Below are positions 1 through 64,000 of a stretch of 64,000 nucleotides of DNA, in pieces. The position numbers and the translations under genes were made by a program. Each line of letters starts with the position of its first letter. The stretch's first letter is position 1. The notes beneath the pieces were generated by a model. It saw only the letters and a list, made by a program, of their open reading frames with translations. It did not search any database and had not been told where the DNA came from. The stretch is from a virus: IMG/VR virus record IMGVR_UViG_3300035703_000046, positions 27,315 through 91,314 of that record; one strand, written 5' to 3'.

Positions 1-439
1 CTTGCTTTTCAATATCTTTCAGTCCTCTTTTTAAAGGGTCATAAATTGTAGTTAAATCCATTGACATTAATAATGAATTGCAGGTAAAATCTCTGCTTAT
101 CATTTCTTTATGTAGAGGAGATAAAGAAATTCCTACAATATTCTCTATGTTGGGAACTATAAAATTGCTACTAAAATCTAGTTTTAATCCTGGAAGCATA
201 ATGGAAGAATGACCATCATCCATTACAATGTGCTTGGCTGGAATATTTTTTAATTTTTCATGTACTTTCTTTGACAATACATGAACAGTTACATCTCCAG
301 TTGTAATATCAACATCATTTAAATGAATATTTTTATTAATTGCCTTGTCTCTGGGCAAGCCTCCGCACAAGTACGGTTGGGATAAGCCGTTCTCTATAGC
401 TGTCTCATTAATTATCTTTAAAAGATAAATTAGCTTCAT
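1..439 (-). CDS. cca: CCA tRNA nucleotidyltransferase / poly(A) polymerase family, N-terminal part (cut by window edge)
   Basis: The first 146 residues are visible; the C-terminus lies beyond base 1. They contain the class II nucleotidyltransferase head: GGLPRDK at residues 26-32 and the metal-binding DVD at 42-44, then RDFTCNSL near residue 119 and YDPLKRGLKDIE at the window edge, which matches the family pattern RDFTxNAL...DPxxGxxDL. The family adds or repairs the 3' CCA of tRNAs; close relatives are poly(A) polymerases. ATG at 439-437 follows the TGA of the upstream gene by four bases. The single tRNA in this window (54.8 kb) has no encoded CCA, which fits a CCA-adding role. The distinction from poly(A) polymerase cannot be made from the N-terminus alone. 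Confidence 0.85.
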   Translation of the reverse strand, partial: MKLIYLLKIINETAIENGLSQPYLCGGLPRDKAINKNIHLNDVDITTGDVTVHVLSKKVHEKLKNIPAKHIVMDDGHSSIMLPGLKLDFSSNFIVPNIENIVGISLSPLHKEMISRDFTCNSLLMSMDLTTIYDPLKRGLKDIEKQ

Positions 440-443
440 TTAA

Positions 444-2096
444 TCATATTGCTGTTGTTGGTTTCGTTGAGACCGGAGCTGCTGGTGCGGCTGGAGAAGT
501 TGGTAAATTAACTGGCTGAGCAAGATCTTCCTCTACTTCAATTACTGGTTTTTCTACCTTTGTTTGTTCATCTAATTTTCTTTGTTGTTTTCTTGCTTTT
601 TCTTTATTTTCCTGATCTTCAAGAGAAGACCTTACGCCTTCTAAATCAACTGCAGAGGGGCTGGTTGAAGTTTCTTTCCCTAACAAATCTAATTCTTGCT
701 CTTTTGGATTTTTAATAGATCCCTTTAATTTGGAAAGAACTTCCTCAATACGTGTTAAGGCGTATTGATTGCTTTCTAAGCTTTTAGATGAGGCTTCTGC
801 TAGACCTGGGAAGAAAGAACTTAGATTTAATTGATCCATCATAAGATCAATAATAGCCAATTGTCTTGGAATCTCTCTAGTTCTAAATAAATTAACCAAT
901 GTATCCAGTCTTTCAATTACATCCGTAATTGTTATTCCGGATAATGCATTTTCTAATAAATCATCTGTTTTTTTATGAACTAAAGTATCTGCACTTTCTT
1001 GAGGTTCATCAACAATTTCAATTTCAGCTTTTGGAACAGCTATAGGCTTTGCAGGCACTGTCCCTGCTGCTGGTACAGGGCTTAATTCTGGAGAAGGAGC
1101 TAGTGCTGGCTCTGGCGCAGGAGCAGCCAAAGGGTCTAAGGCTTGAGCCATAACCACCATATTTTCAGAAATAGGATCGGTTCCTTCCAGCATGTCTACG
1201 ATATCATTGAAGTCAGGATCGAATTCCTCAACTTGTATCGCAAAATTATCATCTGAATTTTCATCATCAATAGCGTTTTGATCACCAAAACCACTTCCAA
1301 GTAATGATTTTGAAACTTCTGCCAAAGGATCTTTTGCAGGTTCTGCGGGAGGACCACCAGGACCAGGGGGAAGGGGAGTAATCCCCGGTGGAGGAGGCAC
1401 CGCATCCATTCCAGGTTCAAGCGGAGGAGGTGGAGGAACTGGATCTTGAGCAATTTTAATTAATTCTCTTGCTGTTTTAGGAAATCCTTTATGAGCTAAT
1501 ATATTAGCTTCTTTTATAATTAAGTCCTCTAAAATTGTTGAACTAGCATGTTTAATTGGAGCAACTTGAACTAATCGTTTTACTCTTTGCAATTCTTCTA
1601 GCCATTTATGAATTCCAACATCTAATCTTTTAGACAACTCTCTTTGGACATCTGGATCTGTTGCTAATTTTTCAGCAGACATTAATCTGCTAATAATAGA
1701 TTTAATTTTTTTATTAATTTTAAATTGAGGATCGTCTTCTTCTGGTAATTTAATATTGGGCTTTAATTCATTTAAAGCAGGTGGCTTGTTAGGTGCGATT
1801 ACGCCAGGTGCAACTGCTAAATAATTTGAATCAACCATGCCAGGTAAAAACTGAGCTGTTTTATATGAATTTTGATTATTGCCTTGGTAATATTTTACCC
1901 AATGATTGAAATCATTCTTTTCCATGCTATCCCAATTTTGTGTTAATTGTTCGCGGGTTTTTGAAATATCATAGCCTTGATTTGCATATAAATACATGGT
2001 TTCTAAAGTTTTAACCCATTTATTTATGTCATAAGACTCAATATAATCAACAGAGTAACCTTGAGGATATGCTGTTTTATTGATTTTATTACTCAT
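444..2096 (-). CDS. Proline-rich hypothetical protein, possibly virion-associated
   Basis: Unrecognised 550-residue protein. The first 220 residues look folded and partly helical. About residues 220-260 and 340-370 are low-complexity Pro/Ala/Gly linkers with runs of five prolines, separated by an acidic segment. A helical domain follows (about 385-470), then a charged, Lys/Glu-rich tail ending in another Pro/Ala-rich stretch. This architecture suits an extended linker or scaffold protein, but no family is recognised. It overlaps the upstream 237-residue gene by 8 bases, suggesting translational coupling, and is followed 4 bases later by the CCA enzyme. Confidence 0.75.
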   Translation of the reverse strand: MSNKINKTAYPQGYSVDYIESYDINKWVKTLETMYLYANQGYDISKTREQLTQNWDSMEKNDFNHWVKYYQGNNQNSYKTAQFLPGMVDSNYLAVAPGVIAPNKPPALNELKPNIKLPEEDDPQFKINKKIKSIISRLMSAEKLATDPDVQRELSKRLDVGIHKWLEELQRVKRLVQVAPIKHASSTILEDLIIKEANILAHKGFPKTARELIKIAQDPVPPPPPLEPGMDAVPPPPGITPLPPGPGGPPAEPAKDPLAEVSKSLLGSGFGDQNAIDDENSDDNFAIQVEEFDPDFNDIVDMLEGTDPISENMVVMAQALDPLAAPAPEPALAPSPELSPVPAAGTVPAKPIAVPKAEIEIVDEPQESADTLVHKKTDDLLENALSGITITDVIERLDTLVNLFRTREIPRQLAIIDLMMDQLNLSSFFPGLAEASSKSLESNQYALTRIEEVLSKLKGSIKNPKEQELDLLGKETSTSPSAVDLEGVRSSLEDQENKEKARKQQRKLDEQTKVEKPVIEVEEDLAQPVNLPTSPAAPAAPVSTKPTTAI

Positions 2097-2802
2097 TAGA
2101 TAATACCTGATATTCTAATTTTTGAATTTCTGCACCAGTAACTTGCTTTACGCCCTCTTCATTATATTGTAATGTTGCTAGTTTTTCATTTAATTTATCT
2201 AAAAAATTAGTTGCAAATGAAGGATCCATCTCTTCCAAGACTTCGTAAATTGCATCCTGTAAAAATGTAGTTCTTTTATCAATATAATCTACAGTATGAT
2301 TGTGTTGAATAATCATATCTGGAGCTAAATTAATTGTTTTATTATATGTTTCTAATAATTTTAGATAATGCTCAAAATATTTAATTAATACGTGATCTCC
2401 CCTAGTAGCATTGGGATTGTCTTGAATAGAATCAAATACTTGTTCCATTCTATCGCGAACAAGCAATTCCATTTTATTAAGTCTATCTTTGATATCTACT
2501 TTTTCATCAAGTAAATTATCAACTCTTTGCTTCCAGGTTTTATTATTTTTTAGTGAGCTTAATGCTTTTTCATCTCCAGTTTGAGCTGCTTGCAATTCAG
2601 AATTTAAATGTTTTTCATAATTTACAAAATCGCTTTTTATAAATTGCTCAAGAATTTTTTGACTTAATCTTAAGTGATTTTCGTCTTTGTCATTAAACAA
2701 TGTTTTAAGCCAAGCAGAAATTTCTTTTGCAGAAATACCACTTAAAATTTTAGAAACTATTTCATTTCTTTTAGGATGATTTAATATTGGAGAAAAGTCC
2801 AT
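2089..2802 (-). CDS. Hypothetical protein with HTH-like N-terminus
   Basis: 237 residues, not assigned to a family. Residues 9-32 (HPKRNEIVSKILSGISAKEI) resemble the helix-turn-helix seen in some terminase small subunits and other phage DNA-binding proteins. The rest is largely helical, with a long charged stretch (about 85-150) likely to be coiled coil. A small-terminase role is only a guess, since no large terminase gene is seen nearby. It is the last gene before the terminator at 2818-2846 in coordinate terms, so it probably starts a new transcription unit with the proline-rich gene downstream. Confidence 0.7.
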   Translation of the reverse strand: MDFSPILNHPKRNEIVSKILSGISAKEISAWLKTLFNDKDENHLRLSQKILEQFIKSDFVNYEKHLNSELQAAQTGDEKALSSLKNNKTWKQRVDNLLDEKVDIKDRLNKMELLVRDRMEQVFDSIQDNPNATRGDHVLIKYFEHYLKLLETYNKTINLAPDMIIQHNHTVDYIDKRTTFLQDAIYEVLEEMDPSFATNFLDKLNEKLATLQYNEEGVKQVTGAEIQKLEYQVLSNE

Positions 2803-2817
2803 GTAACCTCAAATTAA

Positions 2818-2846
2818 AAAGCGGGATTCAAAATTGATCCCGCTTT
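2818..2846 (-). terminator. Rho-independent terminator after the 260-residue protein gene
   Basis: The inverted repeat GCGGGAT / ATCCCGC (2821-2827 and 2837-2843) is extended by A/T pairs to about ten base pairs with a 9-nt loop. On the minus strand the stem is followed directly by a T-rich run, so it ends the leftward transcript from the gene at 2868. The A/T flanks on both sides mean weak termination in the other direction is possible. Confidence 0.8.
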
Positions 2847-2867
2847 ATAATATATCTATTCAAGTGA

Positions 2868-3638
2868 TTATTTTTTAGAATTAAAGCTCATTGGAACATT
2901 AACATAGGCATTATATGCTGTTTGAGATTGCAAAGAAATATCTCCACCAGGAACTTTATTTCCTTTTAAAGTAGTGAATCCATGTTTATAATCATAAGTT
3001 TTTTTATCTAAAGAGCATTGATAAACATCATCAGAAACTCTGATTAGTTGGTGCCCAGGATGATCAATGCAAGATCTTGTTTTTAAAGGAGCCTCTAAAG
3101 GCTTATATTCTTTTATATTTTTGTCTACTACTTTTGCAATTTCGTCAGCTTTAAAAGAAACTTTAACTTGCTCTGAATTTTCGGATTTGTTATTTAAATT
3201 TTTTTTTATTTCAGAAATTTTTGCTTCGTAAGCTCTTTTTTCTTCTTCTCTTGCTTCTGGAACTGCGAAAGTTAAAAGAACTTGATCAAGGACAGAAGCC
3301 TGTCTGCGAAGAAGGTTATCGCTTGATTTGGAAAACTCTTCTGCTAAAGCGGCAACGGCTTCCAAATCTTTAGGAGTAACTTCTTCTTTTTCTTCTACTT
3401 CGCCCAATTCTTCTTTTTTAGATTTGCAGAATTCTTCAAATTCTTTTCGCTCTTCTTCTCCGAGCTTGTATGAATTAGATTTGCAAATATTATCAATAGC
3501 TGTTGCGCAACCAATAAAACACCCGGCTACAGTTTGTAGCATATCGGGACTTACTTGGTCTGCCAAATCGAGAACTTCATGATCTCGATTTAAAAACATG
3601 CAACGTAACTCTTCAAGTTTTTTTAATAGTTCTAACAT
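2868..3638 (-). CDS. Hypothetical protein with C-terminal Cys/His-containing segment
   Basis: Unrecognised protein of 256 residues from the ATG at 3638. That ATG overlaps the upstream TGA as TGATG, and it is preferred over an upstream in-frame TTG. The middle is rich in Glu and Lys and predicted helical or coiled. The C-terminal third has a compact segment with RSCIDHPGHQ and YQCSLDKKTYDY, which resembles a small beta or zinc-binding domain. The end (SLQSQTAYNAYVNVPMSF) looks like an exposed strand. The neighbour upstream also ends in a Cys/His-containing domain, so the two may be related functionally. Confidence 0.7.
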   Translation of the reverse strand: MLELLKKLEELRCMFLNRDHEVLDLADQVSPDMLQTVAGCFIGCATAIDNICKSNSYKLGEEERKEFEEFCKSKKEELGEVEEKEEVTPKDLEAVAALAEEFSKSSDNLLRRQASVLDQVLLTFAVPEAREEEKRAYEAKISEIKKNLNNKSENSEQVKVSFKADEIAKVVDKNIKEYKPLEAPLKTRSCIDHPGHQLIRVSDDVYQCSLDKKTYDYKHGFTTLKGNKVPGGDISLQSQTAYNAYVNVPMSFNSKK

Positions 3639-5257
3639 CAGCAGTTCCAATATACTTTTGAGGTTACAAAGTGAGCTGATTCTGTACCGTCTTCCATTCC
3701 TTTACGGTGAAGCGGGCGGCACTGACCAAATTTATCTTGGTACACTTTGCCTACTGGAAGACCGGTATGGCTGCAAATTAAACTTGAACTATTTGCAGTC
3801 TTTATCGTATGTGAGCATCCAGAAGATGCCTGCTTATGAAGATTAAATTCACCTTTAAGGGCTTGTTTATAAATGGCAAATGCCATGTTGTAGAAGTGAG
3901 CGTCTCCAGCTTCACGTAGAATATGAAGAGCATCTTCTGCTTTTTCAAAGTTCTCTTCTTGTAATGCTGAGGCAAGACTTAAAAATAACTCTTGTGGTTT
4001 TAAATCATAAAGAGGAGAAGCCATTGCCATAGCGGAAAGATCATTTGTTTCATTGATAATTTCAGAAATTCCCTCTGATGAGAATTCTTTAATTGCATCT
4101 TCTGCTACAACAGTTCTTGGCAATAATACGTTTGTTTGAGAGATTTTAACGGGTACTTTAAATCCTCTGCGACCATCAATAGAGGCGGCATAAACGATTC
4201 CATCTTTGTCAGATGAAGCTACTCCTACCTGAGCCTTATATCCAAACGATGCTAGTTTTCTAACAATCATTTCTCTGCCAGTGGCTACCACTTTTTTACC
4301 ATGATATAATTCAGCTTCACCAGCCTTGGAAGATAATCTCTCTCCAAGAGATTTGTACTCTTCTGGGACCTCGAATTGAGGCATAGCAACATCGGAAACT
4401 TCATTTCCTACATTGGGATTGTACAAAAGAACCCCTGGGGCGTCTAAAGAAACGCTATCGCCAGAAGCCGTTTTCATTCTAAATAAAGCTAACTCTACTT
4501 CGGATAATGGCTCGGCGGTTTTAGAAACAAAATTTAATACTTGTTCCGCATTAACCTGCATTAATTTACCTGCGTTTTTAACAAGGTAATCATCTAATAG
4601 AGATGCCGTTAGTTCAACAATTCCTTCTGGAGTAACAAAGGAAGATGGAATTGCAGGCTCACTGTCTACAATCTCTACTGGTAATAGGACTGAAGTTTCG
4701 CCTCGTGGAGTTTCAAAAGAAGCTCTACAAACAAGCCAAGTATCGTTTCCAGCAACCACTTGTGCGAGCTTTGGATTTGCACCAACAGAGCGTAAAGCGT
4801 ATGCGGTATTTCTTTCGGCAGAACTTGCTGCTGTCTTAGAGTAAGTTTTAACTACAGCATTTTTGCCATCGTTGAATAATGAAGATAATGTTTCAACTAA
4901 ATTTGAATCTACATCTTTATGAGCAATAGATAATAAATCTTCACCTTCTCTGAAATCTTTTTTAATTTCTGGAGCTTTTTCCTGAGCGCCAAGCTCTTCT
5001 GCAAAGTAAGAAGCAAACTTGTTATTATTGCTATATAAAGTGTTGTATATTTTCTTTAATTCAAAACGAGAAATCATTGGTTGGGAGCTAGCTTTTTTAT
5101 TTAAAAAGTTGCACATCCCAACGATTGTGGCGTCATATGGAAAAACCTCTGCAAGTTTTTCAGCTTTTTTAGCTAAAACACCAGTGAAGAAGCTTTCTTG
5201 TTCTTTGACTGCTTCTGCCGCTTTTAAAATAACGTTATTTAATTGATTAAAATCCAT
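3638..5257 (-). CDS. Large hypothetical protein, possibly structural
   Basis: 539 residues, no recognised family. The N-terminal 100 residues are helical. The central part is mixed alpha/beta with several KTA-S segments (for example SKTAASSAERN). The C-terminal 70 residues carry SGCSHTIK, SLICSHTGLPVGKVY and FGQCRPLHRKG, an array of Cys and His that may bind zinc. Codon use is less AT-extreme than in many neighbours, as in other well-expressed genes of this window. It is coupled to the downstream gene through a TGATG stop/start. A virion or assembly protein is plausible but unproven. Confidence 0.75.
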   Translation of the reverse strand: MDFNQLNNVILKAAEAVKEQESFFTGVLAKKAEKLAEVFPYDATIVGMCNFLNKKASSQPMISRFELKKIYNTLYSNNNKFASYFAEELGAQEKAPEIKKDFREGEDLLSIAHKDVDSNLVETLSSLFNDGKNAVVKTYSKTAASSAERNTAYALRSVGANPKLAQVVAGNDTWLVCRASFETPRGETSVLLPVEIVDSEPAIPSSFVTPEGIVELTASLLDDYLVKNAGKLMQVNAEQVLNFVSKTAEPLSEVELALFRMKTASGDSVSLDAPGVLLYNPNVGNEVSDVAMPQFEVPEEYKSLGERLSSKAGEAELYHGKKVVATGREMIVRKLASFGYKAQVGVASSDKDGIVYAASIDGRRGFKVPVKISQTNVLLPRTVVAEDAIKEFSSEGISEIINETNDLSAMAMASPLYDLKPQELFLSLASALQEENFEKAEDALHILREAGDAHFYNMAFAIYKQALKGEFNLHKQASSGCSHTIKTANSSSLICSHTGLPVGKVYQDKFGQCRPLHRKGMEDGTESAHFVTSKVYWNC

Positions 5258-5272
5258 TTATGTTCCTAAATT

Positions 5273-5749
5273 TCATGCAAGTTCAGGATACTTTTTGTAT
5301 AATTCTTGACGTTCAGACTCAGATAATTGATTTAAAAGTCCTCTAACTAATCTCGAATTATTAGCTAGTTTATTTGGAAGATATGAAGGAACCAAATTTA
5401 CTTCATCTTCAGGCACTCCTAAATCCTGAGCAGCAAGTCTAATTATAGGCTCATTTTTATAAAAAACATGCAAGTCATTTTGTTTAGAAAGTAAAACTTT
5501 CCAATTGCTTTTGGTAGAAGCAGTCTTTTCTAATTGCTCTTCATCATAAAGGGCAATTATGCATTCGCCTTCAGAGGTCTTATCTACTCGCCACAAACCT
5601 TCAATATCTGAGCCGTCAATAAAGCGAACAATATCAAATGCTACTTTACGGATTTTGTGTTGCACATCGGCTAATTTATAAACTTTTTGCTCAGATTTAT
5701 TAATACTTTTTTCTAAGCTTGAATAATCTATTGAAGATTTGGACATCAT
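5273..5749 (-). CDS. Hypothetical protein
   Basis: 158 residues, unrecognised. It has a helical N-terminus (about 1-45), a central beta-rich part around GLWRVDKT and IIALYDEEQ, and a C-terminal helical segment ending LSESERQELYKKYPELA. GAGAG lies six bases before the ATG, so the start is supported. It precedes the 539-residue gene by 15 bases and is probably co-transcribed with it. The 70-base AT-rich gap before its start could hold a promoter, but no clear -35/-10 pair can be picked. Confidence 0.65.
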   Translation of the reverse strand: MMSKSSIDYSSLEKSINKSEQKVYKLADVQHKIRKVAFDIVRFIDGSDIEGLWRVDKTSEGECIIALYDEEQLEKTASTKSNWKVLLSKQNDLHVFYKNEPIIRLAAQDLGVPEDEVNLVPSYLPNKLANNSRLVRGLLNQLSESERQELYKKYPELA

Positions 5750-5819
5750 TCTCTCCTGATCATATAAAAAAATATAGCTATTATTATGTTTAAGAATTAA
5801 TAGATAATTATTATATATT

Positions 5820-6293
5820 TTAAAAACCCTCTAACTCTTCTTTTATTTCCGCTATTCTAGCTAGAATTTTCTGTATTTTAGGGTCTTTATCTACTAATTT
5901 TTTGATTCTTTTATTAGCTCCGCCATAAGATTTTTTATTTTTCTTTCCATCTTTTTTACCATAATCGGTATTTCCGTGAACGGACTTGGTAACAGAAGAC
6001 TGGTTTACATTTAATATTTTAGCTACATCAATTTGAGTCATTCCTGTAGCCAATAATTTTAAAACTTGTTGCTGTCTTGGAGTTAAATTAGTTTCTACAA
6101 TTCTCCAATACTCTTCTCTTAATTGATCGTTTAATTCTTTTAGCTCTTCTTTATAAATTGCATCATTCATAACTCCCGCAAAGCCTTGAGAGTCTGAAAA
6201 ATCAGATAAAGTATCAGAGTCAAATGGGGTTTCCATAATCACCCATTGATAACTATTGCTTCTATTTGTTGAAAAATCTCTTCGGCGGGACAT
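5820..6293 (-). CDS. Sigma-region-4/LuxR-like helix-turn-helix protein
   Basis: 157 residues. Residues about 70-105 read LTPRQQQVLKLLATGMTQID followed by VAKILNVNQSSVTKSVHG, the classic layout of a sigma-70 region 4 or LuxR-type HTH (T-x-R-Q-x-x-V-L...G-x-T...I-A...L...S.V...V). An acidic N-terminal half precedes it, and a Lys-rich, then helical, C-terminus follows. It could be a phage transcription factor that replaces or modifies sigma function, or a simple DNA-binding regulator. No sigma region 2 is visible, so a complete sigma factor is unlikely. It is the last gene of the leftward primase-DnaJ-RuvC cluster. Confidence 0.6.
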   Translation of the reverse strand: MSRRRDFSTNRSNSYQWVIMETPFDSDTLSDFSDSQGFAGVMNDAIYKEELKELNDQLREEYWRIVETNLTPRQQQVLKLLATGMTQIDVAKILNVNQSSVTKSVHGNTDYGKKDGKKNKKSYGGANKRIKKLVDKDPKIQKILARIAEIKEELEGF

Positions 6294-6300
6294 ACTTACC

Positions 6301-7098
6301 TTATATGTTAGCTAAAAAATTTAAATTATTATTTGATTTAATATGATCATCTATATCTTTTACATTGCTGGGTAAAGATAATTTAATTATATTAGTTTTA
6401 TCTTTGAATTTATTTTGAAGCTTTCTTATTCCCTCTTGTCCTCGCTCGTCGTTATCCAGCAAAGCATAAATCCTTAATTTCTCTCCGCCGTATTTTTTCA
6501 ATAAATAGTATTGATAATAATGTAAATCCAGCCCGCCCAAAGCCACCGAATTATAAATTCCATGAGATTGAAGTTGAATACAGTCCAATTGACCTTCAAC
6601 TAAAATTACAGATTTATAATTGGCAATTGATTCTTTTGCTTTGTTTAAACCAAATAAAATATGACTTTTGCTAAAAAAAGTATATTTATATTTATCCAAG
6701 CCTTTGGACTTATATTCTTTTTCTGAAAGCAAAGTCCTTCCAATTAGACCCACTATATTATCATACTCGTCTTGAATAGGAAAAATTAAACTATGATTTT
6801 CAAAAAAGCTATTTGTAACAATGGTATTAAAATTATCTTTTAAATTTTTTTGAAAAATTAATTTTACAGATTTTAAATCTTCAATATTAACGTTTAATTG
6901 GCTAATATTATTAGAATTAGGAAAATATCCAAATTTATAATTTTTAATAATTTTATCACTTACTCTACTTTTAATATAAGTAAAAGCATCTTTTCCACTT
7001 TCTGATTTTAAAAGCTCAGAAGAGCTAGCTATTACTTTTTGTAAAGTATTATTTGTTGATAAATAATTATTTATAAAATTATTAGTATTCATTTTCAT
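6301..7098 (-). CDS. DnaG-type primase catalytic core (TOPRIM), lacking the zinc-binding domain
   Basis: 265 residues matching the RNA-polymerase core of DnaG. The N-terminal subdomain has IKNYKFGYFPN and SLIFPIQDEYDNIVGLIGRTL, the latter like the DnaG motif FPIxDxxGxVxGFGGR. The TOPRIM domain has ILVEGQLD with E168 and LLDNDERGQEG with D215 and D217, the metal ligands for primer synthesis. The CHC2 zinc finger that normally precedes this core is absent; a CHC2 protein is encoded separately at 24440-25132. No helicase-interaction domain follows the TOPRIM. The gene overlaps the zinc-ribbon gene upstream by 4 bases (ATGA) and lies in the RecA/SSB/DNA polymerase region. Confidence 0.85.
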   Translation of the reverse strand: MKMNTNNFINNYLSTNNTLQKVIASSSELLKSESGKDAFTYIKSRVSDKIIKNYKFGYFPNSNNISQLNVNIEDLKSVKLIFQKNLKDNFNTIVTNSFFENHSLIFPIQDEYDNIVGLIGRTLLSEKEYKSKGLDKYKYTFFSKSHILFGLNKAKESIANYKSVILVEGQLDCIQLQSHGIYNSVALGGLDLHYYQYYLLKKYGGEKLRIYALLDNDERGQEGIRKLQNKFKDKTNIIKLSLPSNVKDIDDHIKSNNNLNFLANI

Positions 7099-7421
7099 TT
7101 AGACATGTTTGCAATGAACATGTTCTTAAAATGAGAAGTGACCCTGTGCGGCTCTCGACACTCTGGACAACATAATGCATCTTTCACCAAGAGTGGAGTC
7201 ATTTTTTTACGACAATTACCACACTCCAGTGCATACGAAGAAACTGACTTCTTAACAGACCTAAATTTCTTCATTGAAAATAGGCTTTGCTTTACAAAAT
7301 TAGTAACATTTGTCATTTCGCAATCACAGTCACTGCAATAAGCTTGCCTAGTATCCTTATCAACTACTACATCGGTTACTTTTTTACAATCTTTATTTGG
7401 GCATTGTAATAAAAAACTCAT
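7095..7421 (-). CDS. Small double zinc-ribbon protein
   Basis: 108 residues with eight to ten cysteines in two modules: CPNKDCKK...YCSDCDC in the first half and CGNCRKK...CCPECREP in the second. Each resembles a four-cysteine zinc ribbon. The function is unknown. It sits between the TOPRIM primase core and DnaJ with 4-base overlaps on both sides, so the three are translated together. Because this primase core lacks a zinc domain, a role as a DNA-template-recognition partner is possible, but the Cys pattern is not CHC2. Confidence 0.75.
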   Translation of the reverse strand: MSFLLQCPNKDCKKVTDVVVDKDTRQAYCSDCDCEMTNVTNFVKQSLFSMKKFRSVKKSVSSYALECGNCRKKMTPLLVKDALCCPECREPHRVTSHFKNMFIANMSK

Positions 7422-8266
7422 TTGACATCTTTCTCTAGAAATTTAATTAGATCACTAATATTTTCAGGATAATTTACAATTATAATTACATTATAATTTC
7501 CTGAATTTGGAAGCTTGTTTTTCACTATAACTACGTCATTGTTCTTTGAAGAAGATTTAATATCAATTTCATGTTTCCCATCAAAAAGATCCACTGATAT
7601 TTTGCCACCACGTAATGCTTCTAATAAAGAAATATGCTTTCTGACATAAATATCATTTCCCTGACGAGAGAAATTTGGGTCATCATCTATTAGAATAACA
7701 AATGAAAATTTATAATTTTTTCCAGAAATTTGTCTATCAAGTACTACCGTAGAGTTGTGTTGTATTCCCGGAACTAGTGTCAAATTCCAGTTTCCGGATT
7801 TTTTATTTTGCTTCGTATTATTGCATACTTTGCAATCAGTTTTATCTTTTGGACACTGAGAGCATGATTCTACCCAATCAACTGAAGTTTTTACCGAACA
7901 ACCCAGGATAGCGTCTTTTAAAGGTATTTTAATAGTTTTAGCTGGTACTTGGTAAAAATTCATTTGGATTTGTCTCTTAAAAAGCTCTTCTACATTAAAA
8001 GTTCTAAAATTAGAATTTCCAAAATTTACCCTGATAGTTTTGTGCTTTCCTGGATTAACGGGATTATTAATTGGTCTATTCCAATTTTTTGGTTCTTTTA
8101 AAAAACTATGTGCTTCAGAAATTTCTTTAGATTTCTTTTCCGCATCAGGAGACTTATTAACGTCTGGGTGGTACTTAGCGGCTAATTTTCTGAATTGCTT
8201 TTTTAAATCTTCTTCAGTAAACCCCTCTTTCAGCTCTAATAATAAAAGGGCTTTTTTGAAATTCAT
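7418..8266 (-). CDS. DnaJ-like co-chaperone
   Basis: 282 residues. An N-terminal J domain with LKKQFRKLAAKYHPDVNKSP holds the HPD motif at 33-35, which stimulates Hsp70 ATPase. After a G/F-poor linker comes a DnaJ C-terminal client-binding domain (for example KTIKIPLKDAILGCSVKTSV). A reduced zinc region, CSQCPKDKTDCKVC, keeps only two of the usual four CxxC pairs. Then come ISLLEALRGGKISVDLFDGK and a beta-rich end. It is shorter than E. coli DnaJ (376). Phage DnaJ homologues may redirect host DnaK during replication or assembly. It overlaps ruvC by 4 bases. Confidence 0.85.
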   Translation of the reverse strand: MNFKKALLLLELKEGFTEEDLKKQFRKLAAKYHPDVNKSPDAEKKSKEISEAHSFLKEPKNWNRPINNPVNPGKHKTIRVNFGNSNFRTFNVEELFKRQIQMNFYQVPAKTIKIPLKDAILGCSVKTSVDWVESCSQCPKDKTDCKVCNNTKQNKKSGNWNLTLVPGIQHNSTVVLDRQISGKNYKFSFVILIDDDPNFSRQGNDIYVRKHISLLEALRGGKISVDLFDGKHEIDIKSSSKNNDVVIVKNKLPNSGNYNVIIIVNYPENISDLIKFLEKDVK

Positions 8267-8868
8267 GGCAGTTTACTCTTTTTCTTTTTTTTCTTTTTCT
8301 CTTTTTTGATCCCGGATTCTTTTTCTAATGGAAAAGATCCGCCATTATTTATGGTTAAACATGCATATGCCAATGCCACAGCAATCCCGTCTGCAACGTC
8401 ATAATTTTCCACAATAGGCTTGTTGTTTTTATTATAAACCCATGGAAATTGAATATTTAACTTACTAGCTACGGTCTCTGGAATCTTTTCTTTATCTGGA
8501 ACTTCTCCATTTTTAATCGCATGTCTAATAGTTAAGACATTTAAAAGAGTTGGAGGGGCGTTAATTTTATCATAAACCGCAAGCCCTACTGTTCTATTTA
8601 AAGAAGCTAAGCTGGTAGTAGTTTTAGCCGTGCTCTTGCCTTTCATAAATAAAATAATATCTTCTAAGGCAACGTGATCTGGCTTATATTTTTCAATTAT
8701 TTTTTCAATTGCAGATTTTGTAATTGCTAATCTTTCAATTGGATGACCTTTTTTCGGAGGCTTATAATAGCTAGCAATAACTAAATCAAATTTACCATCT
8801 AAGGTAAAATCTAAAACGCAAATTCCAATTGTATTTGTACTGGCGTCTAACCCTAAAACTCTTGGCAT
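8263..8868 (-). CDS. ruvC: RuvC-like Holliday junction resolvase
   Basis: 201 residues with a RuvC/RNase H fold. LGLDAS holds Asp8, VALEDI holds Glu69, and NYDVADGIAVALAYA holds Asp157 and Asp160, the four-acid active site. The last 20 residues are a run of lysines (KKEKKKKKKKSKLP) likely to contact DNA. The enzyme would resolve branched intermediates of phage recombination or before packaging. Its start codon and ribosome site fall inside inverted repeats (see 8866-8946), suggesting regulated translation. It lies downstream of the ssDNA-binding gene and upstream of dnaJ. Confidence 0.85.
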   Translation of the reverse strand: MPRVLGLDASTNTIGICVLDFTLDGKFDLVIASYYKPPKKGHPIERLAITKSAIEKIIEKYKPDHVALEDIILFMKGKSTAKTTTSLASLNRTVGLAVYDKINAPPTLLNVLTIRHAIKNGEVPDKEKIPETVASKLNIQFPWVYNKNNKPIVENYDVADGIAVALAYACLTINNGGSFPLEKESGIKKEKKKKKKKSKLP

Positions 8869-8946
8869 ATTGTGAACCTTATTAAGGATAATATAACAAA
8901 AGGGATGCGAAATTAATCACATCCCTCTTATTATTTTCACAATATG
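8866..8946 (-). promoter_or_regulatory. Nested inverted repeats over the ruvC start, with a terminator-like hairpin
   Basis: Between the ssDNA-binding gene and ruvC three inverted repeats nest. The outer arms CATATTGTGAA (8866-8876) and TTCACAATATG (8936-8946) are a perfect 11-bp match, and one arm contains the ruvC ATG. Inside, AGGGATG / CATCCCT (8901-8907 and 8920-8926) forms a 7-bp stem followed by TTTTG on the minus strand, a weak terminator. CCTTATTAAGG (8877-8887) pairs on itself and covers the AAGG ribosome site. The likely roles are partial termination after the ssDNA-binding gene and control of ruvC translation. Confidence 0.6.
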
Positions 8947-8955
8947 ATTGTTTAA

Positions 8956-9666
8956 TCAGTCTACTGATGGAAAATCATCATCGCCATCAGCAGATGATTT
9001 TTTAACTGTAGCACCTTCAACTGAAATCTTTTTCATGATACGATCCATCTGCTCTTCCACTTGAGCAGGCGTCGGAATTACAAGATGACGTGTAAGTGTT
9101 TTATCATCCCAGTCAGCCTTAAGAGCCATTTCTTTTTCTGTAAGTGGCTCAGGTGGACCTGATGGAGTTACTGTATAGTAATTGTTTGGGTCCGCATCGG
9201 GATTCTTAACAATATCTACATCGTAACGAAATGGATTTCCCCATTTTTTGTTATCGTTAAGAGTCTTGAGATCTTTGGCAATTGCAGGGGAAGCATCAAG
9301 AAGTTTGATTTTACCAACATCTTTATGATCTGATTTGCCTTCGACATCTTTGACAAGAACTGCCATAAGGAATTTCTGCTTGGGTTTATTGCCCGCTTTG
9401 CAAAGCTGACACGATCCATGAAGCTTAGAGCATTTAACCGTATAGCCCCACTTACTAACTTTTTTAGCATCTACGCCATCACCTTCTGGCTTCCAATTAT
9501 GGAAACTGTAAGGAGCTGGAGACGTGAGAACTCGTACAGTATTTACACCTGCTTCTAGTTTGAAATAATCGCTTTCTTTATTATCGTAATTTTTCTTACC
9601 ATCTTTGGATGGAAATTTAAGATCGTCCCATGCTACAAAACCGTATGATTGATTTTCTTCTGACAT
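8956..9666 (-). CDS. gp32-like single-stranded DNA-binding protein
   Basis: 236 residues. FKLEAGVNTVRVLTSPAPYS followed by a Cys/His cluster (KCSKLHGSCQLCKAGNK) and an OB-like beta region (KIKLLDASPAIAKDLKTL, NPFRYDVDIVKNPDAD) is the layout of phage gp32-type proteins with a structural zinc. The C-terminus is acidic (SADGDDDFPSVD), as in most SSBs, where it recruits partner proteins. The start is supported by AAGGAG seven bases before the ATG. Codon use is less AT-biased than average, fitting high expression. Its neighbours are RuvC and RecA. Confidence 0.8.
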   Translation of the reverse strand: MSEENQSYGFVAWDDLKFPSKDGKKNYDNKESDYFKLEAGVNTVRVLTSPAPYSFHNWKPEGDGVDAKKVSKWGYTVKCSKLHGSCQLCKAGNKPKQKFLMAVLVKDVEGKSDHKDVGKIKLLDASPAIAKDLKTLNDNKKWGNPFRYDVDIVKNPDADPNNYYTVTPSGPPEPLTEKEMALKADWDDKTLTRHLVIPTPAQVEEQMDRIMKKISVEGATVKKSSADGDDDFPSVD

Positions 9667-9687
9667 AATTATCTCCTTTTTATTTGT

Positions 9688-10029
9688 TCACTTAGGTCTA
9701 TATGATAGATTTTGGACTTTAACTACTCGATGCCAAGGTATAAATAAACTGATCATTTCGATCTTTTTTGATTGGGCATGTTGAATTGCTTCTGTCCATG
9801 TTTTTATTTGACCGATTATTTTCTTATCTACTTCAAATCCTTTAAACTCAAGACCAAAATTTCCTTTATCTACCGTATGAGTAAAAAAAGTTCGTTCTTT
9901 GATTTTTGTAAAAGGATCTTCTACCGTTATTAGATGCAAATGCTTGCTAGAATTCGCATCTAATAATTTCTTATCTACTTCACTCAAAGCAGATGCTTTG
10001 ATAAAAGCCGGATCTTGATCACTATTCAT
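9688..10029 (-). CDS. Hypothetical protein between ssDNA-binding and recA genes
   Basis: 113 residues, unrecognised. It has mixed alpha/beta content with a strand-rich centre (KHLHLITVEDPF, RTFFTHTVDKGNFGLEFKG) and an ending SLFIPWHRVVKVQNLSYRPK that reads like an SH3- or Sm-like beta segment. It lies 21 bases before the ssDNA-binding gene and 26 bases after recA in the direction of transcription, so it is probably co-expressed with them and may assist recombination or replication. Confidence 0.65.
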   Translation of the reverse strand: MNSDQDPAFIKASALSEVDKKLLDANSSKHLHLITVEDPFTKIKERTFFTHTVDKGNFGLEFKGFEVDKKIIGQIKTWTEAIQHAQSKKIEMISLFIPWHRVVKVQNLSYRPK

Positions 10030-10055
10030 TAATGTAAATCCTTTATTTTAAATAA

Positions 10056-11030
10056 TCAATCGTCTTCTTCTTCAAGAAGATCTCCTTCATCATTTTTCTT
10101 TCCTTTGCCAAATAAGCAAATTCCAGATGCTGATACTTCCAATTCTAATTCTGATACACAATCATCGCCATCGAAAAGATGGTTTTTCTTAACTTTGGCT
10201 CTGCTAACGATTCCATGCTTAACTTTAATGCCAGCCCTAGTCTTTGTCAAGTCAGACTTTCGTGAAAGATTTAAAATTATACTTGAAAGATATTCTAGCT
10301 GAGCACCACCTTTTTCTTTGGTACCTACCGAGCCAATATTAGCATAAACTTGATTGACTACAAGACAGGCAACTGAATGCTCTCCAGTTTCCTTGCTAAA
10401 ATATCTAAACATTGTTTTATTTAGTTTTTTAACAGCCTTTGCAATATCACGAGCATCAACGCCTGGTTGATTTGAGGCTTCTTCTGTTTCCTCGGAGTCC
10501 TCTTTAGAATTCAAAGAAGCGCCTACACTATCCCAAACAATAAGAACTTTAACATTTGGATCTAGCTGTTTGGCTGCGTGAATTGTATTAGCAACGTGCA
10601 TAACTCCATCTTGAATGGAATTCGTCTGAATAACTAGAAGTTCATTTGAATTGCCGCCCATTTTTGAATCATAACGTTTTTGAGAGAATTTACCCTCTGC
10701 ATCCCAAAGAACAACTAAAACTCCTTGAGCTTGAGCGTCTGCCATAAAACACATGGCATGTGTGCTTTTACCAGAATCGGGCTTGCCAGCGATTTGTATA
10801 ATTTTTCCAAATGGAATACCTTTGATTCCAGTAAGTTTTTGCCAATGGTCGCCCTTTGTCCAAAGAACGAAATCAGTGTCTTTTTCTGGTCGAACAATAT
10901 TTGAGCCTGAAGAAATCTGTTTAGCCAGACCTGCATCTGACTTTCCATATATCCCCCGAGCTTTATCAACTAATGCACTAATATCAAATTTTAATTTTGA
11001 AGTAGGTGAGCTGCTTTGTTTTGTTACCAT
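10056..11030 (-). CDS. RecA/UvsX-like recombinase
   Basis: 324 residues. The Walker A GKPDSGKST is at 82-90, VVLWDAEGKFS matches the catalytic Glu region of RecA, VLIVWDSVGASLNS is the Walker B, and LVVNQVYANIG is the L2-preceding motif (RecA has INQxRxxIG). The C-terminus is acidic (DEGDLLEEEDD). It would load onto ssDNA with the gp32-like protein and drive strand exchange or recombination-primed replication. AAGGAG upstream supports the ATG. It is shorter than E. coli RecA (353) and lacks an obvious full C-terminal domain. Confidence 0.9.
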   Translation of the reverse strand: MVTKQSSSPTSKLKFDISALVDKARGIYGKSDAGLAKQISSGSNIVRPEKDTDFVLWTKGDHWQKLTGIKGIPFGKIIQIAGKPDSGKSTHAMCFMADAQAQGVLVVLWDAEGKFSQKRYDSKMGGNSNELLVIQTNSIQDGVMHVANTIHAAKQLDPNVKVLIVWDSVGASLNSKEDSEETEEASNQPGVDARDIAKAVKKLNKTMFRYFSKETGEHSVACLVVNQVYANIGSVGTKEKGGAQLEYLSSIILNLSRKSDLTKTRAGIKVKHGIVSRAKVKKNHLFDGDDCVSELELEVSASGICLFGKGKKNDEGDLLEEEDD

Positions 11031-11070
11031 GATTTTTTCTCCTTTTGATGCTTTTTAGCCTGCTGGCGCA

Positions 11071-11484
11071 TCATTGCGTTTTGTTTAGGTTTCTAAAAAA
11101 GATATGAGAATCTTTTAAAGTGTTAAAAATATACTGCCACTTTTTAAACTCTTTATGAGCAACTGCTGAGTTTGATTTGGCTTCTTTTACTTCTTGTTTA
11201 CTATTAATTAGTTCTTTAACCTGAGCTTCAGTAATTTTTTTACTTGGCTCTTTGTTTTCTGCCCTAATATTAGTAGCTACTTCGGCTTCTAAAAAGTCCA
11301 AATCATTTTCTCGTTGTTTTACTTCAAATTCAGCGGCAGATAAAATATCTGCTAACAAAATCTGAGCTTCTAAAGAGGCAGCCGCAACGACATCAGATTT
11401 TACAGTGTCAAATGTGCCAGACTGAACGGCTTGTACTTGATTTAATACAAATTCCACTAAATTTTCAATGCTTCTGTTTTCCAT
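11071..11484 (-). CDS. Hypothetical coiled-coil protein
   Basis: 137 residues, unrecognised. Almost entirely helical and charged, with heptad-like spacing in about residues 45-110 (AEFEVKQRENDLDFLEAEVA, then KQEVKEAKSNSAVAHKEF). It is located just upstream of recA in the leftward operon. No catalytic motif is seen. A small accessory or structural factor is possible. Confidence 0.6.
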   Translation of the reverse strand: MENRSIENLVEFVLNQVQAVQSGTFDTVKSDVVAAASLEAQILLADILSAAEFEVKQRENDLDFLEAEVATNIRAENKEPSKKITEAQVKELINSKQEVKEAKSNSAVAHKEFKKWQYIFNTLKDSHIFFRNLNKTQ

Positions 11485-11493
11485 AAACTTCCT

Positions 11494-11820
11494 TTATTTT
11501 TTTAATTCTGAAATAACTGTTTTCGCCTCATCAATAACTCGACGAGCGTCTTCCATTAAAAGATCGAATTGCTGCGTGCTTTGACGCAAATGCTGATGAA
11601 CCATTATGGATATTAAAAATAAAAATACCTCCATGCTGGCATAAGGCTTGTTTGATGGTTTTAAAAAAATAATTAAACCATCATCATTTGTTTCAAACAA
11701 GCCTTTGAACAAATCTTTTCCCTGAAAAGTAGGGGTATCATATGCTTTACATATTTCTTGGTAAAGTAAAAATTCGGAGTCTGTTAAATCTACTTTTTTA
11801 TTGTCTATAATTCTTAACAT
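11494..11820 (-). CDS. Hypothetical protein
   Basis: 108 residues, unrecognised. It begins MLRIIDNKKVDLTDSEFLLY, which reads like an N-terminal beta hairpin followed by helix. The middle (GLIIFLKPSNKPYASMEVFL) is hydrophobic and strand-like, and the end is a helix (DLLMEDARRVIDEAKTVISEL). Its start codon shares a base with the stop of the zinc-ribbon gene upstream, so translation is likely coupled. Confidence 0.6.
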   Translation of the reverse strand: MLRIIDNKKVDLTDSEFLLYQEICKAYDTPTFQGKDLFKGLFETNDDGLIIFLKPSNKPYASMEVFLFLISIMVHQHLRQSTQQFDLLMEDARRVIDEAKTVISELKK

Positions 11821-12503
11821 TATCTTTTAAATCCTCCGCCACCAGATAACATATTTTCTTGTCTCTGAAGGCGGTCCATTCTTTCACTTTCTAAAATGTT
11901 ATCAGCAACAGAACTACCAGATTTCATAACCAAAGATTTTAACTCGTTCATTTCCTGGCGACCTAAAGGTCGTCCTGGAACTATGAGTTCTTCATTGCCA
12001 AATTTGGCATTCATTTCTTTTGCAGCCACAAAATCATCTTCTGTTGGACTTGCCATATCATCACCCATTTCTACTTCATCGTCAAGTCCATACATGTTTT
12101 GTTCAAGATTATTATTGATTTGATCAACTAAAGCACTGTAATCTTTTGATAATTTAGCCTTGGTCTGTGGGCTAACACCAGCTCTTTGAAAGAATTCATT
12201 AGTTTTTTCAGGAGATGCAGCTTTGATTTTAGGTTCTTTATTTTTAACTTCACCTGTTGTAGCTCCATAAAATTTTTCAACAGGTGTAACTGTTCCAATT
12301 TTTGATAGCTTATAGTTATCTAAAAGCCATCCAGTTAGACCTACAGGATCGTTAGGCATGCGTAACATTGCCTCTTTTAATTCATTATACAGGTCTTTCA
12401 TTTCGTCATCATAAATTGCTCCGCCACATCCAGGACAAGAATTATTTGCAATAGCGTGTACATATTGAGGCGAAATTTCAGCATTACAATTCATACATTT
12501 CAT
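11820..12503 (-). CDS. Hypothetical protein with N-terminal zinc ribbon
   Basis: 227 residues from the ATG at 12503, which has GGAG eight bases upstream; a TTG twelve bases earlier is a poorer choice. MKCMNCNAEI and SCPGCGGAIY form a four-Cys zinc ribbon at the N-terminus. The rest is helical and charged, with an acidic patch (DDEVEMGDDMASPTEDD) and a Gly-rich end (MLSGGGGFKR). It follows the DNA polymerase gene directly and could be a replication accessory protein. No family is recognised. Confidence 0.65.
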   Translation of the reverse strand: MKCMNCNAEISPQYVHAIANNSCPGCGGAIYDDEMKDLYNELKEAMLRMPNDPVGLTGWLLDNYKLSKIGTVTPVEKFYGATTGEVKNKEPKIKAASPEKTNEFFQRAGVSPQTKAKLSKDYSALVDQINNNLEQNMYGLDDEVEMGDDMASPTEDDFVAAKEMNAKFGNEELIVPGRPLGRQEMNELKSLVMKSGSSVADNILESERMDRLQRQENMLSGGGGFKR

Positions 12504-12515
12504 ATTAATCTCCAA

Positions 12516-15500
12516 TTAATCTTCAATTGATTCAGGTGCCTGATACTCCGATAATTCATCTATATCTAAAGGATCATTTTTTTCTGCATCAGGATTTTCT
12601 ACAATTCCATTTTCCTCTAATTCCTCATTAGCTTCTTCTAAAAATTCCATTAGAGTATTTGATTTTTTCTTTTTAGAATTTGCAATCTTTAAAGTTACCT
12701 TTTGAGGCTTCAACTGATCTTTAGATGGCTTTTGAGGAAGACCAGCAATTTTTCTAACTTGTTTTAATATTAAGCTTGGCGTTCCTTCATACCAGTTTAA
12801 AGCACCGGCAAAATTAATAGCTACACCTGGCTCAATAACAAATTTAGATCCCATAGTTTTCTTGATGTCTTTTTTGAACTTCTCCAAATCATCCGAAAAC
12901 AATGTCATTCCAATAGAATTTCCATATGGGTCTCGAATAGACATTTTGCCCATTTCTCTACCAAAATTTTTAGAAGTTTCTTTTTTAATTTTAAAAGTAA
13001 AGAAATTTTCAATAATTCCTTGAAGATATCCATAAGTAGATGGAATTTCTACACCAAAGCTATCATCCTCTTTGTCTGGAAAATCTTTGATTAATTTTGC
13101 AAAATTAACAGCGGACTTGTCAAAAAAGCCTGGGTAAATATCAAAAGAACTTCCAGTCAATCCTTCGCCTAAGAAAAATATTTCAAAAGCATGTTTTTCT
13201 GGAATAGTAAAATCTCCTACCTCTGGGAATGGATAGTTAAATGGCTGAGAAATATCATCTGCCCTGGAAAGATATAAGGACAATTTTTTCCTGTAATCAG
13301 CGGCATAAAGATACATTTGTTTCCTGCTCATACCAAAGCAATCAAAACAGCCAGAGCCAATAAGGGCATAAACGCTATTGATCTTAACTTTTCTAGCACT
13401 AACTTTTCTCATAAAATCTTCAAAAGAAGTATATGGACGATGAGTAATAATTTCTGGAATTGCATCATCACTCATGAATTTCAGTGAGTCAAAACCGGTT
13501 AAAAGAGTATCATCATCAATAATGTTGTAAGTCATTTCTGACTTATTAATATCTGGAGGTAGTACTTTTACACCTGAAGCACGAAGTTCTTGTTTAATTT
13601 TAAGAATGTTATCAGGAGCATTCTTGGCGTTGGAATTAGCTTCGGCAATTAAGTTGGCTGCAAGAAACTCTAATGGATAGTGAGCTTTTAGATATGCTGT
13701 TTTGAATCCTAAGAAAGAATAAAATACAGCGTGGGACAAATTAAAACCATATCCGGAAAATTTAGAAATTACATCATCCCACACTGTAGTAGCAATACCT
13801 GCAGGTATATTGTTAGCCTCAGATCTTTCAATAAAATTTTTTCTTAGTTTAGCTGCTTTTTCTGGATTCTTGCCTTTTTCCTTTGTTAGCTTTCTAAGAG
13901 CATCTGCTTCATTAAGCGTCCATCCTGCAACGTCTTGAGCAAGGAACATAAGAGATTCCTCAAACAAACCAAATCCATAAGTGAATCCAAAGGCTCTTTC
14001 TAATGAACTATGTAGTAGTTCCATTGGCTTTTCACCATTTCTAACTTTGGCAAAGTCATCTCGAATGTCTGCTGTAGCAGGTCGAGCCAAAGCATTGATA
14101 AGAGCCAAATCAAGAATAGATTTGGGCTTGATCTTTCTGCAAAGATCCATTGTTCCACCAGAAGTTCCTAGCTGGAAGACAGCAAATGTATTTCCAGATG
14201 AAATCAAATCATAAGTTTTTTCATCATACATTTCAAAGTCGAAAGGCTCTTTGGGAAGAGGTTTTCCTTGTTTTTTAATCAATTCAAGACAATCATCGAT
14301 AATATCCAAAGTCTCAAGACCAAGAATATCCATCTTGACTAAACCATTGGCTTCGGCTCGCTCTTTTTCATATTCAAGAACGATAAAGCCTTCTTTATCT
14401 ACACGAAGAGGAACGACTTCTTCAAGTTTACGTTTGCCAATAACCAATCCAGCAGCGTGTTTAGAAAATGCTGCAAAAGTATTCCCTAGCTTCTTGGAGT
14501 GCTTGTATAGCTGAGGATGAACCTTTGTATATTCGGCGTATAGCGGCGCATTATCCATAAGCTCGGAAACTTTATGTACTTCATCTGGAATTGCGGCTGC
14601 AATTTCATTTCCTACTTTAACAGCGGATTTGAAATCTCCTCCAAACTTATAAACCCTAGAAATAGCTCTAGCATATGGTTTTGGAGTTAATTCCATATAG
14701 TTGGCGATCTGGGCAACGTATTCATTTCCATATTTTTTATAAATATATTCTAGTACTTTTTCACGATTGCGTTTAGAAAAATCCAAATCGATATCAGGCA
14801 TAGCTGCCTTTTCTCGATTTTGAAATCGTTCAAAGATAAGATTATATTTTAGAGGGTCAGCTTCGTGAATTCTAGCTAAATAAGCAATTAAGCTTCCGCC
14901 TGCACTTCCACGACCATAACCAGTAGAAATATTATTCTTACGACAAAAATCCAAAATATCAGCTACAATAAGCATATAGCTATTGAATTTCTTGCCTGCA
15001 ATAACTTCAAACTCATCTTCAATTCTGGCTTTATAAGCATCTAGATTGGGCATTTTAGCCCGAGATTCTAGATTTGAATACACGAGATATCGAAGATATG
15101 CTTCATCTTCTGGGCATTCTTTTTCAAGATGCTCATGTTTCCAGACAAGAAATTTCTTATAATCAGGCTGATTCTTAACTGGAAAATCAGGAAGCTCTCG
15201 TTTTGATGGATTAGTAAAGGCAGGATCAATCCAGTTAGGAAATTCACATTTTTCAGCAAAATACAAAGTATTATCAGCCCATTCTTCTGCCTTATCTTTA
15301 TAAAGACGAGAGAAAAATGAAACCACTTCATCTCGGGATTTCATATAAAACTCCGAATGAATTGAATCTTCGCTGGTATTGTAATACCTTAATCTATTAT
15401 TTGATTCTACTGGCTGACCAGAACCAATTGCCAGAGCAACATCATGAGTCTCTGCATCTTCTTTGTATAGATAGTGGGCATCTGTAGAAATAATGACTTT

Positions 15501-16127
15501 AACATCAAATTCTTTGCCAATTTTGATTAAGATATTATTGACCAAGGTTTGATCAATATAGTCGTTCATGGAACTGACTTGGCGTTTTAGTGCATGAGGC
15601 TGAATTTCAAACGCAAGATCATCTCCAAAAATTTCTTTTAGTTTTCTTGCCTGTTGTTTAGCGGTTTCAATTTGACGAGTATTAATAAGCTGACCCAAAA
15701 TTCCACCACTACAAGCGGTGGTGCAAATAAGATCGCCAGAATATTTTTCTAGCAAAGACCAATCAATTCTTGGATGAGTTTTTTTAAAAGCAATTACGCT
15801 ATGATTGTTAGCTTCTCGGTGTAATTTTAATAGATTTTTATATCCATTATAGTTCTTGGCACAAAGGATAACATGTCGCCAACGATCATTTTTTGTAGAA
15901 GCGGATAGGTCATCTACAAAATTAAATTCACAACCCATAATTAGCTTGACTCCAGTTTCTTTGCTTGCAGCCAAAGAATCATGAGCAGAGGCTAAAGTAG
16001 CATGATCAGTAACAGCAATTGCTGACTGTCCTAGCTCTTTAGCTCTATAAAAAAGATCCCTAGGTTTAATTAGGGAATCTAGAAGCGAAAATGTTGTATG
16101 GTTGTGAAATGAAACGTAATCTTTCAT
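12516..16127 (-). CDS. dnaE: DNA polymerase III alpha-like (C-family) replicative polymerase with PHP domain
   Basis: 1203 residues, the full length of a DnaE polymerase (E. coli 1160). The N-terminal PHP domain begins FHNHTTFSLLDS, followed by AIAVTDHATLASA, GCEFNF and STDAHYLY, all metal-ligand segments; a phosphoesterase or proofreading activity is possible. The palm has GYGRGSAGGSLIAYL and PDIDLDFSKRNREKVLEY, the latter with catalytic Asps near residue 445. AVFQLGTSGG, FNLSHAVFYS and KAHYPLEFLAANL are typical of the fingers and following helices. An OB-like region and a helical C-terminus follow. It would copy the phage genome with the split primase and gp32-like protein. No separate clamp or clamp loader is recognisable here. 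Confidence 0.95.
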   Translation of the reverse strand: MKDYVSFHNHTTFSLLDSLIKPRDLFYRAKELGQSAIAVTDHATLASAHDSLAASKETGVKLIMGCEFNFVDDLSASTKNDRWRHVILCAKNYNGYKNLLKLHREANNHSVIAFKKTHPRIDWSLLEKYSGDLICTTACSGGILGQLINTRQIETAKQQARKLKEIFGDDLAFEIQPHALKRQVSSMNDYIDQTLVNNILIKIGKEFDVKVIISTDAHYLYKEDAETHDVALAIGSGQPVESNNRLRYYNTSEDSIHSEFYMKSRDEVVSFFSRLYKDKAEEWADNTLYFAEKCEFPNWIDPAFTNPSKRELPDFPVKNQPDYKKFLVWKHEHLEKECPEDEAYLRYLVYSNLESRAKMPNLDAYKARIEDEFEVIAGKKFNSYMLIVADILDFCRKNNISTGYGRGSAGGSLIAYLARIHEADPLKYNLIFERFQNREKAAMPDIDLDFSKRNREKVLEYIYKKYGNEYVAQIANYMELTPKPYARAISRVYKFGGDFKSAVKVGNEIAAAIPDEVHKVSELMDNAPLYAEYTKVHPQLYKHSKKLGNTFAAFSKHAAGLVIGKRKLEEVVPLRVDKEGFIVLEYEKERAEANGLVKMDILGLETLDIIDDCLELIKKQGKPLPKEPFDFEMYDEKTYDLISSGNTFAVFQLGTSGGTMDLCRKIKPKSILDLALINALARPATADIRDDFAKVRNGEKPMELLHSSLERAFGFTYGFGLFEESLMFLAQDVAGWTLNEADALRKLTKEKGKNPEKAAKLRKNFIERSEANNIPAGIATTVWDDVISKFSGYGFNLSHAVFYSFLGFKTAYLKAHYPLEFLAANLIAEANSNAKNAPDNILKIKQELRASGVKVLPPDINKSEMTYNIIDDDTLLTGFDSLKFMSDDAIPEIITHRPYTSFEDFMRKVSARKVKINSVYALIGSGCFDCFGMSRKQMYLYAADYRKKLSLYLSRADDISQPFNYPFPEVGDFTIPEKHAFEIFFLGEGLTGSSFDIYPGFFDKSAVNFAKLIKDFPDKEDDSFGVEIPSTYGYLQGIIENFFTFKIKKETSKNFGREMGKMSIRDPYGNSIGMTLFSDDLEKFKKDIKKTMGSKFVIEPGVAINFAGALNWYEGTPSLILKQVRKIAGLPQKPSKDQLKPQKVTLKIANSKKKKSNTLMEFLEEANEELEENGIVENPDAEKNDPLDIDELSEYQAPESIED

Positions 16128-16405
16128 TTTAAGATAGCTTCCTCCAATAACTGAGAAAATTCTGGAATCAGATCGCTGCCATTTGCAGAGATTTTTAAGT
16201 TTATTTTATTTGTTCCAAAAGAAGCAGTGGCTACTAGCCCGCCTTTTTGAGCGTAAAAAATACCTGCATTAAAAAAATTATCAGGTATGACGTACCCAGC
16301 TTGTTTGAATACGTCAACCTGATATTTTCTTAATGGCTTGCTAACTTCTAATATTGTAGTTGAACTTCCGCAACAGGACTTTACTACATATTGTCTAACA
16401 GCCAT
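16124..16405 (-). CDS. Small hypothetical protein upstream of DNA polymerase
   Basis: 93 residues, unrecognised. It starts MAVRQYVVKSCCGSSTTILE with adjacent cysteines, and a beta-rich C-terminal part (GLVATASFGTNKINLKISAN) ends in a helix. Its stop overlaps the polymerase start by 4 bases (ATGA), so the two are translationally coupled and may work together. Confidence 0.65.
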   Translation of the reverse strand: MAVRQYVVKSCCGSSTTILEVSKPLRKYQVDVFKQAGYVIPDNFFNAGIFYAQKGGLVATASFGTNKINLKISANGSDLIPEFSQLLEEAILK

Positions 16406-16418
16406 CTATTTCCTTTAA

Positions 16419-16700
16419 TCACTTACCGCGTTGTTCTAGATTCCAAACTAGGAATTTAATCATAATCTGATGTTCTTTGATTGGAATTGTGTATGTTTCT
16501 TTAAGTTCTTTAACTAGCTGCTTTGCGGCTGCTAGCTTTTCGTCCTTGTCCATGTCTTGTTCAAACTGACTAATCCCTTTCTCTACTTCGATAATTCGTT
16601 CTTTAACTTCATCATCGGACATAGATCCGACTGAATCTTTAATAGATTCGGGCAGTTTGTTTAACCATTTTGTTGGAAAATCATTTTTTTCTTCTGACAT
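16419..16700 (-). CDS. Small acidic hypothetical protein
   Basis: 93 residues, unrecognised, helical and charged: residues 20-70 are rich in Glu, Asp and Lys with heptad-like spacing, and the C-terminus is IKFLVWNLEQRGK. GGAGA before the ATG supports the start. It sits between the trigger factor and polymerase genes in one leftward operon. No motif is seen. Confidence 0.6.
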   Translation of the reverse strand: MSEEKNDFPTKWLNKLPESIKDSVGSMSDDEVKERIIEVEKGISQFEQDMDKDEKLAAAKQLVKELKETYTIPIKEHQIMIKFLVWNLEQRGK

Positions 16701-16714
16701 AATCTCTCCTTAAA

Positions 16715-17956
16715 TCATTCAATAATAGTAGAATTTTTAATTACCCACTCAACTGTAGCCGAATCTCTCATGTTGGCAACAATGCCAAAAATTGATCCGT
16801 CTTCAGTAGCTTTTTTAATAAAATCATCTGGATTTCCTCCTGTACCAGAAACTTTCATGCGAAGAGAATTTAAAAGCTCTCTTTCAGAGAAAGATGCATC
16901 TGGCTCTGCTTCTCGGATCGAATCTAGAATCAAGCTTAGTTTAACAGCTCTCTCGGCTTCTGTAAAGAGGCGAGATTTCGTTTCAGGTGGCATTGTTTTT
17001 AAATCCATGCCTCTATTTCTAGCGACATTTTGAGCTTCCATTTCCACTAACCAACTAGGAACATTGATCTCATTATGCTCAAGTAATCTTACTAAAACTT
17101 GATTGGTAAGATCATTTCTTTCTTTTTGCTGAGACTGGCTCATTACGACTGAGCTTGCATAAGACTCTAGCTTTTCATAGGTAGGAAAGCCAACTTTCTG
17201 AGCAAATGCATCATCTAGTGCGGCTAGGTCGGTTCTCATGCCCATGTGCAAAGTAACGGTAAAATCAACCACTTTATTTTTAAGCGATTCTAGAGGAGTG
17301 TCTTCATCCATTGAAACTTTAAAGTTTTTTGTTTCATCTGGAACCATGCCTAAAAGATTTTCATCTAGTTTTGAGAACTGACCAACGTTATAAACCAAGC
17401 CTTCTTGAGTAAGCTCTGAAACTACCTGTCCCTCAGATTCTACCTTAATGTCTAAGGTGATTTTATCGCCTTGCTGGACAAAATCACCTTCACCGTAAGG
17501 TCGTGACTCTCCATGCTTTACTCGGAGATTTTGGATCATTTTAGCTACTAGCTCTGTGACGGGCTCTGAGGCGGGTTTTGGAATGCTAAACCCTTTATAT
17601 TCTTTTAATTCAACGTCAGGCTTTTTCCAGACCATCATTTCACAATAGAATTGATCTTTATCAAAAGATTGCGATGTAACCTGGGGATAAAACATAGTTT
17701 TAATTTTGTGCTCAAATAGCAAATCATTATAAGCCTCAGAAACTAAATCTTTGGCAGCTAAAGAATCAATTGTTGATTTCATTTGCAACTCAATGGCTTG
17801 AGTTGGGGCTGCTCCGGGTCGAAATCCTTTAACAGGAACTTTTTCTTTTTTAATTCTGTCAACGACTCTTAATCGAGCTGCTTTAACCTTTTCGGGCTCA
17901 GCAACATAATGAACATTTAATTTACATAAATCAACTTCTTGCACTTGAATAGTCAT
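16715..17956 (-). CDS. tig: Trigger factor-like ribosome-associated chaperone
   Basis: 413 residues (E. coli 432). The ribosome-binding N-domain ends in PVKGFRPGAAP (44-51 for GFRPGAAP), the family signature GFRxGxxP that docks on protein uL23. A PPIase-like middle domain follows (about 150-245; GDFVQQGDKITLDIKVESEG), and a helical C-terminal chaperone domain (FAQKVGFPTYEKLESYA, then NVARNRGMDL). All three domains are present. A phage copy would compete with the host factor for the nascent-chain exit site and favour folding of phage proteins. It lies between the nuclease and polymerase genes. Confidence 0.9.
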   Translation of the reverse strand: MTIQVQEVDLCKLNVHYVAEPEKVKAARLRVVDRIKKEKVPVKGFRPGAAPTQAIELQMKSTIDSLAAKDLVSEAYNDLLFEHKIKTMFYPQVTSQSFDKDQFYCEMMVWKKPDVELKEYKGFSIPKPASEPVTELVAKMIQNLRVKHGESRPYGEGDFVQQGDKITLDIKVESEGQVVSELTQEGLVYNVGQFSKLDENLLGMVPDETKNFKVSMDEDTPLESLKNKVVDFTVTLHMGMRTDLAALDDAFAQKVGFPTYEKLESYASSVVMSQSQQKERNDLTNQVLVRLLEHNEINVPSWLVEMEAQNVARNRGMDLKTMPPETKSRLFTEAERAVKLSLILDSIREAEPDASFSERELLNSLRMKVSGTGGNPDDFIKKATEDGSIFGIVANMRDSATVEWVIKNSTIIE

Positions 17957-17975
17957 ACTAACTTACCTTTCAATA

Positions 17976-18851
17976 TTATTTGTCAAACCAATTCACAGAA
18001 CTGTAATATAGAGTATTATCTTTCTCGACAGGTGTAATTTTTGTTTGTTTGGGAGCGATGGAGCCTAAAAATTTAGCCCCATCGTGACAGTTTTCTAAAT
18101 AATCACAATAATCACACAATCTACTTGGGCTAGGTTTAAATGCGGCTTCAGTTCTAATTAAAGCTGCTTTTTCTAGATAATAATCTTCCACTTCTTTTAC
18201 ATCGTCAAGAGTAAATTCTTTAACAATTTCTTTAAATCCCATTTTTGCCATAATGTAAGATGTTCTAACTTTTTTCAAAGACGGGTCAGTTAAAAACATT
18301 ACGTAGGCATAAGTCTTTAATTGAAAAAAATCATTCTTTAAATAAGAATCATTCTTAGATGTTTTATAGTCAGCAACATGAAGAATCTTATCTTGATCTA
18401 ATTGAATTTTATCAATAAATCCATTTAGTAATATTGTATTATCAATATTTACATTAAACTCTTTTTCTGCTGCTAAGAAGTCAGATAATGTATTATTTTT
18501 TCTTTTTTCTGAAATGTTTTTTAAATAAGTGAAGCAAAGCTCCCAAATTTCTTTATTTTTTTCTTGAGATAGCTTAGATTCATATGCTTTTTTAGCCTTA
18601 GAATAAGAATCTTTCATTATTAGATTTAAGGGCTGATCGGGGTTTTCATTGTATTGTAAATGAAAATATTCTAAAACTGCATGTAAAAATTTTCCAAAAG
18701 AATGAAACTCCCATTCTTTTTTAGGGAGCTTATCTATATAAGAAAATTTAAATTTGGTCTTACAATCTTCAAATGTTTTTAATTTACTAACGCTAAGATT
18801 AAGAATTTCTTTGTTTTTTTCAGGTCTGCTATCAAGCAAAATGCCTTTCAT
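17976..18851 (-). CDS. Cas4/RecB-like PD-(D/E)xK nuclease with iron-sulfur cysteine pattern
   Basis: 291 residues. LSVSKLKTFEDCKTKFKFSY is the typical opening of PDDEXK_1 nucleases. GKFLHAVLEYFH is motif I. GFIDKIQLDQD...LHVADYKTSK supplies D and the DxK of the active site, and FFQLKTYAYVM follows as the QxxxY motif. One cysteine near the N-terminus (FEDC) and three near the C-terminus (RLCDYCDYLENC) match the four-Cys Fe-S cluster arrangement of AddB, Cas4 and Dna2. It may trim DNA ends for recombination. It is co-transcribed upstream of trigger factor. No cas genes are present, so a CRISPR role is not indicated. Confidence 0.85.
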   Translation of the reverse strand: MKGILLDSRPEKNKEILNLSVSKLKTFEDCKTKFKFSYIDKLPKKEWEFHSFGKFLHAVLEYFHLQYNENPDQPLNLIMKDSYSKAKKAYESKLSQEKNKEIWELCFTYLKNISEKRKNNTLSDFLAAEKEFNVNIDNTILLNGFIDKIQLDQDKILHVADYKTSKNDSYLKNDFFQLKTYAYVMFLTDPSLKKVRTSYIMAKMGFKEIVKEFTLDDVKEVEDYYLEKAALIRTEAAFKPSPSRLCDYCDYLENCHDGAKFLGSIAPKQTKITPVEKDNTLYYSSVNWFDK

Positions 18852-19810
18852 ATAATCCTGCTCCTAAAGAAAGGATACCATTTAAATACCAATCCGACTC
18901 CAGAAGTTCGGCTTACTGGAATTACATTTGAATAATTGGTAGATACAGTTGGTAAGAATTTTTCTTTTGAAATAATCCATCGTAACGAAGACGAATCGAA
19001 ATAATAATAAGTTATTGTAGAGTCTTTGGGGTTGAAGTGCTGACGTAATGCAGAGCCGGTGCTTTGTAAAGTTCCTGGATTATAATAATATTGAGCACCA
19101 TTGTTAGCAATTTCAGGATTAATTAAAGTAAATGACCCCCTATTAATCATTGAAATGTCTTGATTTGCCGTATCGGAAAAAGATTGAAAAATTACTTTAG
19201 CTTTTGGATTAAAAAATTTATCATTAACTGAAGTTTGGTCTGGTATTGGATCGGGTAATCGAATAGTAGAATAAGAAACGGTGCCAATTCCTCGACCGAC
19301 ATTTCCTTTTCCATCAGTTTCAGAATAAATAAAATCTAATCTTGTAGCAGTTTGATCTATAGATCCCACCGCATTTCCAGCTGCATCATACCCATCTAAA
19401 ATATTAGGAATTGCAGAGTCATCAATAATAAGACCCGCAGCAGGTCCAAATGTAGGACTAATATCTTGTAACATGTCTCCAAATGGAGAATAGTTAGTCC
19501 CTGTACGATATTGATTGTAATTAGTTACAATAGAAGATCCTGGATCTAACCCAACAAATGAAGACCCATAAGTTTGAGAAAAAATAGCTGAATTTTCTAT
19601 TCCATTGGTGGCAAAGATTTTTACTGTAACTTTACTGAAGTTGGAAGGCAAATTAATTTGATCAATATAAATATTTGAATTTATATCAGGGGCAGAGCCA
19701 TCCAAGGTGTAAAATATACTAGCGGGAACGTTAGTTTCTACAGTAAGAAATGAAGGAATCCCTGCAATTTTTTCTAAATCAGATTCTGTAATAATTAAAC
19801 TTATAGCCAT
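18848..19810 (-). CDS. Putative virion surface or tail-associated protein with chitobiase-like beta domain
   Basis: 320 residues, beta-rich. Residues about 18-75 (NVPASIFYTLDGSAPDINSN, then KVTVKIFATNG) match the small FN3-like domain seen at the C-terminus of chitobiases and in bacterial surface proteins. The remainder is rich in Gly, Ser, Asn and Tyr, with strand-like segments, and reads like a tail-fibre or neck accessory protein. It overlaps the nuclease gene by 4 bases, so it is part of an operon of DNA-metabolism genes, which is unusual for a virion protein. Its function is not certain. Confidence 0.6.
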   Translation of the reverse strand: MAISLIITESDLEKIAGIPSFLTVETNVPASIFYTLDGSAPDINSNIYIDQINLPSNFSKVTVKIFATNGIENSAIFSQTYGSSFVGLDPGSSIVTNYNQYRTGTNYSPFGDMLQDISPTFGPAAGLIIDDSAIPNILDGYDAAGNAVGSIDQTATRLDFIYSETDGKGNVGRGIGTVSYSTIRLPDPIPDQTSVNDKFFNPKAKVIFQSFSDTANQDISMINRGSFTLINPEIANNGAQYYYNPGTLQSTGSALRQHFNPKDSTITYYYFDSSSLRWIISKEKFLPTVSTNYSNVIPVSRTSGVGLVFKWYPFFRSRII

Positions 19811-20136
19811 TATTTTACCAATAAATTAAGAAACTTTTTAGTATTCATTGTTTTTTTAGGATTAATCATAAATCCATGCCTATATACGGCATGACCTACT
19901 CTTCTTAAAATTTTTCCTAAAGTAAAATAATGTTCTTCTCCAGTAGTCCTATATAAAGAAAAAAAATCTTCCGAAGTTTCAATAAATTCTTTTTCTAAAT
20001 CTGGATTGTCCTGAAGTCTTGTAAGAGAGTTCTTCTTTAAAAAAAGAAACAAGCCATCCTCGCCATCCTTGGCAAGGATGTCTCGGCAAGTTTTAGAAAT
20101 CTCCTCTAAGTTCCTTTTTGTAGCCATGTTTCGCAT
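19810..20136 (-). CDS. Hypothetical protein
   Basis: 108 residues, helical, no family recognised. It has a Lys- and Arg-rich ending (HAVYRHGFMINPKKTMNTKK). Two in-frame ATGs (residues 1 and 4) are possible starts, and neither has a strong ribosome site. Its stop overlaps the start of the chitobiase-like gene by one base, so the pair is coupled. No feature is seen in the 43 bases upstream. Confidence 0.55.
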   Translation of the reverse strand: MRNMATKRNLEEISKTCRDILAKDGEDGLFLFLKKNSLTRLQDNPDLEKEFIETSEDFFSLYRTTGEEHYFTLGKILRRVGHAVYRHGFMINPKKTMNTKKFLNLLVK

Positions 20137-20179
20137 AGTGGTCTTGCATAATGGGTTCCTATAGTTATATATCTTATCT

Positions 20180-21106
20180 TTAGTAATTAAAACTGCTATC
20201 AGATTTTAAAAAACTATAATAGTTTCTACCTCTTTGCCACGAATCAAAATAAGAAGAAGGGGGATTAAGAGGATCTAGCCATATTTTTAAATTTTCTAAC
20301 TTAATAGAATTATTAAAATAATCAATTTTTTCAGAGAGTTCTGATAAATTATTTTTTATAGAATTTAATTCTAATCTTTTTAGATTATTTTTTTCTTTAT
20401 GAGCACATATAAATCCGCCAATAAAAGCATCATTTGGAACCGCAGCTGTAATATCAAACTGTAAAATTGGCTTTATGCCAGCATTGCTAAATACTATTAA
20501 GTTTTGATTTTGATTTCTTTTTTTGAAATTTTCAATTAAAAAATTGACGCTATTATTATTAATAATAATATTTTTTAAATCAAACCATTGCAAAGAGGTC
20601 TCAGAGCTATGATTTGAAATATCCCAGTTATCAGGTCTAATTAAAAAATACTCTTCAGCGCCAAGGCTTTTAAGACCAAGTAATTCATTTTGAAATCGCA
20701 AGTCATCGCAAACAAAATTAACGCCAGGACTATTTTGAATTTCTAATAGTGTCTTTTTAACATGAAAATCTGTATCGTGCGCTCGTAAAACATCCGTCCC
20801 AACAAATTGCAACAATTTTCTAGGAGTCTCTATAAAAATTTCTTCTTTAAGAAGATAAGTTACGTCTTCTTTAATATAAGAAGATATTTTTTTATAAAAA
20901 TCAATATTTGTATAAATTTTTAAGCATTTAGTTTCTTTTAAAGTTTGATCGTAAAGATATTTTTTATCTATCAAAAAAACATCAGAAATTAAATTTTTTA
21001 AAAAATCTGCAAAAGATATTTTGACATATTTCTCACTTTCTATGAGAAACCTAGATAAAGTGGATTTCCCACTTCCTTTTCTTCCCGCTAAAGCCAAAAT
21101 AGTCAT
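20180..21106 (-). CDS. Deoxynucleoside monophosphate kinase-like P-loop protein with C-terminal extension
   Basis: 308 residues. ALAGRKGSGKSTLSRFL is a Walker A, FADFLKNLISDVF follows the acceptor-binding pattern, and TPRKLLQFVGTDVLRAHD strongly resembles T4 gp1-type dNMP kinases, which phosphorylate dNMPs for phage DNA synthesis. FVCDDLRFQNEL is the DxR segment of the lid. After about residue 190 the protein continues for over 100 residues with no recognised domain, ending WQRGRNYYSFLKSDSSF. It overlaps the sbcC gene by 4 bases. Confidence 0.75.
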   Translation of the reverse strand: MTILALAGRKGSGKSTLSRFLIESEKYVKISFADFLKNLISDVFLIDKKYLYDQTLKETKCLKIYTNIDFYKKISSYIKEDVTYLLKEEIFIETPRKLLQFVGTDVLRAHDTDFHVKKTLLEIQNSPGVNFVCDDLRFQNELLGLKSLGAEEYFLIRPDNWDISNHSSETSLQWFDLKNIIINNNSVNFLIENFKKRNQNQNLIVFSNAGIKPILQFDITAAVPNDAFIGGFICAHKEKNNLKRLELNSIKNNLSELSEKIDYFNNSIKLENLKIWLDPLNPPSSYFDSWQRGRNYYSFLKSDSSFNY

Positions 21107-23271
21107 ACCGCTATTACCTCTGCCGTTGATCCAAGAGAGCCTTCATTATTAACTACTATAGCATGATTAAACTTTTCTTTTAGTTTATCCTTGTGAGTAA
21201 TTACTAAAACCTTATAAGTCTTCTCTAGCTCTTTAATTATTGAAATAAATGCAGAAGAAGAAGCCTCATCTAAACGCTCATCAATCTCATCAAAACACAA
21301 AAGCTTAAACTTGGGAACCCCATTTTCCACAGTATCTTTGAGACCCATTTTTAACGCCCATCTAATTACAAATTCTTGACCGCCAGAAAGCTCTGAAGAA
21401 TCTAGCTCTAAAGAATTTTCAAAGAATTTAATATCAAAAGTATCTTCTTCTTTGCCCTTTTTATCTTTAGAAATAATAAATTGAACTTCTAGCCCAGGCT
21501 TAATTTTATTAAGCCAAGAATTAGTATTTATCTGAAAAGCATCTAAAATATTATAGATGATTCTATTAGGGACTCCTGTAGGAGAAAATCCTTGTAGAAC
21601 AATTTGATAAGTTTCAATCTCTTCTTCTAAGAGAGATTTTTGAATACTAAAAGAATTATATTTTTCAATATTTTTTTCGTTTGTATCTAATTTGTCTTTT
21701 AGAATAGCTAAATTGTTATTTCCGATTAATATACTATTGTCTATTTTTTCAATAACAATTTTAACATTTTCAAATTCTGATTTTAAAGATTTTAGTTTAG
21801 AAGAAGTGTTTTCATCAGTCTGCTTATCTAATTTTTCAGATAAATTCTTTTGTTTTTCTAAATTTAATTTTAGAGTATTATTCAAAGAATGCAAATCAGA
21901 CTCTATCATTTTGATAAATTCTTCCACAGAGGATTTGCTTTGAATTAAGGACTGCTCTTTTTCTTTAAGAATTTTTTCTTTTTGCTCTAAATCTAATATT
22001 ACTTTAGTTCTTTCATCGTTTTTTAATATTTTATTATTAATATCCATTTTTTTGTTTTGAATATTTTCTAAGACAGAAGAATATTTTTTATTTTCTTCTG
22101 TAATTAAAGATATTTCTTGCAAGACTTTATGATTATGAGATTCTTTATACTCTTCAGTTATGGACTGAAAGCATTCTGGACATACTTCATCTTGCGGTAT
22201 TGGAGATTTTAACTTAGAAAGTTTAGAATTATTATTTAATACTAGGGCTTTAATGTTTGTTTCTTCTTTTGTTAAATCCTGTAATTTTTCTTTAAGCTCT
22301 ACTTTGTCATATGTTGGCAAAGCTAGCGCCTCTTTTAATTTTAGAGAATTATCTTCGCAAGAATTTTTATTTAAAGAAATATCTTTAATAATTTTATTTT
22401 TTTCAATATCTTTTTTGTCTTTGTTGTCATTCAGTGATTTAATTTTTAAATTAATTAAATCATGCTCTGACTCTAATTCTTTAGACTGTTTGAGTAACAA
22501 TTCTGAAGATTTATCTAAAGACGATTCTAAAACATTAATTTCTTGCTGAAAACCATTTAACTGTTCAATTTTAGAAGTTTTTTCTAAAAATTTATCATCT
22601 AAAATTGATTGAGTAATTTTTATTTTTTCTAGTAAAGAATTTTTTTGCTGAATAGGATCTTCAAGTGATTCAATTTTGGCATTTACTACACTTATTTCTT
22701 TATTTTTTTCAGAAATATATTCTTTTGTTTTTTGCTCTAGTTTAGAATAGATAGAAAGTAATAAAGCGTTTTTAATAATTTCTAATCTTTCTTTTGGATT
22801 TTTAGCTGATAGAAATCCGTGCAAATGATCTTTTTGACTAAAAAGATAAATATTATGAAAAGCATTATCATTTAATGATAATAGCTTTGAAATTTCCAAA
22901 TCTATATTTGTATTTGTATTGCTGCTTTTTGAAATCCATTCATCATTAACTTTTTGATAAAGTTCAAGGATAGAACTTCCCTTTGTCCTAGCTCTAAATA
23001 TTTTATATTCAATAGAGTCTGTTTCAAATTCAAATTCAACAGTACATTTTTTCTCTCCTCTTCGGATAACTCTATCTACCGTTGAAACATCATAGGTTCC
23101 AAATAAAGCGTATCGTATCGCCCTAAATATGGTAGATTTGCCCGCAGCGTTGGATAATGACAAGTCTCCATTGTGCTGACCTAAAACTAAAGCAGAATCA
23201 AATTTTGAAAAATCAATTTCCGCTTCTTTATAAGTCATAAAGTTTTTTATATTTAATTTTAATGGATTCAT
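21103..23271 (-). CDS. sbcC: SbcC/Rad50/gp46-like ATPase subunit of recombination nuclease
   Basis: 722 residues, between T4 gp46 (560) and E. coli SbcC (1048). The N-terminal ATPase has LGQHNGDLSLSNAAGKSTIF as a modified Walker A, with a few extra residues before NAAGKS. Two long Lys/Glu-rich coiled coils flank a zinc hook, CPECFQSI. The C-terminal lobe has LSGGQEFVIRWALKMGL (signature motif), LLCFDEIDERLDEA (Walker B) and VLVITHKDKL (H-loop). With SbcD it would process DNA ends for recombination-dependent replication. It overlaps sbcD by 4 bases. Confidence 0.92.
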   Translation of the reverse strand: MNPLKLNIKNFMTYKEAEIDFSKFDSALVLGQHNGDLSLSNAAGKSTIFRAIRYALFGTYDVSTVDRVIRRGEKKCTVEFEFETDSIEYKIFRARTKGSSILELYQKVNDEWISKSSNTNTNIDLEISKLLSLNDNAFHNIYLFSQKDHLHGFLSAKNPKERLEIIKNALLLSIYSKLEQKTKEYISEKNKEISVVNAKIESLEDPIQQKNSLLEKIKITQSILDDKFLEKTSKIEQLNGFQQEINVLESSLDKSSELLLKQSKELESEHDLINLKIKSLNDNKDKKDIEKNKIIKDISLNKNSCEDNSLKLKEALALPTYDKVELKEKLQDLTKEETNIKALVLNNNSKLSKLKSPIPQDEVCPECFQSITEEYKESHNHKVLQEISLITEENKKYSSVLENIQNKKMDINNKILKNDERTKVILDLEQKEKILKEKEQSLIQSKSSVEEFIKMIESDLHSLNNTLKLNLEKQKNLSEKLDKQTDENTSSKLKSLKSEFENVKIVIEKIDNSILIGNNNLAILKDKLDTNEKNIEKYNSFSIQKSLLEEEIETYQIVLQGFSPTGVPNRIIYNILDAFQINTNSWLNKIKPGLEVQFIISKDKKGKEEDTFDIKFFENSLELDSSELSGGQEFVIRWALKMGLKDTVENGVPKFKLLCFDEIDERLDEASSSAFISIIKELEKTYKVLVITHKDKLKEKFNHAIVVNNEGSLGSTAEVIAV

Positions 23272-24443
23272 TTAGATAAAACCTCGTCAATGATATTATT
23301 TGCCATATCTAATATTTTAGGCTGCTTTATTTCGCTGATTTCTCTGGATTCCAACCAATCTTTAAATGCATCTTTGGGTGACATTGAAGCGTTTAAATTA
23401 TTTCTTTTATCCGTAGATACTACAGACTTTGCGCGAGACTCTGTAATTCCAGTCAGATTATGAAGAGAGTATTTTTCTAAAGTTTTACTTATTACTTTGT
23501 TATCTATTTTTTGCTTAGGATCTTCAAATTTAATTTCTAAATTAAGAATTGAGTCATATAAAGTGCGTTTAGACTCTTCGACTTCAAGTATGTTAAGCAA
23601 ATATTGAGTCGGTTCAACTGATTCTGGAATAATAATTTCTATTTTTCTCAAGGGGCGAGTAGGAACGTCCAGCTTAACAATTGAAAAATCTTTATTTGAA
23701 TCGTATAGATAAATGATTTTATCATGATTAGTCTCTCCAAAATCAGAGATGTCTAAAGATCCTACATGACCCACAAAGGGAGACTCGTTCATGACTTGAG
23801 GTTTATGTATATGCCCCATGAACGTTGCCGTAAATTTTTCTGAGAACATCTCTGCTGGACAATGCAACTCATTGTGAAGGTCGTCAATTTCATCTCCAAC
23901 ATACAAAGAGCCATCTAAAGTCAAATGACCAATGCATAAATGAGGAGAAGAAGTTTTCTCTGGAAGAAGATCGTTTAATATTTTAAGCGCATCTTGATTG
24001 CTCTGACAATTAAATGACTTTCTATCTCTAAAAGGAACAAATGTAATAAATCCATCCTCAATTTCCTGAGTAAGAATTTCAGAGTGAACTTTGCAGCCAG
24101 AAAGCTCAACAATATTAACTAAGTTTAATATACTATGGTATTCTGATCCGATTCTTTTAATGTCATGATTGCCTAAAACAATATGGACTTTAATATTATG
24201 AGAATCATAAGATTTTAAATATGAAAAAAATAATTGAATTAAAACATTATCAACATTATAATTTTCAAAAACGTCTCCAGTAAATACTACATGCTTAACA
24301 TCGTATTCAATGGCTTTAGATTGTACCCAATTCAAAAGTCTAAATTTATCTTCGTTCCTAGAATTTAGTTTTCCAGGTCCATAATTTTTGCCTATAGAAG
24401 TGCCTTTATCTAAATGAACGTCACCGATGATTAAAACTTTCAT
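23268..24443 (-). CDS. sbcD: SbcD/Mre11/gp47-like nuclease subunit
   Basis: 391 residues. Phosphoesterase motifs are in order: IIGDVHLDKG, FTGDVFENY, VLGNHDIKR, CIGHLTLDG and FMGHIHKPQVM, which bind the two Mn ions of Mre11-type nucleases. A C-terminal capping region (KIEIIIPESVEPTQ onward) is present, with a helical end likely to bind the SbcC coiled coil. It is paired with sbcC and the CHC2 primase piece in a run of overlapping genes (4-base overlaps). It works on double-strand ends or hairpins. Confidence 0.92.
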   Translation of the reverse strand: MKVLIIGDVHLDKGTSIGKNYGPGKLNSRNEDKFRLLNWVQSKAIEYDVKHVVFTGDVFENYNVDNVLIQLFFSYLKSYDSHNIKVHIVLGNHDIKRIGSEYHSILNLVNIVELSGCKVHSEILTQEIEDGFITFVPFRDRKSFNCQSNQDALKILNDLLPEKTSSPHLCIGHLTLDGSLYVGDEIDDLHNELHCPAEMFSEKFTATFMGHIHKPQVMNESPFVGHVGSLDISDFGETNHDKIIYLYDSNKDFSIVKLDVPTRPLRKIEIIIPESVEPTQYLLNILEVEESKRTLYDSILNLEIKFEDPKQKIDNKVISKTLEKYSLHNLTGITESRAKSVVSTDKRNNLNASMSPKDAFKDWLESREISEIKQPKILDMANNIIDEVLSK

Positions 24444-25132
24444 GTTTCCTCAAATTCTTCAAATTTTCTTTTGCAGAAATCTAATCTCAATCTCAGGGCT
24501 TCTTCATCTAGACCATTATTTTTGAGTATGTTTTTAACATATAATTCAAAAACTGGAGCCACATTAGAAGCAAATTCAAATGCCTCGTCAGAAAAATTAT
24601 TTTTCTCTAAAAACAAATGATGAATCTTTGAAAATTCATCTAAATAGGGAAATATAATTTCATTATATGACTGCTGGGCTTCTTTTACAAGATCAGTAAT
24701 CTCGACATGACCTTTTTCTATTAGCTCTTTTGCAATGTCTATTGTCTGCTTGCCCTTTAAACATGCCAAAAATTGGCAAACTCCCCCTTTTCTAGAGCAA
24801 CCAAAACAATGAAATGTGTTTGTGGAAATATTAATATAAAAAGAGGGGCTAGAATCTCTATGATCCGGAAATGGACAAGAAATCTTATAAGCCCAATCAG
24901 GCTTATGAGTGGACTGTAAAATAATGTTTTGTTTTTTAACAGCAGTTAAGATATTAACTTTACTGTTAACATAGCTAATTAATTTATAATCCTCTTTGCA
25001 AGAATCTAAATATAATTTTAAGTAAGAAACATCTTCTATTCCAGAGACATCAAAAGGCTGTTCAAAGTTTGAATTATCCCCTGATGCAGGGCTGCTGCTT
25101 TCGGATCTGGGTCTACTTGATAAGATTTGCAT
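24440..25132 (-). CDS. DnaG-type primase zinc-binding (CHC2) protein, stand-alone
   Basis: 230 residues. The central CHC2 zinc finger has SCPFPDHRDSSPSFYIN with Cys86 and His91, then TFHCFGCSRKGGVCQFLAC with Cys109 and Cys112, exactly the primase template-recognition fold. The rest is helical, and there is no TOPRIM domain; that part is encoded at 6301-7098. Together they would make a two-piece DnaG. Residues 1-30 are low-complexity and overlap a small upstream frame (25036-25206), so the true start is less certain. No ribosome site precedes the ATG. It overlaps sbcD by 4 bases. Confidence 0.85.
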   Translation of the reverse strand: MQILSSRPRSESSSPASGDNSNFEQPFDVSGIEDVSYLKLYLDSCKEDYKLISYVNSKVNILTAVKKQNIILQSTHKPDWAYKISCPFPDHRDSSPSFYINISTNTFHCFGCSRKGGVCQFLACLKGKQTIDIAKELIEKGHVEITDLVKEAQQSYNEIIFPYLDEFSKIHHLFLEKNNFSDEAFEFASNVAPVFELYVKNILKNNGLDEEALRLRLDFCKRKFEEFEET

Positions 25133-25206
25133 AATCTAAGATATTCTGAATACTGCAATTTTTCTTCAGATATAAAATTAATTAATTCAGATTTGTTAAT
25201 TGTCAT
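25036..25206 (-). CDS. Possible small protein overlapping the CHC2 gene start
   Basis: An open frame of 56 codons, beginning at an ATG with TTGGAA nearby and ending TAG inside the CHC2 gene, in a different frame. It begins MTINKSELINFISEEKLQYS, a plausible helical protein. It fills the otherwise gene-free 97 bases between the CHC2 gene and its upstream neighbour. It could be a separate small gene, or the true 5' part of the CHC2 gene joined by a frameshift, because residues 1-30 of the CHC2 protein look unusual. Confidence 0.4.
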   Translation of the reverse strand: MTINKSELINFISEEKLQYSEYLRLCKSYQVDPDPKAAALHQGIIQTLNSLLMSLE

Positions 25207-25228
25207 TTATTTTCCAAATTAATTAATT

Positions 25229-25702
25229 TTATTCTTTTTTAGAATTTAAATTAATTTCTTTTAACTGATTAATGACATAATCCATCTCGTTTAATCGGTC
25301 TCTTACAATTAAGAGAGATTTAAAAAACAAGGTATCTAGTACTAAAGATCCTGCACCTTCAGACTCATTTGGATCATTATTAACAGCTGTAGCTAAGAAA
25401 AAAAGATCATTGCAAACTTGTTTTTCTACATCTTTTTGAATAACGCTTTTATTCGAAGATAAAGTCCTATCATGCAATAAAGATAAGAATTTTTGACCTA
25501 ATTCTAAAGCCTTTTTATTTCTATCAACCTTATCCGATATGGCGTCTTTGACTTTTTGTTCAAAGTCTTTTTTAGTGTCTGGCTTAGCGTTAAATCTTGA
25601 TTTGGCATTATTAATTTTTAAGCCACTTCTTGGATTAAACCCAGCTTCTTGTGATTGAGGTTCTTCCTGTTCTGTGTCTGGTTCTCCAAAAGCTTTTTTC
25701 AT
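25229..25702 (-). CDS. Hypothetical charged protein
   Basis: 157 residues. The N-terminal half is disordered-looking and charged (KKAFGEPDTEQEEPQSQEAG). The C-terminal half is helical (VEKQVCNDLFFLATAVNND, then SLLIVRDRLNEMDYVINQLK). No family is recognised. It is upstream of the CHC2 and SbcCD genes in the same direction. Confidence 0.6.
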   Translation of the reverse strand: MKKAFGEPDTEQEEPQSQEAGFNPRSGLKINNAKSRFNAKPDTKKDFEQKVKDAISDKVDRNKKALELGQKFLSLLHDRTLSSNKSVIQKDVEKQVCNDLFFLATAVNNDPNESEGAGSLVLDTLFFKSLLIVRDRLNEMDYVINQLKEINLNSKKE

Positions 25703-25759
25703 ATTGCCCTCTTAATTATTAAAATATATGTGCTGATGATCTATATCGAATTAGATGCT

Positions 25760-26137
25760 TTAATATATTTCGAATTCGTCATCATTGAATTCGTCATCAT
25801 AATCATCTAAGCTGTCGTCCTCGTCATCAGCCTCCTCTTCAATAACTTCGGGTTCGGAGATTTCATCTTCTTCCGGGAAATGATTAGGATCTTCAATTGT
25901 TGTAACAAACTTAGAAATATCTACATCCCTTGAGTTAATTAATTTTGACAACATATTAGCTTCATAATTTAAACAGTCAGAGCAAATCAAAGACTGATAA
26001 GAACGTAATGGGGAATCGCAAGCCATACAATATGACTCTCTGACAATCAGATGGTCAAACTCATCATCTTCGTCTGTGTCTGAAAAATCAGTCTCTACTT
26101 TTTCGAAAAGATAATCGTCATTTTTTATTTCGGTCAT
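25760..26137 (-). CDS. Hypothetical protein with zinc-binding centre and acidic tail
   Basis: 125 residues. ESYCMACDSPLRSYQSLICS ends in SDCLNYE, giving a CxxC...CxxC zinc ribbon around residues 35-60. Both ends are strongly acidic; the last 30 residues are nearly all Asp and Glu. The function is unknown. A DNA-mimic or transcription-related role would fit the composition but is not supported by a recognised domain. Confidence 0.6.
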   Translation of the reverse strand: MTEIKNDDYLFEKVETDFSDTDEDDEFDHLIVRESYCMACDSPLRSYQSLICSDCLNYEANMLSKLINSRDVDISKFVTTIEDPNHFPEEDEISEPEVIEEEADDEDDSLDDYDDEFNDDEFEIY

Positions 26138-26152
26138 TTTTAAGCATTCTCC

Positions 26153-26548
26153 TTATTTTTGGATTAATTTTAAAATATTAGAAGAGGAATTATTTTTATC
26201 TAAAGAGCTTTCAATTTTTTCACTGGAAAGTTTTAATACAAGACCGCAAATTTTATGGTCTATTGCAAATTTTTGATAATTATTATATTTTCTTTCAACC
26301 CAAACTGGTGATAAAGGGCTTTCAAATTTTTGTCTAAATCTAGATAAAAAATTTCTTACAGCATTATAGTCATACAAGGGTTTGTCAAAAAGTTTACAAT
26401 TATCTAGATAATTCATAATTTCTTCATAAGAAAAATGCTTTTTATCAAAAGAAAAGATTTTGTTTTCTATCCCTGGACAGAAAACAAAATCATCATCTTT
26501 ATATCCGTAACAGCCCATGGCAATATGAATTTTATAATTTGAATTCAT
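26153..26548 (-). CDS. Hypothetical protein
   Basis: 131 residues, unrecognised. The beginning, MNSNYKIHIAMGCYGYKDDD, is followed by an aromatic, mixed alpha/beta stretch (AVRNFLSRFRQKFESPLSPV, WVERKYNNYQKFAIDHK). It lies 14 bases before the acidic zinc-ribbon gene and downstream of a 109-residue protein in the same operon. No motif for function is seen. Confidence 0.55.
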   Translation of the reverse strand: MNSNYKIHIAMGCYGYKDDDFVFCPGIENKIFSFDKKHFSYEEIMNYLDNCKLFDKPLYDYNAVRNFLSRFRQKFESPLSPVWVERKYNNYQKFAIDHKICGLVLKLSSEKIESSLDKNNSSSNILKLIQK

Positions 26549-26562
26549 GGGCTGCTAAATTT

Positions 26563-26892
26563 TCATTTGGTCACTGATTTACGGCTAATAACTAGCATTC
26601 CGTTATTTGTAGTTTCAACGTCAAAAGCATCTACACGAACTTCTCCGCCCAGACCATCACGTCTTACATTTAACTTATCTTCAATGAATGCAATGCTAGC
26701 TCCAGGTGCTCGCAAGCTAAGATGTAGCTTATCTGGAACAACGTCAATACGGGCAACCAATTCTTCAAGCGGCTTTGAAGTTAAGCCAAACATAGTAATT
26801 GGAGTTTTTTTAATTTGATCCCATAGAGTATCTGCTTCTGTGCGAGATGCTGTCTTTACAGATTCCGTTTTTGTTTCGTTTTTACTTGACAT
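26563..26892 (-). CDS. Hypothetical protein
   Basis: 109 residues. The first 20 are charged and probably disordered. The rest is a compact beta-rich domain (ARIDVVPDKLHLSLRAPGAS, IAFIEDKLNVRRDG, GEVRVDAFDVETTNNG) reminiscent in outline of small alpha-crystallin-like or other beta-sandwich folds, but without a confident match. Its codon usage is less AT-rich than its neighbours, suggesting good expression. It overlaps the upstream gene by 11 bases. Confidence 0.6.
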   Translation of the reverse strand: MSSKNETKTESVKTASRTEADTLWDQIKKTPITMFGLTSKPLEELVARIDVVPDKLHLSLRAPGASIAFIEDKLNVRRDGLGGEVRVDAFDVETTNNGMLVISRKSVTK

Positions 26893-27175
26893 AACTTACC
26901 TTTCTTAATTTTTCTTTAATTAAACTTCTTAATGGAGTTATTAAGACATCCCCTTCAACTATATCTTGAGTGCCATTAATTTCAATAATCCAAGAAGGAA
27001 GAAGGGTTACTACATCATCATAGCTACTATCATCTTGATGTGAAATTATTGAAAAATTAATGTTAAAAAATTCTTTTTTTAAAGAAGAAAACTTGTTAAT
27101 AAGTTTTTTGTTTTTTAAATTCTGACAAACTAAAATAATTTCATTTCTTATTTGAGATGACATTTTTAGCTTCAT
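26882..27175 (-). CDS. Small hypothetical protein
   Basis: 97 residues, unrecognised. It is mostly strand and helix mix (NEIILVCQNLKNKKLINKFS, DVVTLLPSWIIEINGTQDIV). Two in-frame ATGs (residues 1 and 5) are possible starts. It overlaps the 61-residue gene upstream by 35 bases in another frame, so one of the two may be shorter than listed. Confidence 0.5.
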   Translation of the reverse strand: MKLKMSSQIRNEIILVCQNLKNKKLINKFSSLKKEFFNINFSIISHQDDSSYDDVVTLLPSWIIEINGTQDIVEGDVLITPLRSLIKEKLRKVSYVK

Positions 27176-27326
27176 CTTTTAAAGATTCATCTGCTGCGGC
27201 AATTTCATCTAATGAAACTAGATTCTTATCTATAAGGATCTTTTCAAGAGCCGCTACCCTCATAGCCATTTCAATAATTAAATTTTTAAATAAAACTAAA
27301 GATTCTTCTTTGCTTAATTCTGACAT
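27141..27326 (-). CDS. Small hypothetical helical protein
   Basis: 61 residues, one long amphipathic helix pattern (LVLFKNLIIEMAMRVAALEK, then IDKNLVSLDEIAAAD). AAGGA seven bases before the ATG supports it as a real gene. It lies two bases after the deformylase gene in the direction of transcription. No family is recognised. Confidence 0.5.
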   Translation of the reverse strand: MSELSKEESLVLFKNLIIEMAMRVAALEKILIDKNLVSLDEIAAADESLKDEAKNVISNKK

Positions 27327-27328
27327 AA

Positions 27329-27781
27329 TTATCCTTTTAAAATATCCGGTAGCACTACGCCATTTAAATGATCTATTTCATGTTGAATGCATACTGCTGG
27401 AAGCCCAGTTGCTATAAATTTTTTAGGAGAACCAAGAAAATTTTCAACTTTTATTTCTTGATACCTTTTAGTTCTTCCAGACATCCCAGGAAATGACAGG
27501 CACCCCTCTCCATCAAATATGGAGAGATCATATTTCTCAATAATATTTGGATTTACTAAATCTGCGTAAAAATAATTAGATCCTACTTTGATTCTAATTA
27601 TTGCCATTTTTTTAGCAATTCCAATTTGAGGACAAGCTAGCCCTATTCCTGGGAAGCCATTCTTTTCAGTTAATTTAAGAGCGCTTTCTAATAGATTTCG
27701 TAAATCATCGATTTCACTGGGTAGAACAGGCTCTGAATTTAAACCTAAATTTCGTACCTGTTCTTCATCCGTGAGAATCAT
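27329..27781 (-). CDS. def: Peptide deformylase
   Basis: 150 residues. All three family motifs are present: GIGLACPQ (45-52; usual GxGLAAxQ), EGCLS (92-96, the cysteine being a metal ligand) and HEIDH (134-138, two histidine ligands and the catalytic Glu). It removes the formyl group from new proteins at the ribosome. It is short, lacking the C-terminal extension of many bacterial enzymes, as in other phage deformylases. It overlaps infC by 4 bases, so two translation genes are coupled. Confidence 0.95.
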   Translation of the reverse strand: MILTDEEQVRNLGLNSEPVLPSEIDDLRNLLESALKLTEKNGFPGIGLACPQIGIAKKMAIIRIKVGSNYFYADLVNPNIIEKYDLSIFDGEGCLSFPGMSGRTKRYQEIKVENFLGSPKKFIATGLPAVCIQHEIDHLNGVVLPDILKG

Positions 27782-28332
27782 GACTTCATCAAATTAAGAG
27801 TTAGCTCTTTGCCTTCCCAGGAAATTTCTCCATCAATTTTAAAAGAATTCTCTGGGAGATAACTCAAAAATTGTTCAAGCGTCTTGGTTCCGACTTCTTG
27901 ATGAGTAATTGCCCTTCCGGCAAAGAGTATTGCAACTTTCACTCTAAGATTATCTTGTAGAAATTTATTAGCTTGTTTTGCTTTAATTTCTAGATCGTGA
28001 TTTCCGGTTGTAGGCTTAAATTTAACTTCTTTAATTTTGATGGCAGATTCTCGCTGCTTACGATCTGCTTCTTTTTTCTTTTTAGAAGTTTCATATTTAA
28101 ACTTACTAAAATCCATAATTTTGCAAGTAGGAGGTCGATCTTTTGATGGTGGACTTAGCTGAACCAGATCAAGCCCTTGTTCTTGAGCGAGTTTTAGAGC
28201 ATCTTTTGTAATTAAAAGACCCAAATTTTGGTCATCTGAATTAATGCAGATGACTTTTGGAACACGAATATTAAAATTAATAAACCAACGGTCACGGTCA
28301 CGGTCACGGTCACGGTCAATGTTTGATTTCAT
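27778..28332 (-). CDS. infC: Translation initiation factor IF-3
   Basis: 184 residues, essentially full length (E. coli 180). The N-domain has NIRVPKVICINSDDQNLGLL and KLAQEQGLDLVQLSPPSKDR, the linker is Lys-rich (ETSKKKKEADRKQRES), and the C-domain has IKIKEVKFKPTTGNHDLEIK, then VAILFAGRAITHQEVG. Both domains needed for start-codon and initiator-tRNA discrimination are there. The extreme N-terminus carries an Asp-Arg repeat encoded by a tandem hexamer (28289-28318). A phage IF-3 could bias the host ribosome towards phage mRNAs. It is coupled to peptide deformylase. Confidence 0.92.
   Translation of the reverse strand: MKSNIDRDRDRDRDRWFINFNIRVPKVICINSDDQNLGLLITKDALKLAQEQGLDLVQLSPPSKDRPPTCKIMDFSKFKYETSKKKKEADRKQRESAIKIKEVKFKPTTGNHDLEIKAKQANKFLQDNLRVKVAILFAGRAITHQEVGTKTLEQFLSYLPENSFKIDGEISWEGKELTLNLMKS
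28289..28318. repeat. Tandem hexanucleotide repeat in the 5' end of infC
   Basis: Five perfect copies of CGGTCA encode alternating Asp-Arg residues at the N-terminus of IF-3. Unit length is a multiple of three, so gain or loss of copies would change the protein length without shifting the frame. The repeat is G+C-richer than the surrounding sequence. Confidence 0.9.
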
Positions 28333-28350
28333 AAAGTGAATGATATACTC

Positions 28351-28698
28351 CTATGCTAGGCTTTCTTTATTTGATTTAAATTTCTGCTGATCTTTAACGT
28401 AATCCTGTAATACAGGATGTGTAGAGTATAACTCTTCCAGACCCTGCTGTAAAGCCTCGACGACTTTCAAGTCTTGAATAAAATGATCCCCAAATCTGGC
28501 GTCCAAATATAATTGATCTTTTAGGGCTACATAAGTGGCTTCTGCCATCATGCAAGAATCTTGAAAGGATAGAGATTTTATCGCAAATTTATTGACAATA
28601 AAATAGCTATCCCCTTTCTTCAAAAGAAATTTATCCGATGAGCTATCGGTTTTCTTCTTCGCCAAAGATTTGGATGATTTCGACCCTTTTTTCTTCAT
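28351..28698 (-). CDS. Hypothetical protein with basic N-terminus
   Basis: 115 residues. It starts MKKKGSKSSKSLAKKKTDSS, a very basic tail, followed by a helical domain (DSCMMAEATYVALKDQLYLD, FGDHFIQDLKVVEALQQGLE). No family is recognised. The start overlaps the small 45-residue gene upstream by 56 bases. It precedes infC by 18 bases and is presumably co-transcribed with it. Confidence 0.6.
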   Translation of the reverse strand: MKKKGSKSSKSLAKKKTDSSSDKFLLKKGDSYFIVNKFAIKSLSFQDSCMMAEATYVALKDQLYLDARFGDHFIQDLKVVEALQQGLEELYSTHPVLQDYVKDQQKFKSNKESLA

Positions 28699-28780
28699 CG
28701 GATTTCTTTTCTTTTTTAAACTTAATCGGACCTATTTCTTCCTCCAAATACAGATATTCTACCTTATATTTTTCAGTCAT
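28643..28780 (-). CDS. Very small protein (45 residues) with strong ribosome site
   Basis: ATG at 28780 is preceded by TAGGAGGAGCT, one of the best ribosome-binding sites in the window. The product is charged (MTEKYKVEYLYLEEEIGPIK, then KKEKKSDEEKRVEIIQIFG). It ends inside the next gene in another frame. It is probably the first cistron of the infC-def operon. The function is unknown. Confidence 0.65.
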   Translation of the reverse strand: MTEKYKVEYLYLEEEIGPIKFKKEKKSDEEKRVEIIQIFGEEENR

Positions 28781-28828
28781 AGCTCCTCCTAATATTTTAA
28801 TCTTTCACATATATGCCATTTAATTATA

Positions 28829-29854
28829 TCAAAGTCCGACTTGGACACTTGCAGACACAGAAACATTGGCATTTACATCTATAGCTACACTTGGTCCTAC
28901 AAATAAGTTGTCCAATAAAGGCAATGGCTCCCCTACATTATAATTAATAGGAGATATAACAACAGCAGGAGATAATTCTTGAGTATGTGCTCCTAAGCCA
29001 ACATTTAAAAAGCTAAACGTTGATTGCTTTTTATTGGGACCATAAGATAATAAAGATACCCCTACAGATGGAACTACCTCGGCTCTCAACTCAGGAGTCA
29101 CATTAACTCCAATTCCCGTGCCTAAATATAGCTTAGGATTAAACCAAAACTCAGATTCAGAAACTTGCTGTAAAGTTTTAGATTCTTGAATAGAAATTGG
29201 ATATTTTTTACCCTTTACTTCTACTTCGAACTTATTGTGAACTATATAATTTCCTTCTTCGTCCTGGCTAAGCGCAGTAGTGGAATGATAATTTCTTGGA
29301 AAAATTTGTAAACTCCAAGGTTTTTCTTCCCAGGCTTTAAAAGAAGTAGAGCCAAATGGCACTGATAGATTTGAAAAGGGCTCGTTTATTTCTAAAAACT
29401 GCTCGCTTTTTAAATAGTTAAACTTATCAGGATTAATGCAAACACCTTGAACACATGGTACATTTTCTGGCGGTTGAGGACCTGGACGAGGCTTAGTTGA
29501 TGTTGAGGGAATATTTGAAGCATAAAATCCAGGAGTAGAAATTAAAATTTTATTAATAGCAAATAGCTTTGCATTTAAATCTTCAAGATCTTTTTTTATT
29601 GCAGGTATATTTAAATCTTCAAGTGATTGATCTAAATATTCAGAAGTAACATATAAAGATTGACTGCGGACAATTGAATCTTCCAACTCTTTCATTTGAA
29701 GAGACGATGCTGCAATCTTCTTTTGCATTTCTAATGAAGATTCTTTTAAGCTCACTAAAGAGCTAATTAACCAACCACATAAAATTAACAATGCAATTAC
29801 TGCAAATATTAAAATATATTTTGTATTGTTATCTTTTTGCTGTTCCATATTCAC
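28829..29854 (-). CDS. Membrane-anchored protein with coiled coil and beta-rich C-terminal domain
   Basis: 341 residues. Residues about 11-33 (KYILIFAVIALLILCGWLIS and onward) form one transmembrane helix, followed by a coiled coil (about 35-100) and a Pro-rich linker. The C-terminal 170 residues are beta-rich (PKLYLGTGIGVNVTPELRAE, SAVIDVNANVSV-like strands) and end NVSVSASVQVGL, similar in style to outer-membrane or spanin-like beta regions. The short N-terminal tail is probably cytoplasmic. A phage envelope protein, possibly linked to lysis, is conceivable; no known family is recognised. Confidence 0.6.
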   Translation of the reverse strand: MNMEQQKDNNTKYILIFAVIALLILCGWLISSLVSLKESSLEMQKKIAASSLQMKELEDSIVRSQSLYVTSEYLDQSLEDLNIPAIKKDLEDLNAKLFAINKILISTPGFYASNIPSTSTKPRPGPQPPENVPCVQGVCINPDKFNYLKSEQFLEINEPFSNLSVPFGSTSFKAWEEKPWSLQIFPRNYHSTTALSQDEEGNYIVHNKFEVEVKGKKYPISIQESKTLQQVSESEFWFNPKLYLGTGIGVNVTPELRAEVVPSVGVSLLSYGPNKKQSTFSFLNVGLGAHTQELSPAVVISPINYNVGEPLPLLDNLFVGPSVAIDVNANVSVSASVQVGL

Positions 29855-29873
29855 CTAACTAAATATATATCTT

Positions 29874-29913
29874 GTTAAAAAAATAGCTTGCGCAGAAAAC
29901 TACGCAAGCTATT
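29874..29913 (-). terminator. Rho-independent terminator after dUTPase
   Basis: AATAGCTTGCG (29882-29892) pairs perfectly with CGCAAGCTATT (29903-29913) around a 10-nt loop. On the minus strand the stem runs into seven T residues. It ends the leftward transcript of the dUTPase gene, so the membrane-protein gene downstream needs its own promoter or read-through. Confidence 0.9.
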
Positions 29914-29931
29914 ATTGATGCAATAATATTA

Positions 29932-30474
29932 TTATTTTCCAGTTGAACCAAAACCGCCAGATCGAGAAGAATTTCGTCTTGTATGCATGAATTTTAATTC
30001 ATTTTTAGTAACTGAGTTAACTATCATATCTTCTCTTCTAACTGGAATAATCTGAGCAATTCGCTCTCCAAAACTAAATGACAAAGACGTTTTAATCAAC
30101 AAAGTAGAATCCGGTAAATATTGAACTGCAAACTTAAGATTATCTGGATATGACTGATCAATTGTTCCATATAATGGATGGCAATGACGTTTAGCGAAGA
30201 CAGAGGACCTTGGAACTAATTGTAACCACCAGCCTTCTGGGCAAAACACATTAAATCCTAAATTGATTAATTTATATTGGCTTGGACTAATAGACATTCC
30301 ATTTGGCTCGGCACATCTAACATCCCAACCAGTATCATCACTATTTGCTTTAGATGGTAAAAACATCTCAGGAGTTATCGGAGCTTCGCTACTGTGTAGC
30401 TTGTTATGTTTTTCACATAAATCTGTTAAATTTTCATCTAATGCAAAATAAAATTCTGGAATTTTTACTGACAT
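29932..30474 (-). CDS. dut: dUTPase
   Basis: 180 residues from the ATG at 30474, which has AAAGG upstream; an in-frame TTG five codons earlier is not needed. The five trimeric dUTPase motifs are readable: DDTGWDVRC (1), PRSS (2), YGTIDQSYPDN (3), FGERIAQIIP (4) and RSGGFGSTG (5, the P-loop-like tail). The motif-3 core GxIDxxY is kept, although the usual final Gly is replaced. The enzyme keeps dUTP out of DNA and supplies dUMP. It is downstream of the HNH gene and is followed by a terminator. Confidence 0.88.
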   Translation of the reverse strand: MSVKIPEFYFALDENLTDLCEKHNKLHSSEAPITPEMFLPSKANSDDTGWDVRCAEPNGMSISPSQYKLINLGFNVFCPEGWWLQLVPRSSVFAKRHCHPLYGTIDQSYPDNLKFAVQYLPDSTLLIKTSLSFSFGERIAQIIPVRREDMIVNSVTKNELKFMHTRRNSSRSGGFGSTGK

Positions 30475-30489
30475 ATTCTTACCTTTCAA

Positions 30490-30996
30490 TTATCTGTTTC
30501 TTCCTAAATAAAATTTCCAATCATCGTGTACTACCTGCAAACTCTCATATTCATTTATGATAAATCTTTGAGGAGGAGCTGGCTTATTTAATAATTTCAT
30601 TCCAACTTGATCTAAAGTTTTAGATCCCTTTTTACTGTTACATGGCTTGCAGCATGTAACACAATTATCAAAAGAATTGACGCCACCTAAAGCCCTCGGA
30701 ATAACATGATCAATGCTTAATTGAGTAGCAGTGCCAGTAAATCCGCAATATTGACAAATAAAATAATCTCTTTTTAATATTGCTTTTCTATTAAACTTTG
30801 CAATCTTTGGCATCCACCTATTTCGATAAACTAACCTTACTACAGCAGGGTTGTTAAAGAAAGAGTTTATAGTTGAAGAAGATTCTTCCCAACTAGATAA
30901 TACTTCTACTTTTCCCAACCAAAGCATTTTTAAAACTTTGCGTTCCGATATAAAAGATATTGGCTCATAAGAATGACTTAATAACAAAGCATTCAT
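30490..30996 (-). CDS. HNH endonuclease family protein
   Basis: 168 residues, close to the usual length of the stand-alone bacterial/phage HNH family. The N-terminal half matches the family opening (LLLSHSYEPISFISERKVLK). FICQYCGFTG supplies a CxxC, then LSIDHVIPRALGGVNSFDN is the HNH core with the catalytic His, and CVTCCKPCNSKKG gives the second CxxC. Such proteins nick or cut DNA and in phages may serve packaging, recombination or host DNA damage. It is not inserted in another gene, so it is not an obvious homing element. Confidence 0.85.
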   Translation of the reverse strand: MNALLLSHSYEPISFISERKVLKMLWLGKVEVLSSWEESSSTINSFFNNPAVVRLVYRNRWMPKIAKFNRKAILKRDYFICQYCGFTGTATQLSIDHVIPRALGGVNSFDNCVTCCKPCNSKKGSKTLDQVGMKLLNKPAPPQRFIINEYESLQVVHDDWKFYLGRNR

Positions 30997-31000
30997 AAAA

Positions 31001-31672
31001 TTATGACCCTATAATCCTGCTAATAGAGTCCCTGATATCTTCGCCAGAGCATACTTCATTTCCTATGCATGTCCACCCTGGTCTAGTTCTTCTGGCAAAG
31101 ATTTCAATTTTTTTCATGTCTTCACCTGGGAACATAATATCTAATTGATCTTGTAAATTTTCAGGTTTCTTAGAATGACGCTCATTTTGATGAAAATGAA
31201 CGGTTCTTTGAGATTTATTTTTTAAATGTTTATAAATTTTACCCTTTGTACCAATTAAAGCTACTTCATGACAATTTCTCCACAGTCTACCCATTCCAAA
31301 ACCTAGCATCTCTTGGTAATTAAAAGTATCAAAAATTTGATCAATAGAAGATTTATTATCTAAATTTATATTTTTTAACTTGCTCTTGATAGATTTGAAC
31401 GGATCTTTGACTGTTTTATTCCAAACAATCATTTGTTTATGTTGGAATCCCCATGACTTCAATAAGTCTAAACCCTCTTGCAATAAAGAAGAAGGCGTCC
31501 AAGAAACAATTAGAGCATCATTATCTGATATTTCTGAAATTTTTAACTTTTTTAATTCTTCAAAGTTCAATACGGAATATTGGGAAGATGCTCCTCTAGC
31601 TACTTCAGACATATTCAATTCATCTGAAAAGCTCCAAGGACAGTCTATACAAATTATATTAAACTTATTCAT
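31001..31672 (-). CDS. MT-A70-family adenine methyltransferase
   Basis: 223 residues. IICIDCPWSFSDE carries the catalytic motif as DCPW rather than DPPW. ALIVSWTPSSLLQEGLDLLK and GFQHKQMIVWNKT are typical of the family core, and MLGFGMGRLWRNCHEVALIG with KIEIFARRTRPGWTCIGNEV forms the C-terminal part. These enzymes transfer methyl to N6 of adenine, in phages usually on DNA to evade restriction. The Cys in the motif is a known type of variation and need not abolish activity. No cognate restriction gene is nearby. Confidence 0.85.
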   Translation of the reverse strand: MNKFNIICIDCPWSFSDELNMSEVARGASSQYSVLNFEELKKLKISEISDNDALIVSWTPSSLLQEGLDLLKSWGFQHKQMIVWNKTVKDPFKSIKSKLKNINLDNKSSIDQIFDTFNYQEMLGFGMGRLWRNCHEVALIGTKGKIYKHLKNKSQRTVHFHQNERHSKKPENLQDQLDIMFPGEDMKKIEIFARRTRPGWTCIGNEVCSGEDIRDSISRIIGS

Positions 31673-32027
31673 TTAGTTCTTTTAAGATGAGGTTTATTTT
31701 TTCAATTGCTAAATCTATTCTGGCTTCTTGAATTTTATTTTCTAATTTTGAAATTTTATCTAGAAATAATTCTTTATTTTTTCTCTCTTTAGAGCATTGA
31801 TTTAGATGTTCAGTTATCGATTCTTTTCTTACATATAATTCTTGCAAAGATTCTATTGGCAATTTATTAAGAGAAGCATCTGAAATTTTTTCATTTAAAA
31901 TTAAATTAACATTTTCATTAGAAATTTTTATTTCTAGTTCCAGTTTCTTTTTCTCATCCATTAACTTTTTAATATTCTTCTTTTTTGTTAGAATTTCTTT
32001 GGATGATTTTGTTTTTATTTTTGCCAT
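31665..32027 (-). CDS. Coiled-coil hypothetical protein
   Basis: 120 residues, almost all Lys, Glu, Leu and Ile in heptad patterns (residues 15-50 and 65-115). Unrecognised. It overlaps the methylase gene by 8 bases, so the two are coupled. The function is unknown. Confidence 0.55.
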   Translation of the reverse strand: MAKIKTKSSKEILTKKKNIKKLMDEKKKLELEIKISNENVNLILNEKISDASLNKLPIESLQELYVRKESITEHLNQCSKERKNKELFLDKISKLENKIQEARIDLAIEKINLILKELNE

Positions 32028-32032
32028 AATAA

Positions 32033-32596
32033 TCAGCCTAGCGGCTCCAATTCTAATACTGATTTTTCATCAGTTACATTTATAGGAAAATAATGATCTA
32101 TTTGAGGCTTTTGAGTAGATGCTGGCTTTAAAATATGAACAAAATAATCTCCTGGGGATAAATCTATCTTCCAACGACCATTTTGATCGGTTCGATTTTC
32201 TCCAACTAAAGCCCCTCCCTGAAGACCTTTGTGATCGTAAATTTTCACAGAAGCAAGAACCACATTATTCTGTTTGGAATTTTTGCTTTTAGGGTATTTT
32301 ACCACCTGGCTAACTCGAACTTTATCAGGTTTTGATGATGCTGCAGAATTGTCAACCTGAGGAAATTCAGACTGCTTTTTCTCCTTAGCTGAGATAATGG
32401 TTGGCTCAGGGGGAATGCTTACTGGCTGATTATTTGGCGGATAGCTAGGGCGCAAAGCCATAGATGTATTATTTTTTAACTGATCCAACCTAGAAATAAT
32501 AATTTTATAATTATTATCTACATTGGCGATGTGTAATAATAATTTATCAATTTTATCTTCTAAATCTAATAAAATATCTGTGGCTTTGCGTTCCAT
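32033..32596 (-). CDS. Hypothetical protein with coiled coil and carboxypeptidase-regulatory-like beta domain
   Basis: 187 residues. The first 40 are a coiled coil, then a Pro/Ser linker (about 45-100), then a C-terminal beta-sandwich: VLASVKIYDHKGLQGGALVG, DQNGRWKIDLSPGDYFVHIL. The last is the usual pattern of CarboxypepD_reg-like Ig domains (G-x-Y-x-V). Such domains occur on phage tail and surface proteins. It is located in a run of small genes between bS21 and the methylase. A virion accessory role is possible. Confidence 0.6.
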   Translation of the reverse strand: MERKATDILLDLEDKIDKLLLHIANVDNNYKIIISRLDQLKNNTSMALRPSYPPNNQPVSIPPEPTIISAKEKKQSEFPQVDNSAASSKPDKVRVSQVVKYPKSKNSKQNNVVLASVKIYDHKGLQGGALVGENRTDQNGRWKIDLSPGDYFVHILKPASTQKPQIDHYFPINVTDEKSVLELEPLG

Positions 32597-32597
32597 A

Positions 32598-33233
32598 TTA
32601 GCTTATATTAATTGAAATAGATATTGGAAGTCTTTTAATAACTAAAATTTTATCAGGATTTAAATTATTTTGAAAAATTAAATCTGCTAATTTAGCTTTT
32701 ATACTTTCTTCATCTGTAGATGAAAAAAGTACTTGATTTTCAGCTATAATAACAATTTCATTCGAAGATAGCTGATCTAAAGAAGTTGGAGGCTCATATT
32801 CTTTTGATTTTTGAGCTGATTCGGAAAAATTATCTTTATTTTTACTAGGATTTGAATTTTCAAAATTAATTTGTTTTTTTGCAGCTTCTTCATAGAGAAT
32901 TTCTAGCTCTTCCGAAGTTAGGTCTTCTCTTATCAAATTATCATCATATACAGGTCTTTCTGATAGCGGCTCATCATAAAATTTTGTTTGCTTGTTCCAG
33001 CCAATATCTTGTTGTCCTACGGAAGGAACTGTGACTTTAGGTGATAGTTGAAGCTCTTTTATTACCTGATTTCTTAAAGTTGCTTGATGCTCAGGTAGGT
33101 CAGTTGCCGCTTCAATTCCTTTAAGCTTTCCTTCTGCCATAAGGCGCTGCCATTCAGGCACATATGGTTCTTGAACCATTTGCGCCCGAACAGCACGAGC
33201 TGGATTCTTAATAAGAAATTCTTTTTTATTCAT
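32598..33233 (-). CDS. Hypothetical protein
   Basis: 211 residues, unrecognised. The N-terminal third is charged and Pro-containing, the centre is acidic and disordered-looking (LIREDLTSEELEILYEEAAK), and the C-terminal part may be a small alpha/beta domain (SNEIVIIAENQVLFSSTDEE, NPDKILVIKRLPISISINIS). It overlaps the bS21 gene by 4 bases, so it is translated together with it. This could point to a ribosome-related role, but no motif shows that. Confidence 0.6.
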   Translation of the reverse strand: MNKKEFLIKNPARAVRAQMVQEPYVPEWQRLMAEGKLKGIEAATDLPEHQATLRNQVIKELQLSPKVTVPSVGQQDIGWNKQTKFYDEPLSERPVYDDNLIREDLTSEELEILYEEAAKKQINFENSNPSKNKDNFSESAQKSKEYEPPTSLDQLSSNEIVIIAENQVLFSSTDEESIKAKLADLIFQNNLNPDKILVIKRLPISISINIS

Positions 33234-33559
33234 TGGCGGTCGTCTGAAGAAGACTTTTTCTTTCTTTCTTCCATCTTCTTATTCTTGCGAGCTTCTTTTC
33301 TGGCTTGGATTTTATCCCATTCTCCACTAAGAATTTGCTGTTCTCGCAATTTAGTTAACATTGCTTTTTGAATAGCTTCTCGCTTTTTTCTTCGCTTTTT
33401 ATCAGAAGGTTTTTCGTATCTCTGTTTTTCTTTATATTCTGAAATAATTTTTTCTTTTTGAATTAAAGACTTAAATTTTCTAAAAGCATCTTCAAAGTCA
33501 TTATCATGAACTTTAACTTCCAACCCTCTAAACTGAAGTAAATCTCCAGGTATTGCCAT
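33230..33559 (-). CDS. rpsU: Ribosomal protein bS21 homologue with extended C-terminus
   Basis: 109 residues (E. coli 71). LEVKVHDNDFEDAFRKFKSL, IISEYKEKQRYEKPSDKKRR and KKREAIQKAM match the bS21 pattern (basic strand, FExALRRFKR, YEKPxxxRKRK). About 40 extra, very basic residues follow. bS21 sits near the anti-Shine-Dalgarno end of 16S rRNA and affects mRNA selection. Phage bS21 proteins have been described in large phages and are thought to steer ribosomes toward phage mRNA. It is encoded just upstream of topoisomerase I in coordinate terms (12 bases apart). Confidence 0.85.
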   Translation of the reverse strand: MAIPGDLLQFRGLEVKVHDNDFEDAFRKFKSLIQKEKIISEYKEKQRYEKPSDKKRRKKREAIQKAMLTKLREQQILSGEWDKIQARKEARKNKKMEERKKKSSSDDRQ

Positions 33560-33570
33560 GTGGTTTACCC

Positions 33571-35535
33571 TTAACCTTTCTTGAACTTTAATAAATTGTT
33601 ATAAAAATTAATTTGTTTTTCTGTGGGAGATAATTTGCCATCACACTCTTTTCTAGAGCAGACCAAGGTCCAATTTTCTTGAGAGTGATAGGCTCGAAGA
33701 TAACCATTACATTTAGGACAGTTTTGAAAAGCAGTAAATCGATCTTCACTAGCAACTATATCATCATTCTTTTTAGAATAAGTTGATTTATAACTACATT
33801 TTGGAAACGATTTACAATAAACATAATGCGTAGAACCAAAAATATATTCATTGTTTTTGCTATTGCATTTAGGACATGAATTAATCGCATTTTTATTTAC
33901 ATTTTTTTCAACCTTAGATAATTCTTCGGAAAAATCTTTGTAAAAATTACTCAAAAAATCAACATATTCCATGGATCCAGCTTCTATCTTGTCCAAAGAT
34001 TGCTCCATGCTGGCAGTATAATCATAATTCATAAAGCTAAATTTAGAATTTAAATGATTAAAAACTTCTTCGCCAAGAGAGGTTGGTGCCAAGGTTTTAC
34101 CTTTGCTCTCTACGTATTGTCTTTCTTGTATTTTTGAAACTATTGCAGAATAAGTACTAGGTCTTCCAATTCCTCTTCTTTTAAGTTCTTCTAACAAAGT
34201 TTTTTCAGAGAATCTTGAAGGTGGCTTTGTTTGTTTTTCAGAAAGCTTTTCATTATTGATATTGGGAGATTCTCCAACTTCAAGATTAGGCAATATGCTA
34301 TCCGAGGATTTGTCATCGGAATCCTTGAATAAGGATAGCCATCCCTCAAAGTTTAAAATTCTACCGTGAGATTTAAACTCTGATCCGTTTTTTGATTTAA
34401 AAGTGATTGTTGTTGCGTCGTATATTGCTGGTTTTAGCTGAGATGCTAAAAATCTTTTCCAAATTAAATCGTATAATTTCTCTTCATCTTGAGGCAGTCC
34501 TGAACTATCAGGCAAATTATTTATATCAGTGGGTCGAACTGCTTCGTGTGCATCTTGAGCTTCAGCAGAGGCTCCATATAAATTAGGTTTAGATGGAAGA
34601 GCATAATGTTGAGCAGATAAATAATCTCTCGCTTGAGAGATAGCATCATCAGATACCCTAAAAGAATCAGTTCTCATGTAGGTAATTATACCCTTTTCGT
34701 ACAAAGATTGGGCTAATTTCATTGTTTTGGCACTGCCAAATCCCAAAATTGATGAAGAAGATCCCATTAAAGCAGCGGTATCAAATGGAGGAAAGGGATT
34801 TTGCTTTTTTTGAGATTTATCTAAATTAGATACTTTAATTCCTGATTTTAAGGATTCTAATACTTTTTTACCTTTTTCTGCATCAGTAATTTTATCTGAA
34901 TATTTGATTTCAAAATTAATTTTATCTTTTGAGCCATTTGCCGTTACCGTATAATAAGTTTCCGGTTTAAAAGATTCAATTTCTTTCTCTTTTTCTACAA
35001 TCAACTTTAATGCAACAGATTGAGTTCTTCCAGCTGACAAAGAAGTCTTAGACTCTTCTGCCTTTCTTAAATATCCTGAAACTCCAAAACCAACTATACG
35101 GTCAATGATTCTACGAGCTTGTTGGGCATTATAAAGCTGTTCATCAAGTCCTCTAGAAGATTTAATTGATTCAAGAATAGCTTTTTTAGTATATTCTTTA
35201 AATAAGACTCTTTTAATTGGTTTGTTGAATTTTTTTAATTCCTCAGATAAATGCCAAGAAATTGCTTCGCCCTCTCTATCAGGATCGGAAGCGAGCAATA
35301 TTAACTCAGCTTCTTTTGCAGCTTTATTAATATTTTCCATTTGATTTCTTTTATCTTGCAATAAAGAATAATAAGTTTTAAAATTATTTTTAATATCTAC
35401 GCCCCAGGTGGCTTTGGTTGTATCTAAATCAAACATATGACCAAAGCTAGAAAGTATTTTATATTCTTTACCTAAGTATTTTGATAAAGTTTTTGCTTTT
35501 GTTGGAGATTCTACGATAAGTAGTACGCTAGACAT
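33571..35535 (-). CDS. topA: DNA topoisomerase I
   Basis: 654 residues, type IA. The TOPRIM domain starts LLIVESPTKAKTLSKYLGKE and includes LASDPDREGEAISWHL, the DxDxEG metal site. YEKGIITYMRTDSFRVS contains the catalytic Tyr. LLEELKRRGIGRPSTYSAIV is the conserved central motif. Near the C-terminus are two or three zinc-ribbon-like segments (CPKCNSKNNE..., CPKCNGYLRAY...CSRKEC). It relaxes negatively supercoiled DNA, helping replication or transcription of a large phage genome. E. coli TopA is longer (865). It is followed downstream by bS21. Confidence 0.95.
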   Translation of the reverse strand: MSSVLLIVESPTKAKTLSKYLGKEYKILSSFGHMFDLDTTKATWGVDIKNNFKTYYSLLQDKRNQMENINKAAKEAELILLASDPDREGEAISWHLSEELKKFNKPIKRVLFKEYTKKAILESIKSSRGLDEQLYNAQQARRIIDRIVGFGVSGYLRKAEESKTSLSAGRTQSVALKLIVEKEKEIESFKPETYYTVTANGSKDKINFEIKYSDKITDAEKGKKVLESLKSGIKVSNLDKSQKKQNPFPPFDTAALMGSSSSILGFGSAKTMKLAQSLYEKGIITYMRTDSFRVSDDAISQARDYLSAQHYALPSKPNLYGASAEAQDAHEAVRPTDINNLPDSSGLPQDEEKLYDLIWKRFLASQLKPAIYDATTITFKSKNGSEFKSHGRILNFEGWLSLFKDSDDKSSDSILPNLEVGESPNINNEKLSEKQTKPPSRFSEKTLLEELKRRGIGRPSTYSAIVSKIQERQYVESKGKTLAPTSLGEEVFNHLNSKFSFMNYDYTASMEQSLDKIEAGSMEYVDFLSNFYKDFSEELSKVEKNVNKNAINSCPKCNSKNNEYIFGSTHYVYCKSFPKCSYKSTYSKKNDDIVASEDRFTAFQNCPKCNGYLRAYHSQENWTLVCSRKECDGKLSPTEKQINFYNNLLKFKKG

Positions 35536-35561
35536 ATGAATTTTTTCCTATATTATTAGAT

Positions 35562-35987
35562 ATGGATGGAATATTAATTAAATATTTCAAACCAACCATC
35601 GACAAACTTGCTTACAGCAAGGAGTTGAATTCTTATCTATTAAATTTACTTGTTACTATTGATAAGTTAGAAAACTTGTCTAAAAACAGTTTAACATTAA
35701 AATATATTGAAGCTCAAAGCAATTATAATTTTAATTTGTATCAATCTTTAGGAGACTGGATATTGTTCTGCCAGGTTAATATGCCAGAGCATTTAAAAAA
35801 TGCAGAAGAAAAATATTACAACGCATTAGCTCAAAACTCCTACTATCATTGTTACATTATGCTAAAACGTCAATGGAAACTATTTGAGGAATTAGCGGAT
35901 ATGTATCCAAATATCGTCAAAGATCTCCGAATTTCAGTGAAAAGGTCTGCTTTTCACGATGCTATTGGCAGTAGAAAATTTTACTAA
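35562..35987 (+). CDS. Hypothetical plus-strand protein
   Basis: 141 residues, unrecognised, helical with many Tyr and Asn (YSKELNSYLLNLLVTIDKLE, YYNALAQNSYYHCYIMLKRQ). It is transcribed divergently from topA (26 bases apart), and its last 54 bases overlap the end of the convergent phosphatase gene. It is one of six plus-strand genes in the window. No catalytic motif is seen. Confidence 0.65.
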   Translation: MDGILIKYFKPTIDKLAYSKELNSYLLNLLVTIDKLENLSKNSLTLKYIEAQSNYNFNLYQSLGDWILFCQVNMPEHLKNAEEKYYNALAQNSYYHCYIMLKRQWKLFEELADMYPNIVKDLRISVKRSAFHDAIGSRKFY

Positions 35988-36773
35988 TTTTGATTTGTCA
36001 TTTTCGGCAACAAAAGCTTCTCTGGAATTTGCTTCAAGTATAAGCAATCTTCTGGGGCTGCCAGCATCTAACATCATAAATTTATCATGAAATAATGGAA
36101 TTGGTCCGTTATGTCCAGAAATTATTGTTTTTTGCCAGGGCAATGACTGATTATTTGCAATTGAATATTTGACAAATTCAAAAAGCTTCCTATCCCAATA
36201 AATAACTTCCGGGGCATGTTTTTCCCATGGAATTTTAGGATTGCCGCCGCCATGAATAAAACAAAAACGATCCGTTTCATAAAAATCTAAGCAATTCATC
36301 ATAAAATCTAAGTGAGATTCTGGAATTAAATTAAATTTTTTTGCAGCAAAAGAGTTTATACTAGATGACATCAAATCAGGTGGCACCTGACCATTTTGCT
36401 TAGCAATATTTAAATATCCAGCTAAAGTCAAATTTCCTCCATTGGCAAGCCACATTTTCCATTGGGCAGCATACTCAACGGGCAAATAATTTGGATATTT
36501 TTCCAACCCCATAAGCAACATATACTCATGATTGCCTTTTAAACAAATAACTTGATCTGGATATTCTTTCTTAAGATCAATTAAAGTTTGAATTACTAGT
36601 GGAGAATCCAAATGACGATCTATATAATCTCCTAAAAATATTAGCATGTCTTTTTTACCACCTTGATTCCTTAATGGTAAAATTCTAACTAAAAATTTTT
36701 CTAAAAGATCTACTGCTCCGTGAATATCAGGAATTACATAAATGCAATTTTGGGAAGGTCTCCACTTGCTCAT
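35934..36773 (-). CDS. PPP-type metallophosphatase (serine/threonine phosphatase-like)
   Basis: 279 residues. Motifs are in order: IPDIHGAVDLLEKFL (GDxHG type), FLGDYIDRH (GDxxDRG type), CLKGNHEYML (GNHE), FIHGGGNPKIP and IISGHNGPIP (distal His). This is the two-metal active site of PPP-family phosphatases such as lambda PP; the protein could dephosphorylate host proteins, nucleotides or diadenosine polyphosphates. A second, less similar copy of this type is at 44004-44750. Its C-terminus overlaps the convergent plus-strand gene. Confidence 0.88.
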   Translation of the reverse strand: MSKWRPSQNCIYVIPDIHGAVDLLEKFLVRILPLRNQGGKKDMLIFLGDYIDRHLDSPLVIQTLIDLKKEYPDQVICLKGNHEYMLLMGLEKYPNYLPVEYAAQWKMWLANGGNLTLAGYLNIAKQNGQVPPDLMSSSINSFAAKKFNLIPESHLDFMMNCLDFYETDRFCFIHGGGNPKIPWEKHAPEVIYWDRKLFEFVKYSIANNQSLPWQKTIISGHNGPIPLFHDKFMMLDAGSPRRLLILEANSREAFVAENDKSKLVKFSTANSIVKSRPFH

Positions 36774-37208
36774 TCATATTCCTATCGATTTCATAGTTTG
36801 CTGCAAAGATTTTAGTTCAGTCCCGAGCAGAGATGATACTTCAATTTTACTGCTATTATAATCAAAGCATAAAACTTCTTCTGAAGAAAGAAATACCGCA
36901 GAAGACTCTTCCCTAAGAACATTTTTTAATGTTTTATGATTGTTTTTAATATGATTAATTACGCCATCTAAAGATGATAGATTGTATTGATTATCTGGTA
37001 GATAAATAGAAAATTTATGAAGTGTTTTACCATTAAAAATGGCAAATTGCATCATTTGAGCGGAAAGAGAATTAAATAGAGAAGTGGAGCTTAAATCATC
37101 CATTTTTGAATGACCTGGCATAAACCAAGGAGGAGCTTCAGATTTATAATTTGAAGCCATATTTTTCATGGAAGAGGCAAGTATTTCATTTAAGTCAAAA
37201 TTTTTCAT
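36774..37208 (-). CDS. Hypothetical protein
   Basis: 144 residues, unrecognised. It starts with a helix (LNEILASSMKNMASNYKSEA), then has a mixed region (QMMQFAIFNGKTLHKFSIYL) and LSSEEVLCFDYNSSKIEVSS near the end. Its start codon overlaps the next gene's end by 4 bases, and its stop lies next to the phosphatase start, so it is part of one operon. No motif for function is seen. Confidence 0.6.
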   Translation of the reverse strand: MKNFDLNEILASSMKNMASNYKSEAPPWFMPGHSKMDDLSSTSLFNSLSAQMMQFAIFNGKTLHKFSIYLPDNQYNLSSLDGVINHIKNNHKTLKNVLREESSAVFLSSEEVLCFDYNSSKIEVSSLLGTELKSLQQTMKSIGI

Positions 37209-38617
37209 GATTTTATCTTTCTTTTTTCTTTATTAATAATAAAATACACTTTATCAACTACAGCCCTGCGAATTCTTTGCAAGAAAACTAAAGAGTGCAT
37301 TTCATAATGAGATGCTATTCTAAAATGTTTTACTTGTACCGGAGTTCCCGCAGATAAATTAGTTTTAATTTCATTGAACGTATAATGTTCAACTGAGTCT
37401 AATATATCTTCTCCGTGAGATGAGACAGAGATTAATTTACCAATAAAACATGGTCCATAATCTTTGATTTGCTTGCCTCCAATATAATTTTCTAACGTTT
37501 CATTAGGAATGATTCCATTGTCTTTTACTATCGAAGAGTAAGTTGATATACCTAAAAATAAAGACAATTTAGGATCGCAAGGATCCGTAATTTCATATGA
37601 ATTTTTTCCCTTAACGATATTAAATGGCAAGTAGTTCAACATCAAATCTGCATATTCTTGAAATATTTGACATTGTAAAGGATACTTTGAAACATTTTTT
37701 TGATGACCAAGATACATAGTCATTTCATAGGGCAATTTATCTAGAAGATTGATAAATGCCTGATACATTAGTTCTTTTTGAACTATTGTTGCCGTTGTAG
37801 CCGTATTGTGAAGTGATTTTTGCTGCTGAATTAAGGTGTCTTTGATTAGAAAGAATTGCTGCTCAAGATCTTGGCTTAAGATAAATTCTTCCTGCTCGGT
37901 AATGGAAGAACTTGATAAAAATTTTTCTAAAGAAGAATCATTATCTGATGAGATTTTATCATTTAATGATTTTATATCCCTAGAAGTAAGCGCAACAGGA
38001 TGAGACCCTGGACAATATTCTGATTTAAAACCTATAAATCCGCATGTATAAGGACATGGAAAAATACCATTATCAAAAGCAGAATCAGGAATCCATTTTT
38101 TACAATCTGGACACCTGACACCTTTTTTAGAATGATTGCTAAAAATTTTTCTTAGTTCAATTTTATTTGAAGATTGTTGTGAATTTGCAGATGTAAAATT
38201 ATCACAAACTTCACTACATCGTTTACAATGATACAGTCCATTTTTAACAGACAAAAATTCTTTATGTTTATCCGTCTTACACAGCGGACAAACTGGCTTA
38301 TTTACCAACTCATTAGTAGAATTTTCAATTAATTTTTCTGATTTTAAATTAGATAATGTTTTAATTAAGTAATGATGTAAATTTATATTATTTTGCCAAT
38401 GCTTTTTCTTAAAAAGAAAAGTGGTAACTGCCTGGCTAATTGATTGTTTTGCATTTGCTTCAAATGCACTTTGAGCTAAGCGATCACTTTGTTTGGCTGC
38501 AATAGAAAAATTTCTAATTACAGGGAGATATTTAATGTGTAATTCTGGCAAAATCCAGGAAAGGTCAGATTCCGATAGGCTTGGGGCTTGTTGACTGATA
38601 GTTTGAATGATATCCAT
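37205..38617 (-). CDS. Large hypothetical protein with several zinc-binding motifs
   Basis: 470 residues, unrecognised. In the first half are three Cys clusters: VCPLCKTDKHKE with YHCKRCSEVC, GVRCPDCKKWIPD with FPCPYTCGFIG, and CPGSHP. They look like two or three small zinc ribbons and suggest nucleic-acid binding or a scaffold. The C-terminal half is helical, then mixed (LFLGISTYSSIVKDNG, GPCFIGKLISVSS). A transcription or virion-assembly role is possible. It is followed by the 144-residue gene with overlap and preceded by DUF192 at 3 bases. Confidence 0.65.
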   Translation of the reverse strand: MDIIQTISQQAPSLSESDLSWILPELHIKYLPVIRNFSIAAKQSDRLAQSAFEANAKQSISQAVTTFLFKKKHWQNNINLHHYLIKTLSNLKSEKLIENSTNELVNKPVCPLCKTDKHKEFLSVKNGLYHCKRCSEVCDNFTSANSQQSSNKIELRKIFSNHSKKGVRCPDCKKWIPDSAFDNGIFPCPYTCGFIGFKSEYCPGSHPVALTSRDIKSLNDKISSDNDSSLEKFLSSSSITEQEEFILSQDLEQQFFLIKDTLIQQQKSLHNTATTATIVQKELMYQAFINLLDKLPYEMTMYLGHQKNVSKYPLQCQIFQEYADLMLNYLPFNIVKGKNSYEITDPCDPKLSLFLGISTYSSIVKDNGIIPNETLENYIGGKQIKDYGPCFIGKLISVSSHGEDILDSVEHYTFNEIKTNLSAGTPVQVKHFRIASHYEMHSLVFLQRIRRAVVDKVYFIINKEKRKIKS

Positions 38618-38620
38618 AAA

Positions 38621-39022
38621 TCATATTTTTCCTTTTTTGTTAAGGATTAAATCGTATTTTTTAGCAATGCTTTTAATAGAATATTCTAGCTTTATAGGAT
38701 CGCCAATCCTTATTGGAAAGTGATTTAGCAACCCTCTTGGGAATTCAACTATTAGATCGGATTCTTGATTGCAGCAAATCTGCTCTAAAGAAAATGGAAC
38801 TCCAGGCAAGCGATCTACTATAAGACCGTCGCACGCAAAGATCAAGTCCAATGCCATGGGAGTATTTTTCATCCAAAAAGATCTAACAGATTTGTTACTT
38901 GGAAAAGCCATAATAGTAGGAGTTATGCAATGCATAAGACCTACCTCTTGTTCTTCTGGGCTTATAGCAAATTTGGCAGGAAATTTTAAATCATTAATAA
39001 TGACAAAATCATTCTGGCGCAT
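38621..39022 (-). CDS. DUF192 family protein
   Basis: 133 residues. SVRSFWMKNTPMALDLIFAC is the DUF192 signature (FWMKNTxxPLDxxF). GLIVDRLPGVPFSLEQICCN and IRIGDPIKLEYSIK complete the small beta-barrel fold. In bacteria the family often has a signal peptide; here none is visible, so the protein is presumably cytoplasmic. The function of the family is not settled. The start codon overlaps the upstream coiled-coil gene. Confidence 0.85.
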   Translation of the reverse strand: MRQNDFVIINDLKFPAKFAISPEEQEVGLMHCITPTIMAFPSNKSVRSFWMKNTPMALDLIFACDGLIVDRLPGVPFSLEQICCNQESDLIVEFPRGLLNHFPIRIGDPIKLEYSIKSIAKKYDLILNKKGKI

Positions 39023-40748
39023 TTTCTTCCGCAGTAGTAATTGGATTTGGGTTTGGATTTACAAATTTTAGACTTTCTAATGTATTTTTCAGACCTCTTA
39101 ACTCTGATAGATCTGAATATTTAATATCTATTTTATGTTGATTTTTTACCCTGTCCTCTCTGCGCAAGAATGAAGAGTAAATATCTCCTAATTTAAACAT
39201 ATTATTCATTAATTTAATTAATAATTTATTTAAATTTTCAGACAAAGTTAAGATGTTGACGGGCGAGCTGTTTGGATCTTCTAGTGCATTTAATAAGCTA
39301 GAAATTTCTTTTCTAAGCTCTTTGGACATCTCATAAGTGTCTAATTGAACGATATCAAAGCTATCCGGCACTTTGATAGGGTCTAAATTAGCTCCTATAT
39401 ATTGAGACCGGAGCCAGTTTTGAAAAGAAGCTTCTTTAATAAGAGAATAATCGGAAAAATGAGATAAGACACTGAGAAATCCAGCTTTTTCATCAGGAAA
39501 AATTTCTATTAATTTTTGAATTAATTCTGCGAAAGAAGAATCATTAGGAATATCTTTAAAACTTCCAATAGGGGTTTTTCCTGTTCCTAATTCTCCAAAG
39601 CCTTGACCTTCAATATAAGGCTTATTTACTTTAATAAAATTAACAATTTTTCTTATTTCTTTATATAATTCTTTAAATCGGTCATTTTCTAATGCTATTT
39701 CATTAGCAGTCATGCGCTTTGTCATTGGAGCTAAAAATTTCTTATGATACTGCTCATAACTTTTAATATACGTATCCAATTGACTTAAATAAACACCATC
39801 TCCAGAATAAAGATTTGGAGAATTTAGTATGCCTGCTACCGTAATTTTAGCAGAAATAAAATCTCCAAGAATTTTATTAATTTGCTTGTCATTAAGCACT
39901 TCTTTAACAAGCTCTGATAAATTTTTTCTACCTTTGTCCTCTTCGGCATCATCTTCTCCGCCTAAATCGCCCTCCTCAATTGGCTTACCTTCTTCGCTCT
40001 CATCCCCATCTTCATCTTTGGGCTTTGGCGCTTGAGGTAATTCATTCTTTTTCCTAAGAGATTCGAGTTCTTGATATAATTTTTTATTTTGCTTTCTAAG
40101 ATCTGATAATTCTTGTTGAAATTTACGAGAATTTTCTTCGCTTATTTTTAATTCTTCAGGTAAAAAATCGCTTAGTTTTTTAGCACTTTCAACATAAGCG
40201 GCTAAATATTTTTTTACAATTGTATTTAAAGTTGTAAAAGAATTAGGTATTTTAACTCTTCCTAAAGTTAATAATTGTGATTCAAATTCTTTTAATTTAT
40301 CTAAAATGTCTACCAAAGAATACATCATATTAACGATGTATTTTTTCTGTGGACCCTTTAATTTGAATCTAGATAAAAATCTAGACCCCCACCAAGAAGC
40401 ATAGCTAATAAGCTCTGCCATTTTTATAATCTCTAATTCCGTATTGGAAGAGGCTTTTTTATCTATGCTTAAAGCATATGATTCTTGTTCTTTAGTAATA
40501 TTTTTAGCTTCTTCAATTAACTTAGAGGCACTGTTTGCCAACTCGCTAATAAAAGTACCTATTTGGGAAGGTGGAATTTGATCAATATCCATCGGAGGGA
40601 TCCCGTGCTTGGTATCGCCGGTCCCATTTATGCCTTTTTTCAAAGCAATGACATCTCCAATAAATTTCTTGGTTTCTTCGTTCCATTGCTTTTTCTTAAC
40701 CCGTAATGCTAAACGCTTAGGGTTTTTTGTCTTGGCTAATTTATCCAT
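39009..40748 (-). CDS. Large hypothetical protein with coiled-coil and acidic linker
   Basis: 579 residues, mostly helical. A coiled coil occurs at about 205-245 (SRKFQQELSDLRKQNKKLYQ and on), followed by an acidic linker (DEDGDESEEGKPIEEGDLGG). The two halves around it are helical bundles without recognised motifs. The N-terminus is basic (KNPKRLALRVKKKQWNEETK). It could be a scaffold, a tail-tape-related protein or an internal virion protein. It is adjacent to clpP, where scaffold and protease genes are sometimes paired, but the evidence is weak. Confidence 0.65.
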   Translation of the reverse strand: MDKLAKTKNPKRLALRVKKKQWNEETKKFIGDVIALKKGINGTGDTKHGIPPMDIDQIPPSQIGTFISELANSASKLIEEAKNITKEQESYALSIDKKASSNTELEIIKMAELISYASWWGSRFLSRFKLKGPQKKYIVNMMYSLVDILDKLKEFESQLLTLGRVKIPNSFTTLNTIVKKYLAAYVESAKKLSDFLPEELKISEENSRKFQQELSDLRKQNKKLYQELESLRKKNELPQAPKPKDEDGDESEEGKPIEEGDLGGEDDAEEDKGRKNLSELVKEVLNDKQINKILGDFISAKITVAGILNSPNLYSGDGVYLSQLDTYIKSYEQYHKKFLAPMTKRMTANEIALENDRFKELYKEIRKIVNFIKVNKPYIEGQGFGELGTGKTPIGSFKDIPNDSSFAELIQKLIEIFPDEKAGFLSVLSHFSDYSLIKEASFQNWLRSQYIGANLDPIKVPDSFDIVQLDTYEMSKELRKEISSLLNALEDPNSSPVNILTLSENLNKLLIKLMNNMFKLGDIYSSFLRREDRVKNQHKIDIKYSDLSELRGLKNTLESLKFVNPNPNPITTAEENAPE

Positions 40749-40767
40749 GTCATTATGACAAAATATT

Positions 40768-41361
40768 CTATTTTTTTAATGGAGGTATTTTTTTTGTTGG
40801 CTCAATTACTTGATCAATTAATCCATATTTTAAAGCCTCTTCGGCTGTAAAATATCTATCTTTTTTAAAATCTCTTTTAACCTTAGATAAGGTTTGTTTA
40901 GTATGGCGGGCAATAATCTCCATTAATGACTGATTTAATTGCTTTATTCTTTTACTTTCATCTTCGATTTCTTCTTGAGTTCCTGATAGTTCAGATGTTT
41001 GAACTCCATGAATCATAATTTTAGAATGAGGATAGGCATACCTTTTACCACGAGATCCTGCTGCTAAAATATAACCCGCACTAGAATAAGATTCCCCAAT
41101 ACAAATAGTAGATACCGGAGAAGAAATCCATTGAATTGTATCATAAATAGTCAATAGACCGCTATCAATATCTCCGCCTTGAGAATTGATATAAACAGTA
41201 ATTTCTTCTTGCTTTACGGCGTTTAACCATAAAAGCTGCGCTGCTAAATTGGCAGCAGATTGAACATGAATATCGCCCAATAAAAATACTGAGCGATTTT
41301 CAAATAAATTTTTATATATTTCAGCGTCTAGCCTATGCGGTCCTAACTGTTCATCATCCAT
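40768..41361 (-). CDS. clpP: ClpP-like serine protease
   Basis: 197 residues, typical for ClpP. IGESYSSAGYILAAG contains the nucleophile Ser93, IMIHGV has His118 and KKDRYFTAEEALKYGLIDQV has the Asp168 of the triad, with the usual EEAxxYGLID end. ITVYINSQGGDIDSGLLTIY is the oxyanion-hole strand. It may form a barrel with a host ClpA/ClpX ATPase to degrade host proteins, or act as a prohead protease. The usual Ser-Met of the family is Ser-Ser here. AAGGG upstream supports the start. The neighbouring large coiled-coil protein could be a substrate. Confidence 0.92.
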   Translation of the reverse strand: MDDEQLGPHRLDAEIYKNLFENRSVFLLGDIHVQSAANLAAQLLWLNAVKQEEITVYINSQGGDIDSGLLTIYDTIQWISSPVSTICIGESYSSAGYILAAGSRGKRYAYPHSKIMIHGVQTSELSGTQEEIEDESKRIKQLNQSLMEIIARHTKQTLSKVKRDFKKDRYFTAEEALKYGLIDQVIEPTKKIPPLKK

Positions 41362-41386
41362 GATAGACCCTTGCTTTTAAATATAT

Positions 41387-41749
41387 TCAAATTAATCCGC
41401 GTTTTTTATTTAATTCCATCTGCTCTGCACATGAAATACAAAAAGAACAGTCCGGAATTGCTTTCAATCTAGCTTCTGAAATTTCTTCTTCACATTCTTC
41501 GCAGTGACCAAATGTGCCTTGAGCAATTTTCATTAAAGAATTTTCAATTTTAATTAGAGATATCTTGTCTCTAGATGAGAGAGAATCCGATAAAGCTTTC
41601 ATTTGACCTAATGAAACAATATCTGCTTCATCCCCGCCTACATCAGCCTCGTCAGATGCTCGTGATAAAGAATTTTTTAAAATTTTAGCATGTTCAATTA
41701 AAAATAATTCTTTAAATTTTACTAATTTATCTTTTGAAAGACCCATCAT
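41387..41749 (-). CDS. DksA/TraR-like RNA-polymerase-binding zinc-finger protein
   Basis: 120 residues. The zinc finger is C-x2-C (GHCEECEEEI) and C-x2-C (FCISCAEQ), as in DksA. The upstream coiled-coil hairpin has SDEADVGGDEADIVSLG at its tip, keeping the DxxD acidic pattern that DksA inserts into the RNA polymerase secondary channel, though not the following Ala. It is shorter than E. coli DksA (151), nearer to phage and plasmid TraR forms. It could down-regulate host stable-RNA promoters or adjust phage promoters. It is 26 bases upstream of clpP in the same direction. Confidence 0.85.
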   Translation of the reverse strand: MMGLSKDKLVKFKELFLIEHAKILKNSLSRASDEADVGGDEADIVSLGQMKALSDSLSSRDKISLIKIENSLMKIAQGTFGHCEECEEEISEARLKAIPDCSFCISCAEQMELNKKRGLI

Positions 41750-41786
41750 TTTCCTATTACCTTAAGTTTTGATTAATATTTGTTTA

Positions 41787-42260
41787 TTACATGGCGTGAA
41801 AGATAATTAAATCTTTCTTAATTGGAGAGGTGGAAGGCAAAGCTTTATTTATATTGGAATCAACCCTCTCAGAGGCAATAAATAAAACCTCATCATTTTT
41901 TCCAACAATATTAAACACTGATCCCTTCCAACCGCTATAAGTTCCAAATCCTAAAAATGAAGAAATATTAGTGGTATTTGGATTAATTGTATTTTTAAAT
42001 TTATTTATTTTAATATTTTTATCTTCTTTACCTAAAGATTTAACGTCATAGCAAGGACCTATAATTTCCTCAGGATCAATCCCGTGAAGATCGCGGTAGG
42101 CTTTTGAAGCTTTATCAGCAGTAAAAGATTTAATTTCATCTTCAGAGGCTGAATTTGGAGAATAAATTTTTTCTACTATAAGCTTATCTTTACAAGATAT
42201 ACATACCCAAAAAATAGAACGCTTTCCCGAAGACGATCCTTCTTTTCTTCCTCTTGGCAT
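41787..42260 (-). CDS. Hypothetical protein with CxxC motif
   Basis: 157 residues, unrecognised. A basic N-terminus, MPRGRKEGSSSGKRS, is followed by IFWVCISCKDKLIVEK with a CxxC that may bind zinc. The middle is helical and acidic, and the C-terminus is strand-like (TYSGWKGSVFNIVGKNDEVL, then LIIFHAM). It is 37 bases upstream of the DksA-like gene in the same operon. Confidence 0.6.
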   Translation of the reverse strand: MPRGRKEGSSSGKRSIFWVCISCKDKLIVEKIYSPNSASEDEIKSFTADKASKAYRDLHGIDPEEIIGPCYDVKSLGKEDKNIKINKFKNTINPNTTNISSFLGFGTYSGWKGSVFNIVGKNDEVLFIASERVDSNINKALPSTSPIKKDLIIFHAM

Positions 42261-42264
42261 ATTA

Positions 42265-42624
42265 TTATTCCTTTTGCAATAGTTTAATTTTTTCTTTTAA
42301 TTTTAAATCGGGCATAAACTTTACCATTATTTTTCCTTCAGAATTTAAATGGTCTAGTTCCACAATATGTAAAGTTCCAAATCCGTTTAAATGAAACTCT
42401 TTATCGTAAATTAGTTTTTCTAATAAAAATTCATCTATAATTTTATAGACATCATGCAACATTCTTTGATCTAAAGTTTTGCCCATCCTTGCCCAAACTT
42501 TGTCCATGATTTTCTCAGGCTGAATAGTATATTCTTTTCTCAATAAAGAATATCTAGATTTTTTTGTTTTCTTTCTTAGCTTTTGAAACTTATGGTGCTG
42601 AGTTTTTGTTCTTTTTCTAACCAT
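42265..42624 (-). CDS. HU/IHF-like DNA-binding protein with basic N-terminal extension
   Basis: 119 residues. The first 30 are very basic (RKRTKTQHHKFQKLRKKTKK). The rest resembles the HU fold: a helical dimer region (QRMLHDVYKIIDEFLLEKLI), then FHLNGFGTLHIVELDHLN, which is close to the HU pattern GFGTFxV, and a strand-like end (GKIMVKFMPDLKLKEKIK). If so, it bends or coats DNA and may organise the phage genome. AAAGGAG upstream supports the start. The length and the weak match keep this tentative. Confidence 0.5.
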   Translation of the reverse strand: MVRKRTKTQHHKFQKLRKKTKKSRYSLLRKEYTIQPEKIMDKVWARMGKTLDQRMLHDVYKIIDEFLLEKLIYDKEFHLNGFGTLHIVELDHLNSEGKIMVKFMPDLKLKEKIKLLQKE

Positions 42625-43055
42625 AAATCTCCTTTAAAGATTTTTCTATCAGACTCAGATCGTGATAAAATTCTATTATCAATTAGCCACTTTAAAGAAG
42701 TAAGTACAAATCTAGAATTTTCTAGATCAGAAACTGATTCAATAATAAATTTAACCGATAAATTTTGATTATCTTCAATAAGGTCAACAATAGAGTCACA
42801 TATGCTTTTTATATTTTCTGGCAAAGTTGAATAAGAGCTAACCGATTCAACTTCAGGCTCAGAAGAAACTTGAAAATCACCAGTTATCTGCTTTAGCAGG
42901 CTGTTTAAAGCCTTCTCTTCTCGTTTAAGATCCTCGATGCCTTGAAGATGATGTTCAATTTCTTTAATTCTGCACTTTGCAGCTTCGGAAATATCTGCAA
43001 TTGATGATTTCCCAGAATCAACACAATTATTTATAAATTTAGTTATATAATCCAT
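42576..43055 (-). CDS. Hypothetical protein with coiled coil and winged-helix-like C-terminus
   Basis: 159 residues. Residues 20-60 look like coiled coil (CRIKEIEHHLQGIEDLKREE). The C-terminal part (SVKFIIESVSDLENSRFVLT, SLKWLIDNRILSRSESDRKI) has the helix-helix-strand pattern of a small winged-helix domain. No family can be named. It overlaps the HU-like gene by 49 bases in another frame. Confidence 0.55.
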   Translation of the reverse strand: MDYITKFINNCVDSGKSSIADISEAAKCRIKEIEHHLQGIEDLKREEKALNSLLKQITGDFQVSSEPEVESVSSYSTLPENIKSICDSIVDLIEDNQNLSVKFIIESVSDLENSRFVLTSLKWLIDNRILSRSESDRKIFKGDLWLEKEQKLSTISFKS

Positions 43056-43060
43056 ATTTT

Positions 43061-43483
43061 TTAAATAAAATTACAAGCAATGTCAAATAGTTCTTGATTT
43101 GATTTTGCTGGTTTCCATCCAAAGCCCAAGCTAATCATTTTTTCAAATGAAGAAATTAAATTACCCAATAATTCTAATGGAACTTTTTTACCATTTTTAT
43201 CTAGGATTTCATATTCATTATCAATGAATTTAAAAATAAAAATAATATTATTATTTTCAAGTAAAAGAACGGAAAAATTATTATTTCCTTCAGATAAATC
43301 CAAATATAAAGAATTTATTTTAAAATCATTAGAAATGAATGACCATTCAGCACTATAAACTTCATGATGAATTACATTTTTTTGATCGTATTCAACTGGC
43401 AAAGTTCCAGTTTGAAAAGAGGAAGTTTTACACATTTTAAATAAATCAAAAAAATATTCACAAATTCCTTCTATTAATTTCAT
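43061..43483 (-). CDS. Hypothetical protein
   Basis: 140 residues, unrecognised. It is beta-rich in the middle (EWSFISNDFKINSLYLDLSE-like, FSVLLLENNNIIFIFKFIDN) with helical ends. Its stop is 5 bases before the next gene, and its start overlaps the upstream gene by 4 bases (ATGA). The fold may be compact, but the function is unknown. Confidence 0.55.
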   Translation of the reverse strand: MKLIEGICEYFFDLFKMCKTSSFQTGTLPVEYDQKNVIHHEVYSAEWSFISNDFKINSLYLDLSEGNNNFSVLLLENNNIIFIFKFIDNEYEILDKNGKKVPLELLGNLISSFEKMISLGFGWKPAKSNQELFDIACNFI

Positions 43484-43752
43484 TTTTTACTCAAACTTGA
43501 AAAGGTTGAAGAAAATACAGAGAGAAGACTTTTATGATCCATGTTTGTTGGCTTTGGAAGTTTTCTCAGTTCTTCATTAATGAATCCATCATAATCAAAA
43601 ACATCTCCTTTGTTTTTTCTTAAAGCAATTTCTTGCATACATTTAATTGCCATTTGCCTATTAACTCCTAAAAATTTATAGGCAACAATATGGGCACATA
43701 ATGTTTCAGAAGAAATATTAGAATCTATTTTTAGATCTTGTTCTTCGCTCAT
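43480..43752 (-). CDS. Small hypothetical protein
   Basis: 90 residues from the ATG at 43752, which has CAGGA six bases upstream; an earlier ATG at 43773 is less likely. The protein is helical (SETLCAHIVAYKFLGVNRQM, AIKCMQEIALRKNKGDVFDY). A good sigma70-type promoter lies just before it (43781-43809), so it can start a transcript inside the end of the upstream gene. No family is recognised. Confidence 0.55.
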   Translation of the reverse strand: MSEEQDLKIDSNISSETLCAHIVAYKFLGVNRQMAIKCMQEIALRKNKGDVFDYDGFINEELRKLPKPTNMDHKSLLSVFSSTFSSLSKK

Positions 43753-44023
43753 AGAACTTCCTGAATTTAGCATGCGTTCTACAATAAAACGTCAAGCTAG
43801 ACTTGTCAATGCCAATGTTTCCAAAGCTAAACAATAGCTCTTTGTCCCCGGACATTGTGTTAATAAACTCTTCAAATGTCATTTCTAATATCTCTTTAGA
43901 GACTTCATACTCATTATTAGTTTGAGCAGATACTCTGTAGACTAATTCTTTAGAAGAGTCTGCCGAAACAATTCTATGATAATCTTTTAAATAAGAAAAG
44001 ATGTTAGGTAGTAGATTGCTCAT
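43718..44023 (-). CDS. Hypothetical protein
   Basis: 101 residues, unrecognised. It has mixed helices and strands (NIFSYLKDYHRIVSADSSKE, LVYRVSAQTNNEYEVSKEIL) and a basic end (AKFRKFYERRTRSKNRF). It overlaps the phosphatase gene upstream by 20 bases and the small gene downstream by 35 bases. The C-terminal part also contains the promoter at 43781-43809. Confidence 0.55.
   Translation of the reverse strand: MSNLLPNIFSYLKDYHRIVSADSSKELVYRVSAQTNNEYEVSKEILEMTFEEFINTMSGDKELLFSFGNIGIDKSSLTFYCRTHAKFRKFYERRTRSKNRF
43781..43809 (-). promoter_or_regulatory. Sigma70-type promoter before the 90-residue protein gene
   Basis: On the minus strand TTGACA (43809-43804) and TATTGT (43786-43781) are separated by 17 bases. 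It lies within the coding region of the 101-residue protein, and transcription would begin near 43774, about 20 bases before the next start codon. Confidence 0.5.
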
Positions 44024-44750
44024 TGTTATAAGCCCTTCCTATAGCTTGATATACATCCTCTCTTCCATTTTGACCAAATAAAACAGAAGTTAATTTTCCA
44101 GAAGTAAATACACCAGTGTCTATATTGCAAGAATAATTGTAAAACATCGGACCTTTTAAATTGTTGTCATGCCCCGATACAATATATCCAAATCGACCGT
44201 CGTAAAATTTATGCCAAACAGAAACGTTTTTATCAGAAGAAACATAAGATGTTTTACCATCAATTTCTTGCTTTTTTAACATAACTTTTTCCTTTGTTTC
44301 ATTTGACAAATTTCTAATATAACAAAGATTTAAATTATGAGTTAAATCTTTCCAAGTCATTTTAGGCTCTACTCCCGCATGAATAGCAGTGTATCTGCTT
44401 GAATTTGGGTATACAAAAGAAAGAGACAATGGCTGCTGCTCCACCCAATGCAATATTGGGGGCATATTACCATTTTTTCTATATTTTTTTATATTTTTTA
44501 ATTCATGATTGCCTTTAATAAAAAAGGCGTTCCCCTGATCGGATAAATCTTTAATCTTATGTAAGATAGCTAGCCCTTCATTAATTCCATAACCTTTATC
44601 TAAGACATCACCACATACAACTAATTTTAATTTATCTGAAATTTTGAACTTATTAATAATAGTATTAAACTGGTCGGAATGCTCATGAATATCACTAACA
44701 AAAAGTAATTTTGTGTCTGAGTTTATTTTTATATTTAAAGTTATATCCAT
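44004..44750 (-). CDS. PPP-type metallophosphatase, second copy
   Basis: 248 residues. LLFVSDIHEHSDQFNTII, VCGDVLDKGYG, FFIKGNHELKN, AIHAGVEPKMT and YIVSGHDNNLKG follow the order of the PPP active site; the GDxxDRG motif appears as GDVLDKG. A C-terminal segment (NYSCNIDTGVFTSGKLTSVL) is the usual strand pair with the DTG motif of bacterial calcineurin-like phosphatases. Only the motif positions are similar to the copy at 35934, so the two likely have different substrates. It is divergent from the Dps-like gene, 16 bases away. Confidence 0.85.
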   Translation of the reverse strand: MDITLNIKINSDTKLLFVSDIHEHSDQFNTIINKFKISDKLKLVVCGDVLDKGYGINEGLAILHKIKDLSDQGNAFFIKGNHELKNIKKYRKNGNMPPILHWVEQQPLSLSFVYPNSSRYTAIHAGVEPKMTWKDLTHNLNLCYIRNLSNETKEKVMLKKQEIDGKTSYVSSDKNVSVWHKFYDGRFGYIVSGHDNNLKGPMFYNYSCNIDTGVFTSGKLTSVLFGQNGREDVYQAIGRAYNNEQSTT

Positions 44751-44766
44751 AATTAAGCATCCTGAT

Positions 44767-45216
44767 ATGAATCACGAAAAATTATTATCTTGGTATTTGG
44801 GTCATCTCAGGTTTCTATATCTAATGTATCAGAATTGTCACTGGCAATGCTCTGGTCTTTCTTTCTATCAACATCATTTACTCTTTCAAAGATTATATGA
44901 AGGAGTATTGGGAGATATTGATGTTGCAGCTGAAAAAATAATAGGAGTTTTTGATTCAAAAATTATTGAATTAGACTCTCAAATTAAAATTATGAAAATG
45001 CTAGGAGAGAAATTTGCAATTGACTCTTCTGCTCCTATTACATGTTTTAAAACTGCAATAGATGCCGAAAAAGGATTTCAAAAAATTGCAGCAGCTCTTA
45101 GAAAAGAGCTAGAATCAAACAACGACCTAACCTTGGGAGTTGATGACATGCTTGCAGCACAGTCTAGTTCATCTGAAGAAAGACTATATTTACTCAAATC
45201 ATCATTGCCAGAGTGA
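44767..45216 (+). CDS. Dps/ferritin-like protein
   Basis: 149 residues from the ATG at 44767; an ORF start further upstream would run into the divergent gene. NCHWQCSGLSFYQHHLLFQR and GDIDVAAEKIIG place His25, His36/37, Asp52 and Glu56 where Dps has its ferroxidase ligands (H..H...D...E). Dps proteins oxidise and store iron and coat DNA against hydroxyl radicals. No Lys-rich DNA-binding tail is seen, so iron handling is more likely than DNA binding. It is a single plus-strand gene among leftward operons, followed by a hairpin at 45227-45258. Confidence 0.75.
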   Translation: MNHEKLLSWYLGHLRFLYLMYQNCHWQCSGLSFYQHHLLFQRLYEGVLGDIDVAAEKIIGVFDSKIIELDSQIKIMKMLGEKFAIDSSAPITCFKTAIDAEKGFQKIAAALRKELESNNDLTLGVDDMLAAQSSSSEERLYLLKSSLPE

Positions 45217-45258
45217 AAAAAAAGAAGGTGACCATGGGTCATAAAACCCATGGTCACC
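45211..45258 (-). terminator. Strong Rho-independent terminator for the leftward transcript
   Basis: GGTGACCATGGGT (45227-45239) pairs perfectly with ACCCATGGTCACC (45246-45258) around a 6-nt loop, giving a 13-bp stem. On the minus strand it is followed by TTCTTTTTTTT, so it stops leftward transcription. It overlaps the end of the plus-strand Dps-like gene. In the plus direction no T-run follows, so it is less likely to end that transcript efficiently. Confidence 0.9.
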
Positions 45259-45355
45259 TGAGAGTAAGAAGAACCAAATATTCCACGTTGCGGTTCACCT
45301 CCTAAAGTGGTGGATAATACTTGGCATCGATCTCGTCAATTCAAGAAATTTTGAC
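45259..45355 (-). other. Spacer with a possible leader peptide or small RNA ahead of the terminator
   Basis: Between the 77-residue gene and the terminator, the minus strand has AGGAGGTGA at about 45300, eight bases before a GTG that opens a ten-codon frame (V-E-Y-L-V-L-L-T-L-R) whose stop lies at the base of the terminator stem. A weak promoter-like pair (TTGAAT, 19 bases, TATTAT) precedes it. It could be a small transcript of about 100 bases with its own terminator, or just a 3' untranslated region. Confidence 0.35.
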
Positions 45356-45589
45356 TCAATCGTCTTCTTGTCGAGCAACAAAGTGATCTGTTACAGATCT
45401 TTGTAACTCGAAAAAAATATTTATATTTTCTGCACTAGATATTAAAGATAAATAGTACAAAACTTCTCCATATTCCTTATTATTCAAGGAAGAGATTGCT
45501 TTAATTGCAGCCTCTTCTGAAGATATTTTTTCTTCAGAAGAGACTTTTTCAGCATAGTGCCATAAATCTTCAAATCTGGTAAATTTCAT
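45356..45589 (-). CDS. Small hypothetical protein
   Basis: 77 residues, helical and acidic (FEDLWHYAEKVSSEEKISSE, EYGEVLYYLSLISSAENINI), ending FVARQEDD. It overlaps the upstream gene by 4 bases, so it is the last cistron of the operon that ends at the terminator 45211-45258. Unrecognised. Confidence 0.6.
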   Translation of the reverse strand: MKFTRFEDLWHYAEKVSSEEKISSEEAAIKAISSLNNKEYGEVLYYLSLISSAENINIFFELQRSVTDHFVARQEDD

Positions 45590-46089
45590 GTTGTTACAGA
45601 AGCAGTATCCAATGATAGAGTTTCTACATTTTCTAGCTCAGCAGATGCAATAACTTTTGAATCTGCCGCTGGTACAACTCTTCTTTTTCTAACAGGTCGA
45701 TCAATCTTACTTGATTGATCGATTCTTCCCACAATTTGAAGCTCTTCCTTGCCTTCCTTTGATAGGAACGCAAGGAAGCTAACATCAGAGCAATCAATAT
45801 TAAAATTAGCTTTTAATTTTGCAACATAAAATCTATTACCATAAGAATCTTGTCTTTTATCTAGACGAACTTTAATTCTATCATCTTTTCTATAAAATGT
45901 AGAATAGTGACCGGTATCATTATCTAAATTGGCAATCTGCAATTCTTCATTACCATCTTCAGATGTAAAGATCAAAAATGCGGCTCCTCTTTTTAAATTT
46001 AGAGTCAATGGTCCAGACTTCTTGCTTAAATAATAAATCTGTTGATCTTTATCTTCGCGAGGGTCCAATTCAATTTTAAAATTTGACAT
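45586..46089 (-). CDS. Hypothetical protein with internal duplication
   Basis: 167 residues. Two beta-rich units can be aligned by eye: AAFLIFTSEDGNEELQIANL (about 32-51) and VSFLAFLSKEGKEELQIVGR (about 102-121), each preceded by a D-x-Y/F-Y segment. They probably form two similar beta-barrel or sandwich lobes. The last 35 residues are basic then Ala/Ser/Thr-rich. A single-stranded nucleic-acid binding role would fit such a repeat, but no family is recognised. SD-like GGAGA lies before the ATG. Confidence 0.6.
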   Translation of the reverse strand: MSNFKIELDPREDKDQQIYYLSKKSGPLTLNLKRGAAFLIFTSEDGNEELQIANLDNDTGHYSTFYRKDDRIKVRLDKRQDSYGNRFYVAKLKANFNIDCSDVSFLAFLSKEGKEELQIVGRIDQSSKIDRPVRKRRVVPAADSKVIASAELENVETLSLDTASVTT

Positions 46090-46167
46090 ATTAATTTCTC
46101 CAATTTTATAAATAATTTTATAATTTAAAAACCATTTTAGGTTTTTAATGACTATATCTGACTGTTT

Positions 46168-46968
46168 TCATTCTTCAGATATTCTGATGATATCTTTTCC
46201 ATTCAATAAAATATTGAATAAAAAGTCTTTATTGTCCGCTAAGTATGGAATTTCCAAGTTAACGGACCACTTGTTTCTTGCAAAAGTTTCATTAGCGCCA
46301 TCTATGAGCATAGGCGTTCTATATGCGGCAATTCCATTATAAAAATAAGATGGATAATATTCGTGAAAATTAATCCCAGCATATTTTAATAATAATTCTT
46401 GTTTTTCTTCAACAGTTTTGCCTTGAATTAAATCAAAAGCTTTCTTTTGACCTACTTTTTTAGTAATTTCATGAATAGCAGCTAATCTCAAAGCTGATTT
46501 GTAACATTCTTGCTGTCGATAAATTATATAATTAGATGCTTCAGAAAGATTAGGAACAGCCCAGACATGAGATTTAAATATAGGATCTCCAGATAATTCT
46601 GACTCCAAATCCAAAGCAAAAGCAAGCTTGTAAAAGCCAAGGGTAAAAATAGAAGCCGCAGAAGATGCAATTTGTTGAATTTTATTATTCAACCAGGGCT
46701 CAGTCTCAAATGATTGATCGTTTCTGATAATAATAGAAACCTCATCGGCAAAACTAAATCCAAAAATAGAGCCTTGAATTTCTGTAATCGTATACAGCAA
46801 AGCATCAGACATAACTTTGCTTAAATGACTAGAATAAGGCTTGGGAAGATTTTTAGTTATTTTAGAAAAATTTCTACCATCAATATGGATAATTAAAGGC
46901 AATCTTTTCATGATTTCAAAATCATAAGAAGATTTATATGATTCTTGTCTTTCCCACAAAGGTTGCAT
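46168..46968 (-). CDS. Thg1-like 3'-5' RNA polymerase (tRNA-His guanylyltransferase family)
   Basis: 266 residues. LIIHIDGRNFSKIT has the metal-binding Asp30, and SIFGFSFADEVSIII gives Asp75 and Glu76, matching the human Thg1 residues D29, D76 and E77. FKSHVWAVPNLSEASNYIIY then RQQECYKSALR is the conserved middle (W-x-V-P...NY...RQ). The family adds nucleotides to the 5' end of RNA in the 3'-5' direction; bacterial and archaeal Thg1-like proteins repair truncated tRNA 5' ends. Rare in phages. With the CCA enzyme and a phage tRNA it suggests tRNA-end repair. It heads for the duplication protein downstream. Confidence 0.85.
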   Translation of the reverse strand: MQPLWERQESYKSSYDFEIMKRLPLIIHIDGRNFSKITKNLPKPYSSHLSKVMSDALLYTITEIQGSIFGFSFADEVSIIIRNDQSFETEPWLNNKIQQIASSAASIFTLGFYKLAFALDLESELSGDPIFKSHVWAVPNLSEASNYIIYRQQECYKSALRLAAIHEITKKVGQKKAFDLIQGKTVEEKQELLLKYAGINFHEYYPSYFYNGIAAYRTPMLIDGANETFARNKWSVNLEIPYLADNKDFLFNILLNGKDIIRISEE

Positions 46969-46970
46969 AA

Positions 46971-47258
46971 TTAATCAATTATAAATTCTTCATTAACATC
47001 GAAGAATTTTTCTTTAAGTAAAGATCTGTCTAAATCATAATATAGCGCATGTGACTCGCTTATTGTCCATCCAATCATACCAGGATCAATTAAAACCATA
47101 TATAGAGGAGCTGATTCTTTATGAAGAAAATATTTTGCAATAATTTTAAAACTTTTAATTTCAAAATTATCCTCAAAAGAATTTCTAACAATTCTTTTCC
47201 TGCCATCAATCTCTGAAACTTTGACGTTAACAAAGCTTCCAATTTTGTAATTATTCAT
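46971..47258 (-). CDS. Small hypothetical protein
   Basis: 95 residues, beta-rich (IGSFVNVKVSEIDGRKRIVR, FEIKSFKIIAKYFLHKESAP, LYMVLIDPGMIGWTISESHA). It could be a small beta-barrel. It lies 2 bases before the Thg1-like gene and overlaps the upstream gene by 4 bases (ATGA), so it is translated with them. No family is recognised. Confidence 0.6.
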   Translation of the reverse strand: MNNYKIGSFVNVKVSEIDGRKRIVRNSFEDNFEIKSFKIIAKYFLHKESAPLYMVLIDPGMIGWTISESHALYYDLDRSLLKEKFFDVNEEFIID

Positions 47259-47707
47259 TTTTCTTCAACTTTAGAACGCCAATTTCCTTTGGCTTTAATA
47301 ACAATTCTATCAGAATGTTGAATATATAATTCATCAAAAACTTTGCTAAGCCAATGTTTAAAATAAGAAAGATTTGCCTTACTCCAAGCTGAGACATGAA
47401 GCGCAGGTATGTCATTCAACATAGTTATGCTTCCAAAATCTACCTCTACCCAAGCATTGTGATTATCAATTATAACATAAACAACGTGACGACATTCACT
47501 CTTAGTAGTAAGATCTTTTTGAGGAGTAACAATATTTAATTCTTTTTGATGAAGAATTATTCTTGAAGCTTGATTCCTATCATCCCAAGATAAAAATTTA
47601 ATCTCTTTTTTGCCATCTATGACTAGATCTTTTTTATCTTTCTTGGGCTTTTCTTTAAAATCTGAAAAGATACCCTTTTTAATATTTTTAAGAATGCTAT
47701 CTTTCAT
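47255..47707 (-). CDS. Hypothetical protein
   Basis: 150 residues, unrecognised. A Lys-rich N-terminus (KNIKKGIFSDFKEKPKKDKK) precedes a compact part with hydrophobic strands (CRHVVYVIIDNHNAWVEVDF, GSITMLNDIPALHVSAWSKA) and an end helix and strand (HWLSKVFDELYIQHSDRIVI). The distribution suggests an alpha/beta fold. It precedes the small beta-rich gene and the Thg1-like gene in one operon. Confidence 0.6.
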   Translation of the reverse strand: MKDSILKNIKKGIFSDFKEKPKKDKKDLVIDGKKEIKFLSWDDRNQASRIILHQKELNIVTPQKDLTTKSECRHVVYVIIDNHNAWVEVDFGSITMLNDIPALHVSAWSKANLSYFKHWLSKVFDELYIQHSDRIVIKAKGNWRSKVEEK

Positions 47708-47710
47708 TTT

Positions 47711-48082
47711 TCAAGCCAAGCAATCTTCATTTTTCAATTTTTCAATAAAGGCATCATACATATCTAGGCACTTATCAAAAATAAATCTATCGGCAGGATT
47801 GTCAGAAGCAGAAGGAATTTTATCTATTTCACCTTCCTTAAACCAATCGCCTGCGATTACATTGCAATCTTCATCAAACGTAAGCACAAAACAATCTTTC
47901 TGCATTTCTTCTGGCATATAGAACGCTTCTAAATCATAAGCATAACTGACAGAATCTACTTTGCCAGGTTTTTGAACAGTAGAAATAATAACAGATGTTA
48001 AAATTTGATTCTTTCTACGATTCATCATGTGGCGAACCGGGGTGCGTACAAAATCTTCTGTAAATTTAGGAGTATAAGTCAT
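47711..48082 (-). CDS. Hypothetical protein
   Basis: 123 residues, unrecognised. The start YTPKFTEDFVRTPVRHMMNR leads into a beta-rich core (LTSVIISTVQKPGKVDSVSY, FVLTFDEDCNVIAGDWFKEG) and a C-terminal helix (DKCLDMYDAFIEKLKNEDCL). It overlaps the epimerase/reductase gene by 4 bases. No catalytic motif is seen. Confidence 0.6.
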   Translation of the reverse strand: MTYTPKFTEDFVRTPVRHMMNRRKNQILTSVIISTVQKPGKVDSVSYAYDLEAFYMPEEMQKDCFVLTFDEDCNVIAGDWFKEGEIDKIPSASDNPADRFIFDKCLDMYDAFIEKLKNEDCLA

Positions 48083-49053
48083 GAATTACCTCGTTGAACT
48101 TTTTCATTGCTAACATATTGGCGCATACAAGATTCTAAATTAATATCTGAAAATATAAATCCTTCATTTTCAATCTTTGAACAATCTAAAATGCAATTTG
48201 ATCTTGTTGCAGTTGTCAAAGAGCCCAACCCAGATAAACTCAAAGATTCAAACTGATGCCCTGAATTATGTTTTGCATATTCTTTAACTATATTATATGC
48301 AGTCAAGGGTTTCTTGTGAGCTAGATTATAAATTCCAACTCTATTATTGTCAATTGCCCATTTGCAAGCCCTTAACACATCCACAGTAAAAGTCATAGAA
48401 TTAGGCTCTTGAATGATTTTTTTGTATCCCAAGAGTTTAGTAATTAAATTTCTAGGATTTGGCATTGGAGAAATAGGCATTCTTATCCTAAAGACAGTTA
48501 CATTATCGTATCCAGATAGCGCCAAATCTGCAGCATATTTAACTTTTGAATAAAAGGATTTAGGATTTGAATAGTCCGTTTCTTTCCATCCTGGCTCATA
48601 CATGCATCCAATACTGCTAGGCGATGCGCCATAATTTATACAACCACTTCCGATATGGACTAAATGAATAAATTTTTTGCTGCAAATTTGAGCAAGTAGC
48701 GTTGGAAAAGTCAAATTGGCTTCTACTGTTTCATCTTGATGAGTTTCGCACCAGTCAACATTAGGTTTGCCAGTTTTACCAACGCAATTAATAATTACAT
48801 TGGGCTGATATCTATTGATAAGTTCGTTAATAGAATCATAATTAACAGGAATTTTATCAAAATGTTGAGCTACTTTATCGTCTGTAGATGAAAGTAAAGG
48901 AACTTGAATTAATGAATCAATGTATTCAGGAGGCGATGAGTCGCTTGCCTTAACCAAGGAATCAGGATCAAAATTATATAAATATGGAGAATAACTTCTA
49001 GAAAATTCAGAAGCTATAAAACCATTGCCCAATATAAGTATTTTTTTATTCAT
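48079..49053 (-). CDS. Nucleotide-sugar epimerase/reductase of the RmlD / rhamnose-synthase (UER1-like) type
   Basis: 324 residues, SDR fold. ILGNGFIASEFSRSY is the Rossmann motif, NCVGKTGKPNVDWCETHQDE closely resembles the TGRPNVDWCE motif of plant rhamnose synthase C-terminal domains and of Mimivirus L780, YSKVKYAADLALSGYDNV carries the YxxxK of SDR enzymes, and FRIRMPISPMPNPRNLITKL is another family block. These enzymes convert UDP/dTDP-4-keto-6-deoxy-glucose to rhamnose by epimerisation and reduction. In the phage it might act on surface sugars or DNA modification. It is alone; other rhamnose-path genes are not seen nearby. Confidence 0.8.
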   Translation of the reverse strand: MNKKILILGNGFIASEFSRSYSPYLYNFDPDSLVKASDSSPPEYIDSLIQVPLLSSTDDKVAQHFDKIPVNYDSINELINRYQPNVIINCVGKTGKPNVDWCETHQDETVEANLTFPTLLAQICSKKFIHLVHIGSGCINYGASPSSIGCMYEPGWKETDYSNPKSFYSKVKYAADLALSGYDNVTVFRIRMPISPMPNPRNLITKLLGYKKIIQEPNSMTFTVDVLRACKWAIDNNRVGIYNLAHKKPLTAYNIVKEYAKHNSGHQFESLSLSGLGSLTTATRSNCILDCSKIENEGFIFSDINLESCMRQYVSNEKVQRGNS

Positions 49054-49056
49054 CTT

Positions 49057-50505
49057 TTACTTCTTTGGATATTTGACGTAAAACAAATTTTCTTTAGATC
49101 TAGTTATTGCAACATACTTTAAATTCTTCTCTTCTTGAGAAGACTCATTGTATGTGTTAATAAACATATAGACATTCTTAGATTCTAAACCCTTCATTTG
49201 ATGAGTCGATCCTAGGGTTACAATAGAGCTGGGATCTTTAGAGGTAAATAAAGAGATAATATTAGATTTAACTTGGTCTACAGTATCGCAGCCTTCCATT
49301 AAAGCTTCAATACATTCGGCTTTATCAAGAACGTGGCTAGGATCTTTGCCTGACTCTAGCAACCTCGACATTTCTTTATTCTTCCATTTTGTCACATGAG
49401 CTTGAAGCTTATCGATTTTTTTAGCTTTAGAGGATTTGACCAAAGAACTTAAATTTTCTCCAATATCTCTGCCAAGAATTGCACATGGCGTCCTGGATTT
49501 AATAAGTTTCAAAGCCGTTCGGACAAGCGGGGCATTGGTTCTAGAAATAATATAAGAACCCAATGAAACATTGGCTAGTAGCTGCTCATACTCTCTCCAT
49601 GCAACTGTGCCGTCCGATGCCCCTGGAGCCATCTCTAGGGCAGGAACAAGACGCTGCGCCTCTGTAACCACGCTGCGAGGACAGCGATAGGTGATCGGCA
49701 GCGGGAGCGCAGTTGCATTGAGTCTTTCCTTGAACTTGATAAACGCATTGGCGTCCGCATTTCTAAATAGATAGATTGCTTGATTTACATCACCAAAAAC
49801 AATGCAACGACCATTTTTATTATTTTTAGACTTTCTCTTACCTGAGTCAGCTTGCTTAATAAGCTTAAATACAAATTGAATTTGAGCAGGATTCAAGTCC
49901 TGGGCTTCATCCACAAAAACATTATCATACTGTTCCAGGGGAACATTTAACTTAATAGGAAAATAAATCATATCATCAAAATCAATAGATTTTGTTTGTT
50001 TAAGACTAGCGGCTAGTCCAAACATAATATGATTGATAAAAACATCGCGTGCCACATCGTCTGGAGGATCAATATCAAAACGATCTAGCAAGGAATCAAT
50101 TTCCTCAAAAGAATCAACTAATGAAGACTTGCAAAGAGATACTGCCTTACAAAGAAGATAAATTAGCTCATTCTTCTCTCTGCCATCTCCTAGAATCTTT
50201 TTATAAATCAAAGTCATTTTATCAGCTACTACGACTGATTTATATACTTTAGAAATATGCTTAAGACCAATGGAGTGCAAAGTTCCAGTGGTAATATGAT
50301 CAGGGACTCTAGATCTTAATTCGTCTGCAATCTTCTTATTGAAGGCAACGAAAATATTTTTCTCACTAGTAGAAATGTATTTTAGCGATTCAATGGCTGT
50401 AGAGGTTTTTCCACTCCCTGCCAAAGCTTCTACGATGAGATTATCTGAATTATTCTTAACAAAATTAAAAATATCTTGTTGGTATTTTGACCAATTCCTA
50501 ACCAT
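49057..50505 (-). CDS. Superfamily 1 (UvrD/PcrA-like) DNA helicase
   Basis: 482 residues. Motifs are in order: IVEALAGSGKTSTAIESL (Walker A), VFVAFNKKIADELRSR (Ia), VFVDEAQDLNPAQIQFVF (Walker B, II), VFGDVNQAIYLFRNADANAF (III), LPLPITYRCPRSVVTEAQRL (IV), TLGSTHQMKGLESKNVYMF (V) and YVAITRSKENLFYVKYP (VI). It is shorter than UvrD (720), similar to Dda-type phage helicases, and probably acts in replication start or recombination. About 100 bases around motif IV are unusually G+C-rich. It is preceded by a promoter at 50538-50565. Confidence 0.92.
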   Translation of the reverse strand: MVRNWSKYQQDIFNFVKNNSDNLIVEALAGSGKTSTAIESLKYISTSEKNIFVAFNKKIADELRSRVPDHITTGTLHSIGLKHISKVYKSVVVADKMTLIYKKILGDGREKNELIYLLCKAVSLCKSSLVDSFEEIDSLLDRFDIDPPDDVARDVFINHIMFGLAASLKQTKSIDFDDMIYFPIKLNVPLEQYDNVFVDEAQDLNPAQIQFVFKLIKQADSGKRKSKNNKNGRCIVFGDVNQAIYLFRNADANAFIKFKERLNATALPLPITYRCPRSVVTEAQRLVPALEMAPGASDGTVAWREYEQLLANVSLGSYIISRTNAPLVRTALKLIKSRTPCAILGRDIGENLSSLVKSSKAKKIDKLQAHVTKWKNKEMSRLLESGKDPSHVLDKAECIEALMEGCDTVDQVKSNIISLFTSKDPSSIVTLGSTHQMKGLESKNVYMFINTYNESSQEEKNLKYVAITRSKENLFYVKYPKK

Positions 50506-50537
50506 AAATTCCTTAATGAAAAAGAAGTTCGCTATTA

Positions 50538-50565
50538 AGCATAGCTCTGTCAGCTACCCCGTCAA
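50538..50565 (-). promoter_or_regulatory. Sigma70-type promoter for the SF1 helicase operon
   Basis: On the minus strand TTGACG (50565-50560) and TATGCT (50543-50538) are spaced by 16 bases. A leader of about 25 bases follows to the ATG, with TAAGGA as the ribosome site. The -35 box overlaps the last codons of the HAD gene. Confidence 0.65.
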
Positions 50566-51311
50566 GCCTTGAGTAATTCTAAAATAATTTCCCTGGTGAA
50601 GTCTGGATCGTTGGTGCTAATGCACTCTACGCCGGTAGAAACTACTGGATAGTCATTGCCCCCAGGAAATATAGCATCGCCCACGAACAGCATCTCGTCA
50701 ATCTGAAATTTTAAATATTCTTTTATTTTATAAATTCCATAAGCTTTATCGATGCCTTGTTTCGTGACATCAATAGATGTGGAACCTCCCGAACGAATTT
50801 CAAATTCAGGCAGTTCATTTTGCAAAATTTCAATCATTTGCAAACGTTTAACATGAGTTGGATCCCATTTTTTCTTTAAATCAGCAGGTGCTAATTGACC
50901 CAAGGCAGAAAAAGTAATTTGAGTATCTCGGTCCTCAATAATTTCTCCATGAAGAAACTTGCTGGGAACAACAAACCCAATTTTATCAAAAGTTAATTTA
51001 AAAGCATTTAAAATTTTATCTTTTTCTTCTTTAGATAATTTTTCAGAATATATTTCTTTCCATTCTTTATTATGAAATCTATAAAATGAAGTAGCACAAG
51101 TTGGAAACAAATATAATTTATAAAGCAAATCTTCTGGAACAGATAAATTATTTAAAAATTGTTTTTCAAATTGAGGAAAAGCTCCTCCAGAGATTATTGC
51201 AACAGAATACATTTGCAGTAATTTCTTTAAAACATTCGACATTGATTGTGACATTGGAGATTTAGACTCTGCTAAGGTGCCATCTAAATCAAAAACAATT
51301 AATTTTTTCAT
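50562..51311 (-). CDS. HAD-superfamily phosphatase (Cof / phosphomannomutase-like)
   Basis: 249 residues. IVFDLDGTLAESKSPMS is HAD motif I with nucleophile Asp8 and acid Asp10. VAIISGGAFPQFEKQFL is motif II (Ser). A C2-type cap occupies the centre. LFVGDAIFPGGNDYPVV is motif IV. A run IRSGGSTSIDVTKQGIDKAY resembles the substrate loop of eukaryotic-type phosphomannomutases and sucrose-phosphatase relatives. It probably acts on a sugar phosphate or related small molecule. It is the last gene before the helicase promoter and is divergent from the P-loop gene at 51366. Confidence 0.8.
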   Translation of the reverse strand: MKKLIVFDLDGTLAESKSPMSQSMSNVLKKLLQMYSVAIISGGAFPQFEKQFLNNLSVPEDLLYKLYLFPTCATSFYRFHNKEWKEIYSEKLSKEEKDKILNAFKLTFDKIGFVVPSKFLHGEIIEDRDTQITFSALGQLAPADLKKKWDPTHVKRLQMIEILQNELPEFEIRSGGSTSIDVTKQGIDKAYGIYKIKEYLKFQIDEMLFVGDAIFPGGNDYPVVSTGVECISTNDPDFTREIILELLKA

Positions 51312-51365
51312 AATGTTAAGTTATATAAGGTTTAATTATATAGCTAATTATTATAGGATTTGACT

Positions 51366-51914
51366 ATGCGCATATATTTTACAGGCTGTCACGCCTCAGG
51401 AAAATCAACCCTTGCTAGATTAGTTTCCAAAGAATATAATCTTCCATTTTTGAGTGAAGTTGCTAGAGCCGTTTTAGCTGAAAAAGAAATTTCTCTAGAA
51501 ACTTTAAGAGTTAACCTGGATGCTATTGACAATTATCAAACCGAAGTTTTTAATCGCCAAATCCAAGAAGAGAAAAAATACGAATCTTTTGTCTCAGATC
51601 GAAGCTTTGATAACTTAGCTTATATGGCTCAGCACGGAACCCAGTTACATAAACTGATTAATGATGACTCTTGTAAGAATTACATAGAATCATTAAGAAA
51701 AAAAGATGTTATCTTTTTCTTGGTCAAGCCTAGCAAAGCCACCATGAAAAATGATGGAATTCGTGAATCAGTTAATTGGGATCAGATGATCGCCATTGAC
51801 GCTAATGTTAAATTCATGTTTGAACTTTTTAACTTGAACTACATTCAAATTAACGCCGAATCAATGCAAGAACGAGTTAAATTGATTAGAAGCGTTTTGG
51901 CTTATGCAAAATAA
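51366..51914 (+). CDS. AAA/P-loop kinase-like protein (NadR/AAA_28 type)
   Basis: 182 residues from the ATG at 51366, with AGGAT upstream; a TTG two codons earlier is less likely. YFTGCHASGKSTLARLVSKE is the Walker A, VSDRSFDNLAYMAQ is a D-R-S segment as in nucleoside and ribosylnicotinamide-kinase-like proteins, and DVIFFLVKP is a hydrophobic strand like Walker B. It may phosphorylate a nucleoside or NAD precursor. It is a single plus-strand gene whose end overlaps the convergent NUDIX gene by 29 bases. Confidence 0.7.
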   Translation: MRIYFTGCHASGKSTLARLVSKEYNLPFLSEVARAVLAEKEISLETLRVNLDAIDNYQTEVFNRQIQEEKKYESFVSDRSFDNLAYMAQHGTQLHKLINDDSCKNYIESLRKKDVIFFLVKPSKATMKNDGIRESVNWDQMIAIDANVKFMFELFNLNYIQINAESMQERVKLIRSVLAYAK

Positions 51915-52332
51915 AGTTATAAACTGCCATTCTTTTTAATGATGGTAATTTTTTAATTGTTGATTTAATTGTGTCAAAAGTATTTGAAGGAATAGAATCA
52001 ATTGGAAACCAGTCACAATCAGAGGACTCTGAATTTAATCTTGGTTTCCAAGATTTTTTATCTTCTAAACGAACAGAACAAACATAAATAATAATTTCTT
52101 TATCGTCTTCCTTGAAAGACTCCCTACTCAATTCGCGTCTCGATGGAAGCTCACCTACTTCTTCATTTGCTTCTCTTAAAGCTGCCTGTGAAAAAGACTC
52201 GTCTTTTTCTACGTGTCCACCTGGAATACACCATATTCCAGGACTGCTAACAGCCCTAGACCTTTTAATTAAAAAAACAGTATTATCTTCTGGACAATAG
52301 AGAAGAGTATTAGATACAATAGAGTGTTTCAT
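51886..52332 (-). CDS. NUDIX hydrolase
   Basis: 148 residues. GGHVEKDESFSQAALREANE continued by EVGELPS is the full NUDIX box (G-x5-E-x7-R-E-x2-E-E-x-G), and SRAVSSPGIWCIPGGHV leads into it. The enzyme hydrolyses nucleoside diphosphate linked to some moiety. In phages, this class may clean nucleotides, decap RNA or act on NAD-related compounds; the substrate cannot be predicted. Its 3' end overlaps the convergent P-loop gene. Confidence 0.88.
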   Translation of the reverse strand: MKHSIVSNTLLYCPEDNTVFLIKRSRAVSSPGIWCIPGGHVEKDESFSQAALREANEEVGELPSRRELSRESFKEDDKEIIIYVCSVRLEDKKSWKPRLNSESSDCDWFPIDSIPSNTFDTIKSTIKKLPSLKRMAVYNFILHKPKRF

Positions 52333-52352
52333 CCTATGAAAATGTGATATTA

Positions 52353-52823
52353 TTATCTTTTATTCAGAAGATTTTCTTTTTCTTCATGCATTAACTTGAG
52401 CTGACTTTGCAAAGAAACAATTTTTTCTTCAATAGTTTGTAAATATTTTTTATTATATTCTTCAAGCTCTTGGTGATAGTGCTCTAATGATTTTTTATAA
52501 TTCATTTGAGCATGTTCATATTGAGAATCGTTTATTTTTAAATAAATACAAAGATTATCAACAGATAACCCTCTATTGTTTGACCATTCAAACCGCAAAG
52601 AGATTTTTTCATCTGCTGCCATTTTAGATAACCAAGCAAAAAACTCTTCGGCATGTTTAAAATTAACAAGGTCTGAATCATAATCAGATCTGCTAACATA
52701 CTCATGCTCTTCAATAAATTTCTCAAGCAACTCGGATAATTCTGTATGGAACTCATCATTTTTTGATGGAGGTATTGGTTCTGATGGTTTTTTAACCATA
52801 TTTAAGGGCATTAACCTAATCAT
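52353..52823 (-). CDS. Hypothetical coiled-coil protein
   Basis: 156 residues. The N-terminal 35 residues look disordered, then there is a mixed part (AEEFFAWLSKMAADEKISLR) and a C-terminal long coiled coil (EHYHQELEEYNKKYLQTIEE and on). It overlaps the upstream 237-residue gene by 4 bases (ATGA), so it is translated with it. The family is unknown. Confidence 0.6.
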   Translation of the reverse strand: MIRLMPLNMVKKPSEPIPPSKNDEFHTELSELLEKFIEEHEYVSRSDYDSDLVNFKHAEEFFAWLSKMAADEKISLRFEWSNNRGLSVDNLCIYLKINDSQYEHAQMNYKKSLEHYHQELEEYNKKYLQTIEEKIVSLQSQLKLMHEEKENLLNKR

Positions 52824-53533
52824 GTTCCAGGTTGCCTTAAAACAGAAACTACACCTTCATGAGATGCTAGATCGGCAAACTCAGGATCTGACAATACATC
52901 TCTTAAATTCATTTTCTTACAGTCTATCAAACAATCTTGTTTCACTAATACGCAAATTTGAGAATAATCCGTATGATTTTTATCATGAGCTAGTGCCGAA
53001 GGCTGAATAACATACACTTCAGGAATTTTAGAGTCACAAGCATATCCTTTAATTCCTTTAAAAGATCCTGTCTTACTTTTGAAGTGCCAACCATAATTCA
53101 TAGCTTTAGATGAATTTTTCAGTTTATTACCAATACACCAATGTTTACCAACAGTGGCAATAATTTTGCCTTTGGTATCTTTACCCTTAAGTAAATTATC
53201 TATTTTCTCAGATTGCTCAATCATCGCCTGAGTACTACTAGTAATTTGTCTAGGTAGTGGCTCCAATTTAATATCAGCCTGATCAAATCTGAGATCGGCA
53301 AGCTTAGGAGTGAGAAGCATACAATCCAACATGTCAGCAATTTGTTGCTGCATGTCAGCGGATACATTTACCCTGATGCCTTCTACCTTGATAGCGTCAC
53401 CGCAAACATAAAACGTAGCATCATGCTTGCCATTGGAAGTTCTGATTGGCAACCATTCTACGTCATATTGTTTAATTTTTATTGAGTCTAAAATATATTT
53501 ATTTCTAGAAGATAAATCTACAGGAAAAGCCAT
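52820..53533 (-). CDS. Conserved-looking hypothetical protein with a Trp/Cys-rich core
   Basis: 237 residues from the ATG at 53533, which has GAAGGAG seven bases upstream and avoids overlap with the previous gene; an earlier in-frame start is less likely. VGKHWCIGNKLKNSSKAMNY continues into GWHFKSKTGSFKG, giving a W-C-x-G-x-N...NYGWH signature that looks catalytic, with several His and Cys. A block HDKNHTDYSQICVLVKQDC follows. The pattern reads like a secreted hydrolase or host-attack enzyme core, but there is no signal peptide and no family can be named. Confidence 0.65.
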   Translation of the reverse strand: MAFPVDLSSRNKYILDSIKIKQYDVEWLPIRTSNGKHDATFYVCGDAIKVEGIRVNVSADMQQQIADMLDCMLLTPKLADLRFDQADIKLEPLPRQITSSTQAMIEQSEKIDNLLKGKDTKGKIIATVGKHWCIGNKLKNSSKAMNYGWHFKSKTGSFKGIKGYACDSKIPEVYVIQPSALAHDKNHTDYSQICVLVKQDCLIDCKKMNLRDVLSDPEFADLASHEGVVSVLRQPGT

Positions 53534-53543
53534 ATTAACTCCT

Positions 53544-53924
53544 TCAATCCCACCAAATTCTATACATTCCAATCATATCACTCATATTTGGTTGATATTT
53601 AAGAACGTCTTTTGTTATTTGATCATATTCATCACAACTTAAATCTTTTTGAGCTTGCTCATCAACTGGTACATCTAAATACAGACAAACGCTTCCTTCT
53701 CTTGCAAGCCAAATTTTTGAATCTTGAGGCAAGATAGATATTAATTCAGGTTTAAAAAAATTATATCCACCTTCAACTGCAAGCGACATAATTTCTTCAG
53801 CTTCTTTTACAGTTACAGGTCTAGAAGCTAGAAAATCTAGCTGTCGGCTTTCTTTGCTCAGACCGTTACAATCAGAATAAGCATTAATTGTTTCTTTTTT
53901 TACGATTTGATAATTGTTGTTCAC
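53544..53924 (-). CDS. Hypothetical protein
   Basis: 126 residues, unrecognised. Its centre resembles a small alpha/beta domain (VKEAEEIMSLAVEGGYNFFK, IWLAREGSVCLYLDVPVDEQ). It starts just upstream of the 237-residue protein gene (10-base gap) and is divergent from the DUF4388 gene. The promoter region between them is at 53925-54003. No catalytic motif is visible. Confidence 0.6.
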   Translation of the reverse strand: MNNNYQIVKKETINAYSDCNGLSKESRQLDFLASRPVTVKEAEEIMSLAVEGGYNFFKPELISILPQDSKIWLAREGSVCLYLDVPVDEQAQKDLSCDEYDQITKDVLKYQPNMSDMIGMYRIWWD

Positions 53925-53946
53925 TTAATTTCCCCGAATAAATTGG

Positions 53947-53990
53947 CATAATATCAAGCGTAAGAGTAAGTTGAGGCAACCAAACTCTTA
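53947..53990 (+). promoter_or_regulatory. Extended -10 promoter and leader hairpin before the DUF4388-Roadblock gene
   Basis: TGGCATAAT (extended -10 with the hexamer at 53947-53952) has no strong -35. The leader then contains a hairpin: TAAGAGT (53961-53967) pairs with ACTCTTA (53984-53990), and GTTG (53970-53973) pairs with CAAC (53977-53980) inside. The ribosome site AAGG begins four bases after the hairpin, so the structure can affect translation or protect the 5' end. Confidence 0.45.
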
Positions 53991-54003
53991 ACAAGGCTTA
54001 TCC

Positions 54004-54750
54004 ATGAAAAAATTTCAAGGCGAAGTTTCTAGCGAATCGCTAGTTGACATACTTCAATTTTATATACTAAATCAATCTTGCGTACATGTTACTATATCTC
54101 ACAAAACATCTTTGGGCGAAATATGGATAAACAACGGCAAGATTGCTCATGCTACTACTGCTAAAAATTTTGGCTTAGATGCTTTCTATGAAATGCTTGG
54201 CTGGCAAGATGGAACATTTAAAATTAATTTAAACGATCTCCCAGATGTAGAATCCATTGATAAATCTTGGACCGAATTAATTCTGGAATATTACGTTCTG
54301 GTAGATGAAAACAAGGCTCCTAAATTTGAAGAGGAGTCTCCTGCAATTCAAGCTCCTCAACCTTTCAAGAGAACTAATTCAGCTTCTTTCAAAAGCATCA
54401 AAGATAAAATCAAAACCATCATGGATTTAGATGGCGTACTTGCGGCTTCCATCGTAGATATTACAACTGGAATGTCAATTGTTCAAGATTCTAAATCAAA
54501 TGTTGACGTAGAATCTTATTGCGCATACATGGTAGAAGTAGTTAAATCACATAAAAAATTCTTAGATAAACTCAATATTCAAGACAAAATTGAAGATATT
54601 GTTATTAATTTAAATAACAATTATCATATTGTTACTTTTGTTCTAAAACAAGATAACTTATTTATCTACGTTGTACTAGACAAAGAAAACAGCAATTTAG
54701 GAATGACTAGAATTGTTCTAGCCAAAATAGAAGAGGAATTAGATCTTTGA
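54004..54750 (+). CDS. DUF4388 (PATAN-like) plus Roadblock/LC7-like two-domain protein
   Basis: 248 residues. Residues 1-95 match DUF4388: FQGEVSSESLVDILQFYIL, GEIWINNGKIAHATTAKNFG, then AFYEMLGWQDGTFKINLNDL. After a Pro/Glu linker, residues about 125-248 have the Roadblock/LC7 (MglB-like) shape, KDKIKTIMDLDGVLAASIVD with TTGMSIVQD and a C-terminal helix. In bacteria these domains regulate small Ras-like GTPases or occur in motility and signalling systems. In a phage it may interfere with host polarity or signalling. It is a plus-strand single gene; its stop touches the tRNA-Thr on the other strand. Confidence 0.7.
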   Translation: MKKFQGEVSSESLVDILQFYILNQSCVHVTISHKTSLGEIWINNGKIAHATTAKNFGLDAFYEMLGWQDGTFKINLNDLPDVESIDKSWTELILEYYVLVDENKAPKFEEESPAIQAPQPFKRTNSASFKSIKDKIKTIMDLDGVLAASIVDITTGMSIVQDSKSNVDVESYCAYMVEVVKSHKKFLDKLNIQDKIEDIVINLNNNYHIVTFVLKQDNLFIYVVLDKENSNLGMTRIVLAKIEEELDL

Positions 54751-54822
54751 GCCGTTTACGGGAGTTGCACCCGTGACCTCCTCATTACCAATGAGGTGCT
54801 CTGCTAACTGAGCTAAAACGAC
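54750..54822 (-). tRNA. tRNA-Thr (anticodon GGT), no encoded CCA
   Basis: A full cloverleaf is readable on the minus strand. Acceptor GTCGTTT pairs with AAACGGC, the D arm is GCTC...GAGC, anticodon stem CCTCA/TGAGG closes the loop TTGGTAA (anticodon GGT), and the T arm is ACGGG-TGCAACT-CCCGT. The T loop has TGC where TTC is usual, a variation known in other bacterial tRNAs. The 3' end after the discriminator T reads CAA, not CCA, so maturation needs the CCA-adding enzyme at 1-439. It abuts the stop of the plus-strand DUF4388 gene. Confidence 0.92.
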
Positions 54823-54834
54823 AAATGAGCAACG

Positions 54835-54871
54835 CTTGCAGAAAGTAACGTTAAATATTACTTTCTGCAAG
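54835..54871. repeat. Perfect 14-bp inverted repeat upstream of the tRNA
   Basis: CTTGCAGAAAGTAA (54835-54848) and TTACTTTCTGCAAG (54858-54871) form a perfect stem with a 9-nt loop. No T-run follows on either strand, so it is not a typical terminator. It lies 13 bases from the mature tRNA 5' end, so it may be a processing (RNase III-like) site, an operator or a weak terminator after the HEAT-like gene. The rest of 54872-54972 is AT-rich with no gene. Confidence 0.7.
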
Positions 54872-54972
54872 AACTATATCAGATTAATATTTGTTTGCCC
54901 GATTTTATTTAATTTACGGACAAAAAATTTTCTTTTGTAAATTATATTCCATATTATTAGTTGTTTACAAAA

Positions 54973-55341
54973 TTATTTTGTAATAATATTAGAGGCGGCT
55001 TCTCGAACAGCTTTTGATTTATCATTTTTAGATATGTTAAATAACTTAAATTTAACAACAGAATCAAGATGATTAGTCAAACCGTAAATAGCTCCTTCTC
55101 GAACTACAGCATCCTCATGGCTTAATAAGGGAAAGAGAACTTTCTTAACTAAATTAATATCAGTGCATTTACCCATATATTCAGCTGCAAAAGTAAGATC
55201 TTCAGCGGGCAAAGATTCTTCTTCAATAATTTTTGCTAAAGACTCCGGATAAGAATCTGCAAGAAACTCAAACATATCCTCGCATGGCTTTTTCCATTTA
55301 GCAATTTTTTTACTTATTGATTTATCTAATGATTTAAACAT
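54973..55341 (-). CDS. HEAT-repeat-like small protein
   Basis: 122 residues, all helical. LFPLLSHEDAVVREGAIYGL and FNISKNDKSKAVREAASNII match HEAT-repeat units (D-x-x-V-R-x-x-A). A basic N-terminus (LDKSISKKIAKWKKPCEDMF) precedes. HEAT proteins bind other proteins or nucleic acid; the partner is unknown. It is downstream of the two secreted HEYGH genes and is followed by the inverted repeat and tRNA. Confidence 0.7.
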   Translation of the reverse strand: MFKSLDKSISKKIAKWKKPCEDMFEFLADSYPESLAKIIEEESLPAEDLTFAAEYMGKCTDINLVKKVLFPLLSHEDAVVREGAIYGLTNHLDSVVKFKLFNISKNDKSKAVREAASNIITK

Positions 55342-55348
55342 ATTAACC

Positions 55349-55780
55349 TTACTGCTTAGAACATTTCTCTATGTTATTTGCCCTGTCTCTCATGTATCCG
55401 TAATTTTCTAGATACTGATCTCCCCATCTTAAAAAATGAGATTTAGCAATAGAAATATAACAAGTATTTGCTAATTGCTTAGCTGCCCAACAATCAACTT
55501 TTTTTTCATCAGAACCTTCAACATAATGACCGTATTCATGAACATAGTAAAAAACTGAAATCCCCGGATCATATTCCTCTAACTGTTTAGCAACTTTAGA
55601 GCACCAATAAATACCATTAGGTTTGGCAACTGCCAGATCTCCCTGGGTTTGACGACAATCTTCTTTCACTTTAATTTTGGATAAATTTTTGGGAGGGGTC
55701 CAAGAACCACAAGGAAGATTTGGAGTAAATTCATTTGAAAGCAATATACTAAAAATCAATAACATTGAATTCATTGTCAT
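55349..55780 (-). CDS. Secreted HEYGH-motif protein, second copy
   Basis: 143 residues. It starts with a short hydrophobic segment (MNSMLLIFSILLSNEFTP) that may act as a signal peptide. The mature part is a close relative of the neighbour at 55777: NGIYWCSKVAKQLE, YYVHEYGHYVEGSDEKKVDC, WAAKQLANTCYIS and YGYMRDRANNIEKC. HEYGH fits the HExxH zinc-peptidase motif, and six cysteines are shared by both copies, suggesting disulfides outside the cytoplasm. The start overlaps the stop of the first copy by 4 bases. Confidence 0.75.
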   Translation of the reverse strand: MTMNSMLLIFSILLSNEFTPNLPCGSWTPPKNLSKIKVKEDCRQTQGDLAVAKPNGIYWCSKVAKQLEEYDPGISVFYYVHEYGHYVEGSDEKKVDCWAAKQLANTCYISIAKSHFLRWGDQYLENYGYMRDRANNIEKCSKQ

Positions 55781-56235
55781 TTAATGCTGCAATTATAAAT
55801 AAGTTTTGCCCGGTCTCTCATATAACCATATCCAGGTCTATACTCATCCCCATGCTTCATAAGATGGCTAATTATAATTGGAATATAACATGTATTACTT
55901 AATTCCTTTGCCGCCCAACAATCAGTAGCCATTTCATCTGTCCCATGAATATAATGACCATATTCATGCACATAGGCAAAATGTGTGACCCCAGGCGTTT
56001 CTTTTTCTAGCCTTGCAGCTACTTCGGAGCACCAGTAAATCCCATTGGTCATAGCTACTGCAACATCTCCCTCAGTGACTTTACAATCCTCATAAATAGG
56101 AATATTTTTCAAATTTCCATATGGAACCCACGGGTCACAAGAAAGACCTTCAGCATTAACGCTAGTGGTAAGCGTCAAACTAGAAAATGCAATAAAAGAA
56201 ATTAGAGATAATAGTGTTTTCACAGCTTTGACCAA
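55777..56235 (-). CDS. Secreted HEYGH-motif putative metallopeptidase
   Basis: 152 residues with an N-terminal signal peptide (KTLLSLISFIAFSSLTLTTS then VNAEG). The start may be the TTG at 56235 or the GTG four codons later. The mature domain has CDPWVPYGNLKN, GIYWCSEVAARLE, FAYVHEYGHYIHGTDEMATD and CWAAKELSNTCYI. HEYGHYIHGTD resembles the HExxHxxGxxD style of metzincin zinc sites but with the Gly one place later. Six Cys are spaced as in the second copy. It is preceded by a promoter (56255-56283) and may act in the host envelope. No known family is recognised. Confidence 0.75.
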   Translation of the reverse strand: MVKAVKTLLSLISFIAFSSLTLTTSVNAEGLSCDPWVPYGNLKNIPIYEDCKVTEGDVAVAMTNGIYWCSEVAARLEKETPGVTHFAYVHEYGHYIHGTDEMATDCWAAKELSNTCYIPIIISHLMKHGDEYRPGYGYMRDRAKLIYNCSIK

Positions 56236-56254
56236 CGCTCTTCTTACATCAGAG

Positions 56255-56283
56255 ATGTTAGCTCAGGGGAGTTTTCTTGTCAA
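56255..56283 (-). promoter_or_regulatory. Sigma70-type promoter for the secreted HEYGH genes
   Basis: Minus-strand TTGACA (56283-56278) and TAACAT (56260-56255) are spaced by 17 bases. Transcription would begin about 12 bases before the TTG start, or 24 before the GTG alternative, giving a very short leader. Confidence 0.65.
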
Positions 56284-56296
56284 GAGAAAAAATAAT

Positions 56297-57184
56297 TTAA
56301 ATTAGAGGCAAGCAATGAGGAGAAAAATAAATTCTTTCTCTTGATGAGTTTTCTTTCCCTCTAGAATCTCCTAAATTAGACATTCCATTAGATTTCCACG
56401 AATAAACTTGCCAGTCTGAAGGAAAATCAAATGAGCCTTCGTACCCACATACGATTACTCTCATTTTAGGATCGTTTCCATGTTGGACAGCCCACTCGCA
56501 CACTTCTTTAAATACATTATTTTCTTGAAGGTAAACTTTATCTCTGTTCTTAAAATCATAAGGAGGATCTAAAAAAACACCGGTAATATCTTCCTTTGCT
56601 AAGGATTTATTCTTGTAAGTAATAGATGGAGTAATGATTCTCTTCCAGTCTCCGCAAGCAATTCTAACTTTTCTAGTTCTTTGTTGAAGGTCTTTAAATA
56701 AATCAGTAATAGATTTAGAAAGATGTATACCGCTGCCAGCACCCGCCAACAATGGGAGTGCATTCAATCCTTTACTCTGAAGCCAATTACTACCTATAGA
56801 GGCGCAAATTCCCCAAATCCACCATCCTGCAATTTTTAAATCATAAAAATCAGGATCTAAAGTAATTTTGTTCGAAAAATCGGTAGTAGATTGAGATACT
56901 AGCCATTTATGACGGGCGTGCAAATCAGCTTCAGTAACTGGATAGTCTGCAAATTTGGCTACTCCATCTGGATCTGAGGAAACTGCCCTCCAAAAATTAA
57001 CAATAAAATGATCTATGTCATTAATTGTCTCCATTTTGGGAATGTTAGGATTTGCTAATAAAACAGCTAAAGATCCGGCAAATGGCTCGATATAATTATC
57101 AATATTACCAAATCCTTTCCAGATAATATTTGCAACTCTAGATTTTCCTCCAAAATATTTATATGGAGGTTTTAATTGGTTCAT
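56297..57184 (-). CDS. dam: Dam-type (D12 class) N6-adenine DNA methyltransferase
   Basis: 295 residues. PPYKYFGGKSRVANIIW gives the SAM-binding start, NYIEPFAGSLAVLL the FxG motif, INDIDHFIVNFWRAV the usual D12 block, and GVFLDPPYDFKNRDKVY the catalytic DPPY. It methylates N6 of adenine, typically in a short target like GATC, protecting phage DNA or adjusting host regulators. No restriction partner is nearby. It is followed downstream by the promoter and secreted protein genes, and transcribed away from the 789-residue coiled-coil gene. Confidence 0.92.
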   Translation of the reverse strand: MNQLKPPYKYFGGKSRVANIIWKGFGNIDNYIEPFAGSLAVLLANPNIPKMETINDIDHFIVNFWRAVSSDPDGVAKFADYPVTEADLHARHKWLVSQSTTDFSNKITLDPDFYDLKIAGWWIWGICASIGSNWLQSKGLNALPLLAGAGSGIHLSKSITDLFKDLQQRTRKVRIACGDWKRIITPSITYKNKSLAKEDITGVFLDPPYDFKNRDKVYLQENNVFKEVCEWAVQHGNDPKMRVIVCGYEGSFDFPSDWQVYSWKSNGMSNLGDSRGKENSSRERIYFSPHCLPLI

Positions 57185-57267
57185 AGTTTACTCATTTAGT
57201 TTTAAAATTCATGTTTCAATATATTGACATTAAAATATAACTCTGACAGAACAAAAGTGGCAATCTT

Positions 57268-59637
57268 ATGAAAAATATAAATAAAATATTAAAAGTTAGC
57301 GAAGAACTATATAAAAAATCATTATGGTCTTATTTCTTTTATAAGAAAGCTGCTAGAGTTGTAGAATACGTGCCATCATCTTCGGGTGGTCAATCTATGG
57401 GTTATTATTCAGGCGGTTATGACGAAGATGAAGAGTCTCTTCAAAAATATTCATATTATGAAAATAATCCACAATCTATTTTAGATAATGGAGCAAAAGA
57501 ATTATTAAAAGACTTATCTCCAAGTGAATTTAAAAATAAATTAAATGAACTAGTTAATAGTTTTAAAACTTGTGCAAATCTTTTTGAACAAGAAGATAGA
57601 AAAGATAAACTTTCTAGCATAGACACAGGAAAGATTAGGAAAGAAAGCAATAAATTTTTTGAAAATTATGAAAAAGTTATTGCTGATAACTATCATACAA
57701 ACGCCCTTATTCAAGGCTGGAAAGAAAATGTAGATGCGGGCGAAGCTGGTAGGGTTATTAAAGATATGTATGAGTTTGTTGAAATAAAATCTCGCTCATA
57801 TGTATCTACTCTTTTCTCCGATCTTATTGAAGAATATGAAGAGTCAATTTCTTCTGGAGAAGACCCTGGCGAAATCGAAGACAGTATTGGAGAAATATTT
57901 GAATCAAAATCAGAAGAGCAAGAGGCTCAGGCAGAACAAAAAACAGAAGGCTTATTAAATAGAAGAAGAGAATCTTCAAAAGAAAGCAAGAAAAAATATT
58001 TAAAAAAAATAAAAGAATATAGACCTTTAACTTCAGATGAAAAATCTAAGCTTCAATCCATGATGGAGGAAATTCAAAAAAATCCTCAAGCCAAACTTAA
58101 CATTATTAAAAGATATAAAGATGAGGCAGAAGCCAAAAATCAACTCTTTATAATGAAAGATTATCATCAATCTTATCTTAATCTTTTAGCACAACAGCGA
58201 GCTTCAAAAAAGAATAGAATTGAAAAATTAAAGAGAGAAGCTTTAGAAGGAAATGAAGCCTCTATTCAAGAATTAGCGGAATTTAAAAGAAAACACTTAG
58301 AATCTAACAAAGATTATTTTAACTGGGAAAAATTATTTAAAGATCTTGGAGATTATATTTTAAATAATTTAGGTATAAATCTTAAAGATGTTTTAGATTC
58401 TTTGGGTGGCATTTCCGGAAAATATAGCATAGATAAACAAATTGAAGGCTTAAAAAATATAAAAAATATTTTAGAAAGTATTCCAAAAGAAAGTGCTGGC
58501 GATGAACGCATTAAAACATTTGAATTAGTTATTAATTTAATTGAAGACATTCAGTTAAGACAAATTCTTAGAAAACAAATCTTAAGCAAAGAAGTAGAAG
58601 AAAGAAGAAGTCATTTAAATATTTCAGAAGAAGAAAAAGGAGCACCCAGAAAATATCCAGGAATGAGATTACCAGGATACGTTCAAGGACTAGAACATGA
58701 TTTGAGCAAGTCCAGATTTGATGTAAAAGAATCTGTAGAAGGCGCGTTAATTAAATTAATTTCTGAAAAAATTACAGATCCTTCTTTTATTTCTACCAGA
58801 GAAAAAGTCAGTTTACTAGAAGGTAAAAAATTAACAGCCATAGAGAAAAAACAAAAAAATATTTTAATTAAATTAATGGAAGAAAATATTAGACAAAATC
58901 CAGAATTTATAAAATATAAAAAATTAATAGAAAATATTACAAAACCAATACAAATTAAGAAAATAGAAGAAAATTTAAAAAATGCAAATTTGCTTTTTAA
59001 AGAATCTATTAAAGCCTTAAAAGATGAAATTAATAAAGATATATTATTAAATAATGAAGAAAAAATAAATGAAATATGTAAAACTTTAAAAATTGATATT
59101 AATTTTAGTTTAAATAAGAAAAAAGAAGAAATTAATAGACAAATTAATTTATTAGAAGGTTTTATCGATCAAGAGTCTGCGGTAGAGACAACCTTATTAC
59201 TTAATCTTAAAAAATTAAAGGAAGAATTAAAAAATAAAATTAAAGAAGAAGCTAAATCTTATGATCCTATAAAAGATATTGCACGATCAACTATAGCATA
59301 TAAAAATTATGCAAAATTTGTAATAAAAATTAAATCAATATATAGTTTAGAAGAAAAAATTGAAGAATCTAAAAATTTAGATCAAAAAGAAAAAAATAAA
59401 ATTGAAGAAATTATAGATATGGGCTCTAAAATATTAAAAATATATGGGTCAATGAAATATTTTCAAAGCGCAGAAAGCTCAAGTAGAAAAACTCAATTTT
59501 ATAAAATGAATACGACAATTGATATATTGTTAAAATATTTAAGAGGATTTTTAGATGATCAAATTGTTATTCTGTCACCTGAAGAAATAGAAGCATCATT
59601 TTCTGCTATGGGATACGAAAAAGCTAAAAAAAGATAA
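57268..59637 (+). CDS. Very long coiled-coil protein (789 residues)
   Basis: The largest plus-strand gene. The first 60 residues (WSYFFYKKAARVVEYVPSSS, then GGQSMGYYSGGYDEDEES) are distinctive: aromatic, then Gly/Tyr-rich and acidic. The rest is overwhelmingly Lys, Glu, Ile, Leu and Asn in coiled-coil patterns, with short breaks (about 390-410, 450-490). No catalytic motif is recognised. Upstream TTTCAA / TATAAC (16 bases apart) is a possible promoter. It might be a structural, scaffold or nucleus-like organising protein. The 62-residue gene after it (10 bases) is co-transcribed. Confidence 0.75.
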   Translation: MKNINKILKVSEELYKKSLWSYFFYKKAARVVEYVPSSSGGQSMGYYSGGYDEDEESLQKYSYYENNPQSILDNGAKELLKDLSPSEFKNKLNELVNSFKTCANLFEQEDRKDKLSSIDTGKIRKESNKFFENYEKVIADNYHTNALIQGWKENVDAGEAGRVIKDMYEFVEIKSRSYVSTLFSDLIEEYEESISSGEDPGEIEDSIGEIFESKSEEQEAQAEQKTEGLLNRRRESSKESKKKYLKKIKEYRPLTSDEKSKLQSMMEEIQKNPQAKLNIIKRYKDEAEAKNQLFIMKDYHQSYLNLLAQQRASKKNRIEKLKREALEGNEASIQELAEFKRKHLESNKDYFNWEKLFKDLGDYILNNLGINLKDVLDSLGGISGKYSIDKQIEGLKNIKNILESIPKESAGDERIKTFELVINLIEDIQLRQILRKQILSKEVEERRSHLNISEEEKGAPRKYPGMRLPGYVQGLEHDLSKSRFDVKESVEGALIKLISEKITDPSFISTREKVSLLEGKKLTAIEKKQKNILIKLMEENIRQNPEFIKYKKLIENITKPIQIKKIEENLKNANLLFKESIKALKDEINKDILLNNEEKINEICKTLKIDINFSLNKKKEEINRQINLLEGFIDQESAVETTLLLNLKKLKEELKNKIKEEAKSYDPIKDIARSTIAYKNYAKFVIKIKSIYSLEEKIEESKNLDQKEKNKIEEIIDMGSKILKIYGSMKYFQSAESSSRKTQFYKMNTTIDILLKYLRGFLDDQIVILSPEEIEASFSAMGYEKAKKR

Positions 59638-59647
59638 TTAGGATTAT

Positions 59648-59836
59648 ATGAAAAATAAAAAAATAGTAAAAAAATCATTTAAAACTGAATTTCAATTTCA
59701 GCAAGAAATGTTTTCTCAAGAAGAACAAGATATGATTAATAAAATGCTACAAGAATTAGCATCTGAAATAGCTGAAGAGCTAACTGAAGAAATGTTCGCA
59801 GATCTTACAGATGAAGAGAAAAAACTTTTAGAATAA
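59648..59836 (+). CDS. Small acidic helical protein
   Basis: 62 residues, basic start (KNKKIVKKSFKTEFQFQQEM) then strongly acidic, helical end (MLQELASEIAEELTEEMFAD, LTDEEKKLLE). TAGGA lies before the ATG. It is the partner gene of the 789-residue coiled-coil gene and ends just before the shared terminator at 59861-59894. The function is unknown; it could bind the basic regions of the larger protein. Confidence 0.65.
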   Translation: MKNKKIVKKSFKTEFQFQQEMFSQEEQDMINKMLQELASEIAEELTEEMFADLTDEEKKLLE

Positions 59837-59860
59837 AATAATTATTAATTTAAAAAAATG

Positions 59861-59894
59861 AAAAGTCGGATCTTAATATTAAGATCCGACTTTT
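59861..59894. terminator. Bidirectional terminator between the coiled-coil operon and rIIB
   Basis: AAAAGTCGGATCTTAA and TTAAGATCCGACTTTT form a perfect 16-bp stem around TA, with A/T ends on both sides. Leftward (rIIB) and rightward (coiled-coil pair) transcripts converge here, so it serves both. Confidence 0.92.
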
Positions 59895-59920
59895 CTTTTA
59901 AAAGAATTATTTTTTAAACT

Positions 59921-60793
59921 TCAATCACAATCGCAGTCGTCAGAATCTCCATATTCGCAATCTTCGCAATCTTCGCAATCGTGTTCTGACCACTCCTCAT
60001 ATTCTTCTGTATCCATGTCTCCAGAACCATAAAATCCATAATCATGAGAATAACAAGGCTCTTTGAATTCATAATCGCACACTCCAAGAACCTTATATTC
60101 GCAAACACGCATCTTTTGATTATTATAGTCTCTTGGCACGGCTACCACATCCTTAGGATTTACTTCCACGTAAAGCAGCTTATCTGTAGCGCTATTGCTA
60201 CTCCCAAAGTGATTACAAGCATAATCAAAGGCAGCTACATGCAAACCATTTGAACAAGTACGCTCAGAATCTTCGTCAACTTCATTGCGAGCCATGGAAA
60301 CTGTAACACCTACAGAATTATCGAAGGTTCCCGAATGAATGTCTTTAAAGTCTTCCTTTACACGCTTATAAGCAATAAAATTACCATTATCAGAAAGTGT
60401 AAACTGATTTGCGTTTAGAAATACAAAAAGCTCTTTAACTGAACGATAAGATGGATTTTGCTGAAGCTTCTTGGCAAAAGCAACCCATGGCTGGTAAGGC
60501 AGTTTCTTGTAATAGAAATCAAGAATATGCTTACCAAGATCAACTGGTACTTGCCACCAAGAATCATTATCAAGCTTAACAAACAGGGAGCCATTTCGCT
60601 CTTCCATCTCACCTTCAGTGATAACTTTTACAGTAGTCTTGCGGTCAAGGGCGTCAACCACTTTTTCCCAGTTATCTTCTTTAATGGCATCGATAACAAA
60701 TTCAAATGATGGATGTTCTCGCAAAACGGTATATGGCATACCATTTCGAACTAGGGTTACAGAATTATTTGTAATTGTATACGGCATCTTCAT
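59921..60793 (-). CDS. rIIB: rIIB-like protein
   Basis: 290 residues. NGMPYTVLREHPSFEFVIDA, then KELFVFLNANQFTLSDNGNF with IAYKRVKEDFKDIHSGTFDN and SNGLHVAAFDYACNHFGSS, match the rIIB protein of T4-type and other large phages. RVCEYKVLGVCDYEF follows, and an acidic Cys-rich tail (SEHDCEDCEDCEYGDSDDCD) ends it. rIIA/rIIB pairs affect host lysis timing and resist exclusion by other prophages; the exact mechanism is unclear. It has a promoter at 60831-60859, downstream of rIIA. AAGGAG supports the start. The tail is longer and more Cys/Asp-rich than expected. Confidence 0.88.
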   Translation of the reverse strand: MKMPYTITNNSVTLVRNGMPYTVLREHPSFEFVIDAIKEDNWEKVVDALDRKTTVKVITEGEMEERNGSLFVKLDNDSWWQVPVDLGKHILDFYYKKLPYQPWVAFAKKLQQNPSYRSVKELFVFLNANQFTLSDNGNFIAYKRVKEDFKDIHSGTFDNSVGVTVSMARNEVDEDSERTCSNGLHVAAFDYACNHFGSSNSATDKLLYVEVNPKDVVAVPRDYNNQKMRVCEYKVLGVCDYEFKEPCYSHDYGFYGSGDMDTEEYEEWSEHDCEDCEDCEYGDSDDCDCD

Positions 60794-60830
60794 AAAAAAA
60801 ACTCCTTAATTATTTTCTCAGGTTAATAGA

Positions 60831-60859
60831 ATTATAATGCTAGAAAATTAACCCGTCAA
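60831..60859 (-). promoter_or_regulatory. Consensus sigma70 promoter for rIIB
   Basis: Minus strand: TTGACG (60859-60854), 17-base spacer, TATAAT (60836-60831). This is one base from the consensus. The -35 overlaps the rIIA stop codon. The leader of about 30 bases contains AAGGAG before the rIIB ATG. Confidence 0.85.
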
Positions 60860-63036
60860 GCGCACATACTTACACCCACGCATGAGTGCGAGGAATTGTT
60901 AAACTTGTCCATCATTTCTACATAAGAATTTACTTTTTCAAAGTCAGAAGAATCAGTATTATAATAAGAAATTGGGAAAAACTTAATCATAGGATACTGG
61001 CGAATAAGGTTTTCAAAAAACTTATCGTAATCATATTCAAATGATTTAATCAAAGATGTAGAATCATAATATGAATAGTCATTCAGATGCTTTGCCAAGA
61101 TTGACATTGAAGAATGATTCCAAACAGCAGAGTATTTGCTTTGTGCGGCTTTACACTTCCTTAGATAAGTTCCAATAAGATTATCGCTAGCTAGATGCTT
61201 TGAGAAAATTTCCAATAGACGAGAGAACTTACTGTTAGAAATTTTTTCATAAACAGCCATGGACTCCAAATAATCTTGCAGAGAATTTAGACCGAAATGA
61301 GCTTTATACTCATCAAACTTTTGATTAACTGCAACATTGAGATGAGTCCAATTACTTGGAACCTTGTCCGTTTTTGATGAGGCAACTCCATAAATCTTTA
61401 CGCCGAGAGCGTTTTGAAGATCTCGAAGATAAGACATGGTTTGAGAACTTACATTGATCGGCTTGTTAGCTTTTAGATCGTAGAAGAAATATACAATATC
61501 TTCAGAAGGAGATACTTCTACCAATGAACGACCATGATCTGCCCGTGATGAAGAATGATCAAATTTATAAACAAAAAGATTCTTCTTATCAGAAAGAGAC
61601 TTACGATTCGTGTAACGGATTGCTTTGTCCGGTGTGATTTCTGAAACTTTTGCATAGCAGATCTCCTGTGCAAACCAAAGATATTTATGCTCTGCAATTG
61701 ATTCCTTGCTATCTCCGATAGTCATAATAACTACATGATTAAGACCACTGGAATCAGAAAGCAATTTGATTGCGTATTTTTTAAGATCAGAAGAAGCTAA
61801 ATCGTTAAACACAATAGTAGCATCTCCACGGCTTAGAATATTTGCAAAGTCTGCGTCAGCGCTTGGATTCTTATAATTTACTGTCTTGGTCTTAATATCT
61901 TTAAATCCATTTGCCAGCGTAACCTTAGAATACCAAGTTAGCCTTGCCTCAGACCCAAACATCGAAATCTTTGGATTGCGATAAACGGGATTTGAATCAT
62001 AATTTACTGCATCAATAATTTTGGATAGCTCAGGAACAGCATCCAAAGCAGTATTGTACTTGATAAAAGCATCTCGATAAGTTAGCTCATTTGCAATCTG
62101 CTCAGAAATTCTAGAATTGATCTCGTCAATGATCGAATCAAGCTTGTCTCGAATTGCCTTGATAGTCCGGGCGTCATAATGCAAAGAATCACGAGAAGCT
62201 GCCAGGCTAAGATCGGAATTATTGAAATGAATTCGAACACACGAATAGCTAAAGAAATTCCTAGCAGGGTGGGAATCAAAATGATTATGAATGTCAATGG
62301 CATAAGGAATACCGCCCATAATAGCATGGGTGCCACGGAAATCATAATCTGTATTACGAGCCAGGTGCCAATCATTACCAGAAAAGACAGTCTTTTCATT
62401 GGAGTACGTGATACTGCACTCTTCTCCGCCCTTAAAGACAGTGGGTCGAACCTTCCAAAACTCCGTCACAAAACGAAGCTTCTCAAGAAAACGCTCTGGA
62501 TCATACTTCTTTACAGGAATAATAATAGTTGTTCCATTAGGCTGATCGGTATCTGCTTCATAAAGGCAGGAAATCTTGCCTCGGCGAGACTCATCAATGT
62601 AAGAAGTATAGGTACGAATTTTACCATCAACAACCGAAGTGATAGTAAAAGAATCGGAATAGGCAAATGCGCTCTTGCTTCCGATACCAAAATAACCTAC
62701 CTGGTCATCAGAATCTCGCTTAGTAGAAGAGGCGTAATTGCAAAAAATCTTTTCAATACGCTCAGGGGAAAGACCGGGACCAAAATCCTGAACCTTAAAG
62801 TACATATCATCATAGGACGGAAGATGTACAATAACCGGAATATCAGACTTTCCAACTTCAACATGGGCATCCCGAGCATTGGTAACATACTCACGAACCA
62901 CGGCAAGAATAGGATCCTTGTAGAGCTTGTTCCGGAGAATCTCCAAAACAAGACCCACGTCACCAATGCCATACTGATGATCCTTAAGAGAACCATCAGT
63001 ATGCGTCTGAACCTTCTGAACAATCAACTTCGACAT
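60856..63036 (-). CDS. rIIA: rIIA-like GHKL ATPase protein
   Basis: 726 residues, like T4 rIIA (725). The N-terminal GHKL domain has VVREYVTNARDAHVEV (N-box, Asn53), VQDFGPGLSPERI (G1) and GYFGIGSKSAFAYSDSF (G2). The middle and C-terminal parts (for example NDLASSDLKKYAIKLLSDSS) are less conserved. The protein pairs with rIIB; in T4 they help exclude superinfecting phages and prevent abortive systems. Expression is likely strong: less AT-biased codons, a promoter at 63087-63114 and a 5' hairpin (63058-63080) before the SD-like AGAGAG. The stop overlaps the rIIB promoter. Confidence 0.9.
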   Translation of the reverse strand: MSKLIVQKVQTHTDGSLKDHQYGIGDVGLVLEILRNKLYKDPILAVVREYVTNARDAHVEVGKSDIPVIVHLPSYDDMYFKVQDFGPGLSPERIEKIFCNYASSTKRDSDDQVGYFGIGSKSAFAYSDSFTITSVVDGKIRTYTSYIDESRRGKISCLYEADTDQPNGTTIIIPVKKYDPERFLEKLRFVTEFWKVRPTVFKGGEECSITYSNEKTVFSGNDWHLARNTDYDFRGTHAIMGGIPYAIDIHNHFDSHPARNFFSYSCVRIHFNNSDLSLAASRDSLHYDARTIKAIRDKLDSIIDEINSRISEQIANELTYRDAFIKYNTALDAVPELSKIIDAVNYDSNPVYRNPKISMFGSEARLTWYSKVTLANGFKDIKTKTVNYKNPSADADFANILSRGDATIVFNDLASSDLKKYAIKLLSDSSGLNHVVIMTIGDSKESIAEHKYLWFAQEICYAKVSEITPDKAIRYTNRKSLSDKKNLFVYKFDHSSSRADHGRSLVEVSPSEDIVYFFYDLKANKPINVSSQTMSYLRDLQNALGVKIYGVASSKTDKVPSNWTHLNVAVNQKFDEYKAHFGLNSLQDYLESMAVYEKISNSKFSRLLEIFSKHLASDNLIGTYLRKCKAAQSKYSAVWNHSSMSILAKHLNDYSYYDSTSLIKSFEYDYDKFFENLIRQYPMIKFFPISYYNTDSSDFEKVNSYVEMMDKFNNSSHSCVGVSMCA

Positions 63037-63057
63037 ATCACTCTCTTTACGTCAATA

Positions 63058-63080
63058 CATCTGATGACCGCCATCAGATG
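63058..63080 (-). promoter_or_regulatory. 5'-end hairpin in the rIIA leader
   Basis: CATCTGATG (63058-63066) and CATCAGATG (63072-63080) form a 9-bp stem with a 5-nt loop. The predicted transcription start from the 63087-63092 -10 box is near 63080, so the mRNA would begin with this hairpin, an arrangement that protects 5' ends in some bacterial and phage mRNAs. Confidence 0.65.
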
Positions 63081-63086
63081 CACTCC

Positions 63087-63114
63087 AACATAACCCGCCA
63101 AGTTTGCATGTCAA
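63087..63114 (-). promoter_or_regulatory. Sigma70-type promoter for rIIA
   Basis: Minus strand: TTGACA (63114-63109), 16-base spacer, TATGTT (63092-63087). A 7-bp inverted repeat (CTCCAAC at 63083-63089 and GTTGGAG at 63125-63131) brackets the promoter and may be an operator. Confidence 0.7.
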
Positions 63115-63145
63115 GCGCAGCTACGTTGGAGCTTTAATCAATCGA

Positions 63146-64000
63146 TCAAATTTCGTATGGAGATTCGGAGAAGATAATATTTTTAATAGAATTACACCCA
63201 GCGGATTTTAAATCATGAACAATAAATTCTTTTAAAGAATTTTCATTTTTAAATTCAAAAACTTCTCCATCTTTAATTAGTGAAAAAATATTTAATTTTC
63301 TAAATATATCTATTTTAGAAATAATTAAATCAGTAACATCATTAATTTTTAATGAATAAATTAATTTATCCATATCAAGCCAATTTACTTGGCGCTTTCT
63401 TCCCGTAGTAGACCCATATTCGGAACCAGCTTCTGCAATTAAATCAAATCTAGGATCTTTGCCTTGAAATTCTTTTTTTCCTACATAAGTAGAATAAATT
63501 TTAATTGCACCGTAAATTCTACTTATAGAACTAATAGGAACTCCATTCAAAGGAACCGCTGCCAAAGAACAGTGAGTACTAGTTACATAAGGATACTCGC
63601 CAAAGTTAACATCTAAATAAAATCCCTGAGCACCTTCGCCTAAAATAGATACTTCTTTTTTATTTTGAATAATTTGAGGAAAATCTACAACAAAAGGCTT
63701 TAACTCGCTAACATTTTGTACCTGAACGCTAGTTCGAGCGTATTTATCACGAGAGGCTGGTCCAACGCCTCTTTTAGTAGATCCAATTGTTGTATCTTTA
63801 GAATCTTCGGCAATGTGATTATCAGTAATGATACAAGTGTTTACATCAATTTTAACTAAAGACTTAATATCAATCTTTTTAAGATCGTCATGCTTATTGA
63901 ACTGAGATTGAAGAACTTCAATTTCATTAAAAAACGTTTCGGGATGAATCAAACAGTTCCTACCAATAACAGAAGGGACATTAAAAAATATTCCAGCCGG
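63146..64000 (-). CDS. Adenylosuccinate synthetase family protein (PurA/PurZ), N-terminus beyond window
   Basis: About 285 residues are visible. Translation continues in frame through base 64000 with PAGIFFNVPSVIGRNCLIHP, so the gene is cut by the edge and a TTG at 63952 is not the start. TIGSTKRGVGPASRDKYAR (usual GTTGRGIGPAYEDK), LGEGAQGFYLDVNFGEYPYV, STYVGKKEF, YGSTTGRKRQVNWLDMDKL and SKIDIFRKLNIF match the family. From the visible part a total near 345 residues is inferred, shorter than E. coli PurA (432) and close to phage PurZ. The GST in place of GTT and the shortened C-terminus suggest PurZ, which makes the precursor of 2-aminoadenine, but the diagnostic N-terminal loop is not in the window. 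Confidence 0.82.
   Translation of the reverse strand, partial: PAGIFFNVPSVIGRNCLIHPETFFNEIEVLQSQFNKHDDLKKIDIKSLVKIDVNTCIITDNHIAEDSKDTTIGSTKRGVGPASRDKYARTSVQVQNVSELKPFVVDFPQIIQNKKEVSILGEGAQGFYLDVNFGEYPYVTSTHCSLAAVPLNGVPISSISRIYGAIKIYSTYVGKKEFQGKDPRFDLIAEAGSEYGSTTGRKRQVNWLDMDKLIYSLKINDVTDLIISKIDIFRKLNIFSLIKDGEVFEFKNENSLKEFIVHDLKSAGCNSIKNIIFSESPYEI

Follow-up and report, generated by a model that had tools for sequence, protein, structure and literature searches.

A large-phage PATAN (DUF4388) protein with a predicted Roadblock-fold C-terminal domain and its bacterial relatives

The gene and its surroundings

The window, a 64,000-nucleotide stretch of the IMG/VR contig IMGVR_UViG_3300035703_000046, comes from a large uncultured bacterial virus. 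It contains a plus-strand open reading frame that begins four residues before a PATAN domain and whose upstream neighbor lies on the opposite strand. An earlier note on this DNA had placed the gene at exactly the coordinates that we recovered; the product has 248 residues. We annotated the locus as follows:

53961..53990, plus strand: perfect 7-bp inverted repeat TAAGAGT...ACTCTTA, candidate operator or leader hairpin, conserved in three related contigs
54004..54750, plus strand: PATAN (DUF4388)-Roadblock coding sequence, 248 aa, ATG to TGA, with orthologues in contigs L002 and L003 and under purifying selection
54016..54315, plus strand: DUF4388/PATAN domain, residues 5-104 (Pfam PF14332)
54316..54393, plus strand: variable linker, residues ~105-130, 20% identical to the orthologue, with pLDDT below 50 at residues 114-128
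54394..54747, plus strand: predicted Roadblock/LC7-fold domain, residues ~131-248, of the 'IEDILITL..YHIIRP' subfamily (tblastn, AlphaFold2, Foldseek)
54749..54822, minus strand: tRNA-Thr (GGT), found with ARAGORN, convergent with the coding sequence and overlapping the last two bases of its stop codon

The gene is a lone plus-strand gene within a minus-strand region, with both neighbors on the minus strand and the tRNA gene adjoining. Two related IMG/VR contigs of 301 and 121 kb carry an orthologue of the fusion (69% identity) in the same gene order, and in both of them the tRNA-Thr gene again overlaps the stop codon. In L002 the gene order matches that of the window, with HEAT-repeat-like, NUDIX, and AAA_28 genes and the stop-overlapping tRNA. 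Because the orthologue in the 301-kb relative has diverged to this extent (dN 0.21, dS 1.53) and yet keeps the same neighbors, we regard the gene as real. Conservation differed between the parts of the protein, with orthologue identities of 81% for the Roadblock domain, 66% for PATAN, and 20% for the linker. The dN/dS ratio between the window and the 301-kb phage was approximately 0.14 overall, 0.13 for PATAN, and 0.10 for the Roadblock domain, values that are rough since dS exceeds 1.

The inverted repeat ends 13 bp ahead of the start codon. In the three related contigs it occurs as a single site per contig, always 5′ of the PATAN-Roadblock gene, and its arms are identical across contigs while the loop differs. 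The conserved repeat could act as an operator or form a small hairpin. An unusually stable RNA hairpin was considered for the leader and rejected, as its folding energy was no better than that of shuffled sequences (z −0.56 to −0.77). Thus, the structured leader proposed earlier holds in the form of a gene-specific conserved repeat but not as exceptional folding. A separate plus-strand promoter follows from the minus orientation of the neighbors; when the 80-bp gap upstream was scanned, no promoter of the sigma-70 type was found.

An isolated plus-strand gene in a minus-strand region beside a tRNA gene sits in a common place for cargo, and the domain appears to have been captured by phages several times independently (see below). 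Both observations would fit a captured bacterial signalling fragment that has little effect during infection. We consider such a passenger improbable, given that purifying selection has acted on the gene between diverged phages, most strongly on the Roadblock part, and that its position and the upstream repeat are conserved.

Several other genes in the window merit mention. The adjacent genes at 55349-55780 and 55777-56235 (minus strand) encode two small paralogues that begin like a signal peptide and carry an HEYGH motif resembling the HExxH motif of zinc proteases; neither belongs to a Pfam or PHROGs family, and a homologue occurs at the same place in L002 (6356-6802). The minus-strand ORF at 63146-63952, near the record end, is adenylosuccinate-synthetase-like (Pfam E value of 1.5e-44; PHROG '2-aminooxy adenylosuccinate synthetase'); from its sequence it is a possible PurZ, which would hint at diaminopurine DNA. 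A rIIA-like protein (60856-63036, minus strand; PHROG 612, E value of 5e-98) is also found in L002 near the PATAN-Roadblock gene. The large protein at 33571-35535 (minus strand) falls in PHROG 13226, 'unknown function', and its phage relatives are annotated as DNA topoisomerase I. Another lone plus-strand gene (51360-51914) encodes a P-loop protein of the AAA_28 type, for which PADLOC gave a weak match to VakA (E value of 4e-08).

Domain architecture and predicted fold

The N-terminal domain matched Pfam DUF4388, which we take to be the PATAN domain. The PF14332 match covered profile positions 1 to 122 of 122 (E value of 1.2e-13) and scored 51.7 bits against a curated cutoff of 25, and a six-frame search of the contig recovered it again (E value of 1.4e-15). 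The earlier assignment of DUF4388 is therefore borne out across the whole domain.

The C-terminal part matched no family in Pfam, NCBIfam, PHROGs, or PADLOC scans. Residues 105 to 248 had no Pfam match, the Robl_LC7 model (PF03259) did not match the protein, and searching all six frames of the contig and both relatives with this model gave no match. Its assignment draws on predicted structure and intermediate sequences. A first structure model built from two sequences was poor (pLDDT 44), and only its secondary structure was used. With an alignment of 22 viral and bacterial sequences, AlphaFold2 gave a model with a pLDDT of 88, in which the C-terminal half has the predicted order alpha-beta-beta-alpha-beta-beta-beta-alpha. 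When this model was compared with the PDB using Foldseek, the best 50 matches listed were all Roadblock/LC7-superfamily chains or complexes, with a best E value of 9.5e-06 and TM scores, normalized to the target, of up to 0.83. The matches listed include a Streptomyces Roadblock protein, p14/MP1, Ragulator, an Asgard Roadblock protein, and dynein LC7, as well as Myxococcus xanthus MglB and MglC and Thermus thermophilus MglB.

The alignment includes homologous REC-DUF4388-Roadblock proteins, and 8 of its 22 members matched Robl_LC7 at an E value of ≤1. Profile searches also matched MglB and MglC, which is supportive rather than independent evidence, since the alignment already holds recognized Roadblock domains. 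The C-terminal profile alone gave weak matches against the PDB, the best two of which were Roadblock proteins (E values of 0.08 and 0.16). Together, these results identify the C-terminal domain as Roadblock at the level of the predicted fold: the claim that the protein ends in a Roadblock domain was upheld by structure prediction, with MglB and MglC among the Foldseek matches, but not by the Pfam model.

We found no support for a virion structural or morphogenesis protein, a role that we judge extremely improbable. The match to the Pfam coat-protein model P2_N was weak and below its cutoff (E value of 0.097). Against such a role, no PHROG family matched below an E value of 0.05, the BFVD viral fold library gave no match at an E value of ≤0.001, and the PDB matches listed were Roadblock signalling proteins. 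The earlier note would have been contradicted had the nearest relatives all been phage structural proteins; they are instead signalling-type proteins of bacteria and other phage genes with no known structural role. Known anti-phage defense did not account for the protein either, as no PADLOC family matched it at an E value of ≤0.01.

Relatives in viruses and bacteria

The same PATAN-Roadblock fusion was present in L017, an unrelated viral contig of 83 kb and 59% GC that carries 18 tRNA genes in 10 kb. A receiver domain is absent from both the window and the L017 ORFs. Four other viral contigs (L018, L019, L020, and L068) encode the Roadblock part alone, within about 3 kb of terminase genes in L018 to L020; L068 was the sole addition when viral sequences were scanned twice more, using the PATAN part and, separately, a broader Roadblock alignment. 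The viral status of L017 to L020 and L068 is based on IMG/VR classification and neighboring genes. No relative was found among the 50,697 phage records of INPHARED. As pattern-based collection scans overlook diverged relatives, these counts are lower bounds. In L019 (4935-6118), the next gene after the free-standing Roadblock gene has the same orientation and is a candidate defense gene according to PADLOC (PDC-S52, E value of 7e-48).

Beyond viruses, a tblastn search of plasmids with residues 125 to 248 matched 26 records; the matches listed had E values down to 5e-16 and about 32 to 38% identity and were annotated as 'hypothetical protein' or unannotated. The C-terminal domain falls in a bacterial subfamily of about 120-residue 'hypothetical proteins' with an invariant or near-invariant core, D-G...V-D..SGM...E...A...EV...IED-I-I-L...YH...F-Y...NL...R. 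It thus represents a widespread Roadblock subfamily that is missed by Pfam's Roadblock model.

In a tree of 24 Roadblock domains, the window pair lies on a long branch next to UBP7 with 90/94 support, a placement that is not firm. The tree forces at least three changes between phage and bacterium, and therefore phages have probably captured the domain repeatedly.

Bacterial fusions came from a scan of 84,980 species genomes. A Myxococcales metagenome-assembled genome (L021) encodes a REC-PATAN-Roadblock protein that aligns to the phage protein over residues 4 to 248 with 27% identity, and more distant fusions occur in Calditrichota (L026, L030, and L032), WOR-3 (L025), and Ardenticatenales. 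Minicystis rosea (L038) encodes another REC-PATAN-Roadblock protein. In a draw of 141 Myxococcota genomes, 12 had a match at an E value of ≤1e-15, and 5 of these 12 included the Roadblock part. The Myxococcota, Calditrichota, and WOR-3 fusions have the same order as the phage protein, PATAN then Roadblock, and L021 and L038 share its Roadblock subfamily ('IED.LI.LG.QYH.IRP'). All three groups of fusions differ in carrying an extra N-terminal receiver, which the phage protein lacks.

Members of the subfamily also lie beside small-GTPase genes, in four examples that do not amount to a statistic. In Agarilytica (L007), a Ras-like GTPase and a conventional Roadblock gene share a gene run with the subfamily gene; Comamonas (L012) has the order GTPase, Roadblock, subfamily gene; UBP7 (L022) has a Ras-like GTPase 145 bp downstream; and Minicystis has an Arf-profile match about 300 bp downstream of the L062 gene. 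In Agarilytica, Comamonas, Acinetobacter, and Streptomyces, the subfamily gene has conventional Roadblock genes in its vicinity. Of the eight plasmid loci examined, four had neighbors of neither kind, GTPase or Roadblock. In UBP7, the gene for a TPR-type protein (L022, 2096-4432) immediately precedes the free-standing Roadblock and Ras-like GTPase genes, and this protein has a second, degenerate Roadblock-like domain at its C terminus.

The phage contigs, which are possibly incomplete, contained no MglA-like or Arf-family GTPase, whereas Arf was matched in bacterial genomes searched alongside. Any GTPase target would thus be the host's. As a hint to the host group, which the earlier note had seen in this architecture, the domain is of little help: it is found in Myxococcota, Pseudomonadota, Actinomycetota, Deinococcota, and Bacteroidota, while the phage sequences form a long branch whose placement lacks firm support. 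Host assignment through the DNA polymerase and the topoisomerase-like protein failed, as the best phage matches were below 60% identity and had many hosts.

We also weighed a role in a phage process without any host GTPase, in which the protein would be a dimeric adaptor for a phage NTPase or for positioning the phage within the cell. The locus is conserved among related large phages, P-loop NTPases such as the AAA_28 protein and a UvrD-type helicase are encoded nearby, and a role in regulating diverse NTPases is attributed to Roadblock domains (PMC4316618). This role nevertheless seems unlikely to us: the sporadic distribution is unlike that of a core phage function, with no relative in the phage records searched, and no small GTPase was detected in the contigs.

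Comparison with known regulators and proposed role

In many bacteria, polarity and pili are under the control of small Ras-like GTPases and their Roadblock regulators. By model comparison, the phage protein shares the Roadblock fold with MglB of Myxococcus and Thermus, a GAP/GEF of MglA, and with MglC, at 11 to 18% identity, and only the phage protein is fused to PATAN. In MglB, the C-terminal helix beyond the Roadblock core is the GEF region, and Asn37 and Arg98 are needed for GAP activity (PMC11016934). The GEF helix is absent from the phage protein, which in the model ends three residues past the third Roadblock helix, and for the two GAP residues the profile alignment, whose loops carry insertions, shows no clear counterparts. 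Because of these two features, MglB-like GAP or GEF activity would not be expected by default. A binding, scaffold, or decoy role without catalysis, for which MglC offers a scaffold-type comparison (PMC7949163), would be as likely as GAP activity.

The phage proteins consist of the two output domains of the Myxococcota relatives without the receiver, which suggests a signal-independent module. Tentatively, we favor the reading that the protein is a phage-captured, receiver-less output half of a REC-PATAN-Roadblock regulator of polarity or surface motility that engages a host MglA-type GTPase module. The reading builds on the gene and its domains, the predicted fold, the conserved locus, the missing receiver, and the GTPase genes next to bacterial relatives. 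The connection with small-GTPase signalling proposed earlier gains from these genes, from the MglB and MglC fold matches, and from the occurrence of PATAN genes near mglA and mglB (PMC4316618). Lacking a phospho-receiver, the module would act without host signals. Its Roadblock domain would dimerize and engage a host MglA-type Ras-like GTPase or its Roadblock partners, and PATAN would anchor the complex at the protein that this domain normally binds. The infected cell would likely show disturbed polarity, pili, or surface signalling, so that host motility or polarity may suffer interference. One possible benefit to the phage would be the exclusion of pilus-dependent competing phages, and superinfection exclusion is a plausible purpose.

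An alternative places the emphasis on type IV pili. Here PATAN would bind the pilus motor or proteins that regulate it, bringing about superinfection exclusion or surface remodelling, and the Roadblock domain would serve as a dimerization platform only. The cyanobacterial type IV pili regulators PixE, PixG, and LsiR have PATAN in common with the phage protein; they differ in their CheY-like receiver, and the available text of PMC7690835 mentions no Roadblock domain for them. PixE reportedly binds PilB1, the motor for pilus extension (PMC7690835). Phages also encode pilus-motor inhibitors that lead to superinfection exclusion: Tip, Aqs1, and Zip act on pilus motors or on regulators (PMC11656802). 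These are small Pseudomonas phage proteins with no known relation to the PATAN-Roadblock protein, and the possible likeness is one of purpose, a host surface altered against other phages. Free-standing Roadblock relatives, moreover, are cargo in predicted temperate-phage contigs, in L019 with PDC-S52 next to the gene. On the other hand, stronger conservation of the Roadblock domain than of PATAN would be odd for a mere dimerization platform, and a large phage that is probably lytic would benefit less obviously from exclusion. Overall, we rate this pilus-specific role as rather unlikely.

Our search of the open-licence literature returned no report of phage Roadblock or PATAN proteins or of phages attacking the small-GTPase polarity switch. 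More doubtful than the host-GTPase reading is the general proposition that large phages and some predicted temperate phages use Roadblock regulators, some of them receiver-less PATAN-Roadblock fusions, to take over or jam the Ras-like GTPase polarity switch of their hosts. Were it true, such manipulation of small-GTPase signalling in bacteria by viruses would form a type of phage-host interaction that we have not found described. Should host GTPases be bound, the protein would provide a natural probe of the GTPase system and a testable route to superinfection control. Laboratory tests are made feasible by the free-standing relatives, which lie in prophages predicted for Acinetobacter-like and Comamonadaceae-like hosts, host groups that were assigned from nearest relatives. 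The Roadblock gene of the IMG/VR contig L019 groups with an Acinetobacter plasmid gene.
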